Origin: an unicellular cyanobacterium SU2
Lineage (GTDB): Bacteria > Cyanobacteriota > Cyanobacteriia > Cyanobacteriales > Microcystaceae
Direction: 5' to 3'
Assembly (NCBI GenBank): GCA_002110465.1
Contig: NEED01000081.1
Span: 124,001 to 188,000 of the forward strand
Length of the DNA stretch: 64,000 nucleotides
Position numbers and translations under genes: made by a program. This document shows, one piece after another, positions 1-64,000 of this stretch. Each line of letters begins with the position of its first letter. The first letter of the stretch is position 1. Below the pieces are notes generated by a model. That model was not told the DNA's origin. It saw only the letters and a list, made by a program, of their open reading frames with translations, and ran no database searches.

Positions 1-2
1 TT

Positions 3-749
3 GTTCGTATCTACGGGATTGAATTAATCCGAAAATTAGGGAGAGAAGTTGATGAACTTCTGCTAGTTTTTGAAGCCGTTATTAATGTAAGTATTGGCTT
101 TGTTGCGGTTGTTGCTTTTGCTCAAAGTCAGAATATTAACTTAGTGGGATTATTAGCCAGTTTAGGGATTGGGGGTTTAGCCGTTGCTTTTGCGGCACAA
201 AAAACCCTTGAACAGTTAATAGGAACCATGGTTTTATATTTAGATCGTCCTTTTATTCCTGGAGAATATATTCGTTTACCCAGTGGTTTATTTGGTCGAA
301 TCGAATCGATTGGGCTAAGATCAACTAAGATTCGGACAGCAGCTAAAAGTACCCTGATGATTGTTCCCAATTCCATCATGTCAACCCTAGAGATTGAAAA
401 TGTAACTCGTGGGAAAAAAGTAATGGTTTTACTATATTTGAATTTTTCTAAAATTTTAGAAGATTCAGAACAAGCTTTAGTGGAACAAGTGGTCAAAGGA
501 AGTACCAATGACTTGTTTGGGATTGATCCTGGAAGTACAAAGATTGCGATGTTACCCCAAGAAAACGGTTCAGGCAGTCGTGCTAGGGTAACGTTTTTTA
601 TTTTAGGATCTAATGAAAACTCTATTGAATTACGCAAGCGTCTTCTTGAAGTTGCCAACGAAAATATTTCTAAACAATTAAAATCCCAAAATATTGAATT
701 CACCATGCAAGATCCAACCATTTATGTAGAATCCCCCATGACAATTTAA
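3..749 (+). CDS. MscS-family mechanosensitive channel, 3' part only
   Basis: The reading frame is open from base 3 to the stop at 749, so the gene begins before the window and the N-terminus is missing. The visible part has a hydrophobic segment, then the glycine/alanine-rich pore helix typical of MscS (GLLASLGIGGLAVAFAA), followed by the soluble beta domain with the family-type stretch RPFIPGEYIRL and IRTAAKSTLMIVPNS. MscS channels sit in the inner membrane and release solutes on hypo-osmotic shock. The C-terminal alpha/beta domain appears complete. The gene ends 9 bases before the deformylase start, so the two may be co-transcribed. The family call is firm; whether it gates by tension or is a larger MscK/YnaI-like relative cannot be told without the N-terminus. 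Confidence 0.9.
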   Translation, partial: VRIYGIELIRKLGREVDELLLVFEAVINVSIGFVAVVAFAQSQNINLVGLLASLGIGGLAVAFAAQKTLEQLIGTMVLYLDRPFIPGEYIRLPSGLFGRIESIGLRSTKIRTAAKSTLMIVPNSIMSTLEIENVTRGKKVMVLLYLNFSKILEDSEQALVEQVVKGSTNDLFGIDPGSTKIAMLPQENGSGSRARVTFFILGSNENSIELRKRLLEVANENISKQLKSQNIEFTMQDPTIYVESPMTI

Positions 750-758
750 GAAAAGAAC

Positions 759-1289
759 ATGAATGCTCATCCTTCCCTAAAAATTGCCCAAGTCGGTCAT
801 GCTATCTTGCAACAAACCGCCCAAACAATTACTAATTTGACTGATTCAACCCTACAACAGTTGATCGACTCATTGATCAATACGATGATGGATGCCAATG
901 GGGTGGGAATTGCCGCGCCTCAAGTATTCCATTCTCAGCGTTTGTTTATCGTTGCATCCCATCCCAACCCCCGCTATCCTAATGCCCCAATGATGGAACC
1001 TATCGCCATGATCAACCCCCGCATGGTATCCCATGGTTTAGAAGTCGTTAAAGATTGGGAAGGATGTCTAAGTGTTCCTGGGGTAAGGGGATTAGTTCCC
1101 CGTTATCAAAAAATTACCGTAGAATATTGCGATCGCCATGGCCAGCTACAACATCAAGAATTCACGGATTTTGTTGCGAGAATTTTTCAACACGAACTCG
1201 ATCACCTCAATGGCTTGGTTTTCCTTGATCGCGTCGAAAGTCCCCAAGATCTGCAAAAGATTACTGATCAATCAATTCAAGGGCATTAA
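759..1289 (+). CDS. def: Peptide deformylase
   Basis: This enzyme removes the formyl group from the N-terminal methionine of new proteins at the ribosome exit, using a metal ion. All three family motifs are present in the 176-residue protein: GVGIAAPQ at 48-55, EGCLS at 101-105 with the metal ligand Cys103, and QHELDH at 144-149 with the two metal-binding histidines and the catalytic glutamate. Length is normal for the family. The start ATG is 9 bases after the MscS-like gene. Its 3' end overlaps the convergent gene on the other strand by 29 bases, an unusual tail-to-tail overlap. Cyanobacteria often carry more than one deformylase; this could be a second copy. Confidence 0.97.
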   Translation: MNAHPSLKIAQVGHAILQQTAQTITNLTDSTLQQLIDSLINTMMDANGVGIAAPQVFHSQRLFIVASHPNPRYPNAPMMEPIAMINPRMVSHGLEVVKDWEGCLSVPGVRGLVPRYQKITVEYCDRHGQLQHQEFTDFVARIFQHELDHLNGLVFLDRVESPQDLQKITDQSIQGH

Positions 1290-1926
1290 GAAAGGCTCTC
1301 GTTGATCTAGAATCAGAATCTGACCTAGGATGGCGAACCCCTAAAGCATACACTCGTTGATCCACTAAATAAACCCGCATGGTAATCATTTCTCTTGCAC
1401 TTTCAAAAATCCATTCCTCCCCAGGATAAGTATTAATTTTGATAGGACGTTGGTTAGTCAGCTTAAATTCATTTTCTGGGGCAATTTTGTCTTGGATTGC
1501 TTGAAAAATGACCAGAGGATCTTTCCGTTGTTCGGAAGTGATAGAATCAGCGTAAGCAACCATATAGTGGCGATCTTCGTTATGGGAAGCTAGGGTGCGA
1601 AAATTCACCAGGCCAAGGGTTGTTCCTAAGACCACATTCTCTTGAGCAAGAACCCCTGGAGGAACCCAAAAAGAGACATTTCCTTCTTTAAAAATGATAA
1701 ATTGCCAACTATTAGAGGTTTCTCGCGGAGGAATTACGCCATTTGGGGGAGTTTGAAACATGAGGCGATCTTCTGAACTTAAACGACCAGTTTCAAAGAA
1801 ACTTCGCACCTCTTGACCAGCAGAAGGACTGTTTTGAGCGATTAACCAAGAAGGATGAGCGTGAACTGATTGCATTCCCCCTAAGATAAAAGTAATAAGT
1901 AAAAAACGACCTGGCATAATTGTCAT
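1261..1926 (-). CDS. Predicted secreted protein of unknown function
   Basis: The 221-residue product begins with a typical signal peptide: a hydrophobic core FLLITFILGG followed by small residues near VHAH. The mature part has no transmembrane segment and a mix of charged and aromatic residues; its length and pattern loosely recall PsbP-like or PsbP-domain lumenal proteins, but I do not recognise a firm family. Two ATG codons (1926 and 1917) can start it; the first is kept. The gene is convergent with the deformylase gene and overlaps its last 29 bases. I infer a periplasmic or thylakoid-lumen location only. Confidence 0.75.
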   Translation of the reverse strand: MTIMPGRFLLITFILGGMQSVHAHPSWLIAQNSPSAGQEVRSFFETGRLSSEDRLMFQTPPNGVIPPRETSNSWQFIIFKEGNVSFWVPPGVLAQENVVLGTTLGLVNFRTLASHNEDRHYMVAYADSITSEQRKDPLVIFQAIQDKIAPENEFKLTNQRPIKINTYPGEEWIFESAREMITMRVYLVDQRVYALGVRHPRSDSDSRSTRAFLNALELIDQ

Positions 1927-2070
1927 AATGGATAATAGAGATTTTTAGGATTATAGTTTAGATTTTACAATTGATTAAGGAATTGTCTATCTTCAAGACG
2001 GTTTTAATTAGGTTTAGCTTCTGACTCATTTTATGATATTTTCTTTAGTAAATTAACTCCTCAAAAGATT

Positions 2071-2667
2071 ATGTTAGGTAAATTTTTTGAAAAACCCAAA
2101 TCTGATGATAATCCTAGAGTTCCCCCCGGACAATATTTAGCCAAAGGGTTTCCTGTTCTTACCTACGGAGATACTCCCCAAATTAGTCTCTCTGATTGGT
2201 ATTTTCGCGTTTGGGGATTAGCCACTCCAAAAACGTTTAATTGGTCAGATTTTATGGCTCTTCCTCATCACAAATTTACCAAGGATTTTCACTGTGTTAC
2301 TCGTTGGTCTAAATTAGATGTACAGTGGACGGGAATTAAAATTACTGATTTTATGAAGTTAATAGAACTTGATCCCCAAGCTACTCATGTTATGCAACAT
2401 TGTTATGGAGGATATACCACGAATCTTCCCTTAGAAGATTTTGTACGAGAAGACAATTTTTTTGCTTTTGAATTATTAGGAGAACCCTTATCAGCAGACC
2501 ATGGCGGACCAATGCGTTCAGTGGTTCCTCATCTCTATGCTTGGAAGAGTGCAAAATGGATTAATGGGTTAGAATTTTTGCTGAAAGATGAGCCAGGATT
2601 TTGGGAACGGAATGGTTATCATAGACGGGGAGATCCCTGGCAAGAAGAACGTTATGGAGGTTATTAA
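2071..2667 (+). CDS. Sulfite-oxidase-like molybdopterin oxidoreductase
   Basis: The 198-residue protein matches the small single-domain members of the sulfite oxidase family (YuiH-like). The segment DFHCVTRWSKLDVQWTGI carries the conserved cysteine expected to bind molybdenum of the molybdopterin cofactor, and the later GPMRSVVPHLYAWKSAKW stretch is also typical of the fold. There is no signal peptide, so the protein should be cytoplasmic, unlike MsrP. There is no dimerisation domain and no heme domain, so its electron donor or acceptor is unknown. The gene stands alone between a minus-strand secreted protein and gluconokinase. The substrate cannot be given from sequence. Confidence 0.9.
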   Translation: MLGKFFEKPKSDDNPRVPPGQYLAKGFPVLTYGDTPQISLSDWYFRVWGLATPKTFNWSDFMALPHHKFTKDFHCVTRWSKLDVQWTGIKITDFMKLIELDPQATHVMQHCYGGYTTNLPLEDFVREDNFFAFELLGEPLSADHGGPMRSVVPHLYAWKSAKWINGLEFLLKDEPGFWERNGYHRRGDPWQEERYGGY

Positions 2668-2675
2668 CTAAAAAG

Positions 2676-3209
2676 TCAGCAGTTGGGTGGGATTGACCCA
2701 CCTGATAAATTTAACAACAATAAAATTTGGTTTATAATTTCTTCAGGAGTCAAACTAATATCTATAACCAGAGCATTTTCTGGTTCTTCTAAAGTTTCAA
2801 ATTGAGACTTTAAGAGTTCACTTTTCATGAAATGCTGTTTTCGCTTTTCTAGTCTTTCTAAAATTTCATCAAAACTTCCTTTAAGGTAAATCCAAATCAG
2901 ATTCGGATTATTATTGTGTAGGAACTCTCTATAGGAGTTTTTGAGAGATGAACAAGCTATGATTGCTGGTTGTTTATGTTGTTGTAAATTTTGAATCAAA
3001 TGACTTATGGAGATTAACCAAGGTTGACGATCTTGATCATTAAGGGGAATTCCCTGACTCATCTTTTCAAGATTTTCTGGGGAATGAAAATCATCAGCAT
3101 CATAAAATGAATAGTTTAAGAGATAACTAAGCTGCTGACCTATGGTTGTTTTTCCTGAACCCGAAACCCCCATTATGATGTAAATGTTAGGATTATTCAT
3201 TTTAACCAT
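2676..3209 (-). CDS. gntK: Gluconokinase
   Basis: It phosphorylates gluconate to 6-phosphogluconate, feeding the oxidative pentose phosphate pathway. Near the N-terminus is a Walker A loop GVSGSGKTTIG, followed by FYDADDFHSPENLEKM, the substrate-binding stretch typical of gluconokinases, and GIPLNDQDRQPWL, another hallmark. At 177 residues it has the usual length. Start codons at 3209 and 3200 are both possible; the second gives a start closer to the family pattern (MNNPNIYIIMGVSG). It is convergent with the molybdopterin oxidoreductase gene, 8 bases apart. Confidence 0.95.
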   Translation of the reverse strand: MVKMNNPNIYIIMGVSGSGKTTIGQQLSYLLNYSFYDADDFHSPENLEKMSQGIPLNDQDRQPWLISISHLIQNLQQHKQPAIIACSSLKNSYREFLHNNNPNLIWIYLKGSFDEILERLEKRKQHFMKSELLKSQFETLEEPENALVIDISLTPEEIINQILLLLNLSGGSIPPNC

Positions 3210-3249
3210 TATTGAAAACTAAATTTAACGATCTACACTTTATTAACTT

Positions 3250-3414
3250 ATGCCCTTACTTATTTTGCTAATAATATTGCTAGTATTTAATTGGATATTT
3301 TCTTGTCTATTGGCCATTATTCCTATAATTTTATTTCATTATTTTAGCTCATTGCTATGGACATTATTAGGAATTTCATTATTAATAATAATCAGTTGGT
3401 TTTTTGGTGAATAA
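3250..3414 (+). CDS. Possible small hydrophobic membrane protein (54 aa)
   Basis: A 54-codon ATG frame that is almost wholly hydrophobic, with two possible membrane segments separated by a short FHYFSS stretch, ending in WFFGE. It begins 40 bases upstream of the divergent gluconokinase gene. No strong ribosome binding site is visible. The residue composition is coherent for a two-helix membrane peptide, but AT-rich DNA can give such frames by chance. No family recognised. Confidence 0.3.
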   Translation: MPLLILLIILLVFNWIFSCLLAIIPIILFHYFSSLLWTLLGISLLIIISWFFGE

Positions 3415-3892
3415 ATAAGATAAATGATATATTAGATGAGAGCATACTTTGGCTGAGTAGAGAATTTAACTGAGTTAGCTTAATTATCAAAAAATAAGTT
3501 TCCTGAAATGGATTGTGTTCAAATACTAATCTTTGGTATAAAAACTGAAAACTATCGAGAAATAAGGTAAAATAATAGGGTAATCTAAACCATAGCCATA
3601 ACTAAAGTTTAGGAGCAATTGCTAAATTTTATCAGAGAAGGTTTAGAAATGTTTTGCATGGTTGATAAATCCTAGAAAAACCAAATAATAACCCTGTGTA
3701 TTGATTCGGGTCTAGAGAAAGTAGTTGAATATACGGTGAAACCCCCGATTGTCTTCTAAACTTCAGACGGTTAACCCCTTGCAAAAATTCCTAAATTAAG
3801 TGTTAAACTCTAACCGCATCTAGTCAAACAACCCTAAACCTCTTAAATTAATTTTTCTGATTAACCATCTCTTTTCACTCAATCACTTGAAA
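3415..3892. other. Gene-free stretch upstream of the DHH gene
   Basis: About 480 bases with no convincing reading frame, no tRNA-like fold and no clear terminator. It is AT-rich and may hold the promoter and a long leader of the DHH phosphoesterase gene. A non-coding RNA cannot be excluded, but nothing specific supports one. Confidence 0.4.
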
Positions 3893-5161
3893 ATGAAATC
3901 AACCTTACTGACCCCCAGCAATCATAGAACCTCAGAAACAAAGTTAAGATCAGGTGTGAATCCAGTAGAAGCTGATTTAACCAATACGGACACAGACAAA
4001 GAAACTGAAAAAAGTGTTGCTTCCGGGAATGGGAATAAAAGTTATGATTTACCCCCCGGAAAACTTGCGTATAAGCTAAAACAGACCCTAGAACATCATC
4101 AGGGAGAACGTCAAATTGTTGTCATTCAGGATTTTCCTGATCCTGATGCCCTCTCAAGTGCCTGGGCTTATCAACTTATCGCTCAACCTTATGATATTCA
4201 CTGCGATATTGTCTATGCAGGAACCCTATCTCATCAAGAAAATATTGCCCTAGTGAAGCTTACAGGACTACCAGCCAAACGATGGAGTGTTAATACCCTA
4301 AAAGAACGGGATCTTTCAGTTTATAACAGTTGTGTATTAGTAGATAGTCAAGGGAATACCAGTCAATTAATGCCCTTAGTTAAACAGGCTAAGATTCCCA
4401 TTATTATTGTCATTGACCATCACAGCAAACAGGGAGACATTAGGGCAGAATTTCTGGATTTACGCCCCCAAATTCGGGCTACCGCCACCATTGTTACCCA
4501 ATACTTGCAAGCGGGACTGTTAGATTTTAATAGTAGTAATACTATTCATGTTAAGTGTGCCACAGCCTTAATGCACGGGATTCGTTCAGATACAAATAAT
4601 TTACTTCAGGCACAAGAACAAGACTTACTAGCGGCAGCTTATTTATCTCGGATCTATGATCCCCAGTTACTCAATGCCGTGCTACAATCAGCGCGATCGC
4701 GGCGAGTGATGGATGTAATCGAGCGATCGCTGAAAAATCGTCAGACTCAAAACAATGTGTCTATTGCTGGAGTCGGTTATCTACGTTATGAAGATCGAGA
4801 TGCTATTCCCCAAGCGGCTGATTTTTTAGTCACTGAGGAAAATATTCATACGGCGGTAGTCTATGGCATTATCCACGATCAAGATAACGATATCGAAGTA
4901 GTGATTGGTTCTTTGAGAACCAATAAGCTGACCCTTGATCCCGATGAATTCCTGAAAGAAGCTTTAGGAAAAGATAGTCAAGGCCGATACTATGGCGGCG
5001 GAAGAGAAATGGCTGGTGGGTTTGAAATTTCCCTTGGTTTTTTAGGGGGAAGCAACGATAACACTAACTACACCAAACTGAAGTGGGAAGTCTTTGATGC
5101 TCAAATCAAACAAAAACTCTTACGGTTAGTTAACCCCGAAGATAAAGTAATTCATGCTTGA
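3893..5161 (+). CDS. DHH-family phosphoesterase (NrnA/RecJ-like)
   Basis: The protein belongs to the DHH/DHHA1 group, which includes nanoRNases and pAp phosphatases. Motifs are DPDALSSA at about residues 83-90 (manganese ligands), the LVDSQGN motif with Asp151, and DHH at 175-177. The C-terminal GGGREMAGGF fits the DHHA1 nucleotide-binding part. I start at ATG 3893 (422 residues) rather than the in-frame TTG two codons earlier. The first 55 residues are polar and probably disordered. The likely role is breakdown of short oligoribonucleotides or of 3'-phosphoadenosine 5'-phosphate; the exact substrate is inference. Confidence 0.92.
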   Translation: MKSTLLTPSNHRTSETKLRSGVNPVEADLTNTDTDKETEKSVASGNGNKSYDLPPGKLAYKLKQTLEHHQGERQIVVIQDFPDPDALSSAWAYQLIAQPYDIHCDIVYAGTLSHQENIALVKLTGLPAKRWSVNTLKERDLSVYNSCVLVDSQGNTSQLMPLVKQAKIPIIIVIDHHSKQGDIRAEFLDLRPQIRATATIVTQYLQAGLLDFNSSNTIHVKCATALMHGIRSDTNNLLQAQEQDLLAAAYLSRIYDPQLLNAVLQSARSRRVMDVIERSLKNRQTQNNVSIAGVGYLRYEDRDAIPQAADFLVTEENIHTAVVYGIIHDQDNDIEVVIGSLRTNKLTLDPDEFLKEALGKDSQGRYYGGGREMAGGFEISLGFLGGSNDNTNYTKLKWEVFDAQIKQKLLRLVNPEDKVIHA

Positions 5162-5217
5162 ACAAGAATTCTGTAAGATCAATAAAAGTCCGTTATACGT
5201 CTTTTAGGAGGTGTAAG

Positions 5218-5583
5218 ATGACCATTCATCTCAATCACACCATCGTACCAGCCAAGAATAAACAAGCTTCGGCCGAGTTCTTTGCCCATCTTTTCGGACT
5301 TAAAGTTGAATCCCCCATCAGTCACTTTGCAGCTGTCCCCATTAATGACACTCTAACGTTTGACTTTGCTGAGCGTGATTGCTTTGAATCCCACCATTAT
5401 GCCTTTCATGTTAGTGATCAAGAATTTGACGCTATCTTTGCTCGGGTTCAACAAGCGGGTCTTGAATACAGTAGTGATCCCATGCACCAGAAGGTAGGAG
5501 AGATTAATCACAGAAAGGGCGGACGTGGTTTTTATTTCTACGACCTTGATGGTCATAACCTCGAATTACTCACCCGTATCTAG
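5218..5583 (+). CDS. VOC-family (glyoxalase/bleomycin-resistance fold) protein
   Basis: This 121-residue protein has the vicinal-oxygen-chelate fold pattern: an N-terminal HLNHTIVPAKNKQASAEFFA repeat unit and a C-terminal GRGFYFYDLDGHNLELLTRI unit with the usual metal-binding glutamate near the end (LEL). The start at 5218 is fixed by an excellent ribosome binding site, TAGGAGGTG, 5 bases upstream; a longer TTG-initiated frame overlapping the DHH gene is rejected. Its substrate cannot be deduced; VOC proteins include glyoxalase I, dioxygenases and resistance proteins. It is convergent with the next gene, with one base between them. Confidence 0.88.
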   Translation: MTIHLNHTIVPAKNKQASAEFFAHLFGLKVESPISHFAAVPINDTLTFDFAERDCFESHHYAFHVSDQEFDAIFARVQQAGLEYSSDPMHQKVGEINHRKGGRGFYFYDLDGHNLELLTRI

Positions 5584-5584
5584 T

Positions 5585-7114
5585 TTAACGCCGAATTGAT
5601 ACATCAGTGAGTAACTCGACCACATCCAAGCCATTCCCAATCACACCAGGGATACTAGGATAACCTGCACTAGCACCGACTAAAAAAAGATTAGATAATT
5701 CGGTGCGATAACCTAAACGATTTAATCCCACTTGTTGAGGAATTAATTTAGCTCCATAAATATTTCCTTGAGGTTGTCCTAGATAATATTCGCTAGTGGT
5801 TGGAGTGCCATAAATTTTCATCCGAATATGATGATCGATATCAGGAAAGAGATCTCGGACACTGGTCATAATCTGTTGATAAACTTCTCGTTTTTTGGCT
5901 TTGTAAGCTGCCCTATCCGTTTCATGAAGCAGTTTAAACGGTTGATAAGGACAGACTGTCGCAATTTCTAGAATATGTTTTCCAGCAGGAGCCATTCCTG
6001 GTTCGGCTGATTTTAGAGTGGGACATGATACAAAAATCCAAGGATGATCTAAATTACCATCGAGTTGTTGTTGATAAGCTCGATTGAGATCTCGATCAGG
6101 ATAATACCAAAGATTCCAATTGCCAAGCTTGTAGCTTTGGGGGGTAAAACTTTCTGCTAACCCAAGATAAAGGTTAAAGGCACTAGCTGAATATTCGTAA
6201 CCTGTCAGTCGTTGATATTCCGATGAACTTAAGGTTTTAGCTCCCTCTTGCATTAACTCTACCGTCAATTTGGGGTCAAGATCGCTGATATAAGAGCAAG
6301 TTGCTTGATAGGTTTTCCCCCCAGCTTTGACTTCTTGGACTTGTTTATTTTTGACTTTAATGTACTCGACTGGGGTTGAATACAAAATTATCCCACCGTT
6401 TGAGGCGATCGCGTCAACAATCGTGTTAACAAAGTGTTTAAAATGATATCTAGGATAGTAAGCTCCTTGGGAATAGGCCCAGACCAAGGAGGTATGAGTA
6501 ATTAAAGCAATTTGATCGGGGGGTAGAGCATAATCTCCACTTTGTCCTGCTAACAAAGCTTGCAGTTTTAGAGACAGTCCCACGCGATTATAAAGATCTT
6601 GTAAAGTCCAGTTGCGCCGAGAAAATAGTTCCCAGTATTGAGGTAATTTCCACCAATCTGTCCAATTGAAAGCAAACCAACGAATATATCGGGATAAATG
6701 GGTAAGCTCTTGGTGAAGATTTGTTATTTCATCACAATAATCATTAATTGCCTCAGTTTCCTGGGGAAAATGCTCAAGTAACCGATGACGGAGATTTTCC
6801 CATCCTAGAGGAATAGCAAAATCCACATCTGGGGTGATCACTCGATCAATGCAGTCACGATCAAGGGAATTAAAGGGAACATCTCGATTGATATAATCAA
6901 GGAACTGGGAAATTACCTGACCTGAACCACATTGAGAAATATAATGGACATCAGCGCAGAAGCTATACTCTCCGTAATTGAAAGTATGACAACATCCCCC
7001 AGGTAAATAATGTTGTTCTAAAATAAGAACTCGTTTTCCTTGTTGAGTTAAACAGGCTGCCGATGAAAGTCCTCCTAGCCCTGCACCTAAAATAATATAA
7101 TCAAAAGTTTCCAT
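5585..7114 (-). CDS. FAD-dependent CrtI/RetSat-like oxidoreductase
   Basis: A 509-residue flavoprotein of the phytoene desaturase/carotene isomerase/retinol saturase superfamily. The N-terminus has the dinucleotide-binding motif GAGLGG at about residues 10-15 with the ribose-binding glutamate at 33 (LILEQ). The C-terminus has GVIGNGLDVVELL, where FAD contacts are expected. Start is ATG 7114, with AGAGGTG as ribosome binding site on the minus strand; an earlier GTG at 7123 is less likely. Family members desaturate, isomerise or saturate carotenoid and retinoid chains. The sequence resembles the RetSat-like branch more than true CrtI, but the substrate is not certain. Confidence 0.88.
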   Translation of the reverse strand: METFDYIILGAGLGGLSSAACLTQQGKRVLILEQHYLPGGCCHTFNYGEYSFCADVHYISQCGSGQVISQFLDYINRDVPFNSLDRDCIDRVITPDVDFAIPLGWENLRHRLLEHFPQETEAINDYCDEITNLHQELTHLSRYIRWFAFNWTDWWKLPQYWELFSRRNWTLQDLYNRVGLSLKLQALLAGQSGDYALPPDQIALITHTSLVWAYSQGAYYPRYHFKHFVNTIVDAIASNGGIILYSTPVEYIKVKNKQVQEVKAGGKTYQATCSYISDLDPKLTVELMQEGAKTLSSSEYQRLTGYEYSASAFNLYLGLAESFTPQSYKLGNWNLWYYPDRDLNRAYQQQLDGNLDHPWIFVSCPTLKSAEPGMAPAGKHILEIATVCPYQPFKLLHETDRAAYKAKKREVYQQIMTSVRDLFPDIDHHIRMKIYGTPTTSEYYLGQPQGNIYGAKLIPQQVGLNRLGYRTELSNLFLVGASAGYPSIPGVIGNGLDVVELLTDVSIRR

Positions 7115-7260
7115 TTTGTACACCTCTAGCCAACTTTGTTAGCTATTTGTGGGTAATTCTTGAGAAATCTCTTCACTATTCATTATATGAATGAATTAAG
7201 AGCTATAATACTTCCCGTTAAAAGGATTGACATATCTTTACTCTTCCCAACTTATTGATC

Positions 7261-8178
7261 ATGACTGAAAAACCCCATCCAGTTTCTCGCAACAATCCTC
7301 ATAAATCTCGAAAGCCAACGATAAAATCGAGAAAATTTCCATCGAAGCCCACTTTTGACCCGAAAACCTCCCAAGAAGATCGAGAAGATAACGATTTGGT
7401 CTATGGTCGCCATTCTGTTTTGGCGGCCTTAGAAAGCGATCGCCAATTAAATCGAATTTGGATTACTAACAAACTCCACTATGATCCCCGCTTTCATTCT
7501 CTACTTCAAACGGCTAAAGCCAAAGGAACCGTAATTGATGAGGTCAACATTCAACGGCTTAATCAAATTACCTCTGGGGGAAATCATCAAGGGGTAGCAG
7601 CCCAAATTGCTCCTTATAATTATCAAGACCTCGATGAGTTAATTACTCAAGCGAAAGCCAGTACAGATGAGCCAGTCATTGTCATTGCCGATGGGATTGC
7701 TGATCCCCATAACTTAGGAGCAATCATCCGCACAGCCGAAGCATTAGGGGCGCAAGGCTTAGTGATTCCTCAACGACGAGCAGCTGGAGTGACTTCTACG
7801 GTCACCAAAGTAGCGGCAGGGGCATTAGAATCTTTTCCGGTCGCTAGGGTCGTTAATCTCAGTCGAGCTTTAGAAACCTTAAAATCGGCTGGTTTTTGGA
7901 TTTATGGCACGGCGGCTGAGGGAGGTAAACTGTTACACAGTATGGAACTTCGAGGGGCGATAGGATTGGTTATAGGCTCTGAGGAAAATGGGTTAAGTTT
8001 ATTAACGCAACGCTGTTGCGATCAACTGATCTCTATTCCTTTAGGAGGAAAAACGCCGAGCTTAAATGCTTCTGTAGCTGCGGCTATTACTCTTTATGAA
8101 GTCTATCGTCAACGTTGGTCAGATAAGCTTTATTTAGAGTCTGTATCAGACGCTACAGTAAAAAGAACTGACTTATAA
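7261..8178 (+). CDS. rlmB: TrmH/SpoU-family 2'-O-ribose methyltransferase (RlmB-like)
   Basis: The enzyme methylates the 2'-hydroxyl of a ribose, most likely Gm2251 in 23S rRNA. After a basic, disordered tail of about 45 residues come the substrate-binding N-domain ([13 protein letters not shown]) and the SPOUT knot motifs: motif 1 [17 protein letters not shown], motif 2 IGSEENGLS and motif 3 [17 protein letters not shown]. Start is ATG 7261; a TTG two codons earlier is ignored. The gene is divergent from the CrtI-like gene with about 145 bases between them. The basic tail may add RNA contacts. Confidence 0.93.
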
Positions 8179-8291
8179 GTATAACTCATTAATACATGAC
8201 AGAGTTTTTAGGAAAACTTCAAAAAAAATCATAATTTATCGTTAGAATAACACATTAAAACTGTATAAAGCCAATGAGGATAAAACAACCA

Positions 8292-8564
8292 ATGCTGAAA
8301 GTGTTGAATTTTTTGGGACTAGCTTACTGGGTAGAGATTATTACAAAAACTCCACAATGTACTTACTATTTTGGTCCATTTGCCAGTAAAGAATCGGCAC
8401 AGGTGAGCTATGAAGGTTATCTAGAAGATCTACAAGCTGAAGGAGCGCAGGAAATTCAAGTAATTGTTAAACGATGTAAGCCAAGTAATTTAACTATTTT
8501 TGATGAAAAAGAAGAGATTCAAAAATTTCAAAGGATCTCTCGCCTAACCCGTCAAGCATCTTAA
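8292..8564 (+). CDS. DUF1816 domain protein
   Basis: A 90-residue member of a cyanobacterial family known only by domain number. The pattern YWVEIITKTPQCTYYFGPF followed by SYEGYLEDLQAEGA and a final LTIFDE stretch matches DUF1816. An AGGA sequence 11 bases upstream supports ATG 8292; an in-frame ATG at 8274 would add six residues. No membrane segment or signal peptide. The function is not known; related small proteins have been proposed to associate with phycobilisome linker-like domains, but the sequence gives no direct evidence. Confidence 0.8.
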   Translation: MLKVLNFLGLAYWVEIITKTPQCTYYFGPFASKESAQVSYEGYLEDLQAEGAQEIQVIVKRCKPSNLTIFDEKEEIQKFQRISRLTRQAS

Positions 8565-8587
8565 AATAAAAAATAATTAGACTACCT

Positions 8588-8752
8588 TCATTCCCCATCC
8601 TGAACGCTTAGGTGGGGATTTCTGATCTTAATTTTAGGTTGAAGTGACACTCCTCCCGACATTGATATGTGTAGGTACAGCGCGGGCTTACCTACCTCAC
8701 GAGCGGACATTACTGTTTCATTGGTCTTTTCTAGATACACAAATTTTGCCAT
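8588..8752 (-). CDS. Possible 54-residue protein or IS200/IS605-type remnant
   Basis: A minus-strand frame of 54 codons starts at ATG 8752, directly after an in-frame TAA, with GGAAGGGGA as a good ribosome binding site. The product starts MAKFVYLEKT and ends in NPHLSVQDGE, where the stop falls at the hairpin at 8593-8617. A consensus-like promoter lies about 220 bases upstream. No family recognised. The hairpin resembles ends of IS200/IS605 elements, so this could be a decayed tail of a TnpB-type gene rather than an independent gene. Confidence 0.35.
   Translation of the reverse strand: MAKFVYLEKTNETVMSAREVGKPALYLHISMSGGVSLQPKIKIRNPHLSVQDGE
8593..8617. repeat. Hairpin resembling an IS200/IS605 end
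   Basis: A stem of CCCCATCC against GGTGGGG around the loop TGAACGCTTA. Hairpins of this shape are common at IS200/IS605-type ends in cyanobacteria. A similar hairpin lies at 33951-33977. It could also end transcripts from either side, although no T-run follows. Confidence 0.5.
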
Positions 8753-8974
8753 TTACATATCCCCTTCCAGATACCTCCACAGTCGGCGCTATCAACTATC
8801 TATCGGCTGTAATGTATCGAGTTTTCATCCAGAAAAACTTTTCTACCCGTTTCGGTGCTTCTTAGCATTTTTGATTGTCTGGGGCAATCTAGGGATGCGA
8901 TCTCTACTAGCTAGAGCGATGGGGTTCGCCCTTTAATTTATTAGCCTGTTTCCAGGTGTCGGTTAGACTCGTTC

Positions 8975-9003
8975 TATTTTACTTTTGGCTGGCTTGTTTG
9001 TCA
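8975..9003 (-). promoter_or_regulatory. Consensus-like sigma-70 promoter, minus strand
   Basis: On the minus strand TTGACA (9003-8998) is followed after exactly 17 bases by TAAAAT (8980-8975). The -35 box overlaps the arm of the hairpin at 9000-9033. It points toward the 54-codon frame at 8588-8752, leaving a leader of about 215 bases. The match is strong by sequence; activity is inferred. Confidence 0.5.
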
Positions 9004-9136
9004 ATTGTCGGGGCATCGAACCCCTCAATTGACCGCCTCTCCCGTCGAAGACGCGCGGACTCGAAGAGCGACGAAGTCTAGCACCCCGATGCTGATTCTC
9101 AAGACAGCACGGGGCTTCTCGGCGTTAAGCTAAATC
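8999..9136 (+). repeat. Structured repeat, copy A
   Basis: Two hairpins in a row. The first (9000-9033) has arms GTCAATTG/CAATTGAC and an inner GGGG/CCCC around CATCGAA. The second (9084-9114) pairs CCCCGATGCTG with CAGCACGGGG. They are joined by CGCCTCTC and followed by GCTTCTCGGC. The same order of parts recurs at 16099-16245. Copy A carries about 40 extra bases rich in CGAAG between the hairpins. It may be part of a decayed IS200/IS605-type element or another mobile RNA-coding unit. Confidence 0.6.
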
Positions 9137-9163
9137 TACTTAATTTGTCTTCAAAGGAAAAAC

Positions 9164-11284
9164 TTATGAGTGAGGCTCTCCAAATAATACCAAAGAACAA
9201 GTGAGTTTTTTCAATAATTCTGTCGTTAAATCACTAACCCCTAACCCCCCTGCGGTTCGACGGCGAAATGAACGCAAAATTACTAAATCAAAGGCACTAG
9301 AAGCACGAAGAATTACCTTAGCCACATCATCATGGGAGATGACTTTAATTTTACATTTAACCGATAATCCACTTTGATCGATAACTTGGGTTAATTCCTG
9401 TCTAAAGAGGGCAATTTGTACCGCCGAAGAAGAGCGATCGCAAACGTGGAGTAACGTCACCGATGCTTGATTAGCATTGGCAAATAATTGGGCAAACTCG
9501 ATCACATTAATGGTGGCAGGACTCAGATTTTTCACGGGAACCAGCAAGCGATGAAGATTATCAGGTTGATCTAAAAGACGCATCACTGCCACAGGACAAT
9601 GAGACGACCAAAATACACTATCAATAACATTGCCAAATAACCGCGCCCGTAACCCCGTATTCTCACTCCACCCCATAATAATTAAACTGGCATCCTGTTC
9701 TCTGGCAGTGCGACTGATCCCATGAGCCACATCATCATCAATGCGGATGATGGGTTCAGCTTCTACTTGAAACTCCTGACTAATTTCTAAGGCGCGATTG
9801 AGTAAGGTTTGACTGCGTCTAAGGTTACTGTTTAATTGGGCATCATCCATATGAACATAGGCTGAGGCAATAGACACCGGAACAATAATTCCTGATTCAT
9901 GACGGGCTAATAAGGCTCCCATGGCAATTAAATCTCGTTGGGTGCGAGGATTATAAATAGGAATAACCACCGTAAACGGAGCAAAAGACATTTCTGATTG
10001 CAACTGAGGTAACCATTCGTCTAAACTGGTTTCTTCTAGTTCCGAATCTAATTCTCTAGAGGTTGTGGGTAAGGGGATTTTTTTGCCAAATTGTGCCGTT
10101 AAAATCGGTCCTAAGATTGAAGTGACTAACATTAAAACAATCACTGTATTAAACACTGCCTCATTAATCAATCCTTCCCCAGCCACATTTTTAGCTTCAT
10201 AAGCAGCTAAGGCCGCAGCTAAAGTAGCAGCCACTTGGGGTAAGGATAAAGACCACATCGTCAGTCCTTCGTGCCAACTATAGCGATAAAGGACTTTAGC
10301 AGTTAAGGCCGCCAAAAGTTTAGCCACAATTAAGCCGCCAACAATACCAATAACTAAGGGGAATTCTAATTGAATGGTGTTAATAAAAGCAGGAATATCC
10401 AATAACAAGCCCATTCCCACGAAGAAAAAGGGAATAAACAGGGTTCCCCCTACAAATTCAACTTTTTCTTTAACCGGCCCATCTCCCACCACGTCGTTCA
10501 CCGCTAACCCCGCTAAAAATGCCCCGACAATTTTATCAACGTTGATAGCTTGCGCCCCTACTGAAGCCAGAAATACCGCTAATAACACGAATAAAAATTG
10601 ATTACTTTCTTCATCCCCTGTACGACGAAAATATTCCTGTCCTACCCAATCTAAGCCAAATAAGACGGCCGTTGCGTAAATAGCTAAGGACAACAGTTGA
10701 ATGACAAGACTCGTTGTCGAAAATTCTCCCCCGTGAATGGAAACACAGATAGCTAAGATTAACAAGGCAGCAATATCCGTGAAAATGGTTGCCCCAATTG
10801 TGACCATCACTGATTCATTTTTGACAATTCCTAGCCGTTGTACGATGGGAAATCCTAATAAGGTGTGAGAGGCTAACAAAGAACCAATTAAAATCGAAGA
10901 ATTCCAACCAAAACCAAAATATCGCCCCACTAAAGACCCTAAAAGTAAGGGAATAAAAAAGGTCATTGCCCCAAACCCAAGGGAACGATCTTTGTTTTTG
11001 CGAAATTCCCCCATGTCGATTTCTAGACCGGCCACAAACATTAAATAAATTTTGCCAATGTCTGAAAAGAGTTTAATGCTTTCAGAGTCGGCATCGAGAA
11101 ACTTGAGGCCATTTTCTCCTAAGATGACGCCGGCAAACAACAGCCCAACTAATCCAGGAAGTCGTAATTTCTCAAAAATGGGTGGTAGGGTCAAAACTAC
11201 CAGCAAAAGAATGGTAAATGACACTAAGGGATTGTTAGAAATGACTGATAAGTTGTTAATCATTGTTAACTTATAAATGAGCAT
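9164..11284 (-). CDS. CPA2-type cation/proton antiporter with C-terminal USP domains
   Basis: The 706-residue protein has about 12 membrane segments in its first 400 residues, with the antiporter signatures LPGLVGLLFAGVILG and VGAFLAGLAVND. It continues into a long soluble tail with two universal-stress-protein-like units: one around residues 430-560 containing SLIIMGWSENTGLRARLFGN, and a second to the end (LLVPVKNLSPATINVIEFAQ). Such proteins exchange sodium or potassium for protons across the membrane; the USP tail probably senses nucleotide or energy state. It is followed on the same strand by a PsiE-like gene and bicA, which needs a sodium gradient. The ion is not proven by sequence. Confidence 0.92.
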   Translation of the reverse strand: MLIYKLTMINNLSVISNNPLVSFTILLLVVLTLPPIFEKLRLPGLVGLLFAGVILGENGLKFLDADSESIKLFSDIGKIYLMFVAGLEIDMGEFRKNKDRSLGFGAMTFFIPLLLGSLVGRYFGFGWNSSILIGSLLASHTLLGFPIVQRLGIVKNESVMVTIGATIFTDIAALLILAICVSIHGGEFSTTSLVIQLLSLAIYATAVLFGLDWVGQEYFRRTGDEESNQFLFVLLAVFLASVGAQAINVDKIVGAFLAGLAVNDVVGDGPVKEKVEFVGGTLFIPFFFVGMGLLLDIPAFINTIQLEFPLVIGIVGGLIVAKLLAALTAKVLYRYSWHEGLTMWSLSLPQVAATLAAALAAYEAKNVAGEGLINEAVFNTVIVLMLVTSILGPILTAQFGKKIPLPTTSRELDSELEETSLDEWLPQLQSEMSFAPFTVVIPIYNPRTQRDLIAMGALLARHESGIIVPVSIASAYVHMDDAQLNSNLRRSQTLLNRALEISQEFQVEAEPIIRIDDDVAHGISRTAREQDASLIIMGWSENTGLRARLFGNVIDSVFWSSHCPVAVMRLLDQPDNLHRLLVPVKNLSPATINVIEFAQLFANANQASVTLLHVCDRSSSAVQIALFRQELTQVIDQSGLSVKCKIKVISHDDVAKVILRASSAFDLVILRSFRRRTAGGLGVSDLTTELLKKLTCSLVLFGEPHS

Positions 11285-11388
11285 TGTAAATGCACAACAG
11301 CTTAGTGAATCCCCAATTTTAGGTCAATTTTAAGCAGGTGCAAGTTCACAGGATCATCTTAAATAGTTTCTATCATCAGAATAGTATT

Positions 11389-11838
11389 TTATTTATGATT
11401 ATGATTTATTTTGCGAATTAACCAATAACTGATAGAAAGACCTAAACTAGCAGCAGCTAATGCTAATAAATCTGACTTTTCATATTTAACGGGATCAAAA
11501 ATGATGATTTTTCGAGCAACGGCAATTAAGGCAGTTACCACCACTAATTCCACTTGAACAATATGCTTTCTCAGATAAGCAGTAATATTCTCTAATAGTT
11601 CTAAAGCTATCAAAATATTGAGAAATAAACCAAAAATTTCAATGAGCGTTTGACCAAAAAAGCCAACAGGTTCTCTAGTAAATAAGTCTTGTGAGAGAAC
11701 AAGAACAAGGTCAGAAAGTGAAACAAAAATAACAATAATTAAAGCAATAGATAAAACTTTAGAGACAATATTCTCGATCAAGTGAATAAATTTTAAGAAA
11801 TTTTCATCTTTAAACATTTTTATAAATTTTTTCATCAT
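11389..11838 (-). CDS. PsiE-like membrane protein
   Basis: A 149-residue protein with four predicted membrane helices. The segment LNILIALELLENITAYLR followed by VELVVVTALIAVARKIIIFD is characteristic of the phosphate-starvation-inducible PsiE family. Its molecular role is not established in any organism I can name with certainty. Two adjacent ATG codons start the frame at 11838. It sits between bicA and the antiporter gene on the same strand, about 160 and 100 bases apart, so co-transcription is possible. No Pho-box-like sequence was recognised upstream. Confidence 0.85.
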   Translation of the reverse strand: MMKKFIKMFKDENFLKFIHLIENIVSKVLSIALIIVIFVSLSDLVLVLSQDLFTREPVGFFGQTLIEIFGLFLNILIALELLENITAYLRKHIVQVELVVVTALIAVARKIIIFDPVKYEKSDLLALAAASLGLSISYWLIRKINHNHK

Positions 11839-11998
11839 CTAAAACTTGTTGGTTAACGAAAGAAGCTATTACCGTTAAAAAAATCCCCAATAATATTGAG
11901 GATATTTGTAAGCATCTAATTGTATCGTAAAAAAGTCCCAAGAGGAAAAGAAACCATAAAATAATCAATTTTCTATCCTCTTATCTTGCCTCCACGAA

Positions 11999-13777
11999 TT
12001 AATCTGGTTTAATGGAGCGATCGCTTGAGGAAACTTGTGAACTAAAAGTAGAATCATCTGTGATAGAAGATTGATTATCTGTAAACTGACTCTCACTTGC
12101 ATTCATCTGTTCATTAATTTCTTGAAGTGTAGCACCATTGAGTTTAGCAACCGCAAGATGTAAGGCAGCAACTCGACTATCAAAGCGATTTTGTAGAGGA
12201 ATACGCTGAAAGATATCAAACTTTTGTAACCGTTCTTTAATCTTAATATTAGCCCCAACGATGTATACTTCCATTGATTTATTCGTGGCTTCATCGATCA
12301 TCTTTTCAATGGCCAAAGTTGCCGTGACTCCCAACAACGGAACCCCACTTAAATCAATAATTAGAGCATCATAATTATCGAGAATTGCCTGTCGTTGAGT
12401 AATTGCTTTGGCTGCCCCAAAACTCATCGGACCACTCAAATCTAAGAGCATGATTCGTCCGTTGGCTTCTTCCATAAAGTGCTTACTGATATCACATGAT
12501 AGGGTCTCATCATCAGGGGCATCAATGGCTTTAACCCGATCAGATTGAATATCTGCTAAGCGTTGAATGGTTAAAACATTAGCCACAAATACTCCAAGAC
12601 CAACCGCCGTAATCAAGTCATAAAAGACAGTGAGCAGCATTACCCCATACATGATAGATGCGGCTTTAATCGAAAGTTTATGAGCGCGTTTTAAGAATTT
12701 CCAGTCAATAATATCAATCCCCACCTTCAGAGCAATCCCCGCTAACACAGCTAGGGGAATATTCTTGGTTAAAGGGGCAGCCCAAAGTACCACAATGAGC
12801 AAAATAAAAGCTCGACTCAATCCAGATAAGGCAGTCCGTCCCCCTGCTTGGATATTAACCACTGTTCCCATGGTAGCCCCTGCCCCAGGAAGTCCCCCAC
12901 ACAACCCAGAAACTAAGTTACCAATTCCTTGACCGATTAACTCTTTATCAGAGTTATGGTGAGTTTGGGTTAAGCTATCAGCAATCACGGAGGTTAATAA
13001 GGCATCAATACAACCAAGCATTCCTAAAACAAGACCATCAACTAACATTTCATTAAGTTGGTCGATAGAAAAGACAGGAAGATGTAACTGAGGAAGTCCG
13101 GTCGGAATTTCACCAATGATACGGATATCCGTTCCCGATAAAAAGAAAACCGCAATTAACGTTCCTGCTACGAGGGCGATTAATTGGGGGGGAACAAACT
13201 TTTTAAGTCGAGAAGGCATCAGGTAGAGAATAGCTACTGTTAGCAATCCTAAACCTGTTTCAGCAGGGCTGAGGGTGGTGATAAAATTGGGTAACGCTTT
13301 TAAAGCCCCAATGACTCCTCCTCCAGGGTTAGCATGGCCGAGAAACGGTCCAATTTGAAGAATAATCAGAATTAGTCCAATCCCTGACATGAACCCTGAA
13401 ATTACTGTATAGGGCATTAGGGTGACATATTTCCCTAACTTTAATAACCCGAAGATGATCTGAAAAATCCCCGCTAACATGACAACGGTAAACGCCATGG
13501 CTAGACCATTTTCTGGGTTTTGTGCCACCAGTGTCGTTACAACGGCAGTCATCACTACAGTCATCGGTCCGGTGGGTTCAGAAATTAAGGTAGGGGTTCC
13601 GCCAAATAGGGCGGCAAAAAATCCGATTAGCACTGCCCCCCAGAGTCCAGCGATCGCTCCTGCACCAGAAGCCACCCCGAAAGCCAAAGCCATTGGAAGA
13701 GCAATTACAGCAGCAGTAATTCCACCAAAGAGATCCCCCTGTAAGTTCCGAAAATGTATACGGTTAGTAATTTGCAT
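11999..13777 (-). CDS. bicA: SulP-family sodium-dependent bicarbonate transporter BicA
   Basis: The 592-residue sequence matches cyanobacterial BicA from the first residue: MQITNRIHFRNLQGDLFGG, then GGTPTLISEPTGPMTVV and PGAGATMGTVVNIQAGGRTA. The membrane part (to about residue 400) has the SulP fold; the C-terminus (about 435-550) is a STAS domain with IMLLDLSGPMSFGAAKAI and ALIIDLSGVPLLGVTATLAI. BicA takes up bicarbonate with sodium at the cytoplasmic membrane and feeds the carbon-concentrating mechanism. The last 40 residues are serine-rich and disordered. The gene leads a minus-strand series with the PsiE-like and antiporter genes. Other SulP proteins carry sulfate, but similarity to BicA is extensive. 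Confidence 0.95.
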   Translation of the reverse strand: MQITNRIHFRNLQGDLFGGITAAVIALPMALAFGVASGAGAIAGLWGAVLIGFFAALFGGTPTLISEPTGPMTVVMTAVVTTLVAQNPENGLAMAFTVVMLAGIFQIIFGLLKLGKYVTLMPYTVISGFMSGIGLILIILQIGPFLGHANPGGGVIGALKALPNFITTLSPAETGLGLLTVAILYLMPSRLKKFVPPQLIALVAGTLIAVFFLSGTDIRIIGEIPTGLPQLHLPVFSIDQLNEMLVDGLVLGMLGCIDALLTSVIADSLTQTHHNSDKELIGQGIGNLVSGLCGGLPGAGATMGTVVNIQAGGRTALSGLSRAFILLIVVLWAAPLTKNIPLAVLAGIALKVGIDIIDWKFLKRAHKLSIKAASIMYGVMLLTVFYDLITAVGLGVFVANVLTIQRLADIQSDRVKAIDAPDDETLSCDISKHFMEEANGRIMLLDLSGPMSFGAAKAITQRQAILDNYDALIIDLSGVPLLGVTATLAIEKMIDEATNKSMEVYIVGANIKIKERLQKFDIFQRIPLQNRFDSRVAALHLAVAKLNGATLQEINEQMNASESQFTDNQSSITDDSTFSSQVSSSDRSIKPD

Positions 13778-14364
13778 AATTTAACGTTAATTATCTTCCT
13801 ACAATGATTATATAGATTCCAGTGTTTATATTCTTGTGTTTACGTTGATGTAAACTTCTGAATTTCCTTTTGTTATCGTTTGCTATTCAAGGCTATAGTC
13901 ATAGGAAAAGGACTTATTTTTTCTCCTAAACGCCTAGCATAAAGCCGGTAATCAAAGCTTATTATAACCTTAGTGTAAACCAAGCCACTCCGTTAATGCT
14001 TTGACTTAACTGATACTAAATCTAGTTGGTGACAGCCTTTCGTTTAAGATTACCATGCCCTAGTAGAAAATTGTTACGTCTTAGAAAGCCCTCCTGTAGA
14101 AAAGCTATGTTCTCAAACAGAATAGTATGAAAGTTTTTAAAGAAAGTTCTCAAGACTCCCCTTATATCCCATATGTCTTGTATTCCGTTATTTATTATTT
14201 GTCATGTAACTCTTAGTTGATTTTCATCTTCTACTCAGGTTTGTAAACTTTTATAGGAAGAGTCAAACAAATAAAGATCAGCAAAATCGGTTAATTTTTG
14301 AAAAGCTAAGCGGTTATCTGTTAATTCTGTGATCTCTGTTTTATCAACTTTGTGAGGTTTAAAG
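13778..14364. other. Divergent intergenic region between bicA and the thioredoxin gene
   Basis: About 590 bases with no convincing gene. It must contain the promoters for bicA (minus strand) and for the secreted thioredoxin (plus strand). A plus-strand leader of about 150 bases is overlapped by a spurious minus-strand frame over the thioredoxin start. No operator was recognised with confidence. Confidence 0.5.
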
Positions 14365-14904
14365 ATGTATAAATCATCAACATTATGGCTCAGTCTATGT
14401 CTCAGTAGTTTAGTAATGACAGTTTCTCTTGTGGCTGGAACATCCGCTAGAACTTTTGCAACTCCTAATGAGGAAATCTCGCAGCTAAATGCTTGTGCAG
14501 GGAAAAATCCTTGCGCTTCGGCTAACCCCTGTGCCGGCAAGCAGGAAAATGTCGGAGGTCCTTTAGCCAGAAAACTTCAAGGAAAACCTGTTGTTGTTGA
14601 TATTTATGCCAGTTGGTGTTCTGCTTGTAAAAATATTGCACCCACCATGTCTGAACTTAAAGAAGAGTATGCTGGAAAAGCTCACTTTGTTGTTCTAGAT
14701 GTTAGTGATAAATCTAAAGCAGCCGAATCTGCCAGACAAGCGCGAGAGTTGGGTTTAAGCCGTTTCTTTGAGGCGAATAAGTCACAAACAGGTATGGTTG
14801 CCATTATAGATCCTGATACAGGCAATCTGTTAATACAACATCGTAATAATGCCAATAAGTCGGCTTATACATCTGTACTCAATTCTGCCCTTTCTCAAAA
14901 GTAA
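14365..14904 (+). CDS. Secreted thioredoxin-fold protein with cysteine-rich linker
   Basis: The 179-residue protein starts with a signal peptide (hydrophobic core LWLSLCLSSLVMTVSLVAG, then ATP). Next is a short cysteine-rich linker at about residues 43-60 (NACAGKNPCASANPCAGKQ) with two near-identical NPCA units. The thioredoxin domain follows, with the active site ASWCSACK at about residues 87-94. The protein should act on thiols outside the cytoplasm, in the periplasm or thylakoid lumen. The next gene encodes CcdA, which normally passes electrons to such proteins. The linker may bind a metal such as copper; that is inference. Length beyond the linker is usual for membrane-side thioredoxins. 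Confidence 0.9.
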   Translation: MYKSSTLWLSLCLSSLVMTVSLVAGTSARTFATPNEEISQLNACAGKNPCASANPCAGKQENVGGPLARKLQGKPVVVDIYASWCSACKNIAPTMSELKEEYAGKAHFVVLDVSDKSKAAESARQARELGLSRFFEANKSQTGMVAIIDPDTGNLLIQHRNNANKSAYTSVLNSALSQK

Positions 14905-15101
14905 TTCAACGTAATTCATTGATCAAAAAGTGTAATAGGCAATGGGTTTAACTCTGCCAGAAAATCGAGGGTTTTAGACTTCGTGTGCTTCAGAGCTTAA
15001 TGATTATCTTCGGTCAAGGGAATCAAAGACTATTTGTCATTTGACTATTCCCTATGGCCTATTTCCCTTTGCCTTTTCCTAGATGGTTTCAGGAGAACTT
15101 T

Positions 15102-15953
15102 ATGGTAAAAATTAAAGACATATCAAGAAAAATTTCAACTCCACGACGGTCTAAGATCTCAAAACAATGGTTGATTTACGGCGTATTAGGATTGCTTACT
15201 TTAATTGTCGTTATCACTTTGGGTTCGGTAATCAGCCATCCCATCGAACGAGTTATTTCCATCATGGAAAATAGCTACAAACAGTGGTTTGAGAACCAAA
15301 ATACATCTAATCCTTTTATTTTAATGATTTTAGCATTTTTAGGGGGATTATTAGCCAGTGTTTCTCCCTGTATCTTGGCATTACTGCCTGTAAATCTAAG
15401 CTATATTGGCACACTTAACATTAAATCTCGTTGGGATGCGTTTACAAAAGCGGGCTTATTTGTTCTAGGAGCCATCACCATATTAAGTCTATTTGGCTTA
15501 GTCTCCTCTTTCGCTGGAGCCGTTATGGTGGAGTACCGAGGCTACATTAATATTGTAGTCGGACTAATTATGGGCGTTATGGGGCTGTGGTTAATGGGGA
15601 TAGTTCAGTTGCCTTTACCACAGATGAACATCAATCTTCCTAATGCAGGTCCCTACGGCGTAGGTTTAACCTTTGCTTTAGTCAGTTCACCTTGTGCCAG
15701 CCCAGTGTTATTTGCCGTATTAGCAGCCGCAGCCGGAACGGGTTCTCAAATTCTAGGAACATTAACGATGGTTAGCTATGCCTTCGGTTATACCATGCTG
15801 ATTTTCTTGGCGAGTTTGTTTACAGCACTGGCAAAACAGAGTAAACAGTTGCTGAAGCATTCTGAGATCATTATTCGATTGGGCAGTGTAGCTTTGATGA
15901 TGACGGGAACATACTACTTATTTACAGGGACTCAGTGGTTTGTTGGTGGTTAA
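15102..15953 (+). CDS. ccdA: CcdA-type thiol-disulfide electron transporter
   Basis: This 283-residue membrane protein carries electrons from cytoplasmic thioredoxin across the membrane to extracytoplasmic thiol proteins, often for c-type cytochrome maturation. About seven membrane helices are visible. The two hallmark cysteines lie in FLGGLLASVSPCILALLPV and in LVSSPCASPVLFAVLAAAA, in helices 1 and 4 of the core. ATG 15102 is chosen because CAGGAGAA lies 7 bases upstream; an in-frame ATG at 15054 would add 16 residues. The N-terminal 30 residues are basic and precede an additional anchor helix. The adjacent secreted thioredoxin, about 200 bases upstream, is the likely partner. Confidence 0.92.
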   Translation: MVKIKDISRKISTPRRSKISKQWLIYGVLGLLTLIVVITLGSVISHPIERVISIMENSYKQWFENQNTSNPFILMILAFLGGLLASVSPCILALLPVNLSYIGTLNIKSRWDAFTKAGLFVLGAITILSLFGLVSSFAGAVMVEYRGYINIVVGLIMGVMGLWLMGIVQLPLPQMNINLPNAGPYGVGLTFALVSSPCASPVLFAVLAAAAGTGSQILGTLTMVSYAFGYTMLIFLASLFTALAKQSKQLLKHSEIIIRLGSVALMMTGTYYLFTGTQWFVGG

Positions 15954-16383
15954 ATTAATTGCGCGGTGATCGCGGGCAAGCTTCTCAATAGCAGTTTTCA
16001 GTTGGGTGTATCAATATTGAAGTAAAGTTGAGTGTACTTCGACAAGCTCAGTAACAGGGAAGTGTGGGAAGTTCAGAAGTAGCAATAGAATAATGACTTG
16101 TCAATTTTCAAGGCATCGAACCGTTCGGATTTTGGCGTGATCTCAGTCGAACTCTGACGCTCACGGAAGCCCCTCAATTGACTCGCCTCTCATCCCTGCG
16201 TTGTAACGATCACAACAGCGCAGGGCTTCTCGGCAAAAAGCTAACGATGAGAGTGTTAGTATGCTTTCCTTAATTAACTTGATACCTTATCGTAAATAAG
16301 AGACAGAGAACTATTTAAGGGGAGAAATGCTGACTATTGCCTCTTCTAACCCCCTAATTATGAAAGCTGAAGGAGATCCCATC
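15954..16383. other. Gene-poor stretch between ccdA and galE
   Basis: About 430 bases without a gene. It contains the second copy of the structured repeat (16099-16245) and, after it, the leader of galE. No tRNA-like or riboswitch-like structure was recognised. Confidence 0.5.
16099..16245 (+). repeat. Structured repeat, copy B
   Basis: It shares with copy A (8999-9136) the blocks GGCATCGAACC, CCCCTCAATTGAC, CGCCTCTC, a GC-rich hairpin and GCTTCTCGGC, in the same order and orientation. The second hairpin (16194-16225) pairs CCCTGCGTTGT with ACAACAGCGCAGGG. The loop of the first hairpin is interrupted by about 47 bases (16123-16169). Different insertions in the two copies suggest a decayed mobile unit with nested short repeats. 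Confidence 0.6.
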
Positions 16384-17388
16384 ATGACAAAACCTACGAT
16401 CTTAGTAACAGGAGGGGCAGGATATATCGGTTCCCATGCGGCACTTGCTCTACAACAGTCAGGATACAACGTGATTATCTTGGATAATCTAACTGAAGGA
16501 CATCCTGAATTAGTCAAAGAGGTATTGCAAGTTGAACTCATCGTAGGAGATACAAATGATCGCCTGTTACTCGATCAGCTTTTTTCTAACCATGATATTG
16601 CTGCTGTGATGCATTTTGCCGCTTACATTGCTGTTGGGGAATCAGTAACTAATCCTAGTCGCTATTATCGTAATAATGTGGTGGGAACCCTTACCCTATT
16701 AGAAGCGATGATCGCTGCTAACGTAAACAAGTTTGTTTTTTCTTCTACTTGCGCTATCTATGGAATGCCTCAAGAAATTCCGATGACAGAGAACCATCCT
16801 CAAGATCCCTTGAGTCCCTATGCAGCTAGTAAGGCGATGGTAGAACAAATCTTACGGGACTTTGATCGAGCCTATAATTTAAAATCCGTGGCTTTTCGCT
16901 ATTTTAATGCTTCAGGAGCCGATCCCAAGGGAAGGTTAGGAGAAGATCACCATCCCGAAACCCATTTAATTCCTTTGGCTTTATTAACCGCGTTGAAACA
17001 CAGAAAGTCTCTGTCTATTTTTGGCACAGATTATGATACCCCAGATGGAACAGCCGTTAGAGATTATATTCATGTTAATGATCTGGCCTCAGCCCATGTT
17101 TTAGGATTAGAATATCTCTTAAAAGGAGGAGACAGTAATGTTTTTAATTTAGGAAATGGTAATGGATTTTCTGTGCGGGAAGTGATTGAAACCGCTAAAA
17201 AAGTAACAGACATTGATTTTCCAGTTCAAGAGAGCGATCGCCGTGTAGGAGATCCACCTATTTTAGTGGGAAGTAGTGAAAAAGCCCAAACTACCCTAGG
17301 TTGGAAATCCCAATATTCAGACTTGGAAACGATTATTAATCATGCTTGGCTTTGGCATCAAAAACGTCATGGCAATTCAAATAAGTAA
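16384..17388 (+). CDS. galE: UDP-glucose 4-epimerase
   Basis: It interconverts UDP-glucose and UDP-galactose using bound NAD, supplying sugars for polysaccharide and galactolipid synthesis. The 334-residue protein has the NAD motif TGGAGYIGSH near residue 9, the catalytic FSSTCAIYG stretch, YAASK with the catalytic tyrosine and lysine, and FRYFNASGADP typical of GalE. ATG 16384 is chosen because AAGGAGAT precedes it; the upstream ATG at 16327 adds 19 residues unlike the family. Two small genes follow closely, so galE may lead a three-gene unit. Confidence 0.95.
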   Translation: MTKPTILVTGGAGYIGSHAALALQQSGYNVIILDNLTEGHPELVKEVLQVELIVGDTNDRLLLDQLFSNHDIAAVMHFAAYIAVGESVTNPSRYYRNNVVGTLTLLEAMIAANVNKFVFSSTCAIYGMPQEIPMTENHPQDPLSPYAASKAMVEQILRDFDRAYNLKSVAFRYFNASGADPKGRLGEDHHPETHLIPLALLTALKHRKSLSIFGTDYDTPDGTAVRDYIHVNDLASAHVLGLEYLLKGGDSNVFNLGNGNGFSVREVIETAKKVTDIDFPVQESDRRVGDPPILVGSSEKAQTTLGWKSQYSDLETIINHAWLWHQKRHGNSNK

Positions 17389-17428
17389 AATACAAGATCA
17401 ATCTAGACAATTAAAGAAATCTAAAATA

Positions 17429-17710
17429 ATGACTGATCAAACTGAGCAAATAGAAATCATTATTCAAAATATGGGGGAAGCTATAATTGCAACGACAAAT
17501 ACAGTAGAAACCTTAGCGGAAAAACTCAATGATATTTCTGATAAAATCCAACAACAAGAAAATCAAATTCAACAGCAAGGATATCAAATATTCGCTTTAA
17601 CTGAGGCGATACAAACCTTAGTAGATAGTCAAAGCCAATCTCAAGATCAGTTAACTCAACTCACCGACTTACTGCAAACCTTAGTAACAACTCTTAACTC
17701 TCCTAATTAG
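17429..17710 (+). CDS. Small coiled-coil protein of unknown function
   Basis: A 93-residue, glutamine-rich acidic protein with a long predicted coiled coil: heptad-like spacing of I, L and V from about residue 8 to the end, with repeated QQQxxQIQQQ units. No signal peptide and no cysteine. I start at ATG 17429; an ATG at 17369 inside the end of galE would add 20 residues. It ends 5 bases before the lipoprotein gene. It may be a scaffold or partner of that gene product; no family was recognised. Confidence 0.65.
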   Translation: MTDQTEQIEIIIQNMGEAIIATTNTVETLAEKLNDISDKIQQQENQIQQQGYQIFALTEAIQTLVDSQSQSQDQLTQLTDLLQTLVTTLNSPN

Positions 17711-17715
17711 TTGCA

Positions 17716-18150
17716 ATGAATCAGACAAAAAATATATTGATAAAAACTGTCTCTTTAGTTTTTTTTCTGAACTTAATCTTGGTTAGTTGTGCTGAGAATA
17801 AAGTTTCTCAATGCCAAAAAATTATTTTAATAACTCAAAAGATCGCTAAAGAAAGCGAAACTAATCGTCAAACAGAAGATATTCAGAAAGCCCTACAAGT
17901 TGCTGACTCTTTTGATGAAGCAGCAGAGGAAATGAAAAATTTGGCAATAACTGATGAACAATTAGTTAAATACCAACTCGGTTTTGCTGCTATTTATCAA
18001 GGATACGCGCAAACGACCCGACAATTCATATCAGCGTTACAAAAAAAAGACATTAACACTGTTAAATTAATGCAACAGAGATTAAAACAATTAGGACAAA
18101 AAGAACCAGAACTTGGTAATGAAATGAATAATTATTGTCAATCTGAATAA
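17716..18150 (+). CDS. Predicted lipoprotein
   Basis: The 144-residue product begins with a lipoprotein signal: positive MNQTKNILIK, hydrophobic VSLVFFLNLI, and lipobox LVSC with the modified cysteine at about residue 25. The mature part is helical, rich in lysine and glutamine, and has no recognised domain. It is separated from the coiled-coil gene by 5 bases, so the two are probably translated from one message. It should be anchored to a membrane facing the periplasm. Function unknown. Confidence 0.75.
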   Translation: MNQTKNILIKTVSLVFFLNLILVSCAENKVSQCQKIILITQKIAKESETNRQTEDIQKALQVADSFDEAAEEMKNLAITDEQLVKYQLGFAAIYQGYAQTTRQFISALQKKDINTVKLMQQRLKQLGQKEPELGNEMNNYCQSE

Positions 18151-18406
18151 CCTACTATTCAGGGCTATTTCATTCTAAAAAGTGCTAAAATATGCTTTAA
18201 ATTCCGCTAATTTTTCTTGTTCTGTCATGGGATTTTATCTCCAAACTTTCACATCTAGATTATACAATACATCTGACTAAGAATGCCTTTAAATATTTCT
18301 TATTGAAGGATTTTTATTGAACAAATAAGTAAACTTCTTATTAATTAGTCGTCTCATTTTTAAAAGTAAGTCTTGCTTCTGTAAATTCTTTTATCACAGC
18401 ATAAAA

Positions 18407-18425
18407 GTGGGCTTGTATAGCCCAC
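18407..18425 (-). terminator. Likely terminator of ppsA
   Basis: On the minus strand a stem GTGGGCT/AGCCCAC closes a five-base loop and is followed by TTTTAT, 15 bases after the ppsA stop. The shape fits an intrinsic terminator. Similar GTGGGC-type palindromes are also common dispersed repeats in cyanobacteria. Confidence 0.6.
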
Positions 18426-18439
18426 CCTACAAAACGAAC

Positions 18440-20935
18440 TTAACTCTTCTCTACCTCCGCAACCATTAATAAGGTTTTTAACACAGAATCAGGGTTTAAA
18501 CTCATCGAATCAATTCCCAATTCAACTAAGAATTTAGCAAACTCTGGATAGTCACTCGGTGCTTGGCCACAAATGCCAATTTTACGACCTTTTTTCTTAG
18601 CCGTTTCTATTGCTAACTTAACCATTCGTTTAACGGCTTCATTGCGTTCATCAAACAAACGAGCCACTAAAGCCGAATCTCGATCTAACCCTAATGTAAG
18701 CTGAGTTAAATCATTTGATCCAATGGAAAATCCATCAAACACTTCGGCAAATTCATCAGCTAAAATTACGTTACTGGGTAACTCACACATCACATAAACT
18801 TGCAACCCATTAATCCTTTGCTTAAGTCCATGTTTTGCCATTTCTTTTAATACTAATCTTCCCTCATCAGGAGTGCGACAAAACGGAATCATAGGGATAA
18901 CATTAACCAACCCCATGTCATCCCTAACCATTTTCATCGCGGCACATTCTAAAGCAAATGCTTCCCGATATTTAGGGTCATAATAACGAGACGCACCACG
19001 CCACCCTAACATGGGGTTATCTTCTTTGGGTTCAAATTGACTTCCCCCTAAAAGATTGGCATATTCATTGGATTTAAAATCCGACATTCGCACAATCACC
19101 GGTTTAGGATAAAAAGCAGCCGCAATTGTTGCAATACCCCTGGCTAATTTATCCACAAAAAACTGGGGTTTATCCTGATAACGTTGGGTTAATTCATTAA
19201 TTTGATCTTTGACTGCTTCATCTTTGAGTTCATCAAACTTCAATAAAGCCAACGGATGGGCTTGAATATGGTTAGCAATGATAAACTCTAAACGGGCTAA
19301 ACCTACCCCTTGCGCGGGAATTCCTGCTAAGGAAAACGCTTTTTCTGGGTTGCCTACATTCATTAAAATTTGTGTACGGGTTTGGGGTAAATTATCTAAA
19401 GGGGTTTCCTTAACTTCAAAGGGCAATAACCCTTGATAAACCTTTCCTTCATCTCCCTCACTACAACAAACGGTTATCTTCTGACGGGTTTTAATCTTGT
19501 CGGTAGCATCCCCACAACCAACAATAGCTGGAATTCCCATTTCACGAGCGATGATAGCAGCATGACAGGTTCTTCCCCCTTGGTTAGTCACAATTGCGCT
19601 GGCTTTCTTCATAATGGGTTCCCAGTCAGGATCAGTCCGGTTTGTTACCAAGACTTCTCCTTCTTTAAACTGGTCAATTTTGTCCGCGCTGAGGATCACC
19701 CTGGCTTTTCCTTGACCAATGGATGCCCCTACACTGCGTCCGATGGCCATAACTTCACTATGGTCTTGGAGGTGATAGGTTTTCAGGATATTCCCTTGTT
19801 TTTGAGATTGAACGGTTTCAGGCCGCGCTTGAACAATGTAGAGATCCCCTGTCTGACCATCTTTTGCCCATTCAATATCCATGGGGGTATAGGTTCCCCG
19901 TACCTGAGAATAGTGGTCTTCGATAATGCAAGTCCACCGACCAAGGGTTAGAATTTCCTCATCGGATAAACAGTATTTTTGCTGTTCTTGGGGTAAAACT
20001 TCGACGTTTTTCGTCAATTTTGTGCCGCCTTCGTCATAAACCATCTTCACTGCTTTGGTTCCTAATCGTTTTTCTAAAATAGGACGATAGCCTTCTTTAA
20101 GAGTGGGTTTAAATACATAATATTCATCAGGGTTTACCGACCCTTGAACCACGTTTTCTCCTAACCCATAGGCGGCGGTGATCAAAGCAGCATTTTTAAA
20201 CCCCGTTTCGGTGTCGATGGAAAACATTACCCCTGCGGTGGCTAAGTCCGAACGCACCATTTTTTGTACCCCGACAGATAACGCTACTTGAAAGTGATCG
20301 AACCCGTTGCGATGGCGGTAGGAAATAGCGCGGTTAGTAAAAAGAGAGGCGAAACAACGATGACACGCATCTAACACTCCTTTGAACCCGTGGACATTCA
20401 GGTAGGTTTCTTGTTGTCCAGCAAAACTGGCTTCGGGTAAGTCTTCGGCGGTGGCACTAGATCGCACGGCTACATCGATCGTCTGACATTCAATTTCGTA
20501 TTGTTTTCGTTCTTCAGGACTCAGGTTATCGCAAACACTCGCATCATATCCATAGCGTTCACACATTTGTTTGTAAGCATCGGCGATCGCCTCTTGTAAG
20601 TCTTGAGGAAATGGGGTATTTAAAATTAAAGAACGCGCCCGTCGTCCTTTTTCTTGTAAATTAGTCACATTATTAACATCAAGATCGGCGAAAAGATCTC
20701 GTAATTTCGTTTCTAATCCTGCTGATTTGATAAAATAACGATAGGCATAGGCAGTCGTTGCAAACCCTGTGGGAACCTTCACCCCTTTAGGTTGCAATTG
20801 TTGGATCATTTCTCCAAGGGATGAGTTTTTTCCCCCTACTAAGCCAACATCTTGACTACTCACTTCTTCAAACCACAAAATCAAAGCGGTTTCTCTTTGA
20901 GCGGTTGGAGTCTTTTCAAAAGTTGTTGTTACCAT
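18440..20935 (-). CDS. ppsA: Phosphoenolpyruvate synthase
   Basis: It makes phosphoenolpyruvate from pyruvate and ATP, a gluconeogenic step in the cytoplasm. The 831-residue protein has three parts in order: the ATP-grasp domain (from GLVGGKNSSLGEM near residue 31 through VAVRSSATAEDLPEASFAGQ near 155), the swivelling domain with the phosphohistidine in NQGGRTCHAAIIARE (His near 458), and the C-terminal barrel with RMSDFKSNEYANLLGG, FSIGSNDLTQLTLG and a catalytic cysteine in ICGQAPSDYPEF. Length is normal. Pyruvate phosphate dikinase is the main alternative, but the RMSDFKSNEY motif fits PpsA. Confidence 0.96.
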   Translation of the reverse strand: MVTTTFEKTPTAQRETALILWFEEVSSQDVGLVGGKNSSLGEMIQQLQPKGVKVPTGFATTAYAYRYFIKSAGLETKLRDLFADLDVNNVTNLQEKGRRARSLILNTPFPQDLQEAIADAYKQMCERYGYDASVCDNLSPEERKQYEIECQTIDVAVRSSATAEDLPEASFAGQQETYLNVHGFKGVLDACHRCFASLFTNRAISYRHRNGFDHFQVALSVGVQKMVRSDLATAGVMFSIDTETGFKNAALITAAYGLGENVVQGSVNPDEYYVFKPTLKEGYRPILEKRLGTKAVKMVYDEGGTKLTKNVEVLPQEQQKYCLSDEEILTLGRWTCIIEDHYSQVRGTYTPMDIEWAKDGQTGDLYIVQARPETVQSQKQGNILKTYHLQDHSEVMAIGRSVGASIGQGKARVILSADKIDQFKEGEVLVTNRTDPDWEPIMKKASAIVTNQGGRTCHAAIIAREMGIPAIVGCGDATDKIKTRQKITVCCSEGDEGKVYQGLLPFEVKETPLDNLPQTRTQILMNVGNPEKAFSLAGIPAQGVGLARLEFIIANHIQAHPLALLKFDELKDEAVKDQINELTQRYQDKPQFFVDKLARGIATIAAAFYPKPVIVRMSDFKSNEYANLLGGSQFEPKEDNPMLGWRGASRYYDPKYREAFALECAAMKMVRDDMGLVNVIPMIPFCRTPDEGRLVLKEMAKHGLKQRINGLQVYVMCELPSNVILADEFAEVFDGFSIGSNDLTQLTLGLDRDSALVARLFDERNEAVKRMVKLAIETAKKKGRKIGICGQAPSDYPEFAKFLVELGIDSMSLNPDSVLKTLLMVAEVEKS

Positions 20936-21186
20936 AAGTATTTATCTTTAATTCTTAGTTTCAGTTTAACGATCTTTTTTTGAAAATAATTGTTTTGTTT
21001 CGATTTATTTACAGGATGGGTATTTGTTTTAAGCGTTTATAATAGTTGCTTTTTATTAATAAAAAACTTTAATTTTTCTAAAAAAATTATTATTTTTATG
21101 GTATAATCCAAAGGGAATCTATTCAAAATAATAAGCTATGTCAATCAAGTAAAATTATCGATAATTTTGAAATTAGGTTAACTCAT

Positions 21187-21777
21187 ATGGTAGCATTAAC
21201 CCGCAAGCGTTTCACGATAGAAGACTATCATCGATTAGGGGAGTTAGGTTTTTTTGAAGAAACCGAAAGGGTCGAGTTAATTCGGGGAGAAATTATTACA
21301 ATGCCAACCAAGAAAACTCCTCACTCAGTTTGTAATACTCGTTTAGTCAGTCAACTAATTACAATGTTAGGGGAAAAAGCGATTATCCGAGGGCAAGAAC
21401 CTATTATGATTCCTCCTGATAGTGAACCGCAACCCGATGTAGTCATTGCCATTAATAAACCGGATGAATATTTATCTTCTCACCCTTATCCCCAAGATAT
21501 TTTATTACTCATTGAAATTTCAGACTCAACCTTAAAATATGATCGAGAAACGAAGTTATCTCTTTATAGTGAAGCAGAAATTAAAAATTACTGGATTATC
21601 AATTTAGTTAATAATTACTTAGAAGATTATCAAAAACCCTTTCAAGATTTACAAGGAAATTTTAGTTATGCTAACAAGGAAATTTTTTTACCAGATAGTC
21701 AAATAAAGATTCCAGGTTTTCCTGATATATGTTTAGATTTAAGAAAAGTATTTCCTAATAGTTACATCACCCAATAA
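21187..21777 (+). CDS. Uma2-family (DUF820) putative endonuclease
   Basis: The 196-residue protein matches the Uma2 family, greatly expanded in cyanobacteria and related in fold to PD-(D/E)XK nucleases. Visible features are FTIEDYHRLGELGFF at the start, ERVELIRGEIITM with a conserved glutamate, QPDVVI with the catalytic-type aspartate, and LLIEISDSTLKYDRETKLSLYSEA, where E and K complete the site. Such genes are often scattered and tied to mobile DNA, but biochemical roles are largely unknown. It sits alone upstream of menD. Confidence 0.88.
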   Translation: MVALTRKRFTIEDYHRLGELGFFEETERVELIRGEIITMPTKKTPHSVCNTRLVSQLITMLGEKAIIRGQEPIMIPPDSEPQPDVVIAINKPDEYLSSHPYPQDILLLIEISDSTLKYDRETKLSLYSEAEIKNYWIINLVNNYLEDYQKPFQDLQGNFSYANKEIFLPDSQIKIPGFPDICLDLRKVFPNSYITQ

Positions 21778-21859
21778 CTATTTATAAAGTCATCCTCAAG
21801 ACTATTGTATAATAAATAGTCACTTTAATTCATCTGCCAGGGATAACTAATAACGCTTA

Positions 21860-23608
21860 ATGCCCCTTGATTTTCGTAATCTTAATACTTTCTGGGCTTC
21901 TTTGATCGCAGAAACCCTATATCGTTTAGGACTCACCACAGCTATTATTTGCCCAGGGTCTCGGTCAACACCTCTTACAGTCGCTTTTGCTGCCCATCCG
22001 AATATTGATGCCATTCCTATTTTAGATGAACGCTCGGCCTCTTTTTTCGCACTAGGGATCGCTAAACGCACCCATACCCCCGTTGCGATCATTTGCACGT
22101 CAGGGACGGCCGGGGCGAATTTTTATCCCGCCGTTATTGAAGCAACCGAAAGTCGTGTCCCCCTCTTAATTTTCACGGCTGATCGTCCTCCAGAATTACG
22201 CCATTGTCACGCCGGACAAGCCATTGATCAACTGAAACTTTATGGTAATTATCCCAACTGGCAAACCGAGTTAGCCATTCCTGCGGTGGAAATGGGGATG
22301 TTACGTTATTTACGACAAACCATCATTCATAGTTGGGAACGATCGCGCTTTCCTACACCAGGAGTTGTCCATCTTAATTGTCCGTTTCGTGACCCTTTAG
22401 CCCCTATTATTCAACCAGAAATTCAACAGCTATTCGAGAATTTTAAGGTTGATCATTTCTTTGATGGTGTGACAAATTCTCACTCTATTTTTACCTTCCC
22501 CTCCCTATCTTTGCCCTCTCAATGGTTGTTTAAACAACGGGGAATAATTATTGCGGGGGTTGCCCATCCGAAGGATGCTCAAAAGTATTGCCAGGCGATC
22601 GCCAATTTAGCCCAATTCCTTAACTATCCTGTCTTAGCAGAAGCCTTATCCCCCGTGAGGAATTTTGCCCATTTTAATCCTAATTTAATTACTACCTATG
22701 ATTTGATGTTACGCAATCAGGAATTAGCCCAGAATTTAGTTCCTGATATCGTGATTCAAATCGGAGATTTTCCCACCAGTAAAGAACTGCGAAGTTGGTT
22801 AAAAACCATTGAACCTGAACATTGGATTATTGAACCAAGTCCTGAAAATATTGACCCTTTGCATAATCAAACTTCTTATTTAAGAATAGAAATTGAACAG
22901 CTTAAATTAGATACAATTAAAACTCAACCTAAGCAACCTAATAATTTATTTTGGTTAAAACAATGGCAAGAAATAGAACACAAAGCAAGACAAACAATTA
23001 ATAAAACTTTGATATCAGTTAACTTTTTTTTAGAAAGTAAAATTTCTTGGTTACTGCCTCAAATTTTATCTAAAGGAACTCCAATTTTTATTGCTAATAG
23101 TATGTCCGTTAGAAATGCTGAATTTTTTTGGCAACGGAACTCTAATCAAATTATTCCCTATTGTAATCGAGGAGCAAATGGTATTGATGGAACGTTATCA
23201 ACCGCTTTAGGAATGGCTTATCAGGCAAAAAGTAGTGTTATGTTAACAGGAGATTTAGCCCTAATTCATGATATAAACGGATTTTTAATTAATCACAAAT
23301 TTCAAGGACATTTGACAATTATTTTAATTAATAATAATGGGGGAGGAATTTTTGAAATGTTACCGATTTCTCAATTTAATCCTCCCTTTGAAGAATTTTT
23401 TGCCACTCCTCAAAGTCTGGATTTTTCTCAACTGTGTCAAACTTACAAAGTTTTCTATAAAAAAGTAACAGATTGGCAACAACTCAAACAACTATTAAAT
23501 CCATTGCCCCATCAAGGAATTCGCCTTTTAGAAATACAAACTAATCGAAAAAAAGATGCTTTATGGTTAAATAATGAACTTAATAGATTAGCCAACAATC
23601 TAATCTGA
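21860..23608 (+). CDS. menD: SEPHCHC synthase (menaquinone/phylloquinone pathway)
   Basis: This thiamine-diphosphate enzyme joins 2-oxoglutarate to isochorismate, an early step to phylloquinone, the photosystem I quinone in cyanobacteria. The 582-residue protein has the N-terminal pyrimidine-binding part (ICPGSRSTPLTVAF and the active-site DERSASFFALG), a central domain, and the C-terminal pyrophosphate-binding part with LTGDLALIHDINGF and NNNGGGIFEMLPI. RGANGIDGTLSTALG is also typical of MenD. Start ATG 21860 gives the usual N-terminus. It converges with speD across a hairpin. Confidence 0.96.
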   Translation: MPLDFRNLNTFWASLIAETLYRLGLTTAIICPGSRSTPLTVAFAAHPNIDAIPILDERSASFFALGIAKRTHTPVAIICTSGTAGANFYPAVIEATESRVPLLIFTADRPPELRHCHAGQAIDQLKLYGNYPNWQTELAIPAVEMGMLRYLRQTIIHSWERSRFPTPGVVHLNCPFRDPLAPIIQPEIQQLFENFKVDHFFDGVTNSHSIFTFPSLSLPSQWLFKQRGIIIAGVAHPKDAQKYCQAIANLAQFLNYPVLAEALSPVRNFAHFNPNLITTYDLMLRNQELAQNLVPDIVIQIGDFPTSKELRSWLKTIEPEHWIIEPSPENIDPLHNQTSYLRIEIEQLKLDTIKTQPKQPNNLFWLKQWQEIEHKARQTINKTLISVNFFLESKISWLLPQILSKGTPIFIANSMSVRNAEFFWQRNSNQIIPYCNRGANGIDGTLSTALGMAYQAKSSVMLTGDLALIHDINGFLINHKFQGHLTIILINNNGGGIFEMLPISQFNPPFEEFFATPQSLDFSQLCQTYKVFYKKVTDWQQLKQLLNPLPHQGIRLLEIQTNRKKDALWLNNELNRLANNLI

Positions 23609-23620
23609 AACCTAAAAAAT

Positions 23621-23647
23621 TAGAGACATTATCTATCAACGTCTCTA
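23621..23647. terminator. Hairpin between convergent menD and speD
   Basis: TAGAGAC at 23621-23627 pairs with GTCTCTA at 23641-23647 around a 13-base loop, 13 bases after the menD stop. No clear T-run follows. It may end transcripts from one or both sides. Confidence 0.4.
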
Positions 23648-23660
23648 GAGAAAATATATA

Positions 23661-23687
23661 ATTAAAGATTAAAGATTAAAGATTAAG
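23661..23687. repeat. Heptameric tandem repeat at the speD end
   Basis: ATTAAAG is repeated three times and followed by a partial fourth unit. The last unit overlaps the stop codon of speD on the minus strand. Short heptamer repeats of this type are known from many cyanobacterial genomes. Confidence 0.75.
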
Positions 23688-24081
23688 CAACACTTTGACA
23701 GATAGTAGCTGTTAGGGAAGCATCTGGATCAAGTAGATTAGGAAATCCTCGTTCAATCGTTTTCACTTGAATCTGTTGCGCTTGCAAAGAAGTTTTTAAG
23801 ATAGCTAAGGCTTGTTCTGGATTACCTTGACCACAGAAAAACAAATCAGCGGCAAAATAACCATATTCAGGCCAGGTATGAATAGCAATATGGGACTCAG
23901 CTAAGGTGGCTGTAGCAGTAACACCGTGGGGACTAAAATGATGGACACATAAATCAATTAGGGTCGCTTCCCCTGCGGTAATTCCTTCTAGGAGTGCATG
24001 GCGAATTCGTTCGGGGTCGTTGAGGAGGTCTGGTGGTGCTTGCCAAGCATCGACAATCAAATGAGTTCCCAATTTTATCAT
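23683..24081 (-). CDS. speD: S-adenosylmethionine decarboxylase proenzyme
   Basis: It decarboxylates S-adenosylmethionine to give the aminopropyl donor for spermidine synthesis. The 132-residue proenzyme belongs to the short prokaryotic class and cuts itself between Glu62 and Ser63 in LAESHIAIHTWPE, making the pyruvoyl cofactor from the serine. His68 and Cys83 (FFCGQGNP) are the other catalytic residues. The stop codon lies inside an ATTAAAG repeat. The gene converges with menD. Confidence 0.96.
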   Translation of the reverse strand: MIKLGTHLIVDAWQAPPDLLNDPERIRHALLEGITAGEATLIDLCVHHFSPHGVTATATLAESHIAIHTWPEYGYFAADLFFCGQGNPEQALAILKTSLQAQQIQVKTIERGFPNLLDPDASLTATICQSVA

Positions 24082-24264
24082 TCTTTAATTAATCCGTAAT
24101 GATTTACCCTTCCAAGATATCTAGGTATAGCATAATTGAGGTAATAAACTCAAGTATTTATAGGAAGATTTTCACAAATTTTCTGACAATTAGGATTATT
24201 CCCGATACAAATGTCAGTTAAGAATAGTCTAAGCTAAAATAAACCAATTTAAGAGGGCTTTAAT

Positions 24265-24450
24265 ATGGAACTTGAGCAAATTAAAACCATGATAGAAAGA
24301 GCTTTAGCTGATGGACGACTATCTAGACAAGAAAGTGAAGCCATCAAAGCTGCCATCTATTCCGATAAAAAAGTCACCAAAGAAGAATCCCAGTTATTTC
24401 GAGAACTTCAAAACCAAATTTTTAACGGAGATATTGTGCTTGAAGATTAA
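24265..24450 (+). CDS. Small protein with an internal duplication (61 aa)
   Basis: A charged, helical 61-residue protein with AGAGGGC as a ribosome binding site about 8 bases before the ATG. It contains two related units, DGRLSRQESEAI and DKKVTKEESQLF, each like a loop followed by a helix. The pattern slightly recalls TerB-like or EF-hand-like units but is too short for a firm call. Small proteins of this look are frequent in cyanobacteria. No partner gene is evident. Confidence 0.7.
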   Translation: MELEQIKTMIERALADGRLSRQESEAIKAAIYSDKKVTKEESQLFRELQNQIFNGDIVLED

Positions 24451-24506
24451 GCAAACTTTTTGATTGATTTAAGGGCTAAGAACTTTTAGCCCTACTTGAA
24501 ATCATC

Positions 24507-25184
24507 TTAGGGCGTTGGGGGAGTTGAATTGGGATTAGAAGAAGACGAAGAGTTGCCATTGGGAATGGTTTCGGTAGATGTTTGTGGTGGTCTAGGTTCA
24601 GGTTCACGGACTTCGGGAATGGGAAAGAAAAATAAAATCAAGGCCATTAAGGCAATGCTTCCTATCCCCAAGGTAGCTGGAACTGCTCGTTGTACTAACG
24701 GTTCATCAGGGGGACGATATCGCCTCGATACTGGCTGTAACTGCAAGGTAAAATCAGGCAATGTGCGGCTATCAGCGAAAAACTGATCAATACTTTCAAC
24801 TAAATCAAATAATTGAACAGTGTTTAATTCTAATTCCACTCGAGATTGACCACCCTCGTCATGAGGTTGCCATGCTAAGCGATGAAAATCGGTTCCTTCG
24901 ATTTTTTCTAGATGAATCGGATCTTCATCTCCTTGGCTATCTTGAGGGTGAGGGATACCACTGAGATATCCTTGGGCATAAGCACTGGCAACTTTAGCCA
25001 AATTTTCTAGAAACGTCCGTCCTCCTTGAAGTGTTTGGGAAATTCCCACAAAACGGCATTCAGCATTGACTAAAATTGACAAAAGAGGGCGACTATCAGC
25101 AGAATCAGTCCCAGTCACACTATCACTTAATCCCTCTAACCTTAGAGTGCAATTGGGTAAACTATATTGTCGTTGGATGTTCAT
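24507..25184 (-). CDS. DUF4335 domain membrane protein
   Basis: The 225-residue protein starts MNIQRQYSLPNCTLRLEGL, a pattern found in the cyanobacterial DUF4335 family. After a soluble domain of about 165 residues comes one membrane helix (IGSIALMALILFFF) and a tail rich in proline, serine and asparagine. The orientation suggests a single-pass anchor near the C-terminus. Its ATG overlaps the stop of the DUF3038 gene by four bases (ATGA), so translation is probably coupled. The role is unknown. Confidence 0.85.
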   Translation of the reverse strand: MNIQRQYSLPNCTLRLEGLSDSVTGTDSADSRPLLSILVNAECRFVGISQTLQGGRTFLENLAKVASAYAQGYLSGIPHPQDSQGDEDPIHLEKIEGTDFHRLAWQPHDEGGQSRVELELNTVQLFDLVESIDQFFADSRTLPDFTLQLQPVSRRYRPPDEPLVQRAVPATLGIGSIALMALILFFFPIPEVREPEPRPPQTSTETIPNGNSSSSSNPNSTPPTP

Positions 25185-25810
25185 GCCACCTCCCCATCAA
25201 ATAAGCTAATCCAAAACCGTTGCATTCCAGTGGTTCCGGTACAAAACAAGAGTTGTTTTAATAAAAATAGAGCCAATTCATTTAATTCATCATTGGAAGC
25301 TAGATAAACTGAAACTTTAGCACGACGGGGATTCATCCGACTTTGGAAATGGGCGCGAAATTGATCTAAATATTCTGCTAACAGGAAATGACAAATGACA
25401 GGTAAGCCTTTATTTCTCATCTGTTGTTCAGCCAACAAAAGTTGTCGAATCTGGACGGTTAACGGTTTAGCTCGATAGCTGGCAATAATGACTAAGGCTT
25501 TGGCTTGAGGAAGGGTGAGGGTTCCACGGGTATAGGACCGCCGCCAAGGATTAGTACACCGCAACCGCCATAAAACAATCCTATTTCTAATTATCTCCTG
25601 AAATTGTAGCTGTTGAATGGTTTCGAGCATCTGTTCTGATGCTCCCAGTTCGAGAGCTTCGATCGCCAATAATAATAAATCAATCCGTTGTTGAAGTCGT
25701 ACAGCACATCGCTGGCCAGAGATAGGAAAATCTGGCAGGACATCCAAAATTACAGGTTTAAACTCAGCAGGAGAACTCGAATCGGACATTATGCTAACAG
25801 TGGAACTCAT
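25181..25810 (-). CDS. DUF3038 domain protein
   Basis: A 209-residue soluble, helical protein matching the cyanobacterial DUF3038 family, with core LLLLAIEALELGASEQM, NRIVLWRLRCTNPWRRS and a basic arginine-rich stretch. Start codons at 25810 and 25789 are possible. It is translated just before the DUF4335 gene with a four-base overlap; this pair is recurrent in cyanobacteria, suggesting the products work together. No catalytic motif is visible, and the function is unknown. Confidence 0.85.
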   Translation of the reverse strand: MSSTVSIMSDSSSPAEFKPVILDVLPDFPISGQRCAVRLQQRIDLLLLAIEALELGASEQMLETIQQLQFQEIIRNRIVLWRLRCTNPWRRSYTRGTLTLPQAKALVIIASYRAKPLTVQIRQLLLAEQQMRNKGLPVICHFLLAEYLDQFRAHFQSRMNPRRAKVSVYLASNDELNELALFLLKQLLFCTGTTGMQRFWISLFDGEVA

Positions 25811-25990
25811 CCTAGAATAGCTTATGGAGCAAAATAGTTGGTTGGGTTTATCCTATTGTTGAACCAAATCTGGCAACAGAGCAAATTAACGGACTCCTTA
25901 TTTTGACATCCTCCTAAGGAATTTTCTAGTTATCCATCCTTTGGCTTACATCAAACTCAGGTTAGATGTAATTAAACATAGAATATCAAG

Positions 25991-26013
25991 GTTCGTAGTG
26001 AGGGCTTTAGCCG
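25991..26013. repeat. REP-like half element
   Basis: GTTCGTAGTGAGGGCTTTAG followed by CCG matches the core unit of the arrays at 31652-32030. It ends six bases before the start codon of the gene at 26020. Confidence 0.6.
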
Positions 26014-26019
26014 TCGATC

Positions 26020-26358
26020 ATGACTGACAATCAGTATCATCATAGTCTCAATCGCCTATATCAGACATGGGTTCAGTCTGGATATCAAGGAAATATAACC
26101 ATCTTTGAACCATCAAGGCAATTAGATTCTCGAAAATCTGGATTTGTCATTAAGCCAGATGGTAGATTTTTAGAGCGAAAAAACGCCGGCTGGTGTGGAA
26201 CCCCACCGATTACCTACAAAGATTATCAAGGACACTGGATTAAGCTGTCAGATAGTCTACTAGAAATAACGGTTGGTTATTGGGGCGGTACAACTTCTTA
26301 TCAAATGAAAATTGTCTCACTTAGTTCCCAGGAATTAAAGATTTTATATTATTACTAA
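26020..26358 (+). CDS. Hypothetical beta-rich protein (112 aa)
   Basis: A 112-residue protein with alternating polar and hydrophobic residues that suggests a small beta structure (GFVIKPDGRFLERKNAGWCG, then WIKLSDSLLEITVGYW). One cysteine, no signal peptide, no membrane helix. I do not recognise the family. A REP-like half element lies directly upstream in the place of a ribosome binding site. Ends 115 bases before apt. Confidence 0.65.
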   Translation: MTDNQYHHSLNRLYQTWVQSGYQGNITIFEPSRQLDSRKSGFVIKPDGRFLERKNAGWCGTPPITYKDYQGHWIKLSDSLLEITVGYWGGTTSYQMKIVSLSSQELKILYYY

Positions 26359-26473
26359 ATTCCTCAAAGAATAGTCAATAAATTGGTGCATTTAGAAACT
26401 TAATTAGGAACTTTGGTCAACACTCTGTTAAAGTAATTTTTGACTTCCTATTAACAACAATCAATTATGTCTT

Positions 26474-26992
26474 ATGGATCTTAAATCGTTAATTAGAGAT
26501 ATTCCCGATTTTCCTAAACCTGGCATTATGTTTCGAGATATTACCACCCTCCTGAGTCATGGAGAAGGATTACGTTATACCATTGATACTTTAGCTCAAA
26601 AATGTCAAGAAAAGGGATTATTGCCTGATTATGTCGTGGGAATGGAATCTCGTGGGTTTCTATTTGGGGTTCCTTTAGCTTATCAACTTAAGGCAGGTTT
26701 TGTTCCTGTGCGTAAACCAGGTAAGCTTCCGGCGGCAGTTCATCAAGTTGAGTATGACTTAGAGTACGGAACTGATAAACTAGAAATCCATCAAGATGCC
26801 CTAGCTAATCACCATCGGGTACTCATTGTTGATGATTTGATTGCGACGGGGGGAACCGCTAAGGCAACAGCAGATTTGTTAGAGAAAATTGGCTGTGACG
26901 TTTTGGGGTTTGCTTTTATTATTGAATTAACAACTTTGGAAGGTCGTCAAAAACTTCCGGATGTACCAATTATTACCCTAGTAGATTATTAG
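26474..26992 (+). CDS. apt: Adenine phosphoribosyltransferase
   Basis: It salvages adenine by joining it to PRPP, giving AMP. The 172-residue protein has normal length and the family features: [20 protein letters not shown] at the N-terminus, [22 protein letters not shown] (purine-site hood), and the PRPP-binding loop [16 protein letters not shown]. It is a single gene; the PRPP it uses is made by prs, also in this window. Confidence 0.97.
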
Positions 26993-27135
26993 GTCTAGAA
27001 ATAACCAAATTTGGGTTTCCCTAAGCTAGATATTTAACGATTCTGGCTTAGCTTCAAAACATAACTTTTATTTTGCCTAAATCGCAATATTTTCTATAAT
27101 AAGCATTAATCCTGACGTGCTAATTTCTCAGATCC

Positions 27136-30100
27136 ATGAATAGTCCCTTTCTAAATTACCTAAAAAGTCCCAAACGTCCTGTTCTTGTCTTTGATGGTGC
27201 AACAGGAACCTCCTTACAGACTCAGAATTTAACCGCCGAGGACTTTGGAGGCCCTGAATACGAGGGATGTAATGAATACCTCGTCCATACGAAACCAGAA
27301 GCCGTAGAGAAGGTTCATCGCGGGTTTTTGGAAGTGGGTGCCGATGTGATCGAAACGGACACCTTTGGAGGAACGTCTATTGTTCTCGCCGAATATGATT
27401 TAGCAGATAAAGCCTATTATCTCAATAAAAAAGCCACAGAAATAGCCAAAAAACTAGCTCAAGAATATTCTACTTCAGAAAAACCTCGTTTTGTGGCAGG
27501 TTCAATGGGACCTGGGACTAAATTACCAACCTTAGGGCATATTGACTTTGATCCTCTCAAAAATGCCTACGTTGAACAAGCAGAAGGGTTATATGATGGT
27601 GGGGCAGATTTATTAATTATTGAAACTTGTCAAGATGTTTTACAAATTAAGGCAGCTTTAAACGCAGTTGAAGAAGTTTTTGAGAAAAAAGGCGATCGTT
27701 TACCGATTATGGTTTCTATCACTATGGAAGTGATGGGAACTATGTTAGTCGGGACAGAAATTAGCGCGGCTGTTGCAGTTTTAGAACCCTACAACATTGA
27801 TATTTTGGGACTCAATTGTGCCACGGGTCCTGAACAAATGAAAGAACATATTAAATATTTATCTGAACATTCCCCTTTTATGGTTTCTTGTATTCCTAAC
27901 GCAGGTTTACCCGAAAACGTTGGCGGGCAAGCACATTATCGCTTAACGCCAATAGAATTAAAAATGGCGTTAATGCACTTTATTGAAGATTTAGGGGTAC
28001 AAATTATTGGGGGATGTTGTGGAACTCGTCCTGACCATATTAAAGCTTTATCAGAACTTTCTCAAGATTTAACTCCTAAAGAACGTCATCCCCACTATGA
28101 ACCTTCTGCGGCTTCAATTTATAGCACTCAGCCCTATATTCAAGATAATTCTTTCTTAATTGTTGGGGAAAGATTAAACGCCAGTGGGTCTAAAAAATGC
28201 CGTACTTTGTTAAATCAAGAAGACTGGGATAGTTTAGTTTCTTTAGCTAAATCTCAAGTTAAAGAAGGGGCGCACGTTCTTGATGTTAACGTCGATTATG
28301 TGGGACGGGATGGGGTGCGAGATATGCACGAATTAGCCTCTCGTTTAGTTAATAACGTTACCTTACCTTTGATGCTAGACTCCACAGAATGGCAGAAAAT
28401 GGAAGCAGGGTTAAAGGTTGCCGGGGGGAAATGTATCCTCAATTCTACTAACTATGAAGATGGAGAAGAACGTTTTTTAAAAGTATTAGAATTAGCCAAG
28501 AAATATGGGGCAGGGGTTGTTGTCGGAACCATCGATGAAGACGGAATGGGACGCACCGCAAATAAAAAATTTGAAATCGCTAAACGGGCTTATAATGCAG
28601 CAATAGAATACGGAATACCTGCCCACGAAATCTTTTTTGATCCTTTAGCATTGCCCATTTCAACAGGGATAGAAGAAGATAGAGAAAATGGTAAAGCGAC
28701 TATTGAATCTATCCGTCGTATTCGAGAAGAATTACCAGGCTGTCACATTTTATTGGGGGTTTCTAATATTTCCTTTGGGTTAAATCCTGCGGCAAGACAA
28801 GTGCTTAATTCTATCTTTTTATACGAAGCAATGCAGGTAGGATTAGATGGGGCAATTGTTAGCGCGAGTAAAATATTACCCTTGGCTAAAATTGACCCAG
28901 AATATCAGGAAATTTGTCGAGACTTAATTTATGATAACCGTCGCTTTGAAGGAGATATTTGTGTTTATGATCCTCTAACTAAATTAACGGAAGTATTTGC
29001 CGGAAAAACCACTAAAAAAGATCCCTCAACAACAGCTAATTTACCCATAGAAGAACGTCTGAAACAACACATCATTGATGGAGAAAGGTTAGGATTAGAA
29101 GAAGCCTTAGAACAAGCCTTAAAACAATATCCTCCCCTTGATATTATTAATGTCTTTCTTCTTGATGGAATGAAAGTCGTTGGTGAGTTATTTGGTTCGG
29201 GACAAATGCAATTACCTTTCGTGTTACAATCTGCCCAAACCATGAAAGCTGCTGTTGCTTACCTTGAACCTTTGATGGATAAAGAAGAAGAGGATACTAA
29301 TGATAGTGGAAAGGGTAAGTTTGTCATTGCAACCGTTAAAGGAGATGTTCATGATATTGGTAAGAATTTGGTTGATATTATTCTTTCTAATAACGGCTAT
29401 AAAGTGATTAATCTAGGGATTAAACAACCAGTTGAGAATATTATTCAAGCTTACGAAGAACATAAACCAGACTGTATCGCTATGAGTGGTTTGTTGGTCA
29501 AATCAACGGCATTCATGAAAGATAATTTAGAAGTGTTTAATGAGCGCGGAATTAATATTCCTGTTATTTTAGGAGGGGCAGCATTAACTCCTAAATTTGT
29601 TTATGAAGACTGTCAAAATACATATAAAGGTAAGGTAGTCTACGGGAAAGATGCTTTCTCCGATTTACATTTTATGGACAAACTAATGCCCGCAAAATCA
29701 GCTAAAAGTTGGGATGATTTACAAGGATTTATAGGAGAATTTGCGGATAATAATAGCTTGTTTCAAGAAGAAAGAGGAGAAAAAGCAGCAGAAAAAATAG
29801 CAGAAAATGGTAAATCTGCAACCCCAGAAACTCCACAAGTTATTGATACAAAACGCTCAGAAGCGGTTGAATTAATCGAACCGGGAACCCCTCCCTTCTG
29901 GGGAACTAAAATACTAAAACCAGAAGAGTTTGACTTAAGTGAAATTTTCTGGTACTTAGATTTACAAGCCTTAATTGCGGGTCAATGGCAATTTCGGAAG
30001 CCAAAAGAACAATCACGGGAAGAATACGAAGAATTTTTAGCAGAAAAAGTTTATCCAATTTTAGAAGATTGGAAACAGAAAGTAATTGCCGAAAATCTAT

Positions 30101-30714
30101 TACATCCTACCGTCATATATGGTTACTTTCCTTGTCAGTCGGAAGGGAATAAATTATTAGTTTATGACCCAGAAATTGTCCAAAATTCAAACAACAAAAT
30201 TCCTGAAAATATAGACCCCATTTGGGTGATAGAATTTCCTCGCCAAAAATCTGGCCGTCGTCTGTGTATTGCAGATTTCTTTAGCCCCAAAGAATCAGGG
30301 TTAACGGATGTTTTCCCGATGCAAGCCGTGACAGTCGGAGAGATTGCCACAGAATACGCTCAAAAACTCTTTGCAGCTAATGATTACACGAATTACCTCT
30401 ATTATCATGGTATGGCTGTTCAAACCGCCGAAGCATTAGCAGAATGGACACACGCCAAAATTCGTCGAGAATTAGGCTTTGGGGATAAAGAACCCGATAA
30501 CATTCGAGAAATGCTACAACAGCATTATCAGGGTTCCCGTTATAGCTTCGGATATCCTGCTTGTCCTAATATTCAAGATCAATACAAACAGTTAGAGATG
30601 TTGGGATGCGATCGCATTAATATGTATATGGATGAGAGTGAACAGATCTATCCTGAACAGTCTACAACAGCGATTATTACTTATCATCCGGTAGCTAAAT
30701 ATTTTAGTGCCTAA
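27136..30714 (+). CDS. metH: Cobalamin-dependent methionine synthase
   Basis: It moves a methyl group from methyltetrahydrofolate to homocysteine through B12. The 1192-residue protein has all four modules in order: homocysteine domain (about 1-310) with zinc cysteines in GLNCATG and [10 protein letters not shown]; pterin domain (about 335-600) with [14 protein letters not shown] and [11 protein letters not shown]; cap and B12 domains (about 640-880) with the cobalt-ligand histidine in [20 protein letters not shown]; and the reactivation domain (about 920-1190) with [11 protein letters not shown]-like residues ([15 protein letters not shown]). It is full-length. No cobalamin riboswitch was recognised in the 143 bases upstream. 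Confidence 0.98.
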
Positions 30715-30733
30715 GTTGGTAGTCAGCCCTTGA

Positions 30734-31050
30734 GGGCTAATATCAGGCTAAAGCCCTTACGACTAACTTGGGCGATCGCATTTTAGGTTGGTAGTAAGCT
30801 CTTTAGAGCTAAAATAGGGCTAAAGCCCTCACTACGGAACATATAGGGCTAAAGCCCTTATCACTAACTTGGGCGATCGCATTCATATCTATTTTAGTTC
30901 TTAAGTTGTAAAGGGCTAATATTCGGGCTAAAGCCCTTACGACTAACTTGGGCGATCGCATTTTAGGTTGGTAGTAAGCCCTTTAGAGCTAAAATAGGGC
31001 TAAAGCCCTCACTACGGAACATATAGGGCTAAAGCCCTTACTACTAACTT
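30734..31050. repeat. REP-like palindrome array, left of the RAYT gene
   Basis: Two copies of a unit of about 137 bases (30734-30870 and 30913-31050), offset by 180 bases. Each contains palindromes such as GGGCTAAAGCCC and paired inverted forms of GTAGTAAGCCCTTTAG and AGGGCTAAAGCCCTCACTAC. GGGCGATCGC (HIP1) is embedded. The array ends where the transposase reading frame ends. Confidence 0.85.
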
Positions 31051-31644
31051 TTAATCATCCCATCCTTTCCCATAGTCTCTGACAGGATATTTCAACCATC
31101 CATCCCGTAACCATTGTCTGCCTTGAATGTCTAAATACCAGTGAATACTACTTTCAACCCAATCATAAGGGGAATTGACACAGTTATGTTTAACGGGATT
31201 GTAGTGAATATAGTTTAAGGTTGCATAATAATGTCTTTCTGAGCGAATAGCGCGATCGCAAAAACTATACCACACTTTACGACCTCGTTGATGATCCTCT
31301 CGATTCCACTGATAAGCAGTTGAACCATGAATTTTCTGGAAAATAGAATGTAATTGCTTAAAATCTCTAATATAAACCAATAAATGATAGTGATTAACTA
31401 AAATAACCCAAGCCGTAATTTCAAAACCGTGATCAATGAATTGTTCAAAAATCAGGTTCAATAGTTGTTGACGACGGGGTGAAGTGTTAAGAATAGATTG
31501 ATGTTGATAACAAGCGGCGGTTAATAGATAAAATGACTCGATGTTGAGAGGGTGAGGAGGCGCATGAGGAGGAAATCCCTGTTTAAGTCGTTGTTCAACC
31601 AAATCCTTGCGTTGTTTTGGACTTAATTGAGAATATTCATACAT
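31051..31644 (-). CDS. REP-associated tyrosine transposase (RAYT)
   Basis: A 197-residue HUH-type single-strand transposase related to IS200 TnpA. The HUH motif is HYH at residues 85-87 in AWVILVNHYHLLVYI, and the nucleophile helix is HYYATLNYIHYNPVKH (about 138-153). The late SPYDWVESSIHWYL stretch is typical of RAYTs. Such proteins nick and join DNA at REP palindromes. It lies directly between two arrays of such palindromes: only 7 bases separate its start codon from the array at 31652. It appears intact. RAYTs are usually immobile single-copy genes kept by the host. Confidence 0.93.
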   Translation of the reverse strand: MYEYSQLSPKQRKDLVEQRLKQGFPPHAPPHPLNIESFYLLTAACYQHQSILNTSPRRQQLLNLIFEQFIDHGFEITAWVILVNHYHLLVYIRDFKQLHSIFQKIHGSTAYQWNREDHQRGRKVWYSFCDRAIRSERHYYATLNYIHYNPVKHNCVNSPYDWVESSIHWYLDIQGRQWLRDGWLKYPVRDYGKGWDD

Positions 31645-31651
31645 AACTCAA

Positions 31652-32030
31652 GTTTGTAGTAAAGGCTTTAGCCATAATATAAGCCCGAAACGACTAATTA
31701 CAAACTTTGTTAGGTTCGTAGTCAAGGCTTTAGCCTTAAATATCAGCCCTAAAGGGCTGACTACAAACCCTAATCCCTAAGTTCGTAGTAAGGGCTTTAG
31801 CCCTAATATTAAGACCGAAACGACTAATTACAAACTCTGTTAGGTTCGTAGTCAAGGCTTTAGCCTTAAATATAAGCCCTAAAGGGCTGACTACAAACCC
31901 TAATCCCTAAGTTCGTAGTAAGGGCTTTAGCCCTAATATTAAGACCGAAACGACTAATTACAAACTTTGTTAGCTTCGTAGTAAGGGCTTGAGCCTTAAA
32001 TATAAGCCCTAAAGGGCTGACTACAAACCC
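31652..32030. repeat. REP-like palindrome array, right of the RAYT gene
   Basis: Three direct copies of a composite unit with a 130-base period: about 31652-31780, 31781-31910 and 31911-32030. Each has two palindromic cores, GTAGTAAGGGCTTTAGCCCT and AGCCCTAAAGGGCTGACTAC, in opposite orientation, resembling paired REPs (BIMEs). Each core carries the tetranucleotide GTAG (or its complement CTAC) at its outer side. Confidence 0.88.
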
Positions 32031-32194
32031 CTCCAAAATTTCTTACCCTCCCTAAACCCTCACCACACAAGGCTTCTAAGATTTTTCAAAAAAAACTTTT
32101 TCCAAAATGATATGAAAACTGATCAAAGTGGGTATGTTGTATCTAGAAGAGAAAAACAAACCAACCTCTACCAAATAAACAAAGAAACAAACCA

Positions 32195-32722
32195 ATGAAC
32201 ACTCAATTTAAAGCTAAACTTCTCCAAACTCTTGCTAACAAAAAAGCTAACAAAGGTTTCACCTTAATTGAATTATTAGTTGTTGTTATTATCATCGGTG
32301 TATTAGCCGCTATCGCTCTACCTAACCTCTTAGGACAAGTTGGTAAAGCTCGTGAATCTGAAGCTAAGTCTCAAGTCGGTGCAGTTAACCGCGCTCAACA
32401 AGTTTACTACACTGAGTTCTCTACTTTTGCTCCTGGTTCAGGTGAATTAGAAATGCCTCTCCCTGCTGGTAAATACTACGAATTTGCCATTGATGATACT
32501 AACTTAGGTGTTGTTACAGCTACTAATGCGAATAATGATCAGGATAACACCAGAGACTATATTGGTGGTACTAGCTACAACACTGAAGGTCGTGTATTTG
32601 CCACTGCTGTCTGTCGTGTTGATGAAGACGTAGCGGCTGCTGTTGGTACTCACATTGCAAACAGTGGTATTAGTGATACCGCAAATATTGCTTGTGCTGG
32701 TACATCCACAGCAATCAGATAA
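32195..32722 (+). CDS. Type IV major-pilin-like prepilin
   Basis: The 175-residue prepilin has a 21-residue basic leader ending in Gly, cleaved before Phe22 by prepilin peptidase, and the standard N-terminal helix FTLIELLVVVIIIGVLAAIA with Glu at position 5 of the mature chain. The globular part is rich in small and polar residues and has two cysteines near the C-terminus (CRVDED and ACAGTS) that could form the D-loop disulfide. A hairpin follows the stop codon before the second prepilin gene. Codon choice is even and repetitive (GCT, GGT), as in highly expressed genes. It may be a PilA paralogue; assembly genes are not in the window. Confidence 0.92.
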   Translation: MNTQFKAKLLQTLANKKANKGFTLIELLVVVIIIGVLAAIALPNLLGQVGKARESEAKSQVGAVNRAQQVYYTEFSTFAPGSGELEMPLPAGKYYEFAIDDTNLGVVTATNANNDQDNTRDYIGGTSYNTEGRVFATAVCRVDEDVAAAVGTHIANSGISDTANIACAGTSTAIR

Positions 32723-32741
32723 TCAAATCCGATTGGCAACG

Positions 32742-32760
32742 ATCGCCTAATCAAGGCGAT
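32742..32760 (+). terminator. Hairpin between the two prepilin genes
   Basis: ATCGCC pairs with GGCGAT around a seven-base loop, 20 bases after the first prepilin stop; AAATTTTTC follows after about 12 bases. It may act as a partial terminator or a 3'-end stabiliser that sets the ratio of the two pilins. Confidence 0.5.
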
Positions 32761-32833
32761 GAGGGGTGGGGAAATTTTTCTTCTCTACCCAATTTTATTA
32801 TATTTATCTTCACTAATTTTTATCTCAAACCCT

Positions 32834-33325
32834 ATGTTAAAATCATACTTAATCCGTCTGAGTTACCCTAAAAAACACTCCCCAGGTTTTACCTTAATTG
32901 AATTATTAGTGGTCATTATTATCATAGGAGTATTAAGCGTAATTGCCTACCCAATAGCTTCAAGTACTATTGGTAGAGCAAGAGAAACAGAAGCGAAACA
33001 AGTGCTTAGTGCGATTGGACAAGGACAGCAAACGTATTTTTGGGAACATGGTAATTATGCCACTCAACTCAATGAATTAAGTGTTACTTTCGAAGAAGGA
33101 TATTATCAATTTGCTGAACCTGATGTGCTTACCCCAAATGCCGTTGCACAAAAAGCGACACCCGTCAATCCCCTAGGCACGAATACAAGAGAACATGAAT
33201 TAGGAGTTTATTATAATTCTGGGGCATTTCAGTTAATGATGTGTCAAAGTTTAAATCCGAGTACCACCGCAGAAGTTCCCAATATATTGGGTGCACCTTG
33301 TGTAGAAGGAAGAGAACTTTATTAA
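32834..33325 (+). CDS. Second type IV prepilin
   Basis: The 163-residue prepilin has an 18-residue leader ending in PG, then FTLIELLVVIIIIGVLSVIA with Glu5. I start at ATG 32834; a longer frame from 32759 would place another hydrophobic stretch before the leader and is unlikely. The globular part has cysteines in LMMCQSL and APCVEGRELY near the C-terminus. It is about 110 bases downstream of the first prepilin gene and clearly homologous in the first 60 residues, with a diverged tail. It could be a minor pilin. Confidence 0.9.
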   Translation: MLKSYLIRLSYPKKHSPGFTLIELLVVIIIIGVLSVIAYPIASSTIGRARETEAKQVLSAIGQGQQTYFWEHGNYATQLNELSVTFEEGYYQFAEPDVLTPNAVAQKATPVNPLGTNTREHELGVYYNSGAFQLMMCQSLNPSTTAEVPNILGAPCVEGRELY

Positions 33326-33387
33326 GAACTTTATTAGAGAATGAAATTCCTTAAGTCAGTGGGCATCATCAAACGTAAAATAAAAAA

Positions 33388-33424
33388 GTTCATAGTTGGG
33401 GCTTGAGCATTGATGGTGCAACAC
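33388..33424 (+). repeat. Inverted repeat, left arm
   Basis: A 37-base stretch containing GGGGCTTGAGCAT and TGCAACAC. Its reverse complement matches 35779-35816 over about 30 positions. The two arms bracket the antitoxin-like and cupin genes. Confidence 0.55.
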
Positions 33425-33531
33425 TTTCTTGCTCTAAAGAGCTTACTACAAACCTTAAATTTAAAATCAATTATTCTCCAGGAAAAGGAGTTTGAGTAGA
33501 AAAATAAGGCACTGAAACAGAGAAAAGAAAA

Positions 33532-33560
33532 GTTCGTAGTAAGGGCTTTAGCCCTTAGAA
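33532..33560. repeat. REP-like half element
   Basis: GTTCGTAGTAAGGGCTTTAG followed by CCCTT, a near-perfect match to the core unit of the array at 31652-32030. Confidence 0.65.
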
Positions 33561-33661
33561 ACCGTTCCTAAAATCACTCAAGATGTCAAGCATTTAGGGC
33601 GGGGCGATCTGCTAGGCTACGCCGCACTTCGTGTACCCAGTCCGTCAAGAACGTAATTACT

Positions 33662-33946
33662 ATGAAAATTGAAACCTTAAAACAAAGATTAAAAAAAGAT
33701 CGCCCGATGAAAACGATTACCCTTCGCATTCCTGAAGATGTAGTTGAAGACTTAAAAAGAATAGCACCTGTATTGGGGTTTTCTGGTTATCAGCCTTTAA
33801 TGAGAACTTATATTGGGCAAGGTTTACGAGAAGATTTAGAGAAACTCGAAAATAACCCATTCTGGGAATTCATAGAAAGTCTTAAACGTCATGGTGTAGA
33901 AGAAGATATTATCAATCATGCTCGTGATGACATTGCTCATCAGTGA
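33662..33946 (+). CDS. Ribbon-helix-helix antitoxin-like protein
   Basis: A 94-residue protein with a basic N-terminus and the ribbon-helix-helix pattern MKTITLRIPEDVVEDLKRIA at residues 16-35, then a second helix GYQPLMRTYIGQGLREDL. Such proteins (CopG or BrnA types) are DNA-binding antitoxins that usually repress their own operon. No toxin gene is adjacent on either side, so it is an orphan or the partner has been lost. The C-terminal 30 residues are acidic. A hairpin follows the stop by 4 bases. Confidence 0.75.
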   Translation: MKIETLKQRLKKDRPMKTITLRIPEDVVEDLKRIAPVLGFSGYQPLMRTYIGQGLREDLEKLENNPFWEFIESLKRHGVEEDIINHARDDIAHQ

Positions 33947-33950
33947 AATA

Positions 33951-33977
33951 CCCCACTCTACTACGTTGAGGGTGGGG
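33951..33977. terminator. Hairpin after the antitoxin-like gene
   Basis: CCCCACTC pairs with GGGTGGGG around an 11-base loop and is followed by CTTCTT. It can serve as a terminator of the antitoxin-like gene and resembles the hairpin at 8593-8617, which suggests an IS200/IS605-type origin. Confidence 0.5.
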
Positions 33978-34066
33978 CTTCTTAAGCTCAAGGAACACGA
34001 AAAGATTGTCGATGAGAGACTTTGAGAAACTTCTGGGTAAGCAGATAGGCTTAAAAGTTTCTTCTC

Positions 34067-35188
34067 TTATTGAGTGATTTTTCTCGATACCCTCGAATCA
34101 AATCGTTTTCTGTAAAGTTCGTCAGTAAATCTTGCACCGCGTCTCTTGAGTACATTAGCGACTTCTTGAGTGTCAGGAACCATCCCTTGAGCAGCCGTTA
34201 AAACTGGACTGGGCAAACTTGCTTGGGAAAAAGGAGAATACCAACGTACTGCACAGGCAATAGTAGCATGGCCATAATTATTGACAGCGTGCCACCACCA
34301 AGGAGTATTAAGAAGGATATCACCAGGCTTCAATCTTGTACGATAAATTGGGACGAATTTGTAAAGGGGAGCATCCTCTATTTGTTCTAGGGGAGATGTA
34401 TTATGATCAACTGGACTAAAGGCATAAGACCCTGTTTTATTGAAATATCCTTCCATCAGAAACGTATATTTTGGATGAACAAAAAACCACTCTTTTTCCC
34501 CATAGACATTAAAAAATACGTTAAGTCCATCAGCTGCATGGAAATTACTTCCTGTTCCTGAACCCCCCATAAACAGAACGGAACCTAAATGTCTACCTGA
34601 GCCTAATTCTGATAAAAAGCTCGATAAATTTAGCTGTTCTTCCAAAATGGGGTTTTCATTTAAGATATTGGCCAGATTGTGAATATACATTCGAGCCGGT
34701 CGCTTTTCAACTATATCAATTAAAACATCGGCAATCTTCCCAGGAATATCTTTTTGATCGGCTGTTGCGAGAGTACAGGGAAAGTCTCCATAATTATCTA
34801 AAAAGAATTCAGGACTCCAAGTTTTGACCGCCTCAGTTTGAGCCGCAGCACCCTCAAAAACAACAGGAACCGGTGCTTTAAGGAATTCGGCTAATTCTTT
34901 CTTATTGAACAATTCCGGTGATACTCGAGGAAGCTCCTGTATACCAAGATTATCATGACTATTCCCTAATTCCTGAATTTGATCTATCAGGGCTTTTTTT
35001 GTATCTTCTAGATACTTCCTCATCGGTTTTGAAGCTAGAGTACCAGGATACACAGGCATGAGTGAGTTACAAAGGGTGATTAAGTTAGCCGCAGCATAGG
35101 TAACTGGATCTAACTGGAGTCCTTCGTTGTGAAGCTGTTCAGAAATCTCGGTTAAGTTGGTAAATTTTAGATCAGTTTGAGCAAGCAT
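34067..35188 (-). CDS. JmjC-like cupin (Cupin_8) oxygenase
   Basis: The 373-residue protein has an N-terminal helical part of about 110 residues and a cupin core with iron-ligand-type residues: FHAADGLNVFFNVYGEKEWF with His217 and Asp220, and PWWWHAV with the distal His300 after LKPGDILLNT. This layout matches Fe(II)/2-oxoglutarate hydroxylases of the FIH/JmjC type. The usual metal motif is HxD; here the spacing is HxxD, which may mean an altered site. The substrate is unknown, possibly a protein or peptide. It lies alone, in a 2.4-kb stretch framed by inverted repeats. Confidence 0.82.
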   Translation of the reverse strand: MLAQTDLKFTNLTEISEQLHNEGLQLDPVTYAAANLITLCNSLMPVYPGTLASKPMRKYLEDTKKALIDQIQELGNSHDNLGIQELPRVSPELFNKKELAEFLKAPVPVVFEGAAAQTEAVKTWSPEFFLDNYGDFPCTLATADQKDIPGKIADVLIDIVEKRPARMYIHNLANILNENPILEEQLNLSSFLSELGSGRHLGSVLFMGGSGTGSNFHAADGLNVFFNVYGEKEWFFVHPKYTFLMEGYFNKTGSYAFSPVDHNTSPLEQIEDAPLYKFVPIYRTRLKPGDILLNTPWWWHAVNNYGHATIACAVRWYSPFSQASLPSPVLTAAQGMVPDTQEVANVLKRRGARFTDELYRKRFDSRVSRKITQ

Positions 35189-35441
35189 CGTTATCTTTGT
35201 TATACAAAACTAGATAAATTTGCTTTGATTATAAATAACAACAACCAACTATTGCATTGGCAGATAATCTTGTTCCTGATTTAAAATATCGATTAAAATC
35301 TTTTAAAGTTGCTAATGCTTTGTGATCTCTCTATAGTTATAGACTTTTTTAATAATGATTATTGATATGCCTGAATATCCTATTATCTTGATCTTGTGTA
35401 TACTACTTTACTTTTCACTGCACCCTATTCATTTTTAAACG

Positions 35442-35552
35442 GTAGGATGTATTACGCTAGGCTAATACACCAACAAAACCATTTTGGTGCGTTACGGCAG
35501 AAAAAAAGAGAGAAATTCCCCAAAAAACTTTAGTTCACCTAACGCACCCTAC
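35442..35552. mobile_element. MITE-like element with terminal inverted repeats
   Basis: About 111 bases. The left end GTAGGATGTATTACG matches the complement of the right end CCTAACGCACCCTAC at most positions, and GGTGCGTTACG recurs inside. Elements with GTAGGGTGCGTTA ends are common non-coding repeats in cyanobacteria. No transposase is encoded. Confidence 0.65.
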
Positions 35553-35778
35553 TTAATGTTTGGTTTACTCACATCTTGCACCTTCGACAAAACTAGCTAG
35601 TTTAGAGAGGGAACAGGCTTCGCGGGGAACGGGGAACAGGATTGATTTTGACTGTAACTGCCTGAGAATTGATTTTCTTTCTTTTTTGTTGAGTTTTTTT
35701 GTACTGGTGCAAGATATCAGTTTAGGAACGGTCTCTAAATAAACAAAGGTTGATAATAAGCTATGAAAGAGATTGATA

Positions 35779-35816
35779 GTGTTGCACTATCTGGATGCTC
35801 AAGCCCTTGCTATGAA
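35779..35816 (-). repeat. Inverted repeat, right arm
   Basis: Inverted copy of 33388-33424. A perfect small palindrome, GATAGTGTTGCACTATC, overlaps its left end (35775-35791). Confidence 0.55.
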
Positions 35817-35845
35817 GGTGAGGTCGGTGTTAGAAATTCCAAAAA

Positions 35846-36976
35846 TTAATATAATTCATATTTCAATAATGTACAGGGAAGAGAACTGTTATAAATAGGA
35901 ATACGGCGAGAAGTTCTTAATCCTATTTGTTTACTTAATTGTTTATTCCCTGTTAAAATATAAGCAGTCCAACCTTTGAAACGCTGCTTTAAGACATCTC
36001 CTAATAACTTATATAATGCTCCCAATTCTTCAGAATTTCCAATCCGTTTACCATAAGGAGGATTACAAATAATAATACCTTCAGGGGTTGGGGCTTCAAT
36101 ATTTTTTAATTGAACTTGAGTTAATTTAATTTCATGATCAAGACCACAAGCGGTTACATTATTACGGGCTTGTTCAATAATATTTCGATCTTTATCACTG
36201 CCAAAAATTGGGGCTTTAAGCTGAGATAGTTGTTGATTTTTAGCTTCATTAACGATTTGCTCATACATGGCTTGATCAAAGTCTAACCAATTCTGAAAAC
36301 TAAATTTATTTCGATATAAACCTGGGGCAATATTTAACCCTTTTAAGGCTGCTTCAATCGGTAAAATTCCTGAACCACACATAGGATCTAAAAAAGGAAT
36401 ATTAGGAGTCCAATTTGCCAGATCTAATAAGGCGGCTGCTAGGGTTTCTTTTAAGGGGGCTAACCCCATGGCGGAACGATATCCTCGACGATGTAAACTT
36501 GTTCCTGAACTATCTAAACTGATGGTACAATAATTATTATTGATATGAGCATTAATAATAATATCGGGATTTTCAAGATCAATGTTAGAACGGGTATTAA
36601 ATCTTTCTCTTTGTTGATCAACAATAGCATTTTTAATTTGTAAGGCGGTAAAGTGAGTGTGATTTAACTTTTGATTGCCTCCAGTACAATTAACTAGAAA
36701 GGTTTGATGGGGTTGTAAATATTCAGACCAATCTATTTTATAGACATTTTTATATAATTGAGTGGCATTATAACTGTTAACTTCTTCGATAGGAACTAAA
36801 ACCCGAAAAATAATTCTTGACCACAAGTTTACTCGATAAAATAATTCTTTATTTCCTTGGAAATGAACGCCAGTAAAATCAGTTTTAATCTCTTTCGCCC
36901 CTAATAATTCTAATTCTTTAGCCGCAATTTCTTCTAATCCTCTAGCCACAGTAGCAAAATAAGTCTTAATCATCAT
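35846..36976 (-). CDS. THUMP-domain rRNA/tRNA guanine-N2 methyltransferase
   Basis: A 376-residue RNA methyltransferase of the RlmL/Trm14 group. It has an N-terminal THUMP RNA-binding part (about 1-155), then a Rossmann core with the SAM-binding motif LDPMCGSGILPIEAAL near residue 195, FGSDKDRNIIEQARNN and the catalytic IICNPPYGKRIG near 305. Enzymes of this type make N2-methylguanosine. It lacks the second methyltransferase unit of E. coli RlmL. The 2'-5' ligase gene upstream overlaps its ATG by four bases, so the two are co-translated. The exact RNA target is not shown. Confidence 0.9.
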   Translation of the reverse strand: MMIKTYFATVARGLEEIAAKELELLGAKEIKTDFTGVHFQGNKELFYRVNLWSRIIFRVLVPIEEVNSYNATQLYKNVYKIDWSEYLQPHQTFLVNCTGGNQKLNHTHFTALQIKNAIVDQQRERFNTRSNIDLENPDIIINAHINNNYCTISLDSSGTSLHRRGYRSAMGLAPLKETLAAALLDLANWTPNIPFLDPMCGSGILPIEAALKGLNIAPGLYRNKFSFQNWLDFDQAMYEQIVNEAKNQQLSQLKAPIFGSDKDRNIIEQARNNVTACGLDHEIKLTQVQLKNIEAPTPEGIIICNPPYGKRIGNSEELGALYKLLGDVLKQRFKGWTAYILTGNKQLSKQIGLRTSRRIPIYNSSLPCTLLKYELY

Positions 36977-37545
36977 CGATTAGCTAATAAAAATTCTTGG
37001 TATATTTCCCACATTTTACCATTATGCACTAACAATGTGAGATGATTAACGACAAACTTAAAATATAGTTTTTTGTCTTTAAATTCTGACCAAGCTTGAG
37101 CAAAATTTTCTTTGCTTAAATCTCGAAACCCAACGGTTAGATGGGGAGAAAAAGGGCGGGTTTTAGAAACTTGATGAACAATTCCTAAAGAGGACTCGAG
37201 AAAAGACATTAAATCTTTTTGAATGGTTAAAAGTTCAGAAGTTTTCAAGACATTAAGATAAATGACGCGAGGTTGAAAAGCGGCAAACCCATCTAATATC
37301 ATGGGAATAGAAGACTGAAATTTGCAAAATTGCTGCAACTGTTGTTCTAATTGAGATAAGTTGCTCATCTCCCATTCAAAGGGAGGTTGTAAAGTAACAT
37401 GGGGAGGCGATTTTAGGGCAGCTTTACTATGATAAACTTCAGCAAAATATTGCTTGATTTTAGTTGCTTCTTTTTGGATTTCTTGGGGAGGAAGCAAAGC
37501 AATAAAATATCTTTTAGACAAGGATTTCATTAGTTTAGTTTTCAT
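36973..37545 (-). CDS. thpR: 2'-5' RNA ligase / cyclic phosphodiesterase family protein
   Basis: A 190-residue member of the 2H phosphoesterase superfamily. The two catalytic HxT motifs are visible: PPHVTLQPP at about residues 62-70 and FSPHLTVGF at about 131-139. Proteins of this kind open 2',3'-cyclic phosphates or join 2'-5' RNA ends. The start at 37545 or a second ATG at 37530 (before SLSKRYFIALLPP) are both possible. It overlaps the RNA methyltransferase gene by four bases, so both proteins may act on the same RNA pathway. Confidence 0.88.
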   Translation of the reverse strand: MKTKLMKSLSKRYFIALLPPQEIQKEATKIKQYFAEVYHSKAALKSPPHVTLQPPFEWEMSNLSQLEQQLQQFCKFQSSIPMILDGFAAFQPRVIYLNVLKTSELLTIQKDLMSFLESSLGIVHQVSKTRPFSPHLTVGFRDLSKENFAQAWSEFKDKKLYFKFVVNHLTLLVHNGKMWEIYQEFLLANR

Positions 37546-37619
37546 GGCATTGATTGCCAGATAAAGTCTTGTGATCTATACTGATAGTCGATCAAAATAA
37601 CGTTTGACTAAATATCATT

Positions 37620-37886
37620 ATGCCTTGGTTTGTTAAAATCGAACGTGGAATCGTTGATAAAGAAACATTTGACCGTTATGTCCCTGATCATTGTGCTTAT
37701 GTAAAGGATTTAGGAACTCAAGGACATCAAGCGAAAACAGGGTATTGGGGAGATTTTGGTGGGGGAATGCTTCTATTTAAAGCCGATTCCTTAGAAACAG
37801 CTAAAGCCATTGTAGCAAAAGATCCTTTGATTATAAATAATTGCGTAGAATATGAACTCCATGAATGGTGTCTGGTGGTGGAATAA
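37620..37886 (+). CDS. YciI-family protein
   Basis: The 88-residue protein follows the YciI pattern: MPWFVKIERGIVDKETFDRY, the conserved DHCAYVKDL with Asp and His, a glycine-rich turn GYWGDFGGGM, and the KDPLIINNCVEYELHEW segment with the conserved DP pair. Family members have a ferredoxin-like fold with a possible His/Asp active site; the reaction is not established. It may share a transcript with the channel gene 36 bases downstream. Confidence 0.85.
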   Translation: MPWFVKIERGIVDKETFDRYVPDHCAYVKDLGTQGHQAKTGYWGDFGGGMLLFKADSLETAKAIVAKDPLIINNCVEYELHEWCLVVE

Positions 37887-37922
37887 CAAACAACTGATGT
37901 TTATTAAAAGTTAATCGGTTTA

Positions 37923-38588
37923 ATGAAATGTAACTTGCCATTGAAGTCAAAAGATAATACCTATACGCGACTGTTAATTTCCTTAGTCGTAATATTTTTG
38001 ATTGCTTCTTTTGTGACAGATAGAATAACGGGACTTTTATTAGCTTTATCCTTTCTTGTCTCTAATATTTTGACCTTAGAAACTATCTATCTTAATCAAA
38101 GAAAGCTATATTCATTAAGAATTATTGCTGGATTAGGATTTTTAGCTGACATTATCTATTTTCCCCAAAATAAGCAACTTTCAGATGGACTATCGATTAT
38201 CGCTTATCTATTCTATACTGCTTTTTGTTGTTTAGCAATCACAGGAATTGCTAGAAGAATTTTTGCTGAGCAAAAAGTGTCTCGTGATATTCTTCGGGGG
38301 GGAATTTGTATTTATTTGCTTCTGGGCTTATTATATTTCTTATTGTATAGAATTATTTATCTTATCGATAATAATGCCTTTAGAAATTTACTTGATAATG
38401 ATATTTCTTATCAACTCTATTACTTTAGTTTTATCACTCTAACCAGTGTGGGATATGGAGATATTACCCCTGTTAATAGATTAGCAATGACCTTATCTAA
38501 TACCCAAGCAATTATAGGACAGCTTTATCCCGCTATTTTTATTTCAAGATTAGTGAGTTTGTATAATAACGAAGACGAAGAAAGTTAA
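37923..38588 (+). CDS. Potassium-channel-family membrane protein
   Basis: The 221-residue protein has about six hydrophobic segments and, near residue 175, the selectivity filter TLTSVGYGDITPVN, typical of potassium channels. The pore helix and filter lie between the last two segments. No cytoplasmic RCK or cyclic-nucleotide domain follows; the chain ends in an acidic NNEDEES tail. It should form a tetrameric ion channel in the membrane. The first segments do not show a charged voltage sensor, so gating is unclear. Confidence 0.88.
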   Translation: MKCNLPLKSKDNTYTRLLISLVVIFLIASFVTDRITGLLLALSFLVSNILTLETIYLNQRKLYSLRIIAGLGFLADIIYFPQNKQLSDGLSIIAYLFYTAFCCLAITGIARRIFAEQKVSRDILRGGICIYLLLGLLYFLLYRIIYLIDNNAFRNLLDNDISYQLYYFSFITLTSVGYGDITPVNRLAMTLSNTQAIIGQLYPAIFISRLVSLYNNEDEES

Positions 38589-38993
38589 TATATATGTGTA
38601 ATCTGTAATTGTTATTATGTTTAACTTTAAACCCAACCTCAAGCAGAAGAAATTTTAGGGATTAAAGACAGGAAAGTTGAGGTCTTCTTTCCAAACTTTG
38701 TTGTTAAGCTGTTGTGCATTTAAACCGCTTATTGGTAGATTATCGTACAAACGTTTAAATCATTTCTCCGAAGCTCCACTTCGACTAAGCTCACTTCGAC
38801 CAGACTCAGCCTAAACAGTGTAAACTATCTCCGAATCTCCCATCTAGTCTCAATTAGCAATTTAGATAACGAACAGCTTCAGGGGAAAATGCTAGAATGC
38901 TGATGAGCCATCCCATGAACCCAGAAACGTTAAGGAAAGATCGATAATCTAGCGATTCCAAGACGAGAAGATAACTGTTTTTAACGAGAAGAG
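38589..38993. other. Gene-free stretch upstream of the GNAT gene
   Basis: About 400 bases without a supported gene. It has short CTTCGAC-type repeats near 38770-38810 (AAGCTCCACTTCGACTAAGC) and otherwise nothing recognised. Confidence 0.4.
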
Positions 38994-39650
38994 ATGGCTA
39001 TTAACTTAAGTATCCTTAGTCCTCTTAAATTTGGAGTTTTTGTGGGTTTTTGTCGATTTTCTAGCGTTTTCTCTTTTCATTCTCCAAAACCAAGCCAGAT
39101 TGACCTTGGACAAATCCCTGTGGTAGTAAGAATGGCTCAAACCAGTGATATTAAAGGACTCGCTGAGGTTTTGATCGCCAGCTTTCATCCCCCCCAGAAA
39201 AGGTTCTCTTGGCTACAACCACTCTTTAAGTTAGGCATTTATGAAGATTTGCGAACCCGTTTTCGATCGCAGTCTCCTTACTATTGTTGTCTGGTAGCGA
39301 TGGTATCTTCGGGAACATCAACAGAATCCCAAGACTTAATTGTTGGGACAGTCGAAGTTACGTTACGTCCGAGTTTATATTCTCCTTCTGTGTATCTTAG
39401 TAATTTAGCCGTTAGCCATGACTATCGACGACAGGGAGTCGCTAAACACTTACTGCAAAAATGCGAGCAAATTGCCCTAGAATGGGGCTATCAGTCCCTT
39501 AGTTTGCACGTCTTAGAAGATAATTATCCTGCAAAACAACTTTACTTTAGTCATGGTTATCAACTCCAAAATACTGAATTTACTTGGCAAAGTTGGTTAT
39601 TTAAAAGTCCCCAAAGGTTATTTTTAAGAAAAAGATTAAAGGTCAGTTAA
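38994..39650 (+). CDS. GNAT-family N-acetyltransferase
   Basis: The 218-residue protein has the GNAT fold: the first strand PVVVRMAQTSDIKGLAEV at about residue 41, an inserted polar region, then YLSNLAVSHDYRRQGVAKHL near residue 145, which carries the acetyl-CoA loop (R-R-Q-G-V-A), and LSLHVLEDNYPAKQLYFSHGY, the usual motif B. The first 40 residues are an extension before the domain and may not be translated; a later start would fit equally. The acceptor is unknown; similarity to RimI-type enzymes is only general. Confidence 0.85.
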   Translation: MAINLSILSPLKFGVFVGFCRFSSVFSFHSPKPSQIDLGQIPVVVRMAQTSDIKGLAEVLIASFHPPQKRFSWLQPLFKLGIYEDLRTRFRSQSPYYCCLVAMVSSGTSTESQDLIVGTVEVTLRPSLYSPSVYLSNLAVSHDYRRQGVAKHLLQKCEQIALEWGYQSLSLHVLEDNYPAKQLYFSHGYQLQNTEFTWQSWLFKSPQRLFLRKRLKVS

Positions 39651-39923
39651 CCCATGACTTAGACAATTGATTTAGAGCCTATTGGTAACATGACAGATGA
39701 CCAATTTTATCAACAAAAAAATTTTGAACTGTCCTAAATTTTTATTAGGGGAAAAGGTGTTGTCTGGGTTCAAATTAGATTTAGGAAGAGTGTGGTCAGA
39801 AAATAATTCTTAATTTTCTAGGGTTGCCTCAGAGAAATTGTTATAAAATTAGGATACTTATAGGCTTAAGAGAATTTTAAGTCTCCACTGACTTGGTAAA
39901 CTCTGCTAACCTCCTTAAGACCG

Positions 39924-42900
39924 ATGCCAGTTCCTAAAAAAACCCCAAATTCCATCCAAACCATTCAAACACTACAACAAGAAATTGCCACCCTAAAAGC
40001 TGCTCAAAAAGCAACCTTAAGAATACAAGAAGAATTGCGCGAAAGTGAGCAACGATGGCAATTAGTATTGCAAGGAACTAATGAGGGAATTTGGGACTGG
40101 AACCTCAAAACCGATGAGCTTTTCTTTTCTCATCGTTGGAAACAAATGTTAGGGTATCAAAACGAAGATTTATCTAACCATATCAATACCTGGAAAGCCT
40201 TACTGCACCCCCAAGATGAGGAAAGGGTGATGTTGGCGGTAAAAGCGCATCTAGAAAGAAAAACCAACCACTATAGCGTTGAATTTCGACTGAAATGTCA
40301 TGATGGAACCTATAAATGGATTTTATCACGAGGACAAGCCCTTTGGGATCAAGAAGGAAACCCCATCAGAATGGTGGGAACTCACAGTGATATTAGCGAT
40401 CGCAAACAAGAACAAATTCTATTGAGATCACTCATTGATTGCATCCCAGACTTTATCTTTTGTAAAGATCCCCAAGGGGTTTATAAAATATGTAATAACG
40501 CCTTTGAAACCTTTGTTGGAAGGAATAGAAAAGACATTATTGGAAAAACAGATTTTGATCTTTTTAGTGCCGAAGAAGCCCTATTTTTTCGGGAACAAGA
40601 TCGCATTATGATCCAAAAAAAACAAGCCCATCGCAATGAAGAATGGATTACTTATCCCGATGGAAGTCGTCGTCTTCTCGACACCTTAAAAACCCCTTTT
40701 TGTTGTCCTGATGGTAACTTAATGGGGTCAATTGGAATTAGTCGAGATATTACTGATCGCCAACAACGGGAAGAAACCTTAAAAAAACAAGCACAACGGG
40801 ACAGTTTACTCAGTAGTATTGCCCGACAATTAATCGATCAAGACTTTAATACAGCCGTTGAATTTACCTTGGCAGCGTTAGGACAGTTTAGCAACGGCGA
40901 TCGCGGTTATATTATTCGTTATTCTCCCCAACAAGGCCTTTGGACAATGACCCATGAATGGTGTAACCAGAACATTCCCTCTACCCTAAAACAGTCCCAA
41001 AATATCCCGTTAAAAGACTTTCCCTGGTTCTCAGACCAACTCCTAAACGGCCATCCTATTCGAGTTAACTCCCCAGAAGATCTACCCCGACAAGCGATCG
41101 CCGAACGAATGATGTTTAAAAATAGCCTTAGCCCCACCTTAGTGGTGGTTCCTATGGTGGCTACCGGTCAAACATTAGGTTATCTTGGGTTTGAGGGAAA
41201 CATCACCAAACATTGGACCCAAGAAGACCTAAACCTCCTCAAATTAGTAGGAGAATTTCTGGCCATTGCCCAAGGGAGATCCCAAGCCGAAGAAGAACGA
41301 ACCGAGTCTCAGGCTAGGTTTGCAGGAATTTTAGATAATGCCAATGAAGCCATTATTTCCATTGATGAAAATCAACACATCACCCTATTCAATCATGCCG
41401 CCGAAAAAACCTTTGGCTATCAAGCGTCAGAAATCTTAGGACAGTCCTTTAATCTTCTGATTCCCCAACGGTTTAGTGCCAGTCACCACCAACATATTAA
41501 CGATTTCAGTACCGCCTCCGAAACCGCCCGACAAATGGGAGGCCGTCGCCCTGTTTTTGGTCGTCGTCAAGATGGAAGCGAGTTTTTAGCTGAAGTCTCC
41601 ATTTCCAAGATTAAACTCAGAGGACGCAAGGTATTTACCGCCATTGTGCGAGATATCACCCAACGTAAACAAGCAGAAATAGTCCTGAAAAAAGCCAAAG
41701 AAGCCGCAGATGCCGCCAACCGTGCTAAAAGCGAATTTTTGGCTAGTATGAGCCATGAATTGCGCACTCCCCTCAACGCCATTTTAGGATTTACCCAGGT
41801 AATGCAACGCGATCGCACTTTAAACCAAGAACAGCAACAGAATTTATCGATTATCTCCCGCAGTGGTGAGCATTTGTTAGAATTGCTCAACGACATCCTA
41901 GAAATGTCCAAAATTGAAGCCGGTCGCACCACCTTAAACCAGAATAGTTTTGACTTATATCGCCTGTTGGATAATCTAGAAGCCATGTTACGGTTAAAAG
42001 CTGAGGCTAAAGGGCTACAACTGATTGTTGAACACACCCCAGAGGTTCCCCAATACCTAACCAGCGATGAAGGCAAACTGCGACAAGTTTTGATCAATTT
42101 ACTCGGCAATGCCATTAAATTTACCGAAGAAGGGGGAGTTACCTTACGGGTGAAAGGGAGTGGGGAGTCGGGAGAAATTATGATTACCTTTGAGGTGGAG
42201 GATACGGGACTCGGTATCGCCCCCGAAGAAATAGACCAACTGTTTGCTGCCTTTGGACAGACAGAAACTGGTCGCAACGCCCAAGAGGGAACCGGGTTAG
42301 GGTTGCCCATTAGTCAGAAGTTTGTGCAATTAATGGGGGGCGATATTCGGGTGAATAGCGTCCTCGGGCAAGGCAGCTTATTTACCTTTACCATTAAGGG
42401 AAAAATAGCATCGGCTAGTGCAATTAAAACCAAAAAACCCATTCGGAAAGTGGTTGGGTTAGCCCCAGGCCAACCTCGATACCGTATTCTCGCGGTAGAT
42501 GATCGCCTAGAAAGTCGTATCTTATTAGTTAAATTACTCTCATCAATGGGGTTTGAAGTTCGTCAAGCCAGCAACGGAAAAGAAGCCATTGATCTGTGGG
42601 AAGGATGGGAACCCCATCTAGTATTAATGGACATGAGAATGCCCGTTATTGATGGCTACAAAGCCACCCAACGCATCAAAGCTACCACCAAAGGACAGGC
42701 TACCGTTGTTATTGCCTTAACAGCTAGTGCCTTTGAAGAGGAACGTAATATTGTCCTCTCAGCCGGATGTGATGACTTTATGCGAAAACCTTTCCGAGAA
42801 GAAGTTTTATGGGACAAAATTGCTCACCACCTCGGTATTAGCTATATTTATGAGTCTATCGGACAAGAAAATCACCAGCTTGAGAACACTGACCTTGAAA

Positions 42901-43136
42901 ATAAAGAAGAGACCCCCGATGATCATCTATTGCAACTGTTATCAATGATGCCGGATGAGTGGATTAAACAACTTAACCAAGGGGCGGTAGAGTGCAGTGA
43001 TGATGGAATACTAGAATTAATTAGGCAAATTCCCCAAGAGAGTGAGCTTTTAGCTGTTACGCTTAAAGGTTGGGCTAATGACTTTCTTTTTGATCAAGTT
43101 ATTGAGTTAACTAATAAAGCAATGGTTAATAGTTGA
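39924..43136 (+). CDS. Hybrid sensor histidine kinase (PAS-PAS-GAF-PAS-HisKA-HATPase-REC)
   Basis: The 1070-residue protein has no membrane segment and should be a soluble sensor. In order: coiled coil (1-40), PAS with PAC (about 40-160), PAS (about 165-285), GAF (about 290-455), PAS (about 465-585), HisKA with phosphorylated His611 in SMSHELRTPLNAILGF, HATPase with NLLGNAIKFTEEGG and GTGLGLPIS, then a receiver domain with phospho-accepting Asp903 in LVLMDMRMPVIDGY. The last 90 residues are variable. The stop codon falls within a heptamer repeat. A second kinase gene starts 39 bases later, so a phosphorelay between them is likely. The GAF does not show a clear bilin-binding cysteine. Confidence 0.92.
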   Translation: MPVPKKTPNSIQTIQTLQQEIATLKAAQKATLRIQEELRESEQRWQLVLQGTNEGIWDWNLKTDELFFSHRWKQMLGYQNEDLSNHINTWKALLHPQDEERVMLAVKAHLERKTNHYSVEFRLKCHDGTYKWILSRGQALWDQEGNPIRMVGTHSDISDRKQEQILLRSLIDCIPDFIFCKDPQGVYKICNNAFETFVGRNRKDIIGKTDFDLFSAEEALFFREQDRIMIQKKQAHRNEEWITYPDGSRRLLDTLKTPFCCPDGNLMGSIGISRDITDRQQREETLKKQAQRDSLLSSIARQLIDQDFNTAVEFTLAALGQFSNGDRGYIIRYSPQQGLWTMTHEWCNQNIPSTLKQSQNIPLKDFPWFSDQLLNGHPIRVNSPEDLPRQAIAERMMFKNSLSPTLVVVPMVATGQTLGYLGFEGNITKHWTQEDLNLLKLVGEFLAIAQGRSQAEEERTESQARFAGILDNANEAIISIDENQHITLFNHAAEKTFGYQASEILGQSFNLLIPQRFSASHHQHINDFSTASETARQMGGRRPVFGRRQDGSEFLAEVSISKIKLRGRKVFTAIVRDITQRKQAEIVLKKAKEAADAANRAKSEFLASMSHELRTPLNAILGFTQVMQRDRTLNQEQQQNLSIISRSGEHLLELLNDILEMSKIEAGRTTLNQNSFDLYRLLDNLEAMLRLKAEAKGLQLIVEHTPEVPQYLTSDEGKLRQVLINLLGNAIKFTEEGGVTLRVKGSGESGEIMITFEVEDTGLGIAPEEIDQLFAAFGQTETGRNAQEGTGLGLPISQKFVQLMGGDIRVNSVLGQGSLFTFTIKGKIASASAIKTKKPIRKVVGLAPGQPRYRILAVDDRLESRILLVKLLSSMGFEVRQASNGKEAIDLWEGWEPHLVLMDMRMPVIDGYKATQRIKATTKGQATVVIALTASAFEEERNIVLSAGCDDFMRKPFREEVLWDKIAHHLGISYIYESIGQENHQLENTDLENKEETPDDHLLQLLSMMPDEWIKQLNQGAVECSDDGILELIRQIPQESELLAVTLKGWANDFLFDQVIELTNKAMVNS

Positions 43137-43157
43137 TAGTTAATAGTTAATAGTAAT
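43125..43157. repeat. Heptameric tandem repeat between two kinase genes
   Basis: GTTAATA, GTTGATA, GTTAATA, GTTAATA, then GTAAT. The stop codon of the first kinase gene (43134-43136) lies in the second unit. Confidence 0.75.
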
Positions 43158-43175
43158 TTAGATGATCCATCGCTT

Positions 43176-44348
43176 ATGACCCTAGAAAAAGGTAATCTTC
43201 TCGTCGTTGATGATACTCCCGACAACCTCCGTTTACTCTCAGCCATGTTATCAGAACAGGGTTATAAAGTCCGTAAAGCCCTTAATGGACAGATGGCCTT
43301 GAAAACTGTATCTCAAGTTCCCCCTGATGTCATTTTGTTAGATATTAATATGACAGGAATCAATGGTTATGAAGTGTGTCAAACCTTAAAATCTAATGAA
43401 AAAACGAAAGATATTCCTGTAATTTTTATTAGCGCGCTAGATGATATTTTGGATAAAGTTAAAGCCTTTGAAGTGGGAGGAGTAGACTATATTTGCAAGC
43501 CATTTCAAGGAGAAGAAGTGATTGCTAGGGTAGAAAATCAATTAACGATACAACGGCAAAAAAAGCAACTCCAACAAGAAATCAAAGAAAGAAAAAAAAC
43601 CGAAGAAACTTTACGGGTTTATCTTCATGCAGTGTCCCATGACTTGCGTAACCCTGTATTGGGAATGGCTATGGTTCTTAAAAATTTACTCAAAAAAGCA
43701 AAAAGCCAAAATAAACAAACCGTCGAGATTTCTAATGGAGTATTAGAACAGATGGGAGCGAGTTGCGATCGCCAACTTAATTTAATTAATTCTCTCGTTG
43801 AAACCCAACAATTTGAAATGGGAGGAGTCTCTCTTAATTGTAAACCCTTAAACTTATTTTCATTGAGTCAGAAACTAGCCGCCGAATGGCAACCCATGTT
43901 AAAAGAACGTCAAGGAATATTAGAAGTCTTAATTTCTCCAACATTACCAGTAGTTAATGGAGATAGCGATCGCTTGTGGCGAGTATTTGAAAATTTGTTA
44001 GCTAATGCCCTAAAACATAATCCTCCTAACTTGAAATTAACGATTAATGCCGAAGTTTTAACCCCTCAAACATCAGTGATGAACAATCACGAAGATCATA
44101 AAAAAATTTCCCAAAAAACACAAATGGTTATCTGTAGTTTGGCTGACAATGGAGTTGGAATGACTCTAGAACAAGCGGAGACTCTATTTGAAAGATATCA
44201 CCGAGGAGAGGGAGCAAAAAAAACATTAGGATTAGGATTAGGATTATACCTTTGTCGCCAAATTATTGAAGCTCATGGAGGCGACATTGGGGTTGTTACC
44301 AGTCCCAATTCTGGGGCTAAGTTTTGGTTTACCTTACCTATTAAGTGA
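43176..44348 (+). CDS. Response-regulator/histidine-kinase hybrid (REC-HisKA-HATPase)
   Basis: The 390-residue protein starts with a receiver domain (LLVVDDTPDNLRLLSAML, Asp56 in VILLDINMTGINGYEV, conserved lysine in YICKPF) and continues through a coiled coil to a kinase core: His155 in YLHAVSHDLRNPVLGMAM, NLLANALKHNP, and GLGLGLYLCRQIIEAHGGD. It lacks any sensory input domain, so its receiver probably takes a phosphate from another kinase, perhaps the adjacent one. There is no output domain of the DNA-binding type. Targets are not in the window. Confidence 0.92.
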   Translation: MTLEKGNLLVVDDTPDNLRLLSAMLSEQGYKVRKALNGQMALKTVSQVPPDVILLDINMTGINGYEVCQTLKSNEKTKDIPVIFISALDDILDKVKAFEVGGVDYICKPFQGEEVIARVENQLTIQRQKKQLQQEIKERKKTEETLRVYLHAVSHDLRNPVLGMAMVLKNLLKKAKSQNKQTVEISNGVLEQMGASCDRQLNLINSLVETQQFEMGGVSLNCKPLNLFSLSQKLAAEWQPMLKERQGILEVLISPTLPVVNGDSDRLWRVFENLLANALKHNPPNLKLTINAEVLTPQTSVMNNHEDHKKISQKTQMVICSLADNGVGMTLEQAETLFERYHRGEGAKKTLGLGLGLYLCRQIIEAHGGDIGVVTSPNSGAKFWFTLPIK

Positions 44349-44474
44349 ATGTGTACTATGCGAAATTCCTATTAACATCAGCTACCATTAATTGTCTTTG
44401 GTGGTTGGCCAATTATCGGGTGAGCCTCTAATTTTTCCCTATATCCCATACCCTACAGCCGACCCCCTTCCTTT

Positions 44475-45476
44475 CTAAGTTTTAATTTTAGGAGAAGGTA
44501 AGACAGTTAATAACAGTAAAAACCAAGGAAGGTTTAAATCAGGAATTAGCCAAGAATATTCCTTTAACTTAGACACAGCCATAGGTAAAACAAAACGGAG
44601 AGAACGCAAAGAAACGGGACGATTACCTTTTTCGTCAACCAGACCATATTTTTTAGCGATTTCAGCTACAATCTGGACTTTACCTGTTCGTTTGATAATT
44701 TGAGGATCGCTGGCTAAAGCAGCAATAGCTCTTCCGGTCAGTAAGGGAGTTTCCCAATTATAATTATCTCCAGAAAAGGATGATTTATCTGCTCCTAATG
44801 ATGATTTGGATGGCTCCTGACTTTGTTGTTGAGCAAAGCGAGTGATATGTTCAGTTCCCACAATACCAGGCCAAATTGATAGGGAAGTGACATGATGTTG
44901 TTTTAATTCGATGGCCATATCGGCTGCTAAGCGATCGCAAGCCGTTTTTCCCACACCATAGGGAACACTAAAAATATAGGACATGGCTCCCCAAGAAGAA
45001 ATAGTACAAATTAATCCTTGTTGTCGTTGGGTCATCATTCGTGCGGCATAAACACTGGCTAGATAATGACTACGCAGTCCTACATGATTACAAGCATCCC
45101 AAAAAGTGGGTTCAGATTCCCAAAAAGGTTTGCCATAGGCGTTTCCTAACGCTTTTACCCCAGCGTAAACATTGTTAACTAAAATATCGAGTTGACCTTT
45201 TTTTTCATCTTGGATACGCTCAAAAAGTTGGCGGATTTCCTCATCATTACTATGGTCTACTTGAACTGGAATACAAACACCACCGGCTTTTTCTACGGCG
45301 ATTTGAGTTTCCTTCAAACTACCCCCAATAGAGTCATCATTTTCTGTCGGTTCAAGAGTTCTTCCTGTAATATAGATAGTTGTACCTGCTTCTCCTAACC
45401 CGACAGCAATGCCTTTGCCAATTCCTCTAGTAGCTCCGGTCACCAAGGCAACTTTTCCTTGAAGTTTTTTGCTCAT
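44475..45476 (-). CDS. Short-chain dehydrogenase/reductase (DHRS1-like)
   Basis: A 333-residue SDR with the NAD(P) motif TGATRGIGKGIA, an LVNNVYAG structural motif, a catalytic serine in ISSWGAM and YGVGK carrying the catalytic tyrosine and lysine. The extra residues after the nucleotide fold and the VNNVYAG pattern resemble the DHRS1 type. The C-terminus has a hydrophobic stretch (LPWFLLLLTVLP) that could bind a membrane. The substrate is unknown. It is on the same strand as cysS, about 90 bases after the cysS stop. Confidence 0.9.
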   Translation of the reverse strand: MSKKLQGKVALVTGATRGIGKGIAVGLGEAGTTIYITGRTLEPTENDDSIGGSLKETQIAVEKAGGVCIPVQVDHSNDEEIRQLFERIQDEKKGQLDILVNNVYAGVKALGNAYGKPFWESEPTFWDACNHVGLRSHYLASVYAARMMTQRQQGLICTISSWGAMSYIFSVPYGVGKTACDRLAADMAIELKQHHVTSLSIWPGIVGTEHITRFAQQQSQEPSKSSLGADKSSFSGDNYNWETPLLTGRAIAALASDPQIIKRTGKVQIVAEIAKKYGLVDEKGNRPVSLRSLRFVLPMAVSKLKEYSWLIPDLNLPWFLLLLTVLPSPKIKT

Positions 45477-45564
45477 AATTCCTTGAGTTTTTTGATACTT
45501 TCTTTACTATTCATTATCGATAATTTGTTTTCATCCTCCTTACGGTATTAGCAATATCTCTAAT

Positions 45565-47007
45565 CTAGCTACGATGCCAAGTTGTTATACCTCCAGGTTG
45601 ATCAACTAAGATAATACCTTGATCTTTTAACTCATCTCGAATGCGATCGCTCTCTGCATAATTTTTATTTTTACGGGCTGTTTTTCGTTGTTCTATTAAG
45701 TATTCAATGTCCGCATCACTTAACCCATTGGTTGACTCTTCTTTAACTTCATTTGGATTAGCTTCTAATCCTAAAACTTGTGCTAATTCTACTAAAGTTT
45801 GCCACTTTTCTCCTAAGACTTGAGGTGAAGTTTCTGTCTTTCCTTGGTGAACTAAAATATTGCCTTCTTTGCGTAATTCTTTGGCAATTTCAAATAACAC
45901 CGCTAACCCCCCTGCAAAGTTGAAGTCATCATCTACGACTTCTTGAAATCTTTGTTTTAAAGTAGGGGAAGACTTGGCAACGGAAAAGCCTAATTGAGAT
46001 CCGTATTGATAGCCAAAAAGTAATCCTTCTTTAAGAGTATGCCAGCCATTGGTTGCTGCTTCTAATGCTTCATCTGTAAAGTCTACCGGTTTTCGATAAT
46101 GAGCTTGGAGAATAAACAGTCGCATCGCCATTGGCTCAACTGTTGCTAATAAATCCCGAATGGTAGTGAAATTTCCCAAGGATTTTGACATTTTTTCCCC
46201 GTCTACCTTCACCATGCCATTGTGCATCCAATAACGGGCTAAAGGTTCCCCTGTCGCTGCTTCTGACTGGGCAATTTCATTTTCATGGTGAGGAAAAATT
46301 AAGTCACTTCCCCCCACATGAATATCGATGGTTTCCCCTAAGCGTTCTAAAACCATCGCAGAACATTCAATATGCCATCCTGGGCGACCTTTACCCCAAG
46401 GAGACTCCCAAGAGGGTTCTCCGGGTTTCGCGCTTTTCCAAACAGCAAAGTCTGCGGGGTCTTTTTTCTTGCTTTCTTCAGGGTCTTCTACCGCAACCCT
46501 ACCACTAGCCCCTGCTTGCAAATCCTCTAATTTTCGCCCTGAGAGTTTTCCATAGTCTTGAAAATGACGTACTGAGTAATAAACATCTCCATTAGACTGA
46601 TAAGCATAGCCTTTTTGTTGAAGTTGAGATACTAAACGTTGAATACCATTGAGGGTATGAGTCGCGCGGGGATAAGCATCCGCTTGTTTGACATGAAGAC
46701 GTTCCATATCCTCGAAATAAGCCTCAATAAACCGTTCAGACACTGATTCCATCGATATCCCTTCTTTCCTTGCCCTGTTGAGGATTTTATCGTCAATGTC
46801 CGTAAAATTTTGAATATAGGTGACATCATACCCACGCCATTGCAAATAACGCCGTACCACATCCCACACCATACAGGTTCTCGCATGACCTAAATGGCAA
46901 TAATCATAGACTGTAATACCACAGCAATACATCCGAACTTTACCATCTTCAATAGTTTCAAAGGGTTCTTTTTTACGGGTTAGGGTGTTATATACGGTTA
47001 GTGTCAT
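45565..47007 (-). CDS. cysS: Cysteinyl-tRNA synthetase
   Basis: It charges tRNA-Cys. The 480-residue protein has the class I signatures HLGHAR at residues 38-43 and KMSKSLGNF near 270, the zinc ligands in MYCCGITVYD, WHIECSAM and FPHHENEIAQ, and the anticodon-binding end. Length is normal. Heptamer repeats lie only 7 bases upstream of its start codon, in the region where a ribosome binding site should be. Confidence 0.97.
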   Translation of the reverse strand: MTLTVYNTLTRKKEPFETIEDGKVRMYCCGITVYDYCHLGHARTCMVWDVVRRYLQWRGYDVTYIQNFTDIDDKILNRARKEGISMESVSERFIEAYFEDMERLHVKQADAYPRATHTLNGIQRLVSQLQQKGYAYQSNGDVYYSVRHFQDYGKLSGRKLEDLQAGASGRVAVEDPEESKKKDPADFAVWKSAKPGEPSWESPWGKGRPGWHIECSAMVLERLGETIDIHVGGSDLIFPHHENEIAQSEAATGEPLARYWMHNGMVKVDGEKMSKSLGNFTTIRDLLATVEPMAMRLFILQAHYRKPVDFTDEALEAATNGWHTLKEGLLFGYQYGSQLGFSVAKSSPTLKQRFQEVVDDDFNFAGGLAVLFEIAKELRKEGNILVHQGKTETSPQVLGEKWQTLVELAQVLGLEANPNEVKEESTNGLSDADIEYLIEQRKTARKNKNYAESDRIRDELKDQGIILVDQPGGITTWHRS

Positions 47008-47013
47008 TGGTGA

Positions 47014-47041
47014 GTTGATAGTTGACAGTTGATAGTTAATA
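47014..47041. repeat. Heptameric tandem repeat before cysS
   Basis: GTTGATA, GTTGACA, GTTGATA, GTTAATA, four units. The array sits directly upstream of the cysS start (minus strand), so it is part of its leader. The units match those at 43125-43157. Confidence 0.75.
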
Positions 47042-47696
47042 GTTTTAAGGTGTCTAACTATTTATCATGCGATCGCTGGCTTGAGTATCTTCTTGAGTCT
47101 CTTTAATAAACGTTAAGTGGTTGGTCACCAGTAAAGTTAACTTTGAGGTTAGGGAACGTCGGAACCGATAAGGGTTGTCCCCTTGTTAACATAAGTTAAT
47201 ATAGTGCTGTTTATTTATGTCCGACTACTTAAGAGCATGAGTCATCTTTTTATAGATTAAGCGATCGCTTTACGGTTCCCTAATTATCGTAACAATATTT
47301 TGACAATTGATAGAATGAAAGAGGAGTGCTTAATTCACTGATATGTAGGCTCGTAGTAAAGGCTTTAGCCTTTAGAAATCAATCTTTAAAGAGTTGACTA
47401 CCAACTGATAAGACTACCAAAATCAACTTAATGTTTTATTGGCAAACAGTTTCTAAAACTGCCCGTCTAGCCCTAGGGTAAGGCTTTTTCTAATTTTAAT
47501 GGTGATCCCTTGCTTTTCTAACCATAAAAAATAGTCGGTTTAATAAGTGAGTACATAAAATTAATTGCACATCAAGCTAGACTAAAAACCTGATTATATA
47601 AGCATTGTAGGAAATTAAAGTGTGCAATTAATTAAGTTTAGGTACTTATAACGGTGTAGAAACTGTAACAGGTTGATTTATGAATTAAATTTTTGA
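47042..47696. other. Gene-free stretch upstream of cysS
   Basis: About 650 bases without a supported gene. It contains two HIP1 sites, a small stem AAGGG/CCCCTT near 47175-47190 and a REP-like piece at 47348-47405. Confidence 0.5.
47348..47405. repeat. REP-like element
   Basis: GGCTCGTAGTAAAGGCTTTA, then GCC, matches the array units at 31652-32030 with a few changes, and GAGTTGACTACCAAC may be the opposite half. Confidence 0.55.
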
Positions 47697-47858
47697 ATAT
47701 ATAGCACAACAAAAAAGATATTATTATATTTCTCTGACGATGATAATTCAACTGTAACCTACTCTGCTGTACCTGAACCTATGACAATTTTAGGCGGTGC
47801 AACTGCTGTGGGTTTTGGTGGTCTTTTTAAACGCAAATTGGCTTTATCAACCAAATAA
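47697..47858 (+). pseudogene. Remnant of a PEP-CTERM protein
   Basis: A short open stretch ends with the PEP-CTERM sorting signal: VPEPMTILGGATAVGFG, GLFKRKLALSTK, then TAA. This signal (PEP, membrane helix, basic tail) is normally the C-terminus of an exported protein cleaved by an exosortase. An in-frame stop just upstream (47694-47696) and no initiation codon before the motif other than internal ones mean the body of the gene is missing. The exosortase itself is not in the window. Confidence 0.7.
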
Positions 47859-47927
47859 AAATAATTAAATTCTAAGTAGGAATAACTGATGAATCATCCC
47901 TACTTAAATAACGGGTTTATAGAACCA

Positions 47928-47949
47928 CCCTACCCATAAAAGGATAGGG
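47928..47949. terminator. Hairpin after ctaB
   Basis: CCCTACCC pairs with GGATAGGG around ATAAAA. It lies 25 bases beyond the ctaB stop on its minus-strand side and could end both the ctaB transcript and one reading from the PEP-CTERM remnant. Confidence 0.35.
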
Positions 47950-47973
47950 GATTCTGATACAAAAAAGACTCAA

Positions 47974-48945
47974 TCACCCAAAGGGAATTAAACTGACCAA
48001 AGTGGTCAAATTATCTCCCACAGTAGCCATTAATTGATGGGTAACAGGAAGACTATCAACAACCATTCCTGTACATAACAGCATTAGGTAAAGGATCGAA
48101 AATTTGAACAGCGATCGCGCTAATTCTTGATTAAAAGGAGCTTGTTTTAATTGCCAAGCTTTCTGGAGAAACTTAACCCCTAAAACCACTGCAATTACGC
48201 CATAAAGAACCCCGGATACCCCTAAAGGATAAACCAACAGGAAAGTACAAGGAATGACCAGTAAGGTATACCACCAAATTTGTTGAACTGTAGACTCTTC
48301 CCCTTCTACCACCGGCATCATCGGAACATTGACCTGAGCATAATCTTCTTTAATCATCAACGCCAATGCCCAGAAATGGGGGGGAGTCCACAAGAAAATG
48401 ATGGTAAACAAAACCCACGGAGCCCAACTTAAATCGCCGGTAACTGCCGCCCAACCCACAAGAGGGGGTATAGAACCTGCAGCCCCACCAATGACGATGT
48501 TTTGAGGGCTATTTCGCTTAAGAAAGTGGGTATATACCAGCATATAGAAAACAATGCCGGACATAGCTAATAAGCCACTGAGAACATTCACAAACAGGGC
48601 AAATAGAGAAAAGGAAAAAATAGCAAGGATAACGGCGAAAATGAAGGCATGACGTGACTGTACTCGTCCAGAGGGAATAGGACGCGCTCTGGTTCGCAAC
48701 ATTTCATAATCAATATCACGGTCATAGATGCAGTTCATTACCTGGGCTGAAGCAGCCGCTAGGGTTCCCCCTAATAGAGTAATAAATAGGGTAAACAGAT
48801 CGACTCGACCTTCACCAGCAATCCACATAGCTGCAGTTGTAGTAATCAGCAATAAGGGAATAATACGAGGTTTGGTTAGCTGATAGTAACTCTTTACAGC
48901 TTGTAGCCAGTTTTCATTACGGCGGGCAACATTAGTCCCAATCAT
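47974..48945 (-). CDS. ctaB: Protoheme IX farnesyltransferase (heme o synthase)
   Basis: It adds the farnesyl tail to heme b, giving heme o for the terminal oxidase. The 323-residue membrane protein of the UbiA family has about nine helices and the diphosphate-binding motif NCIYDRDIDYEMLRTRARP near residue 80, with the later acidic motif in LMIKEDYAQVNVPMM. The first 20 residues are basic and cytoplasmic. The neighbour ctaA carries out the next step, so the two genes make heme a. Confidence 0.96.
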   Translation of the reverse strand: MIGTNVARRNENWLQAVKSYYQLTKPRIIPLLLITTTAAMWIAGEGRVDLFTLFITLLGGTLAAASAQVMNCIYDRDIDYEMLRTRARPIPSGRVQSRHAFIFAVILAIFSFSLFALFVNVLSGLLAMSGIVFYMLVYTHFLKRNSPQNIVIGGAAGSIPPLVGWAAVTGDLSWAPWVLFTIIFLWTPPHFWALALMIKEDYAQVNVPMMPVVEGEESTVQQIWWYTLLVIPCTFLLVYPLGVSGVLYGVIAVVLGVKFLQKAWQLKQAPFNQELARSLFKFSILYLMLLCTGMVVDSLPVTHQLMATVGDNLTTLVSLIPFG

Positions 48946-49076
48946 TAATACACACCAAATTCTATTGATTTACTTGAGGTTTTGCGAGTAATTGTCTTTG
49001 AAGTTATCGATGAGAACAGAATTTTGTTTTCAACCTATGTTGGTCAAGGGTTTTAATTCTGACTTGGGTAACGTCT

Positions 49077-49994
49077 CTATGACTTCTGACTTCTGACATC
49101 GCGGATGGCTAACGTTGTCAAGGCGACTAACGTACCAAACAGGGCAGCACCGACGGTATGGTGTGCCACGGTTAGGGGCTCCACTTGTAGATGTAATCGG
49201 AAGGTAGCAACCCCTAACAAAATTTGTAGGGCAACAATACTTCCAGCTACCCAAGCGAGTTTTCGTAACCTGGGATGAAGAGCAGGGGTACGCCAGGCAA
49301 TATAAACAACACTGAGAGTCGCTACAGTAGCCGGAACAACACCAATAATATGGCTATTCATCACAGCGCACAGTTGAGAACCACCAAAACACTGATGCAC
49401 CGCCCAACGAGAGCCGACTAAGGCTCCTAATAAACATTGTAGGTAGACTAACGTAACGGCAATGGTTGCTCCCCAGCTTAGTGTTCCGGCAGTCGTCGTT
49501 CCTTGATAGGGAGTGAGACACACGGCGATCACAATAAGGGTTCCCAAAAAGAGTAGGGCGGTTCCTAGGTGGGCGGTGACAATATCAAACCGTAGCAGTT
49601 GGGTAACAGTAAGTCCCCCTAAGACTCCTTGAAAAACGATTAAACTCAAAGCCCCCACGGATGCCCAAGGAAGCCATTTAGGGAGTTCTTTGCGAAACCA
49701 CCAAGACAGTCCCACCAGGACAAGGGTACTTAAGCCAATCAGAGATGCGTCTAAACGATGAAACCATTCTAGAAAAACTTGCAGGTTCATCTGTTGACTC
49801 GGAACCAATTGACCATAACATAACGGCCAGTCAGGACAGGCTAGTCCTGCATTCATGACCCGTGTTGCACTCCCCACTGCCATCAAAAGCAGGGTGGCAA
49901 TGGCAATTTTCCAAACGAGGAAGCGCATCCATTTCTGAACTTGAGGGCGATCGCCACTAACATTAATTTGAGATTGTAGAACTGAATCTGTCAT
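49077..49994 (-). CDS. ctaA: Heme A synthase
   Basis: It oxidises heme o to heme a for cytochrome c oxidase. The 305-residue protein has about eight membrane helices and the four conserved heme-ligand histidines of CtaA/Cox15: WFHRLDASLIGL, TAHLGTALLFLG, MNSHIIGVVPAT and TVAHHTVGAALFG. The cysteine pair in NAGLACPDWPLCYGQ is typical of the bacterial type. It is on the same strand as ctaB, 130 bases upstream of it, and probably in one transcript. Oxidase subunit genes are not in the window. Confidence 0.95.
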   Translation of the reverse strand: MTDSVLQSQINVSGDRPQVQKWMRFLVWKIAIATLLLMAVGSATRVMNAGLACPDWPLCYGQLVPSQQMNLQVFLEWFHRLDASLIGLSTLVLVGLSWWFRKELPKWLPWASVGALSLIVFQGVLGGLTVTQLLRFDIVTAHLGTALLFLGTLIVIAVCLTPYQGTTTAGTLSWGATIAVTLVYLQCLLGALVGSRWAVHQCFGGSQLCAVMNSHIIGVVPATVATLSVVYIAWRTPALHPRLRKLAWVAGSIVALQILLGVATFRLHLQVEPLTVAHHTVGAALFGTLVALTTLAIRDVRSQKS

Positions 49995-50302
49995 AGCATT
50001 TTAATGCTTTGTTAAACATTTATTTCTTCAAACGTGCGTGAGTATTTACTCTCTTGAAGAATAGACTAGGTTTAAACTGCTAGTCAGATTCTACTGAACA
50101 CTTTCTATTTCTTGCACCAATTCCTGTAAGGGTTTCGAGATATTTCAGATTTAGTTAACAATTGCTTTACGAAAGTTTGTACAAAAAGGAAAAAAATATT
50201 TATTTTAATCTTTTCTCAATAATTAATTCTCTGGTTTTGTGTTAGGAATTTATTAAGCTAAAAATGTTATTAATGATAGTTCAGTTTTCCTTTCCCAGTT
50301 GC
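49995..50302. other. Gene-free stretch between ctaA and a prepilin gene
   Basis: About 300 AT-rich bases. No reading frame or RNA-like structure was recognised; it should hold the ctaA promoter (minus strand) and the end of the prepilin transcript. Confidence 0.4.
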
Positions 50303-50851
50303 TTACGGGACACAAACAGGTTCTTCATAGAAACCAAGACTTAAGACGAGATCGTCATTATTACTAAATTCATAAAAGCCAGATTCTTGATACCTATAGC
50401 TATTAGCAGCGTTATCTCTCTCTCCATTTTTGCCTAAAAAAGTAATTTGAATAACACATCCTCGCTCCCCTTGTCTAGTATCATCCCAGTTTTCATAATC
50501 ATATTTTGAATCGAAAGGAACTTGATTGCTATTTTGTCGAAAAAAACATTCAATTCCTACTGGAACTCGATCCCTTCCGACATCACCTGGAAAATAACCT
50601 TGTTCCATTCTGTAGGCTATCAACTCTCGTTGTAGACAACTCATTTGAACTTTGGCTTTACCATAGTGGAATTTGTCCACCGTTGCCACATAGGTCGGGA
50701 TAGCGATCGCAGTTAAAACTCCTATGATGACAATGGTAATTACTAACTCTAGCAAGGTAAATCCCATAGCTTGTTGGTTAGATGAGTGTTTAGAGTATAG
50801 CAATAACCGACTCAATCTATAGATTAAATACAATCGATTTGATTTATACAT
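50303..50851 (-). CDS. Type IV prepilin-like protein
   Basis: The 182-residue protein has a long basic leader of about 30 residues, then G/F cleavage site and helix FTLLELVITIVIIGVLTAIA with Glu5. The mature part is diverged from the prepilins at 32-33 kb; it has an acidic region and cysteines in QMSCLQRE, IECFFRQ, RGCVIQ and EEPVCVP. It stands alone, not next to pilus assembly genes. It may be a minor pilin or a type II secretion pseudopilin. Confidence 0.88.
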   Translation of the reverse strand: MYKSNRLYLIYRLSRLLLYSKHSSNQQAMGFTLLELVITIVIIGVLTAIAIPTYVATVDKFHYGKAKVQMSCLQRELIAYRMEQGYFPGDVGRDRVPVGIECFFRQNSNQVPFDSKYDYENWDDTRQGERGCVIQITFLGKNGERDNAANSYRYQESGFYEFSNNDDLVLSLGFYEEPVCVP

Positions 50852-50958
50852 AACTCAACGCAAGATAGTATCATCGACTACTAAATTTCATGATTAACTA
50901 AATCCTATCTAAGTTTTAAATTTATTATGCCCACATTGCCAGCTAATCTATTCTTTTC

Positions 50959-52626
50959 TTAAAAATCAATATCTGCATATTGCCATGCTTGTTGATATTG
51001 CTGTTGTACTGTTTTGGATTGTACTATTTTGCCTTGTCCTTGCAAACTTTGGGCTAATCCATGTAAAGACCAACCATTACCAGGATAAATGGCTAAATCC
51101 TCTCGAAAAGCTTGTTCGGCTTCTTCTGGGCGATTAGCTTTTAGGAGAACTGTTCCTAGTAAATTATAGGTGGGAGAATACCAATCTGGGGGTTCAGTAT
51201 AAACTAACTTTTCTTCTAGGGCGATCGCCTTTTGAAAATAAGGAATAGCTGTGATGTAATCTTGATCTTGGGTAGCAATTGACCCTTCTAAAACGTTAGC
51301 CCCAATCTTGAGAATATCAGCAGCTGAGTTGAAACTCCCAATGAGCAATTTTTCTTGATCGAGATCTCTAATTAACTCTTGTAATTTAGCTAATTCTTGG
51401 TTAGCTTCTTGTTTTTTCCCTTTAGCAGAGAACGCCATTCCCCTTGCATAATGCCAAACCCCTGTTGCATATTTTAAATCCTTTGATGGGGAAGGAGTCT
51501 CTAAAATCTGATCCCATTTCTCAAAACGGACTTGAGTATAAATTGGAACCACCGAGAAATGTTGTAAAATCCCTGTAAAGTCTGGATTATCTATTAAATT
51601 AGCATCAACTGCTGCGGTTTGTTGTGCCGCTTTCATCGCCAGTTTACTTTGTCCACTCATCAAAGCAGCAAACCAGAGGAAATGGTGGTTATGAGGGATA
51701 TAGGCAATGGTGTAGAGACTTTGAACATCAGAAGAGGCAAGATAGTTGCGATCAGCCCTAATGGCTTTTTGGTTAGCGATCACAGCATCCTGGTAACGTC
51801 CCACACGAATATAAATATGGGAGGGCATATGGACTAAATGCCCTGACGCAGGAACAAGATCCCTGAGATTATCTGCTGCTTCAATGGCTAATTGAGGCCG
51901 TTCTTTTTCCGTTGCATGAATATAAAGGTGTGTTGCCCCTGGATGCTTTGGATTTCTTTCTAAAACCGATTCTAACGTCGTTAAAATTGGTTTAGCTTCT
52001 GGTTTAAGTTCTCCGTTATCTTGCCAATAGTCCCAAGGCATTGTATCCATGACTGCTTCTGCATATAAGGTAGCTGCATCTAAATCATCAGGATAATCTT
52101 TAACGACTTTCTTCATCCCTTGAGCGTATGCTAGATCTAGAGAAGAACGATCTAACATTGATTTTTCTAAATAACGCTGTGCTAATGCCTGAATATAAGC
52201 CTGTTCCTTTTTAGAAACTTTTTTACTGGCTGCGATCGCCTTTTGAAGGGCTTGCCATGCTTCCCCTACCTGATTTTCTGCCATCGGCGCATTAATATTT
52301 GGCCCTTTAACATAAGCTAATCCCCAATAACACATCGCACAATCGGGATCTAGTCTACTCCCTTCTTGAAAAGCACGGGCTGCCTCACTATGGTTAAAAC
52401 CATAAGATAAAATTAACCCCTGATCAAAATATTTTTGAGCCAAATCTGATGTAGTAGAAATAGGATAATGATAATGTCCTAGATTCTCTATTAGATTTAC
52501 TTTTCCTTGAGCAGATGACACGGATACTAAAGGATTTAAAACAAAAGGAGATAATAAAGACGGGATAAGGATTAATCCTAAGCCTATCATAACCCCTATA
52601 ATCCAAGTTTTAAGCTGACGATACAT
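50959..52626 (-). CDS. TPR-repeat secreted/anchored protein
   Basis: The 555-residue protein has an N-terminal hydrophobic segment (IIGVMIGLGLILIPSLL) that is either an uncleaved anchor or a signal peptide. Tetratricopeptide-like helical repeats follow, for example LSYGFNHSEAARAFQEGSRLDPDCAMCYWGLAYV near residue 75 and YNLLGTVLLKANRPEEAEQAFREDLAIYPGNGWSLHGLAQ-type repeats near the end. The CAMCYWG stretch (CxxC) recurs in related bacterial proteins and might hold a metal or a disulfide. No enzyme domain. It probably mediates protein contacts outside the cytoplasm. Confidence 0.82.
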   Translation of the reverse strand: MYRQLKTWIIGVMIGLGLILIPSLLSPFVLNPLVSVSSAQGKVNLIENLGHYHYPISTTSDLAQKYFDQGLILSYGFNHSEAARAFQEGSRLDPDCAMCYWGLAYVKGPNINAPMAENQVGEAWQALQKAIAASKKVSKKEQAYIQALAQRYLEKSMLDRSSLDLAYAQGMKKVVKDYPDDLDAATLYAEAVMDTMPWDYWQDNGELKPEAKPILTTLESVLERNPKHPGATHLYIHATEKERPQLAIEAADNLRDLVPASGHLVHMPSHIYIRVGRYQDAVIANQKAIRADRNYLASSDVQSLYTIAYIPHNHHFLWFAALMSGQSKLAMKAAQQTAAVDANLIDNPDFTGILQHFSVVPIYTQVRFEKWDQILETPSPSKDLKYATGVWHYARGMAFSAKGKKQEANQELAKLQELIRDLDQEKLLIGSFNSAADILKIGANVLEGSIATQDQDYITAIPYFQKAIALEEKLVYTEPPDWYSPTYNLLGTVLLKANRPEEAEQAFREDLAIYPGNGWSLHGLAQSLQGQGKIVQSKTVQQQYQQAWQYADIDF

Positions 52627-53413
52627 AGATATTTATCTTCCTAGTTATAAAAGTTTTTATTTTCAATTTTAGGATAATCTTTAAGATCTAATCTGTATTT
52701 CATTTTGAAATATAAACTATTACTCACAGGACTTATCTATTGACTCTTACCTGTCCTAAAATTTTAGCTAGGATAGCCATTAGTCCTACAGAATCTTTGT
52801 TAAATAGATATTAAGGTAATCTTAAATTTTCAGTAAAGGTTTAGTTTGTTTGATAGCATTTAGGATAAGATAACGCAACCCCGTATCTTATCAAGAATCT
52901 TAACATTTTTTCACATATTTGATTAATAAAAAGTATTTAAGATAAGAAAAGAACAACAGATGAATTGCGGTGATAGAATATCACTGATCAGTCAATCAGA
53001 TTGTGGAAATATCTTTCTACAGAAAGATGAAAAGAGAGGATCATCAACAGGGCTGATTTTCTGTTTTTTGCCTTCCAAGCTACGTTAGTTTAGAATAGAA
53101 GGGTTTCAAAACTAGGAGATGCTCTCCACACAAATCTATTTGTTTAGATAGATGCGGCTGATTAGACATTATTTATAGACTAGAAATAATATCTGTTAAT
53201 TTTCTTTCATAATTTCCCTTATATGGCTCAAGCTCTCACAAAAAACCTCGAAAAAATAGACAAAAAAATTTGCTTTGGCAATTAATTTAACAAGGAAACC
53301 TTTTGACAACTAGGGCTTCTACTAAATTAGTCCCTAAGATAACTGTAATCCTAACTTAATCTTTAAAGTCAAATTTGTGGGCTAAATTTAGCATAAAGCT
53401 TAGGACAAAATCT
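52627..53413. other. Gene-free stretch upstream of the EcsC-like gene
   Basis: About 790 bases without a convincing gene. It contains two divergent leaders and a TTGACA at about 53302. The 18-codon frame at 53223 is too short to support. No tRNA or riboswitch was recognised. Confidence 0.45.
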
Positions 53414-54553
53414 ATGACAACCAATAAAAATCTCAACGCCTCTCAACCACAATCAATTCCAAATATTTTAGACACGTTCTTCTTCTTCCTATCCAATGAA
53501 CAAGGTGAAACAACTGATAATTTGAGCCAATTTATCGAAAGTATACTCGAATTAACGGAGAAAGAAACCCAAAAATTCCTAGATCATACCACGAATCAAA
53601 CTGGCGAGACTCTAAAATCGATTGCAGAAAATCCCGTAGTACAATTGCTAAAAAATGCACCAGGAACCGATTGGTTAATGACATTACTAGGGGAAATTGA
53701 TATTAAAAAAACCCAGGAAAAAGTTAAACAATTACAAGACAAATATCCCAAGGAAAAATCAGACGATCTAGCCCACCGAATTATAGTTGAGACAGCTTGG
53801 GAAGCGGGAAAAATTGGACTAATTACCAATATTATTCCTCCGGTTGCGATCGCCTTGTTAGGTTTAGAATTGGCAGCCACCATTAAACTACAAGCGGAAA
53901 TGGTTTATCAAATAGCCGCAGTCTATGGATTAGATTTACACGAACCCGCCCGTCGAGGAGAAATTTTAGGGATTTTTGCTCTTTCCCTGGGAACAGATGT
54001 GTTAAAAGCAGGTTTAACTTTAGTCGAAATTATTCCTGGTGTGGGTGCTGTGGTCGGGGCTTCTACTAATGCTATTATGATCTATGGATTGGGTTATACT
54101 GCCTGTCGTTTTTATCAAACTAAATTTAAGATAGTGTCAGATCAAATAATCAGTAAATCCTGGCAGAAAAATGGAGATAATTATTGGCAATTAGCCCTAA
54201 CTCAATCAAGATTGATGGATCAAATCTTAGTTCACATGGTTGTAGCCAGCTATCCTCACCCTGATAAATCTTGGTCTGATATTCTACCGACCCTAAAAGC
54301 GGTGTCGCCCTCCTCAGCTAAAATCGTAGCGACTCATTTAGAAAACCCCCAACCCCTCGATGAACTTCTCGAACAACTTTCACCAGAGTTTGCCCCTTTG
54401 TTGCTAAGAAGATGTTACTATATCGCTCAATCAGATGGGGTCGTCTCCCACGAGGAGCAAAAAATTCTTGACTTAATCGACCAAAAGTTTGAGATTAATG
54501 TAGATGCTTTTGAACATAGTTTGCAATACGATTCTATCCTTAAAGGATATTGA
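53414..54553 (+). CDS. EcsC-like protein with TerB-like C-terminus
   Basis: I start at ATG 53414 (379 residues); a GTG 13 codons earlier is less likely. The N-terminal 110 residues are polar. The middle (about 120-270) has two hydrophobic helical stretches, IGLITNIIPPVAIALLGLEL and LTLVEIIPGVGAVVGASTN, around YGLDLHEPARRGEILGIFAL, the pattern of EcsC/DUF697-type membrane-associated proteins. The last 70 residues (RRCYYIAQSDGVVSHEEQKI) look TerB-like, with the acidic DGxVxxEE unit. The combination suggests a membrane-bound stress or tellurite-type module, but function is inferred only. Confidence 0.65.
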   Translation: MTTNKNLNASQPQSIPNILDTFFFFLSNEQGETTDNLSQFIESILELTEKETQKFLDHTTNQTGETLKSIAENPVVQLLKNAPGTDWLMTLLGEIDIKKTQEKVKQLQDKYPKEKSDDLAHRIIVETAWEAGKIGLITNIIPPVAIALLGLELAATIKLQAEMVYQIAAVYGLDLHEPARRGEILGIFALSLGTDVLKAGLTLVEIIPGVGAVVGASTNAIMIYGLGYTACRFYQTKFKIVSDQIISKSWQKNGDNYWQLALTQSRLMDQILVHMVVASYPHPDKSWSDILPTLKAVSPSSAKIVATHLENPQPLDELLEQLSPEFAPLLLRRCYYIAQSDGVVSHEEQKILDLIDQKFEINVDAFEHSLQYDSILKGY

Positions 54554-54605
54554 CATAGATTAGTTAATCTTTAGGATAAATTCGTAGTTAATAATGGTTT
54601 GAGTT

Positions 54606-55610
54606 ATGAAAGCAGTTGTCATGTCTACTCCAGGAACTCCCGATGTCTTAACCCTTGAAGATGTTAGTGATCCTCAACTGACAACCCCAACAGAAATCTT
54701 AATCAAACTCAAAGCTGCCGGAATTAATCCCATTGATACTAAAATTCGTCAGAGAGGAACTTTCTATCAAGACCAAATGCCTGCTATTTTAGGCTGTGAT
54801 GGGGCAGGAATTGTAGAAGCGATAGGATCTCAGGTAACAGAGTTTAAACGAGGGGACGAGGTCTATTTTTGTTCAGGAGGACTAGGAAAGTCCCAAACAG
54901 GAAATTATGCACAATGGGCTGTCGTAGAGTCTCATTTGGTTGCCCATAAACCCCAATCTATCACCTTTGCTGAGGCAGCTGCCGCCCCGTTAGTGTTAAT
55001 TACGGCTTGGGAATCTTTGTATGATCGCGGTCGGTTAGAAGAAGGAGACACGGTATTAATTCACGGAGGAACCGGAGGGGTTGGCCACATCGCTATTCAA
55101 TTGGCTAAGTTAGGAGGGGCGCGGGGGTGTACTACAGTGGGAACGCCTGATAAAGCTCGTTTAGCCCGTCAATTGGGGGCAGATGAAACAATATTGTACA
55201 AACAAACAGATTTTGTTCAAGGGGTTTTAAATTGGACAGAAGGCCAAGGAGTTGATTTAGCTTTTGATACCGTGGGAAAACAGACCTTTTTTGATACTTG
55301 TGGGGCGGTCAAAGTGTATGGAGATTTAGTAACAATTCTACAACCTGATCCTTCGATTGGAACGTTAAAAGTTGCCCGCGATCGCAATTTACGAATTAGT
55401 TTAGAGTTAATGTTAACGCCTGCTTTAAAGGGATTAGTTAAAGCCCAAAAACATCAGACTCAAATTCTTCAACAATGTGCCACTTTAATTGATGAAGGTA
55501 AGTTAAAAATTCATCTGAGTCAAACCTTTCCTTTAGCTGAGGCGGCTACGGCTCATGAACTCTTAGAAAAAGGCGCAATTACTGGAAAGGTTGCTCTATT
55601 AGTTGATTGA
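54606..55610 (+). CDS. Zinc-independent quinone oxidoreductase (MDR family)
   Basis: The 334-residue protein is a medium-chain dehydrogenase/reductase. The N-terminal GroES-like part has AAGINPIDTKIRQRGTFY and GCDGAGIVEAIG; the C-terminal nucleotide fold has the NADPH motif HGGTGGVGHIAIQLAKLGGA near residue 155 and the alternate AxxGxxD-type loop. It lacks the cysteine zinc ligands of alcohol dehydrogenases, as expected for quinone oxidoreductases (zeta-crystallin type). Substrates are probably quinones or reactive carbonyls. It starts about 50 bases after the EcsC-like gene. Confidence 0.9.
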   Translation: MKAVVMSTPGTPDVLTLEDVSDPQLTTPTEILIKLKAAGINPIDTKIRQRGTFYQDQMPAILGCDGAGIVEAIGSQVTEFKRGDEVYFCSGGLGKSQTGNYAQWAVVESHLVAHKPQSITFAEAAAAPLVLITAWESLYDRGRLEEGDTVLIHGGTGGVGHIAIQLAKLGGARGCTTVGTPDKARLARQLGADETILYKQTDFVQGVLNWTEGQGVDLAFDTVGKQTFFDTCGAVKVYGDLVTILQPDPSIGTLKVARDRNLRISLELMLTPALKGLVKAQKHQTQILQQCATLIDEGKLKIHLSQTFPLAEAATAHELLEKGAITGKVALLVD

Positions 55611-55832
55611 AAAAATTCAACTTAATTCATGCTCAAGAGTTATTAAAGTTCTCAAAAACTAGATAATCAATCTACCGAGAAAAAACTGATTTACCAGCAA
55701 GTATCTAGACTAACTTAACTAACTAAAAATGAAATCAGTAGCATCTATTTGGTCAGGAGTTACCAATTAATGTTCCATTACTGCTATCTTCATTAATGGT
55801 GTTGTTGCACATTTTTGAGCAAGTTAGCCTTA

Positions 55833-56723
55833 TTATTTAACCAAAGTACACCACACTTGGTCTAAAAGACTCGAAGAAGTCCCATCAAACCATTGAATTT
55901 CTGGATAGGCGCGAAACCAAGTTCTTTGACGCTTAGCAAACTGACGAGTATGTAGAATAATTTCGTGTTTAGCCGTAGCTAAGGAGATTTTTCCCTGAAG
56001 GTATTGTCTAGTTTCAGCATATCCAAGGGTATTCAATAAGGGTAAATTCCAACCGTATTTTTGAACGATTTTTTCTACTTCTTCGACTAATCCCCTGCTG
56101 ATCATCTGTTCAGTTCGTTGTTCAATTCGTTTTTGTAACGCTTCTGGCTCACAATCTAATCCAATTTGCACAATGGGATAAGAGGGAGGATTTTCTCCCT
56201 GTTGCTCAGAAATGGAAAGTCCTGTGACGTAAAATACCTCTAAGGCGCGAAGGGTTCTCACCTGATCATTGGGGTGAATTTTACTGGCTGCAACGGGATC
56301 AACTTGTTTTAACATCATGTAACATTGAGATTGTCCTAAAAAATTGAGTTGCGATCGCAGTTGAGGTTGAGGGGCGACTCTCGGAATCTTTAACCCTCGC
56401 ACAATAGACTTGATATATAAGCCTGTTCCCCCCACCAATAGAGGAGGAGACGAGGGCGAAGCTGACTCAATTAAAGATTGTGCTTGTTCTTGATATTGAG
56501 CTAACGTTAAAGTCTCGGTTGGCTCACAAATATCAATGAGATAATGGGGGACTAACGCTTGTTGCTCTGGAGTTGGTTTAGCAGTTCCAATATCTAATTC
56601 CCGATAAACTTGCCGTGAGTCAGCACTAATAATAAAGGCATTAAGGCGTTGAGCTAATTGACAAGCTAATCCTGATTTGCCTGTAGCCGTTGCACCACAG
56701 ATAACAATTAAAGGGGGTTGCAT
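55833..56723 (-). CDS. miaA: tRNA dimethylallyltransferase
   Basis: It adds a dimethylallyl group to A37 of tRNAs reading UNN codons. The 296-residue protein has the P-loop GATATGKSGLA near residue 10, the ISADSRQVYRELDIGTAKPT substrate motif, LLVGGTGLYIKSI, and the RQFAKRQRTWFR tRNA-binding end. I start at ATG 56723; the in-frame TTG at 56747 is a weaker choice. Length is normal for the family. It stands alone between an intergenic region and a convergent quinone oxidoreductase gene. Confidence 0.96.
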   Translation of the reverse strand: MQPPLIVICGATATGKSGLACQLAQRLNAFIISADSRQVYRELDIGTAKPTPEQQALVPHYLIDICEPTETLTLAQYQEQAQSLIESASPSSPPLLVGGTGLYIKSIVRGLKIPRVAPQPQLRSQLNFLGQSQCYMMLKQVDPVAASKIHPNDQVRTLRALEVFYVTGLSISEQQGENPPSYPIVQIGLDCEPEALQKRIEQRTEQMISRGLVEEVEKIVQKYGWNLPLLNTLGYAETRQYLQGKISLATAKHEIILHTRQFAKRQRTWFRAYPEIQWFDGTSSSLLDQVWCTLVK

Positions 56724-57294
56724 AAACAGTCGAAAGGCATTAATCAACTCAAATAGTATGACAAATTTAGGTGGGGAAAAGTTACTGATGAGTCTTCGGC
56801 TTTGATTTTTGAATGTGATAAATCCACTTTATGACTTACAACCCAATCAAAACAGATTATTGTCTAATTTTTGATATTAAGAGACTGTTTGTGAATAAAA
56901 TCTTAAGACCGTCGGATAGGCGAATAGGAGGGGTCTTTCCACCAATCATAACCTAATTTCGACATAAGGCAACTCATAAAAAAATTGCCCAAATCTGGAA
57001 TATACAACCCTGATTCTATCTTGAAAAAAATTATAACTGAATCTATTCCAAACTCAGATAATCATAGATCATTCAACCCTTTTCCATCCCACCAAATACC
57101 TAAACTTATCTTTAATTTTTGTTAACAAACAGTCCCTAAGCTTAGGTTTCATCACTTATTAGGAAAAAGTTCCCGAAAATATCCTGCAATCTTGTGCTTT
57201 TTTTTGCTTAAATTAGGGAAACCTAAGATTAACAAAAGGATTATTGTAAGAAGTCCTAGAGAAATCCCACTTATCATTTCATTGAGAAGTTATC
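56724..57294. other. Gene-free stretch between miaA and the sigma-factor gene
   Basis: About 570 bases, AT-rich, without a gene. It should contain the promoters of both divergent genes and a long leader of the sigma gene. No repeat recognised. Confidence 0.45.
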
Positions 57295-58560
57295 ATGTCA
57301 GCTCAATCACTCTATACCAAAACTGATAAGCTATATCCCTTATTGTCATCTGACTTGAATCATCCAACAACCGATCTTCTTGATAAAGTCTCTCAGTTAG
57401 AAAATAAACAGGATAATTCGTTGGATTTAGAATTAGAAGAGTTAGAAATTCCCGATGTTGAAAGAAACCATTATCGAGCCGTTACGGATTTAGTGCGATT
57501 ATATCTCCAAGATATTGGTCGTGTTCCTCTGTTGAAAAAAGATGAAGAAGTTTCCAACGCGCAACAAGTCCAAAACTACGTTGAGTTACTCGAAATACGT
57601 GATAAGGCTGCCCAAGAAGGGGATCGTGTGATTCAGGGATTGATTGAGGTGGTTGAGATAGGCGATCGCCTATCTTCTAATTTAGGACATCGTCCATCTT
57701 GGAACCGTTGGGCCGCACAAACTCAATTATCTGTCGTGGCATTAAAAGACATTCTCTGTCAGGGAAAAAAACGTTGGGGAGAACTGGCAAGCTTAGAGCC
57801 AGAAATAATAGAAGAAATTGAGAAAAGGGGTATTGAAGCCAAAGAACAGATGATTAAGGCTAATTTGCGCCTAGTGGTTTCAGTGGCCAAAAAATACCAA
57901 CGTCGAGGGCTAGAATTACTCGACCTAATTCAAGAAGGAACCCTAGGATTAGAAAGAGCCGTCGAAAAGTTTGACCCAACCAAGGGCTATCGCTTCAGCA
58001 CCTATGCCTATTGGTGGATTCGTCAAGGCATTACTAGGGCAATTTCTACCCAAAGCCGCATTATTCGTCTTCCGGTTCATGTCACGGAAAAGCTTAATAA
58101 AATTAAACGAGTACAACGGCAACTTTCCCAAGCCAAAGGACGTAAAGCGACGGTTGAGGAAATTTCCCAAGAATTAGATATGAGTGCGGAGCAAATTCGG
58201 GAAGTATTGACGCAAATTCCCCGTTCTGTCTCTTTAGAAGTTAAAGTTGGCAAAGAAAAGGATACCGAGTTAGTCGATTTACTAGAAACCGAATGTCAGT
58301 CCCCTGAAGAAAGTTTGGTCAGTGAATCCTTACGGAAAGATTTACAAACCCTTCTCGAAGATTTAACTGATCGAGAGCAGGCAGTCATTAAACTACGCTA
58401 TGGTTTTGAAGATGGAATTTCCTATTCTCTGGCTGAGATCGGAAGAACATTAGACTTATCGCGGGAGCGAGTTCGTCAAATTGAAGCTAAAGCGTTACAG
58501 AAGTTGCGTCAACCTCGACGACGGGATCAAATCCGTGATTATTTTGAGGCGTTAAGTTAA
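57295..58560 (+). CDS. sigC: Group 2 RNA polymerase sigma factor (SigC-like)
   Basis: The 421-residue protein has an acidic N-terminus, region 1.2 (DLVRLYLQDIGRVPLL), a spacer with LGHRPSWNRWAAQTQLS, region 2 (ANLRLVVSVAKKYQRRGLELLDLIQEG; FDPTKGYRFSTYAYWWIRQ), region 3 and region 4 with the HTH (YSLAEIGRTLDLSRERVRQIEAKAL). The lack of the long acidic region 1.1 and the length mark it as a non-essential, group 2 factor. The spacer with LGHRPSW resembles SigC, which serves stationary and heat-stress survival in Synechocystis; the subtype is less sure than the family. Confidence 0.93.
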   Translation: MSAQSLYTKTDKLYPLLSSDLNHPTTDLLDKVSQLENKQDNSLDLELEELEIPDVERNHYRAVTDLVRLYLQDIGRVPLLKKDEEVSNAQQVQNYVELLEIRDKAAQEGDRVIQGLIEVVEIGDRLSSNLGHRPSWNRWAAQTQLSVVALKDILCQGKKRWGELASLEPEIIEEIEKRGIEAKEQMIKANLRLVVSVAKKYQRRGLELLDLIQEGTLGLERAVEKFDPTKGYRFSTYAYWWIRQGITRAISTQSRIIRLPVHVTEKLNKIKRVQRQLSQAKGRKATVEEISQELDMSAEQIREVLTQIPRSVSLEVKVGKEKDTELVDLLETECQSPEESLVSESLRKDLQTLLEDLTDREQAVIKLRYGFEDGISYSLAEIGRTLDLSRERVRQIEAKALQKLRQPRRRDQIRDYFEALS

Positions 58561-58571
58561 GAAACTATCCT

Positions 58572-58988
58572 CTAATTGCCACTAATATGAACAACAATTT
58601 CCCGTTGATGACTACGTTGACGGTGTTCCCAAAGATAAATTCCTTGCCACGTTCCTAACACTAATCGACCTTGACTAATCGGAATTTGTTCAGAGGTTTT
58701 CGTTAACGCTGAACGAATATGAGCCGGCATATCATCGGGACCTTCGGTACTATGAACATAACGTCCTGATTCAGGGACTAATTGGGCAAAGAAGTTTGAT
58801 AAATCGACTAAAACATCAGGATCAGCATTTTCTTGAATCACTAACGAGGCTGAGGTATGGCGCACAAAAATGGTGCATAGTCCTGTTTTAATTCTAGACT
58901 CAGCAACCATCCCTTGTACCTCACGAGTAATTCGATGAAAATCCTTTCCTCTTGTGGAAATCGAGAAAGTTGTTTGATAATGATTCAT
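58572..58988 (-). CDS. YjbQ/UPF0047-family protein
   Basis: The 138-residue protein matches the YjbQ family (secondary thiamine-phosphate synthase): TGLCTIFVRHTSASLVIQEN, DMPAHIRSALT and LGTWQGIYLWEHRQRSHQRE are its conserved stretches, with histidines that bind a metal. The family can rescue thiamine auxotrophy, but its true role is uncertain. It is convergent with the sigma-factor gene, 11 bases apart, and on the same strand as prs. Confidence 0.92.
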   Translation of the reverse strand: MNHYQTTFSISTRGKDFHRITREVQGMVAESRIKTGLCTIFVRHTSASLVIQENADPDVLVDLSNFFAQLVPESGRYVHSTEGPDDMPAHIRSALTKTSEQIPISQGRLVLGTWQGIYLWEHRQRSHQREIVVHISGN

Positions 58989-59025
58989 GGAATACTAAGT
59001 AGTTGAACAAAAGTCAAGATAAGGC

Positions 59026-59044
59026 AACAGGGAACAGGGAACAG
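59026..59044. repeat. Heptameric repeat after prs
   Basis: AACAGGG occurs twice and a partial third time between yjbQ and prs. The complement GAACAGG family recurs near 35613-35641 and 61386-61406. Confidence 0.65.
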
Positions 59045-59087
59045 TTATCAGTTACCTATTCCCCATTATCACGTAAATAACAAAAAA

Positions 59088-60080
59088 CTAGCGGAACATA
59101 CTACTAACGGAAGTATCTTCATGGATACGCCAGATAGCCTCACCAATTAAGTTAGCAACCGAGAGAACTGTTAATTGTTTAAAACGATGTTCTTCGGGAA
59201 CAGGAATAGTATTAGTTACAATGACTTCCTCTAACATTCCACTCGATAATCGAGAGATAGCAGGTTCGGAGAAAACAGCATGAGTAGCACAAGCATAAAC
59301 CTGTCTTGCGCCTTCTTTGCGTAACAGTCTAGCCCCTTCTAAAATTGTTCCTGCCGTATCGATCATATCATCGACCAAAACAGCCGTTTTTCCTTGGACA
59401 TCCCCAATTAAATTCAACACTTCAGCCACATTATGAGCCTGACGGCGTTTATCAATAATTGCTAAGGGGGCTCCATTAAGTTTTTTAGCAAAGGCCCGAG
59501 CCCTGGCGACTCCTCCGACATCAGGGGAGACAACCACTAAATCAGAAAGCTGTTTACCCGCCAAATAATCAACGATAACCGGAGATCCGTAAACGTGATC
59601 AAACGGAATGTCAAAATAACCTTGTATTTGGGCTGAATGTAAATCCATGGCCAATACCCGTTGGGCCCCAGCCTCTGTGATTAAATTAGCTACCAGTTTA
59701 GCGGTAATCGATTCCCGTCCGGCGGTTTTACGATCTGCCCGTCCATAGGCATAATAGGGAATAACGGCGGTAATTTGCCGCGCTGATGCCCGACGACAAG
59801 CATCAATCATAATCAGTAATTCCATGAAGTGATCATTCACCGGATGAGAACAAGGCTGAATCAGATAAACATCACATCCTCGAATAGATTCTTGAATTTG
59901 AACATAGAGTTCCCCATCGGCGAATTTTTTACGGATCATCGGGCCAATATCCATCCCCAAATAACGGGCAACCTCTTGGGCAAGGGGAATGTTAGCAGAC
60001 CCTGAAAAAAGGCTTAGGCGATTGTTTTCCGACAGTGGTGGCACTGTGGGATTTAACGTTAATATAGGAGTGTGACTCAC
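59088..60080 (-). CDS. prs: Ribose-phosphate pyrophosphokinase (PRPP synthetase)
   Basis: It makes PRPP from ribose 5-phosphate and ATP for nucleotide, histidine and tryptophan synthesis. The 330-residue protein has FADGELYVQI, the catalytic and divalent-ion motif DLHSAQIQGYFDIPFDH near residue 145, YYAYGRADRKTAGRE and the PRPP-binding loop VLVDDMIDTAGTI near 235. I use GTG 60080, which gives a first residue close to cyanobacterial relatives and an AAGAG in front; a TTG at 60101 adds seven residues without a ribosome site. Confidence 0.95.
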   Translation of the reverse strand: MSHTPILTLNPTVPPLSENNRLSLFSGSANIPLAQEVARYLGMDIGPMIRKKFADGELYVQIQESIRGCDVYLIQPCSHPVNDHFMELLIMIDACRRASARQITAVIPYYAYGRADRKTAGRESITAKLVANLITEAGAQRVLAMDLHSAQIQGYFDIPFDHVYGSPVIVDYLAGKQLSDLVVVSPDVGGVARARAFAKKLNGAPLAIIDKRRQAHNVAEVLNLIGDVQGKTAVLVDDMIDTAGTILEGARLLRKEGARQVYACATHAVFSEPAISRLSSGMLEEVIVTNTIPVPEEHRFKQLTVLSVANLIGEAIWRIHEDTSVSSMFR

Positions 60081-60356
60081 AGCAGACTCTTGTCCCTTCA
60101 ACTTATGGCAACTCTATCATCTCAGGTTTTTTGGTTGCCTGAGTAGATTTTCTTCTTTCTTATGATCATATCGAATGCTTTCTTTGATAGATATACATAC
60201 ACAGATATTTTTTAGACTTGGGAATTTTAGGGAATCTTTCTAAGAAGTTGGCAAACTAATGAGACAATGAAGGAAGCTTATTTTTATTGTTCCCTACACT
60301 TAAACAAAACTGAACGGTTATTAGAAAATTTAAAAGGTATTTTTTTGATTAATGAA

Positions 60357-61034
60357 ATGACGACATTATTGATTACAGGAACAGATACAGAAGTAGGTAA
60401 AACTATTGTTACGGCTGCTTTAGGGGCTTATTGGCAAAAGTATCATTCTCATCAACCTTTAGGCTTAATGAAACTATTGCAAACAGGGGAAGGGGATCAT
60501 CAATATTATCAACGGTTGTTTGCTGATTCAGAAATAATACAAGTGGTTAATCCATTGTGTTTTGATACTCCTGTTGCCCCACCTATTGCAGCCCAACACG
60601 AAGGACGAGCAATTCCTTTAGAAGAAGTCTGGCAGGCGTTAGTGTCTCTACAGCAAAAGTCTGATTTTGTTTTAGTTGAAGGGTTAGGAGGGTTGGGATC
60701 TCCAGTCACTTGGGAGTTAACTGTCGCTGATTTGGCAGGAGAATGGCGATTACCAACGGTTTTGGTGGTTCCGGTGAAGTTAGGAGCGATCGCCCAGGCA
60801 GTGGCCAATGTCGCCTTAGCTCGTCAATACAATGTTAAACTCAAGGGGATTATTTTGGCCTGTTCTCATCCTATTTCTAAACACGAATTAACCGATTGGG
60901 TTCCTATGGAGTTAATTCAAAAATTAACGGGAGTTCAGGTACTAGGAACTGTTCCTTATTTATCAGGTATAGATAATTTAGAAGAGTTAGCTCAGGTTGC
61001 TTCTAATTTAGATTTAGAAGAATTATTTCCCTAA
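60357..61034 (+). CDS. bioD: Dethiobiotin synthetase
   Basis: It closes the ureido ring of dethiobiotin with carbon dioxide and ATP, the penultimate step of biotin synthesis. The 225-residue protein has the P-loop LLITGTDTEVGKTIVTAAL, MKLLQTGEGDH with the substrate lysine region, VLVEGLGGLGSP and GIILACSHP. ATG 60357 is chosen; an in-frame ATG at 60267 would add 30 residues unlike the family. No other biotin gene is adjacent. Confidence 0.93.
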   Translation: MTTLLITGTDTEVGKTIVTAALGAYWQKYHSHQPLGLMKLLQTGEGDHQYYQRLFADSEIIQVVNPLCFDTPVAPPIAAQHEGRAIPLEEVWQALVSLQQKSDFVLVEGLGGLGSPVTWELTVADLAGEWRLPTVLVVPVKLGAIAQAVANVALARQYNVKLKGIILACSHPISKHELTDWVPMELIQKLTGVQVLGTVPYLSGIDNLEELAQVASNLDLEELFP

Positions 61035-61485
61035 GAAAAAGGGAACAAATAAAAGGGGTTCTAGACAATAGACTTAATTCTCGAAAAACTAAATTTTAGG
61101 TAGTTGAGGCAACTTTTGTTAATATGGGTGAACTGTTGAGAGTTTAAGTATATTTTGAAGTTAAATCTCCTTTTTTATCTTCCTTAAGTGATGGTTAAGT
61201 CAGGGTAAACGCATCTAAATCAAGTTGACATATGATGATTTTTATGTCTAAAGTTTTTACCTAAAAAGATGTTATATTTATCTAGATTTTTTCCCAACCC
61301 ATACAACCTGCTTTAAGAAAAGCAGAGTTTTTTTATTCCTATTTTAAGTCAATTATAGCAGTCGCCAAAACGGTTAGGACATTTTCCTGTTCCCTGTTCC
61401 CTGTTCCCTTGAAACAATAGTTTAGGATGTCCTAAGCAACCTGGCGGTTGCTATAAAACACAGTTTTTAGCTAGTTGATATACAG
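61035..61485. other. Gene-free stretch with a MITE-like element
   Basis: About 450 bases. It contains the inverted-repeat element at 61353-61456 and no gene. A TTGACA occurs near 61224. Confidence 0.45.
61353..61456. mobile_element. MITE-like element with inverted ends
   Basis: About 104 bases. The left end TTATAGCAGTCGCC and the inner TTAGGACAT match, inverted, the right side ATGTCCTAA and GGCGGTTGCTATAA. The middle holds three CCTGTTC heptamers (61386-61406). It encodes nothing and is next to the ISAs1 remnant, of which it could be a non-autonomous relative. Confidence 0.55.
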
Positions 61486-61824
61486 TTAACTAGCGGAAGA
61501 TGCTAAAATTTGAGTGAGATAATCATTATCCATTGAAGCTTTATAACGTTTCATTTTTAGACTTCCTTTAAAACTTTTTTCCTGTTTCAGTAAGTTGAGA
61601 GCTAAACGACGTAATAAGGCAAAGTTCTCAGGAGCATTATCTTTACGAATTCGACTTTTATCTTCGGAAAATGTCACATCTAATGTCCAATGTAAACTAT
61701 CTCTTGGTGCGCATTCCCTTGCGTCTTTCGCCATAGTAGTTAATAAGGATAAACTAATAATGAAAAGCTTAGGTAAAAAACTTACTTTTTGAAATGTTTC
61801 TTTAGCCAGGGATTTGAATGACAT
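61486..61824 (-). pseudogene. C-terminal remnant of an ISAs1-family transposase
   Basis: The frame of 112 codons has, from about residue 20, the end of an ISAs1-type DDE transposase: LFIISLS..., SLHWTLDVTFSEDKSRIRKD with the catalytic region, NAPENFALLRRLALNLLKQE and SLKMKRYKASMDNDYLTQIL. Full transposases have about 370 residues and a complete HWxIEN motif; here that motif is replaced by APRD and the N-terminal two thirds are missing. It is a decayed insertion sequence without an obvious active partner in the window. Confidence 0.8.
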
Positions 61825-62163
61825 GATTATTTTCCTTATTCCTTATTATCAGGACTTTTTGGCTAAAATTAGCAATCTGTCAAGGAGAGTCGCTAATGAT
61901 AGTTAAAATTGTAAGAAATCGTTTTAACATAAAAAAAAGAAATAATCAAACTTTATTTTTTACTTTGCATTGCCAGATTTTATGACTAGATTATGAAATC
62001 CCTTAAAGGAAAGTTAGTATTTTGCTAATTAACTTAAAACATCAGGTCTTACAAGAATTTTTTGATCAAGGAATTTAAACAGCTATTTTTTTGCTATAAT
62101 GATAGCGTAATTTTTCTTAAACTATCAAAAAAATTCCCAAAAATTTTATCAAAAAAAATAACT
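61825..62163. other. Gene-free stretch before argS
   Basis: About 340 AT-rich bases. A 34-codon in-frame extension of argS from 62062 is present but shows no family pattern, so it is treated as leader. No terminator or tRNA-like fold recognised. Confidence 0.45.
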
Positions 62164-63921
62164 ATGACTTCTATTAACGAACAATTAACTGAGCATTTTA
62201 GTCAAGCATTAGTTGACGCTTTTGGATCTGATTTTGCTGAGGTTTCACCGTTAGTTGTTCCGGCAAGTAATCCTAAGTTTGGCGACTATCAATGTAATAT
62301 TGCCTTATCTTTGGCTAAAAAGTTAGGGGAGAAGCCGAGGAATATTGCTCAAAAAATTGTTGACAATTTATCCCTAGAAGAACTAGGAGAAATCCCAACT
62401 ATTGCAGGTCCAGGATTTATTAATATTAAACTGAAAACCAATTATGTAGAAACTCAACTAAAATTAAGTCAAACTAATCCCCGCTTAGCCATAGAAAAAG
62501 CTGATCCATCTCAGAAAGTAATTGTTGATTTTTCTAGTCCTAATATTGCTAAAGAAATGCACGTTGGACATTTACGATCTACTATTATTGGGGATTGTAT
62601 TGCCCGAATCTTAGAGTTTCGAGGTCATGAGGTGTTACGTCTCAATCATGTGGGAGATTGGGGGACACAATTTGGGATGTTAATTGCTTATCTAAAAGAA
62701 GTTTATCCTGATGCTTTGACCACAGCAGATGTTTTAGAAATAGGAGATTTAGTTGCCTTTTATAAACAAGCTAAACAACGCTTTGATGAAGACGAAACTT
62801 TTAAAGAAACTGCTAGAAATCAGGTTGTTAAACTACAAGCAGGTGACGAAGTAACTCGTCGTGCTTGGCAATTATTATGTGATCAATCTCGTCGAGAGTT
62901 TCAAATAATTTACGATATTTTAGATATTAAATTAACCGAACGTGGAGAGTCTTTTTATAATCCTTTTTTAGAAAATATTGTTAAAGATTTAGACAAACAA
63001 GGATTACTTGAAGAAGATGCAGGAGCCCAATGTGTTTTTCTAGAGGGATTTACTAATAAAGCAGGTGATCCCTTACCCTTAATTGTTCAAAAATCTGATG
63101 GGGGTTATAACTATGCGACAACAGATTTAGCTGCTTTGAAATATCGTATTCAAGAAGATCAAGCAGAGCGAATTATTTATGTTACTGATGCCGGACAAAC
63201 TAACCATTTTGCCCAAGTTTTTCAAGTTGCTAAAAAGGCAAAAATTATTTCTGATAATGTGGAAGTTATTCATGTTCCTTTTGGTTTAGTTAAAGGAGAA
63301 GATGGCAAAAAATTAAAAACTCGTTCAGGAACTACTATTAAATTACGAGACTTATTAGATGAAGCCGTAAATTATGCACGTCAAGATCTCGAAAAAAGAC
63401 TAAAAGAAGAACAAAGAAAAGAATCTCAGGAGTTCATTGATAACGTCTCTCAAGTGGTAGGAATTAGTGCAGTTAAATATGCAGATTTAAGCCAAAACCG
63501 CAACAGTGATTATATCTTTAGTTACAATAAGATGTTAGCTTTACAAGGAAACACAGCCCCTTATATGCTCTATGCTTATGCTAGGATACAAAGTATTAGT
63601 CGGGAGGGAAATATTGATTTTAAGCAGTTAGGTAAAAAAGCTCAAATTATCCTTAAAGAAGAAACAGAAATAGAATTAGGAAAATATTTATTACAATTTA
63701 GTGAAGCCATCGAAGAAGTTGAAAATACCTTACTTCCTAACCGTCTGTGCGATTACTTATACGAATTAAGCAAAAAATTTAATCGATTTTATGAAAATTG
63801 TCCTGTACTTAAATCAGAAGAACCCTTGAAAACATCTCGTTTGCTGCTGTGTCACTTAACCGCAAGAACCCTTAATTTAGGATTATCTTTATTAGGAATT
63901 TCTGTTTTAGAAAGAATGTAG
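62164..63921 (+). CDS. argS: Arginyl-tRNA synthetase
   Basis: It charges tRNA-Arg. The 585-residue protein starts at ATG 62164 with the N-terminal additional domain ([30 protein letters not shown]). The HIGH-type motif is [16 protein letters not shown] near residue 122; the KMSK region is replaced by [18 protein letters not shown], as in many ArgRS. The C-terminal anticodon-binding domain ends with [21 protein letters not shown]. Length is normal. The window ends 79 bases after the stop with nothing recognised. Confidence 0.97.
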
Positions 63922-64000
63922 GTATTGAAAAATTTTTTCTTAACTTAAATAACTGCCAAAGAAAAGCAGGTGGGTAAGTAGGTAGGAATAATTAGAATCA

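Follow-up and report, generated by a model that had tools for sequence, protein, structure and literature searches.

A RAYT gene between two arrays of GTAG-tagged REPs in a unicellular cyanobacterium, with a possible change of guide tag among its relatives

The described systems closest to the locus reported here are the GTAG-tagged REP families of cyanobacteria and the RAYT (TnpA-REP) proteins. For the former we rely on the text of Di Nocera et al. (2013; PMC3733652). The families described there include GTAG-12, GTAG-15 and GTAG-16, which occur in Cyanothece and filamentous cyanobacteria and form REPtrons; in some families bases two and three are noted to be degenerate, and GTGG is given for O. 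terrae (PMC3733652). For Planktothrix, REP-like short repeats are mentioned in PMC9366434. Among the RAYT proteins, subclass 2.8 is represented by eight members in the published table of Quentin et al. (2018; PMC6006769), with a length of 199 amino acids and the motifs NHYH, W[YH] and YIHYNP. Its members in that sample are from Cyanobacteria, related sequences are mentioned in other phyla, and its REPs are given as long, canonical and tagged GT[AG]G, with REP insertion inside some of the genes. According to the text of Corneloup et al. (2021; PMC8266576), the S. maltophilia enzyme failed to cleave when the guide was GTTG, and changes of the guide shifted the cut of the Marinomonas enzyme predictably, A3G4 choosing CT.

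Here, we describe a locus that is an ordinary example of this already known kind. It lies in a window of 64,000 nucleotides, the whole stretch of DNA analysed, from the unicellular cyanobacterium SU2. The open reading frame at 31051..31644 on the minus strand (197 amino acids, ATG start) is, judged from its sequence, a RAYT (TnpA-REP) gene whose features are those of the cyanobacterial subclass 2.8. Its product scored 91.5 bits with the NCBIfam model REP_Tyr_transpos (NF047646), for which the cut-off is 80. The protein carries the HUH motif NHYH at residues 84–87 (31384..31395, minus strand) and one catalytic tyrosine, Tyr145 (31210..31212, minus strand), which aligns with the catalytic Y115 of the E. 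coli protein; both are invariant in 28 aligned sequences. W125-Y126 (31267..31272, minus strand) align with W94-Q95 of E. coli, and residue 126 covaries with a base of the guide tag in relatives of the gene. The best solved match by sequence (E-value 1.9e-7), profile (4.2e-13) and fold search (1.4e-7, rank 1) is 4er8, a RAYT bound to a REP hairpin, and the AlphaFold model of the protein has a mean pLDDT of 83.4 and a pTM of 0.74. The nearest named RAYTs are from Crocosphaera, with 81 and 79% identity. The genome holds four RAYT-like genes, of which only this one is of the 2.8 type, a single copy unlike that of an IS family. An identity as IS200/IS605 was rejected, as the IS200 transposase model NF033573 gave a weak 19.6 bits against a cut-off of 55.

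By length and motifs (197 against 199 amino acids, NHYH, WY, YIHYNP), and also by its cyanobacterial origin and long GTAG REPs, the gene fits the published table of subclass 2.8 (PMC6006769). In contrast to the eight members and GT[AG]G tags of that table, we count 103 non-redundant relatives, among which the Trp can also be followed by Cys or Phe and the guide can also be GTTG or GTCG. The likeness to the TnpA-REP/REP system of E. coli, as described for 4er8 and in the text of PMC8266576, extends to the fold, the HUH and Tyr residues, the W-x...R recognition region and the position of GTAG 5' of a hairpin. However, in E. coli the REP stem is bulged and the enzyme has Gln95 and tolerates no change of GTAG, whereas the REPs described here have contiguous short stems and a TTYA loop, and the enzyme has Tyr126 (Cys in relatives with GTTG).

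In the REPs that flank the RAYT gene, GTAG stands on the 5' side of a hairpin. One such REP (tag starting at 31044, minus strand) is 6 nt from the gene and another, starting at 31656, is 11 nt from it; the earlier note, in which an HUH transposase gene was placed between two arrays, was right in this respect. The left array, 3' of the gene (30719..31044), contains plus-strand REPs starting at 30719, 30791 and 30971 and minus-strand REPs starting at 30835, 31015 and 31044. In the right array, 5' of the gene (31656..32024), plus-strand REPs start at 31656, 31718, 31785, 31848, 31915 and 31978, and minus-strand REPs at 31764, 31894 and 32024. The left array includes two copies of 128 nt (30743-30870 and 30923-31050) that are 97% identical; their offset of 180 is as the note had it, while the unit is shorter than the 137 bases it gave. 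Its three 130-base composites in the right array were found at 31680, 31810 and 31940, with whole-length identities of 98% for the second and 69% for the third. Both arrays are built from one REP family and differ in how the REPs are assembled into tandem composites. The proposal of two evolving REP subtypes is not supported as worded, since across the genome the letters of the stem grade into one another (GGG, GCC, GTC, GGA, GCT, GAG and others). The further copies that had been announced at 25991, 33532 and 47348 are also present. The outlying REPs comprise a degenerate one at 25995..26014 (plus strand, between ORFs ending at 25810 and starting at 26020), one at 33430..33449 (minus strand, thus starting at 33449), one with a perfect stem at 33536..33555 (plus strand) and one at 47353..47372 (plus strand, between ORFs ending at 47007 and starting at 47974). 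All REPs of the window lie outside ORFs of at least 60 amino acids. The HIP1 octamer GCGATCGC was observed in the spacers of the left array (30772-30779, 30873-30880 and 30952-30959) and once inside the RAYT gene (31252-31259); the window contains 36 such octamers against 0.19 expected.

The repeat is mostly of the form GTTY-GTAGT-NNNNN-CTTYAG-stem'. The 20-base pattern GTAGTNAGNNCTTNAGNNCT, which has fixed letters in stem and tag and for that reason misses the REPs of several orthologs, has 104 exact copies in the 5.24-Mb genome against 0 for the reversed control, and 195 against 4 when one mismatch is allowed; GTAGTNAGNGCTTTAGCNCT has 44 copies against 0 reversed. REPs like those at the RAYT gene are therefore dispersed in the genome: among the exact copies listed, 11 lie in the two arrays and the rest are spread over many contigs. 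The genome-wide search thus supports the earlier reading of the locus as a REP/BIME-RAYT system of cyanobacteria that follows a GTAG rule. When the window was scanned more loosely, for GTAG with any short stem, 31 matches were obtained, against 10-26 in each of ten sequences generated by a first-order Markov model. This is hardly above random, and the general description is weak alone; the exact family, to which the enrichment belongs, was used in its place. The family resembles GTAG-12, GTAG-15 and GTAG-16 in its GTAG tag, its cyanobacterial host and the REPtron arrangement, a comparison made with the text of PMC3733652.

The GTAGT tag, which is outside the stem, and the TTYA loop are kept while the stem letters vary. 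In 40 distinct REPs, preselected for at least four of six stem pairs (a filter that 55/60 motif sites passed and that inflates covariation), Watson-Crick pairing was found for stem pair 10-17 in 36 cases and for 9-18 in 37, whereas none of 2000 shuffles exceeded 27. These two inner pairs occur among the copies as G-C, C-G, T-A and A-T, which are compensatory changes. Four stretches folded as single-stranded DNA gave z-scores of -4.0, -1.9, -2.5 and -3.2, and the bulged imperfect stem of E. coli-type (group 2) REPs was not seen. Inverted REP pairs of 34-60 bp are recurrent in the genome, and one pair of 48 bp has the same sequence at three places (L018, L032 and L232) and almost the same at one more (L238).

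The association of this gene type with REPs was followed through 103 non-redundant orthologs, obtained by dropping sequences with at least 98.5% identity (18 of the first 113) and adding 8 of 32 later loci; L065, a split match, was excluded from the counts and L114 used in its place. REPs of the same architecture (GTNGT, short stem, TTNA loop) were present in the 700-nt flanks of 97 of the 103. No such REP was found for the other six. The first tag counts omitted six orthologs for which no REP was detected (L064, L068, L083, L101, L134 and L142), and the final total likewise omits six. When the flanks of six apparent exceptions were inspected by eye, L048, L052, L054, L055 and L062 were seen to have GTTG or GTCG tags, and L064 had none. 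When tetramers on the 5' side of hairpins were counted around 80 named orthologs, with no motif assumed, GTAG was again the commonest, with 303 near the genes against 42 in distant flanks (7.2-fold).

Among the four RAYT-like genes of the genome, only the window gene is flanked by the GTAG-tagged REP family, and a strict scan found no such REP at the other three (L012, L013 and L015). Of 50 listed matches to RAYT loci of other kinds, 30 were read; 29 were without a window-type REP in the stretch read (20 genomes, most of them REP-rich), and the thirtieth, in G023, turned out to be an ortholog and has the REP. At a distance of about 1.1 kb from the RAYT-like gene on C2 (L015) there is a single degenerate hairpin resembling a REP, and the RAYT-like gene of L013 (G000:C8:112697-115867) adjoins perfect palindromes GTAGGGG(TC/CG)AACGGCCGTT..., which also occur after metH in L219.

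An ortholog of the window RAYT is present in 30 of 195 genomes of the order. Genomes were called REP-rich when they had at least 50 matches to the pattern, of which stem pairing is not a part, and at least 2.5 times the control. This was the case for 26/30 genomes with an ortholog against 27/165 without (Fisher p ~1e-13, uncorrected for kinship); the four ortholog genomes below the threshold are G058, G065, G172 and G181. Conversely, G008, G104, G121 and G150 have about 530 to 1070 matches to the GTAG pattern without an ortholog. None of the other RAYT loci read in this group has these REP flanks, and G008 has no match to NF047646 at E<=1e-8. Few or no extra members came from a class-wide search with a Cys-type query and from a family-wide search. 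Repeats in relatives devoid of the RAYT gene had been named in the earlier note as the observation that would speak against its reading, and such relatives do exist, as G169 lacks an ortholog but carries 21 exact copies. Relatives of this kind would also be expected if the enzyme gene had been lost or fell into an assembly gap, and the presence of the ortholog still goes with REP richness in the counts above.

In the window genome, the stop codon of metH at 30714 is immediately followed by the array and the RAYT gene. REP hairpins right after the metH stop are also present in G169, of the same genus (one tag degenerate), and in G129, of the same family, and a RAYT ortholog was absent anywhere in these two genomes at E<=1e-10. 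The remaining nine of 11 relatives, inspected by eye over 260 nt, had no REP after metH. The comparison is one of presence and absence of REPs at a homologous site, and no movement of the RAYT gene is demonstrated by it. G169 has a pilin match about 31 kb from metH; the metH and pilin genes are not neighbours there, and thus a clean empty site of the RAYT gene itself is lacking.

We consider it highly probable that the locus is a REPtron, in which one gene for an HUH/Tyr single-strand endonuclease (TnpA-REP, with subclass 2.8 features) is accompanied by its own REP family. By analogy with the studied TnpA-REPs, the enzyme may bind, cut and mobilise these REPs. Its substrate would be a single REP strand in hairpin form (5'-GTAGT, stem of 4-7 bp, TTYA loop), GTAG would serve it as a guide, Tyr145 would make the cut, and REPs or inverted pairs of them (REPINs) would spread in trans. 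The REP-rich genomes without an ortholog (27/165), the orthologs without a REP (6/103) and the ortholog genomes below the REP-rich threshold (4/30) count against the REPtron reading. One could also think of the repeats as terminators or mRNA-stabilising hairpins maintained by selection, among which the RAYT gene landed as a bystander. The REP placed directly after the metH stop codon, the location of the window REPs outside ORFs and the compensated stems would all agree with such a role. However, the GTAGT tag lies outside the stem and, together with the TTYA loop, is constant while stems change, and 97/103 orthologs are flanked by REPs against 0/29 of the other RAYT loci read, which makes this explanation very improbable. 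Scarcely better are the chances that another RAYT or an IS200/IS605 transposase spreads the REPs and that the subclass 2.8 gene just resides among them. REP-rich genomes without the ortholog would be expected in that case, and candidates are at hand in the three further RAYT-like genes of the genome, one of which has the degenerate hairpin mentioned above. On the other hand, no other RAYT-like locus read carries a window-type REP in the strict scan, and the tag variants of the REPs track a residue of the subclass 2.8 protein itself.

That residue is at position 126, which follows the conserved Trp125 and is usually Tyr, His or Phe; it is Tyr in the window protein. At least two flanking GTTG copies were found for 10/12 orthologs with Cys126 against 0/85 with Tyr, His or Phe. 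GTTG is the dominant tag in seven of the first 95 orthologs (tied with GTCG in L062), and all seven have Cys126. L099 and L105 have Cys with GTAG only, L058 and L182 have Cys with mixed tags, L141 (Phe) has one GTTG of three, and L183, L191 and L200 have His or Tyr with GTAG. Repeated GTTG at a gene's own arrays was thus confined to Cys orthologs, and Cys permits GTAG too. Genome-wide, the pattern GTTGTN{4,5}CTTYAG is elevated (50 or more matches and no fewer than twice those of the control, with stem pairing unchecked by the pattern) in 7/8 genomes with a Cys ortholog, two of which (G126 and G032) also hold another copy, against 2/22 in which all orthologs have another residue; G071 (Cys) has 54 GTTG matches against 36 in the control. 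A strict code between residue and tag is contradicted by two genomes. G023, with a His ortholog, has 672 GTTG against 240 GTAG matches and RAYT flanks with GTAG and some GTCG, and G125, with a Phe ortholog, has 123 against 58 and RAYT flanks with GTAG.

It is conceivable, and we would give it somewhat less than an even chance, that the link between Cys126 and GTTG reflects shared ancestry or coincidence and is uninformative on recognition. Most Cys cases are in one clade, and the exceptional orthologs and the two GTTG-rich genomes just described point the same way. On a tree built without residues 117-127, parsimony requires a minimum of six changes for the GTTG state and of seven for Cys. Four well-supported independent contrasts are available, in which Cys changes with GTTG in 4/4 for 192/200 pairings and in 3/4 for the other eight; the median p of 0.125 in the sign test is the least possible with four contrasts. 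With the dominant tag as the trait, three of the four contrasts agree and the fourth shows no difference. Several observations argue for a closer connection. In a column scan of five hand-picked GTTG/GTAG contrasts, residue 126 was the sole column with the same change in 5/5, the next best (five columns) reaching 3/5. L048, with Cys, is located outside the main Cys clade. G032 by itself has both a Cys copy (L054) with GTTG and a His copy (L150, broken by one stop) with GTAG. Finally, the column aligns with Q95 of E. coli, which is named among the GTAG-contacting residues in the texts of PMC6006769 and of Corneloup et al. (2021; PMC8266576). The association between Cys126 and GTTG, limited by shared ancestry, is suggestive only.

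Whether one residue has enabled subclass 2.8 to replace its GTAG guide, naturally and repeatedly, with GTTG (and GTCG) appears to us evenly balanced. An aromatic residue or His at position 126 would then read A3, and Cys would let T3 (or C3) in. If the switch is real and the guide model of Corneloup et al. (2021), in which A3G4 chooses CT, applies, a GTTG guide is predicted to choose CA; the cleavage dinucleotide would change from CT to CA, and one residue and one base would retarget a whole repeat family. Flanks of GTTG REPs inspected by eye gave no clear trace of a shift from CT to CA. Earlier work on the matching of RAYTs and REPs mutated guides artificially, whereas the relatives described here offer naturally matched pairs, and the two guide versions within one genome (G032, and G126 with a Tyr copy, L041, beside GTAG and a Cys copy, L151, beside GTTG) make the recognition and cleavage-site rule directly testable. 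Neither GTTG REPs in nature nor a link to residue 126 were found described in the running text of the open-licence literature on RAYT, REP, REPIN or REPtron (including PMC3733652, PMC6006769, PMC8266576, PMC13289151 and PMC9366434). The word GTTG is absent from the text of PMC3733652, whereas such tags are seen in relatives here.

Differently tagged REPs face each other in the flanks of L045 (GTAG with GTCG) and L062 (GTTG with GTCG). A possible protein-DNA ruler was considered and put aside: with 12 residues from W113 to W125, the gap between tag and loop is 4 nt in 19/19 cases, against 0/78 with 13-14 residues. It is not claimed as a rule because it corresponds to a single change on the tree and 13 residues pair with both 5 and 6 nt. 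The RAYT/REP architecture was also observed in other phyla, namely in Chloroflexi (L096, L097, L100, L122, L133 and L135) and in Poribacteria (L136, L137 and L143-L145), the latter with a 6-nt gap and a loop closed by A-T (ATTYAT). In 17/103 orthologs, a REP is located inside the RAYT coding sequence (L044, L050, L053, L060, L063, L078, L085, L089, L091, L095, L107, L111, L112, L116, L117, L130 and L203). It is antisense at codon 83 in 14 of the 17, of which most of the named ones are Nostocales; the stems vary there without loss of pairing, and the protein of L044, L053, L060 and L063 reads SAEAL or SAKAL at the internal REP.
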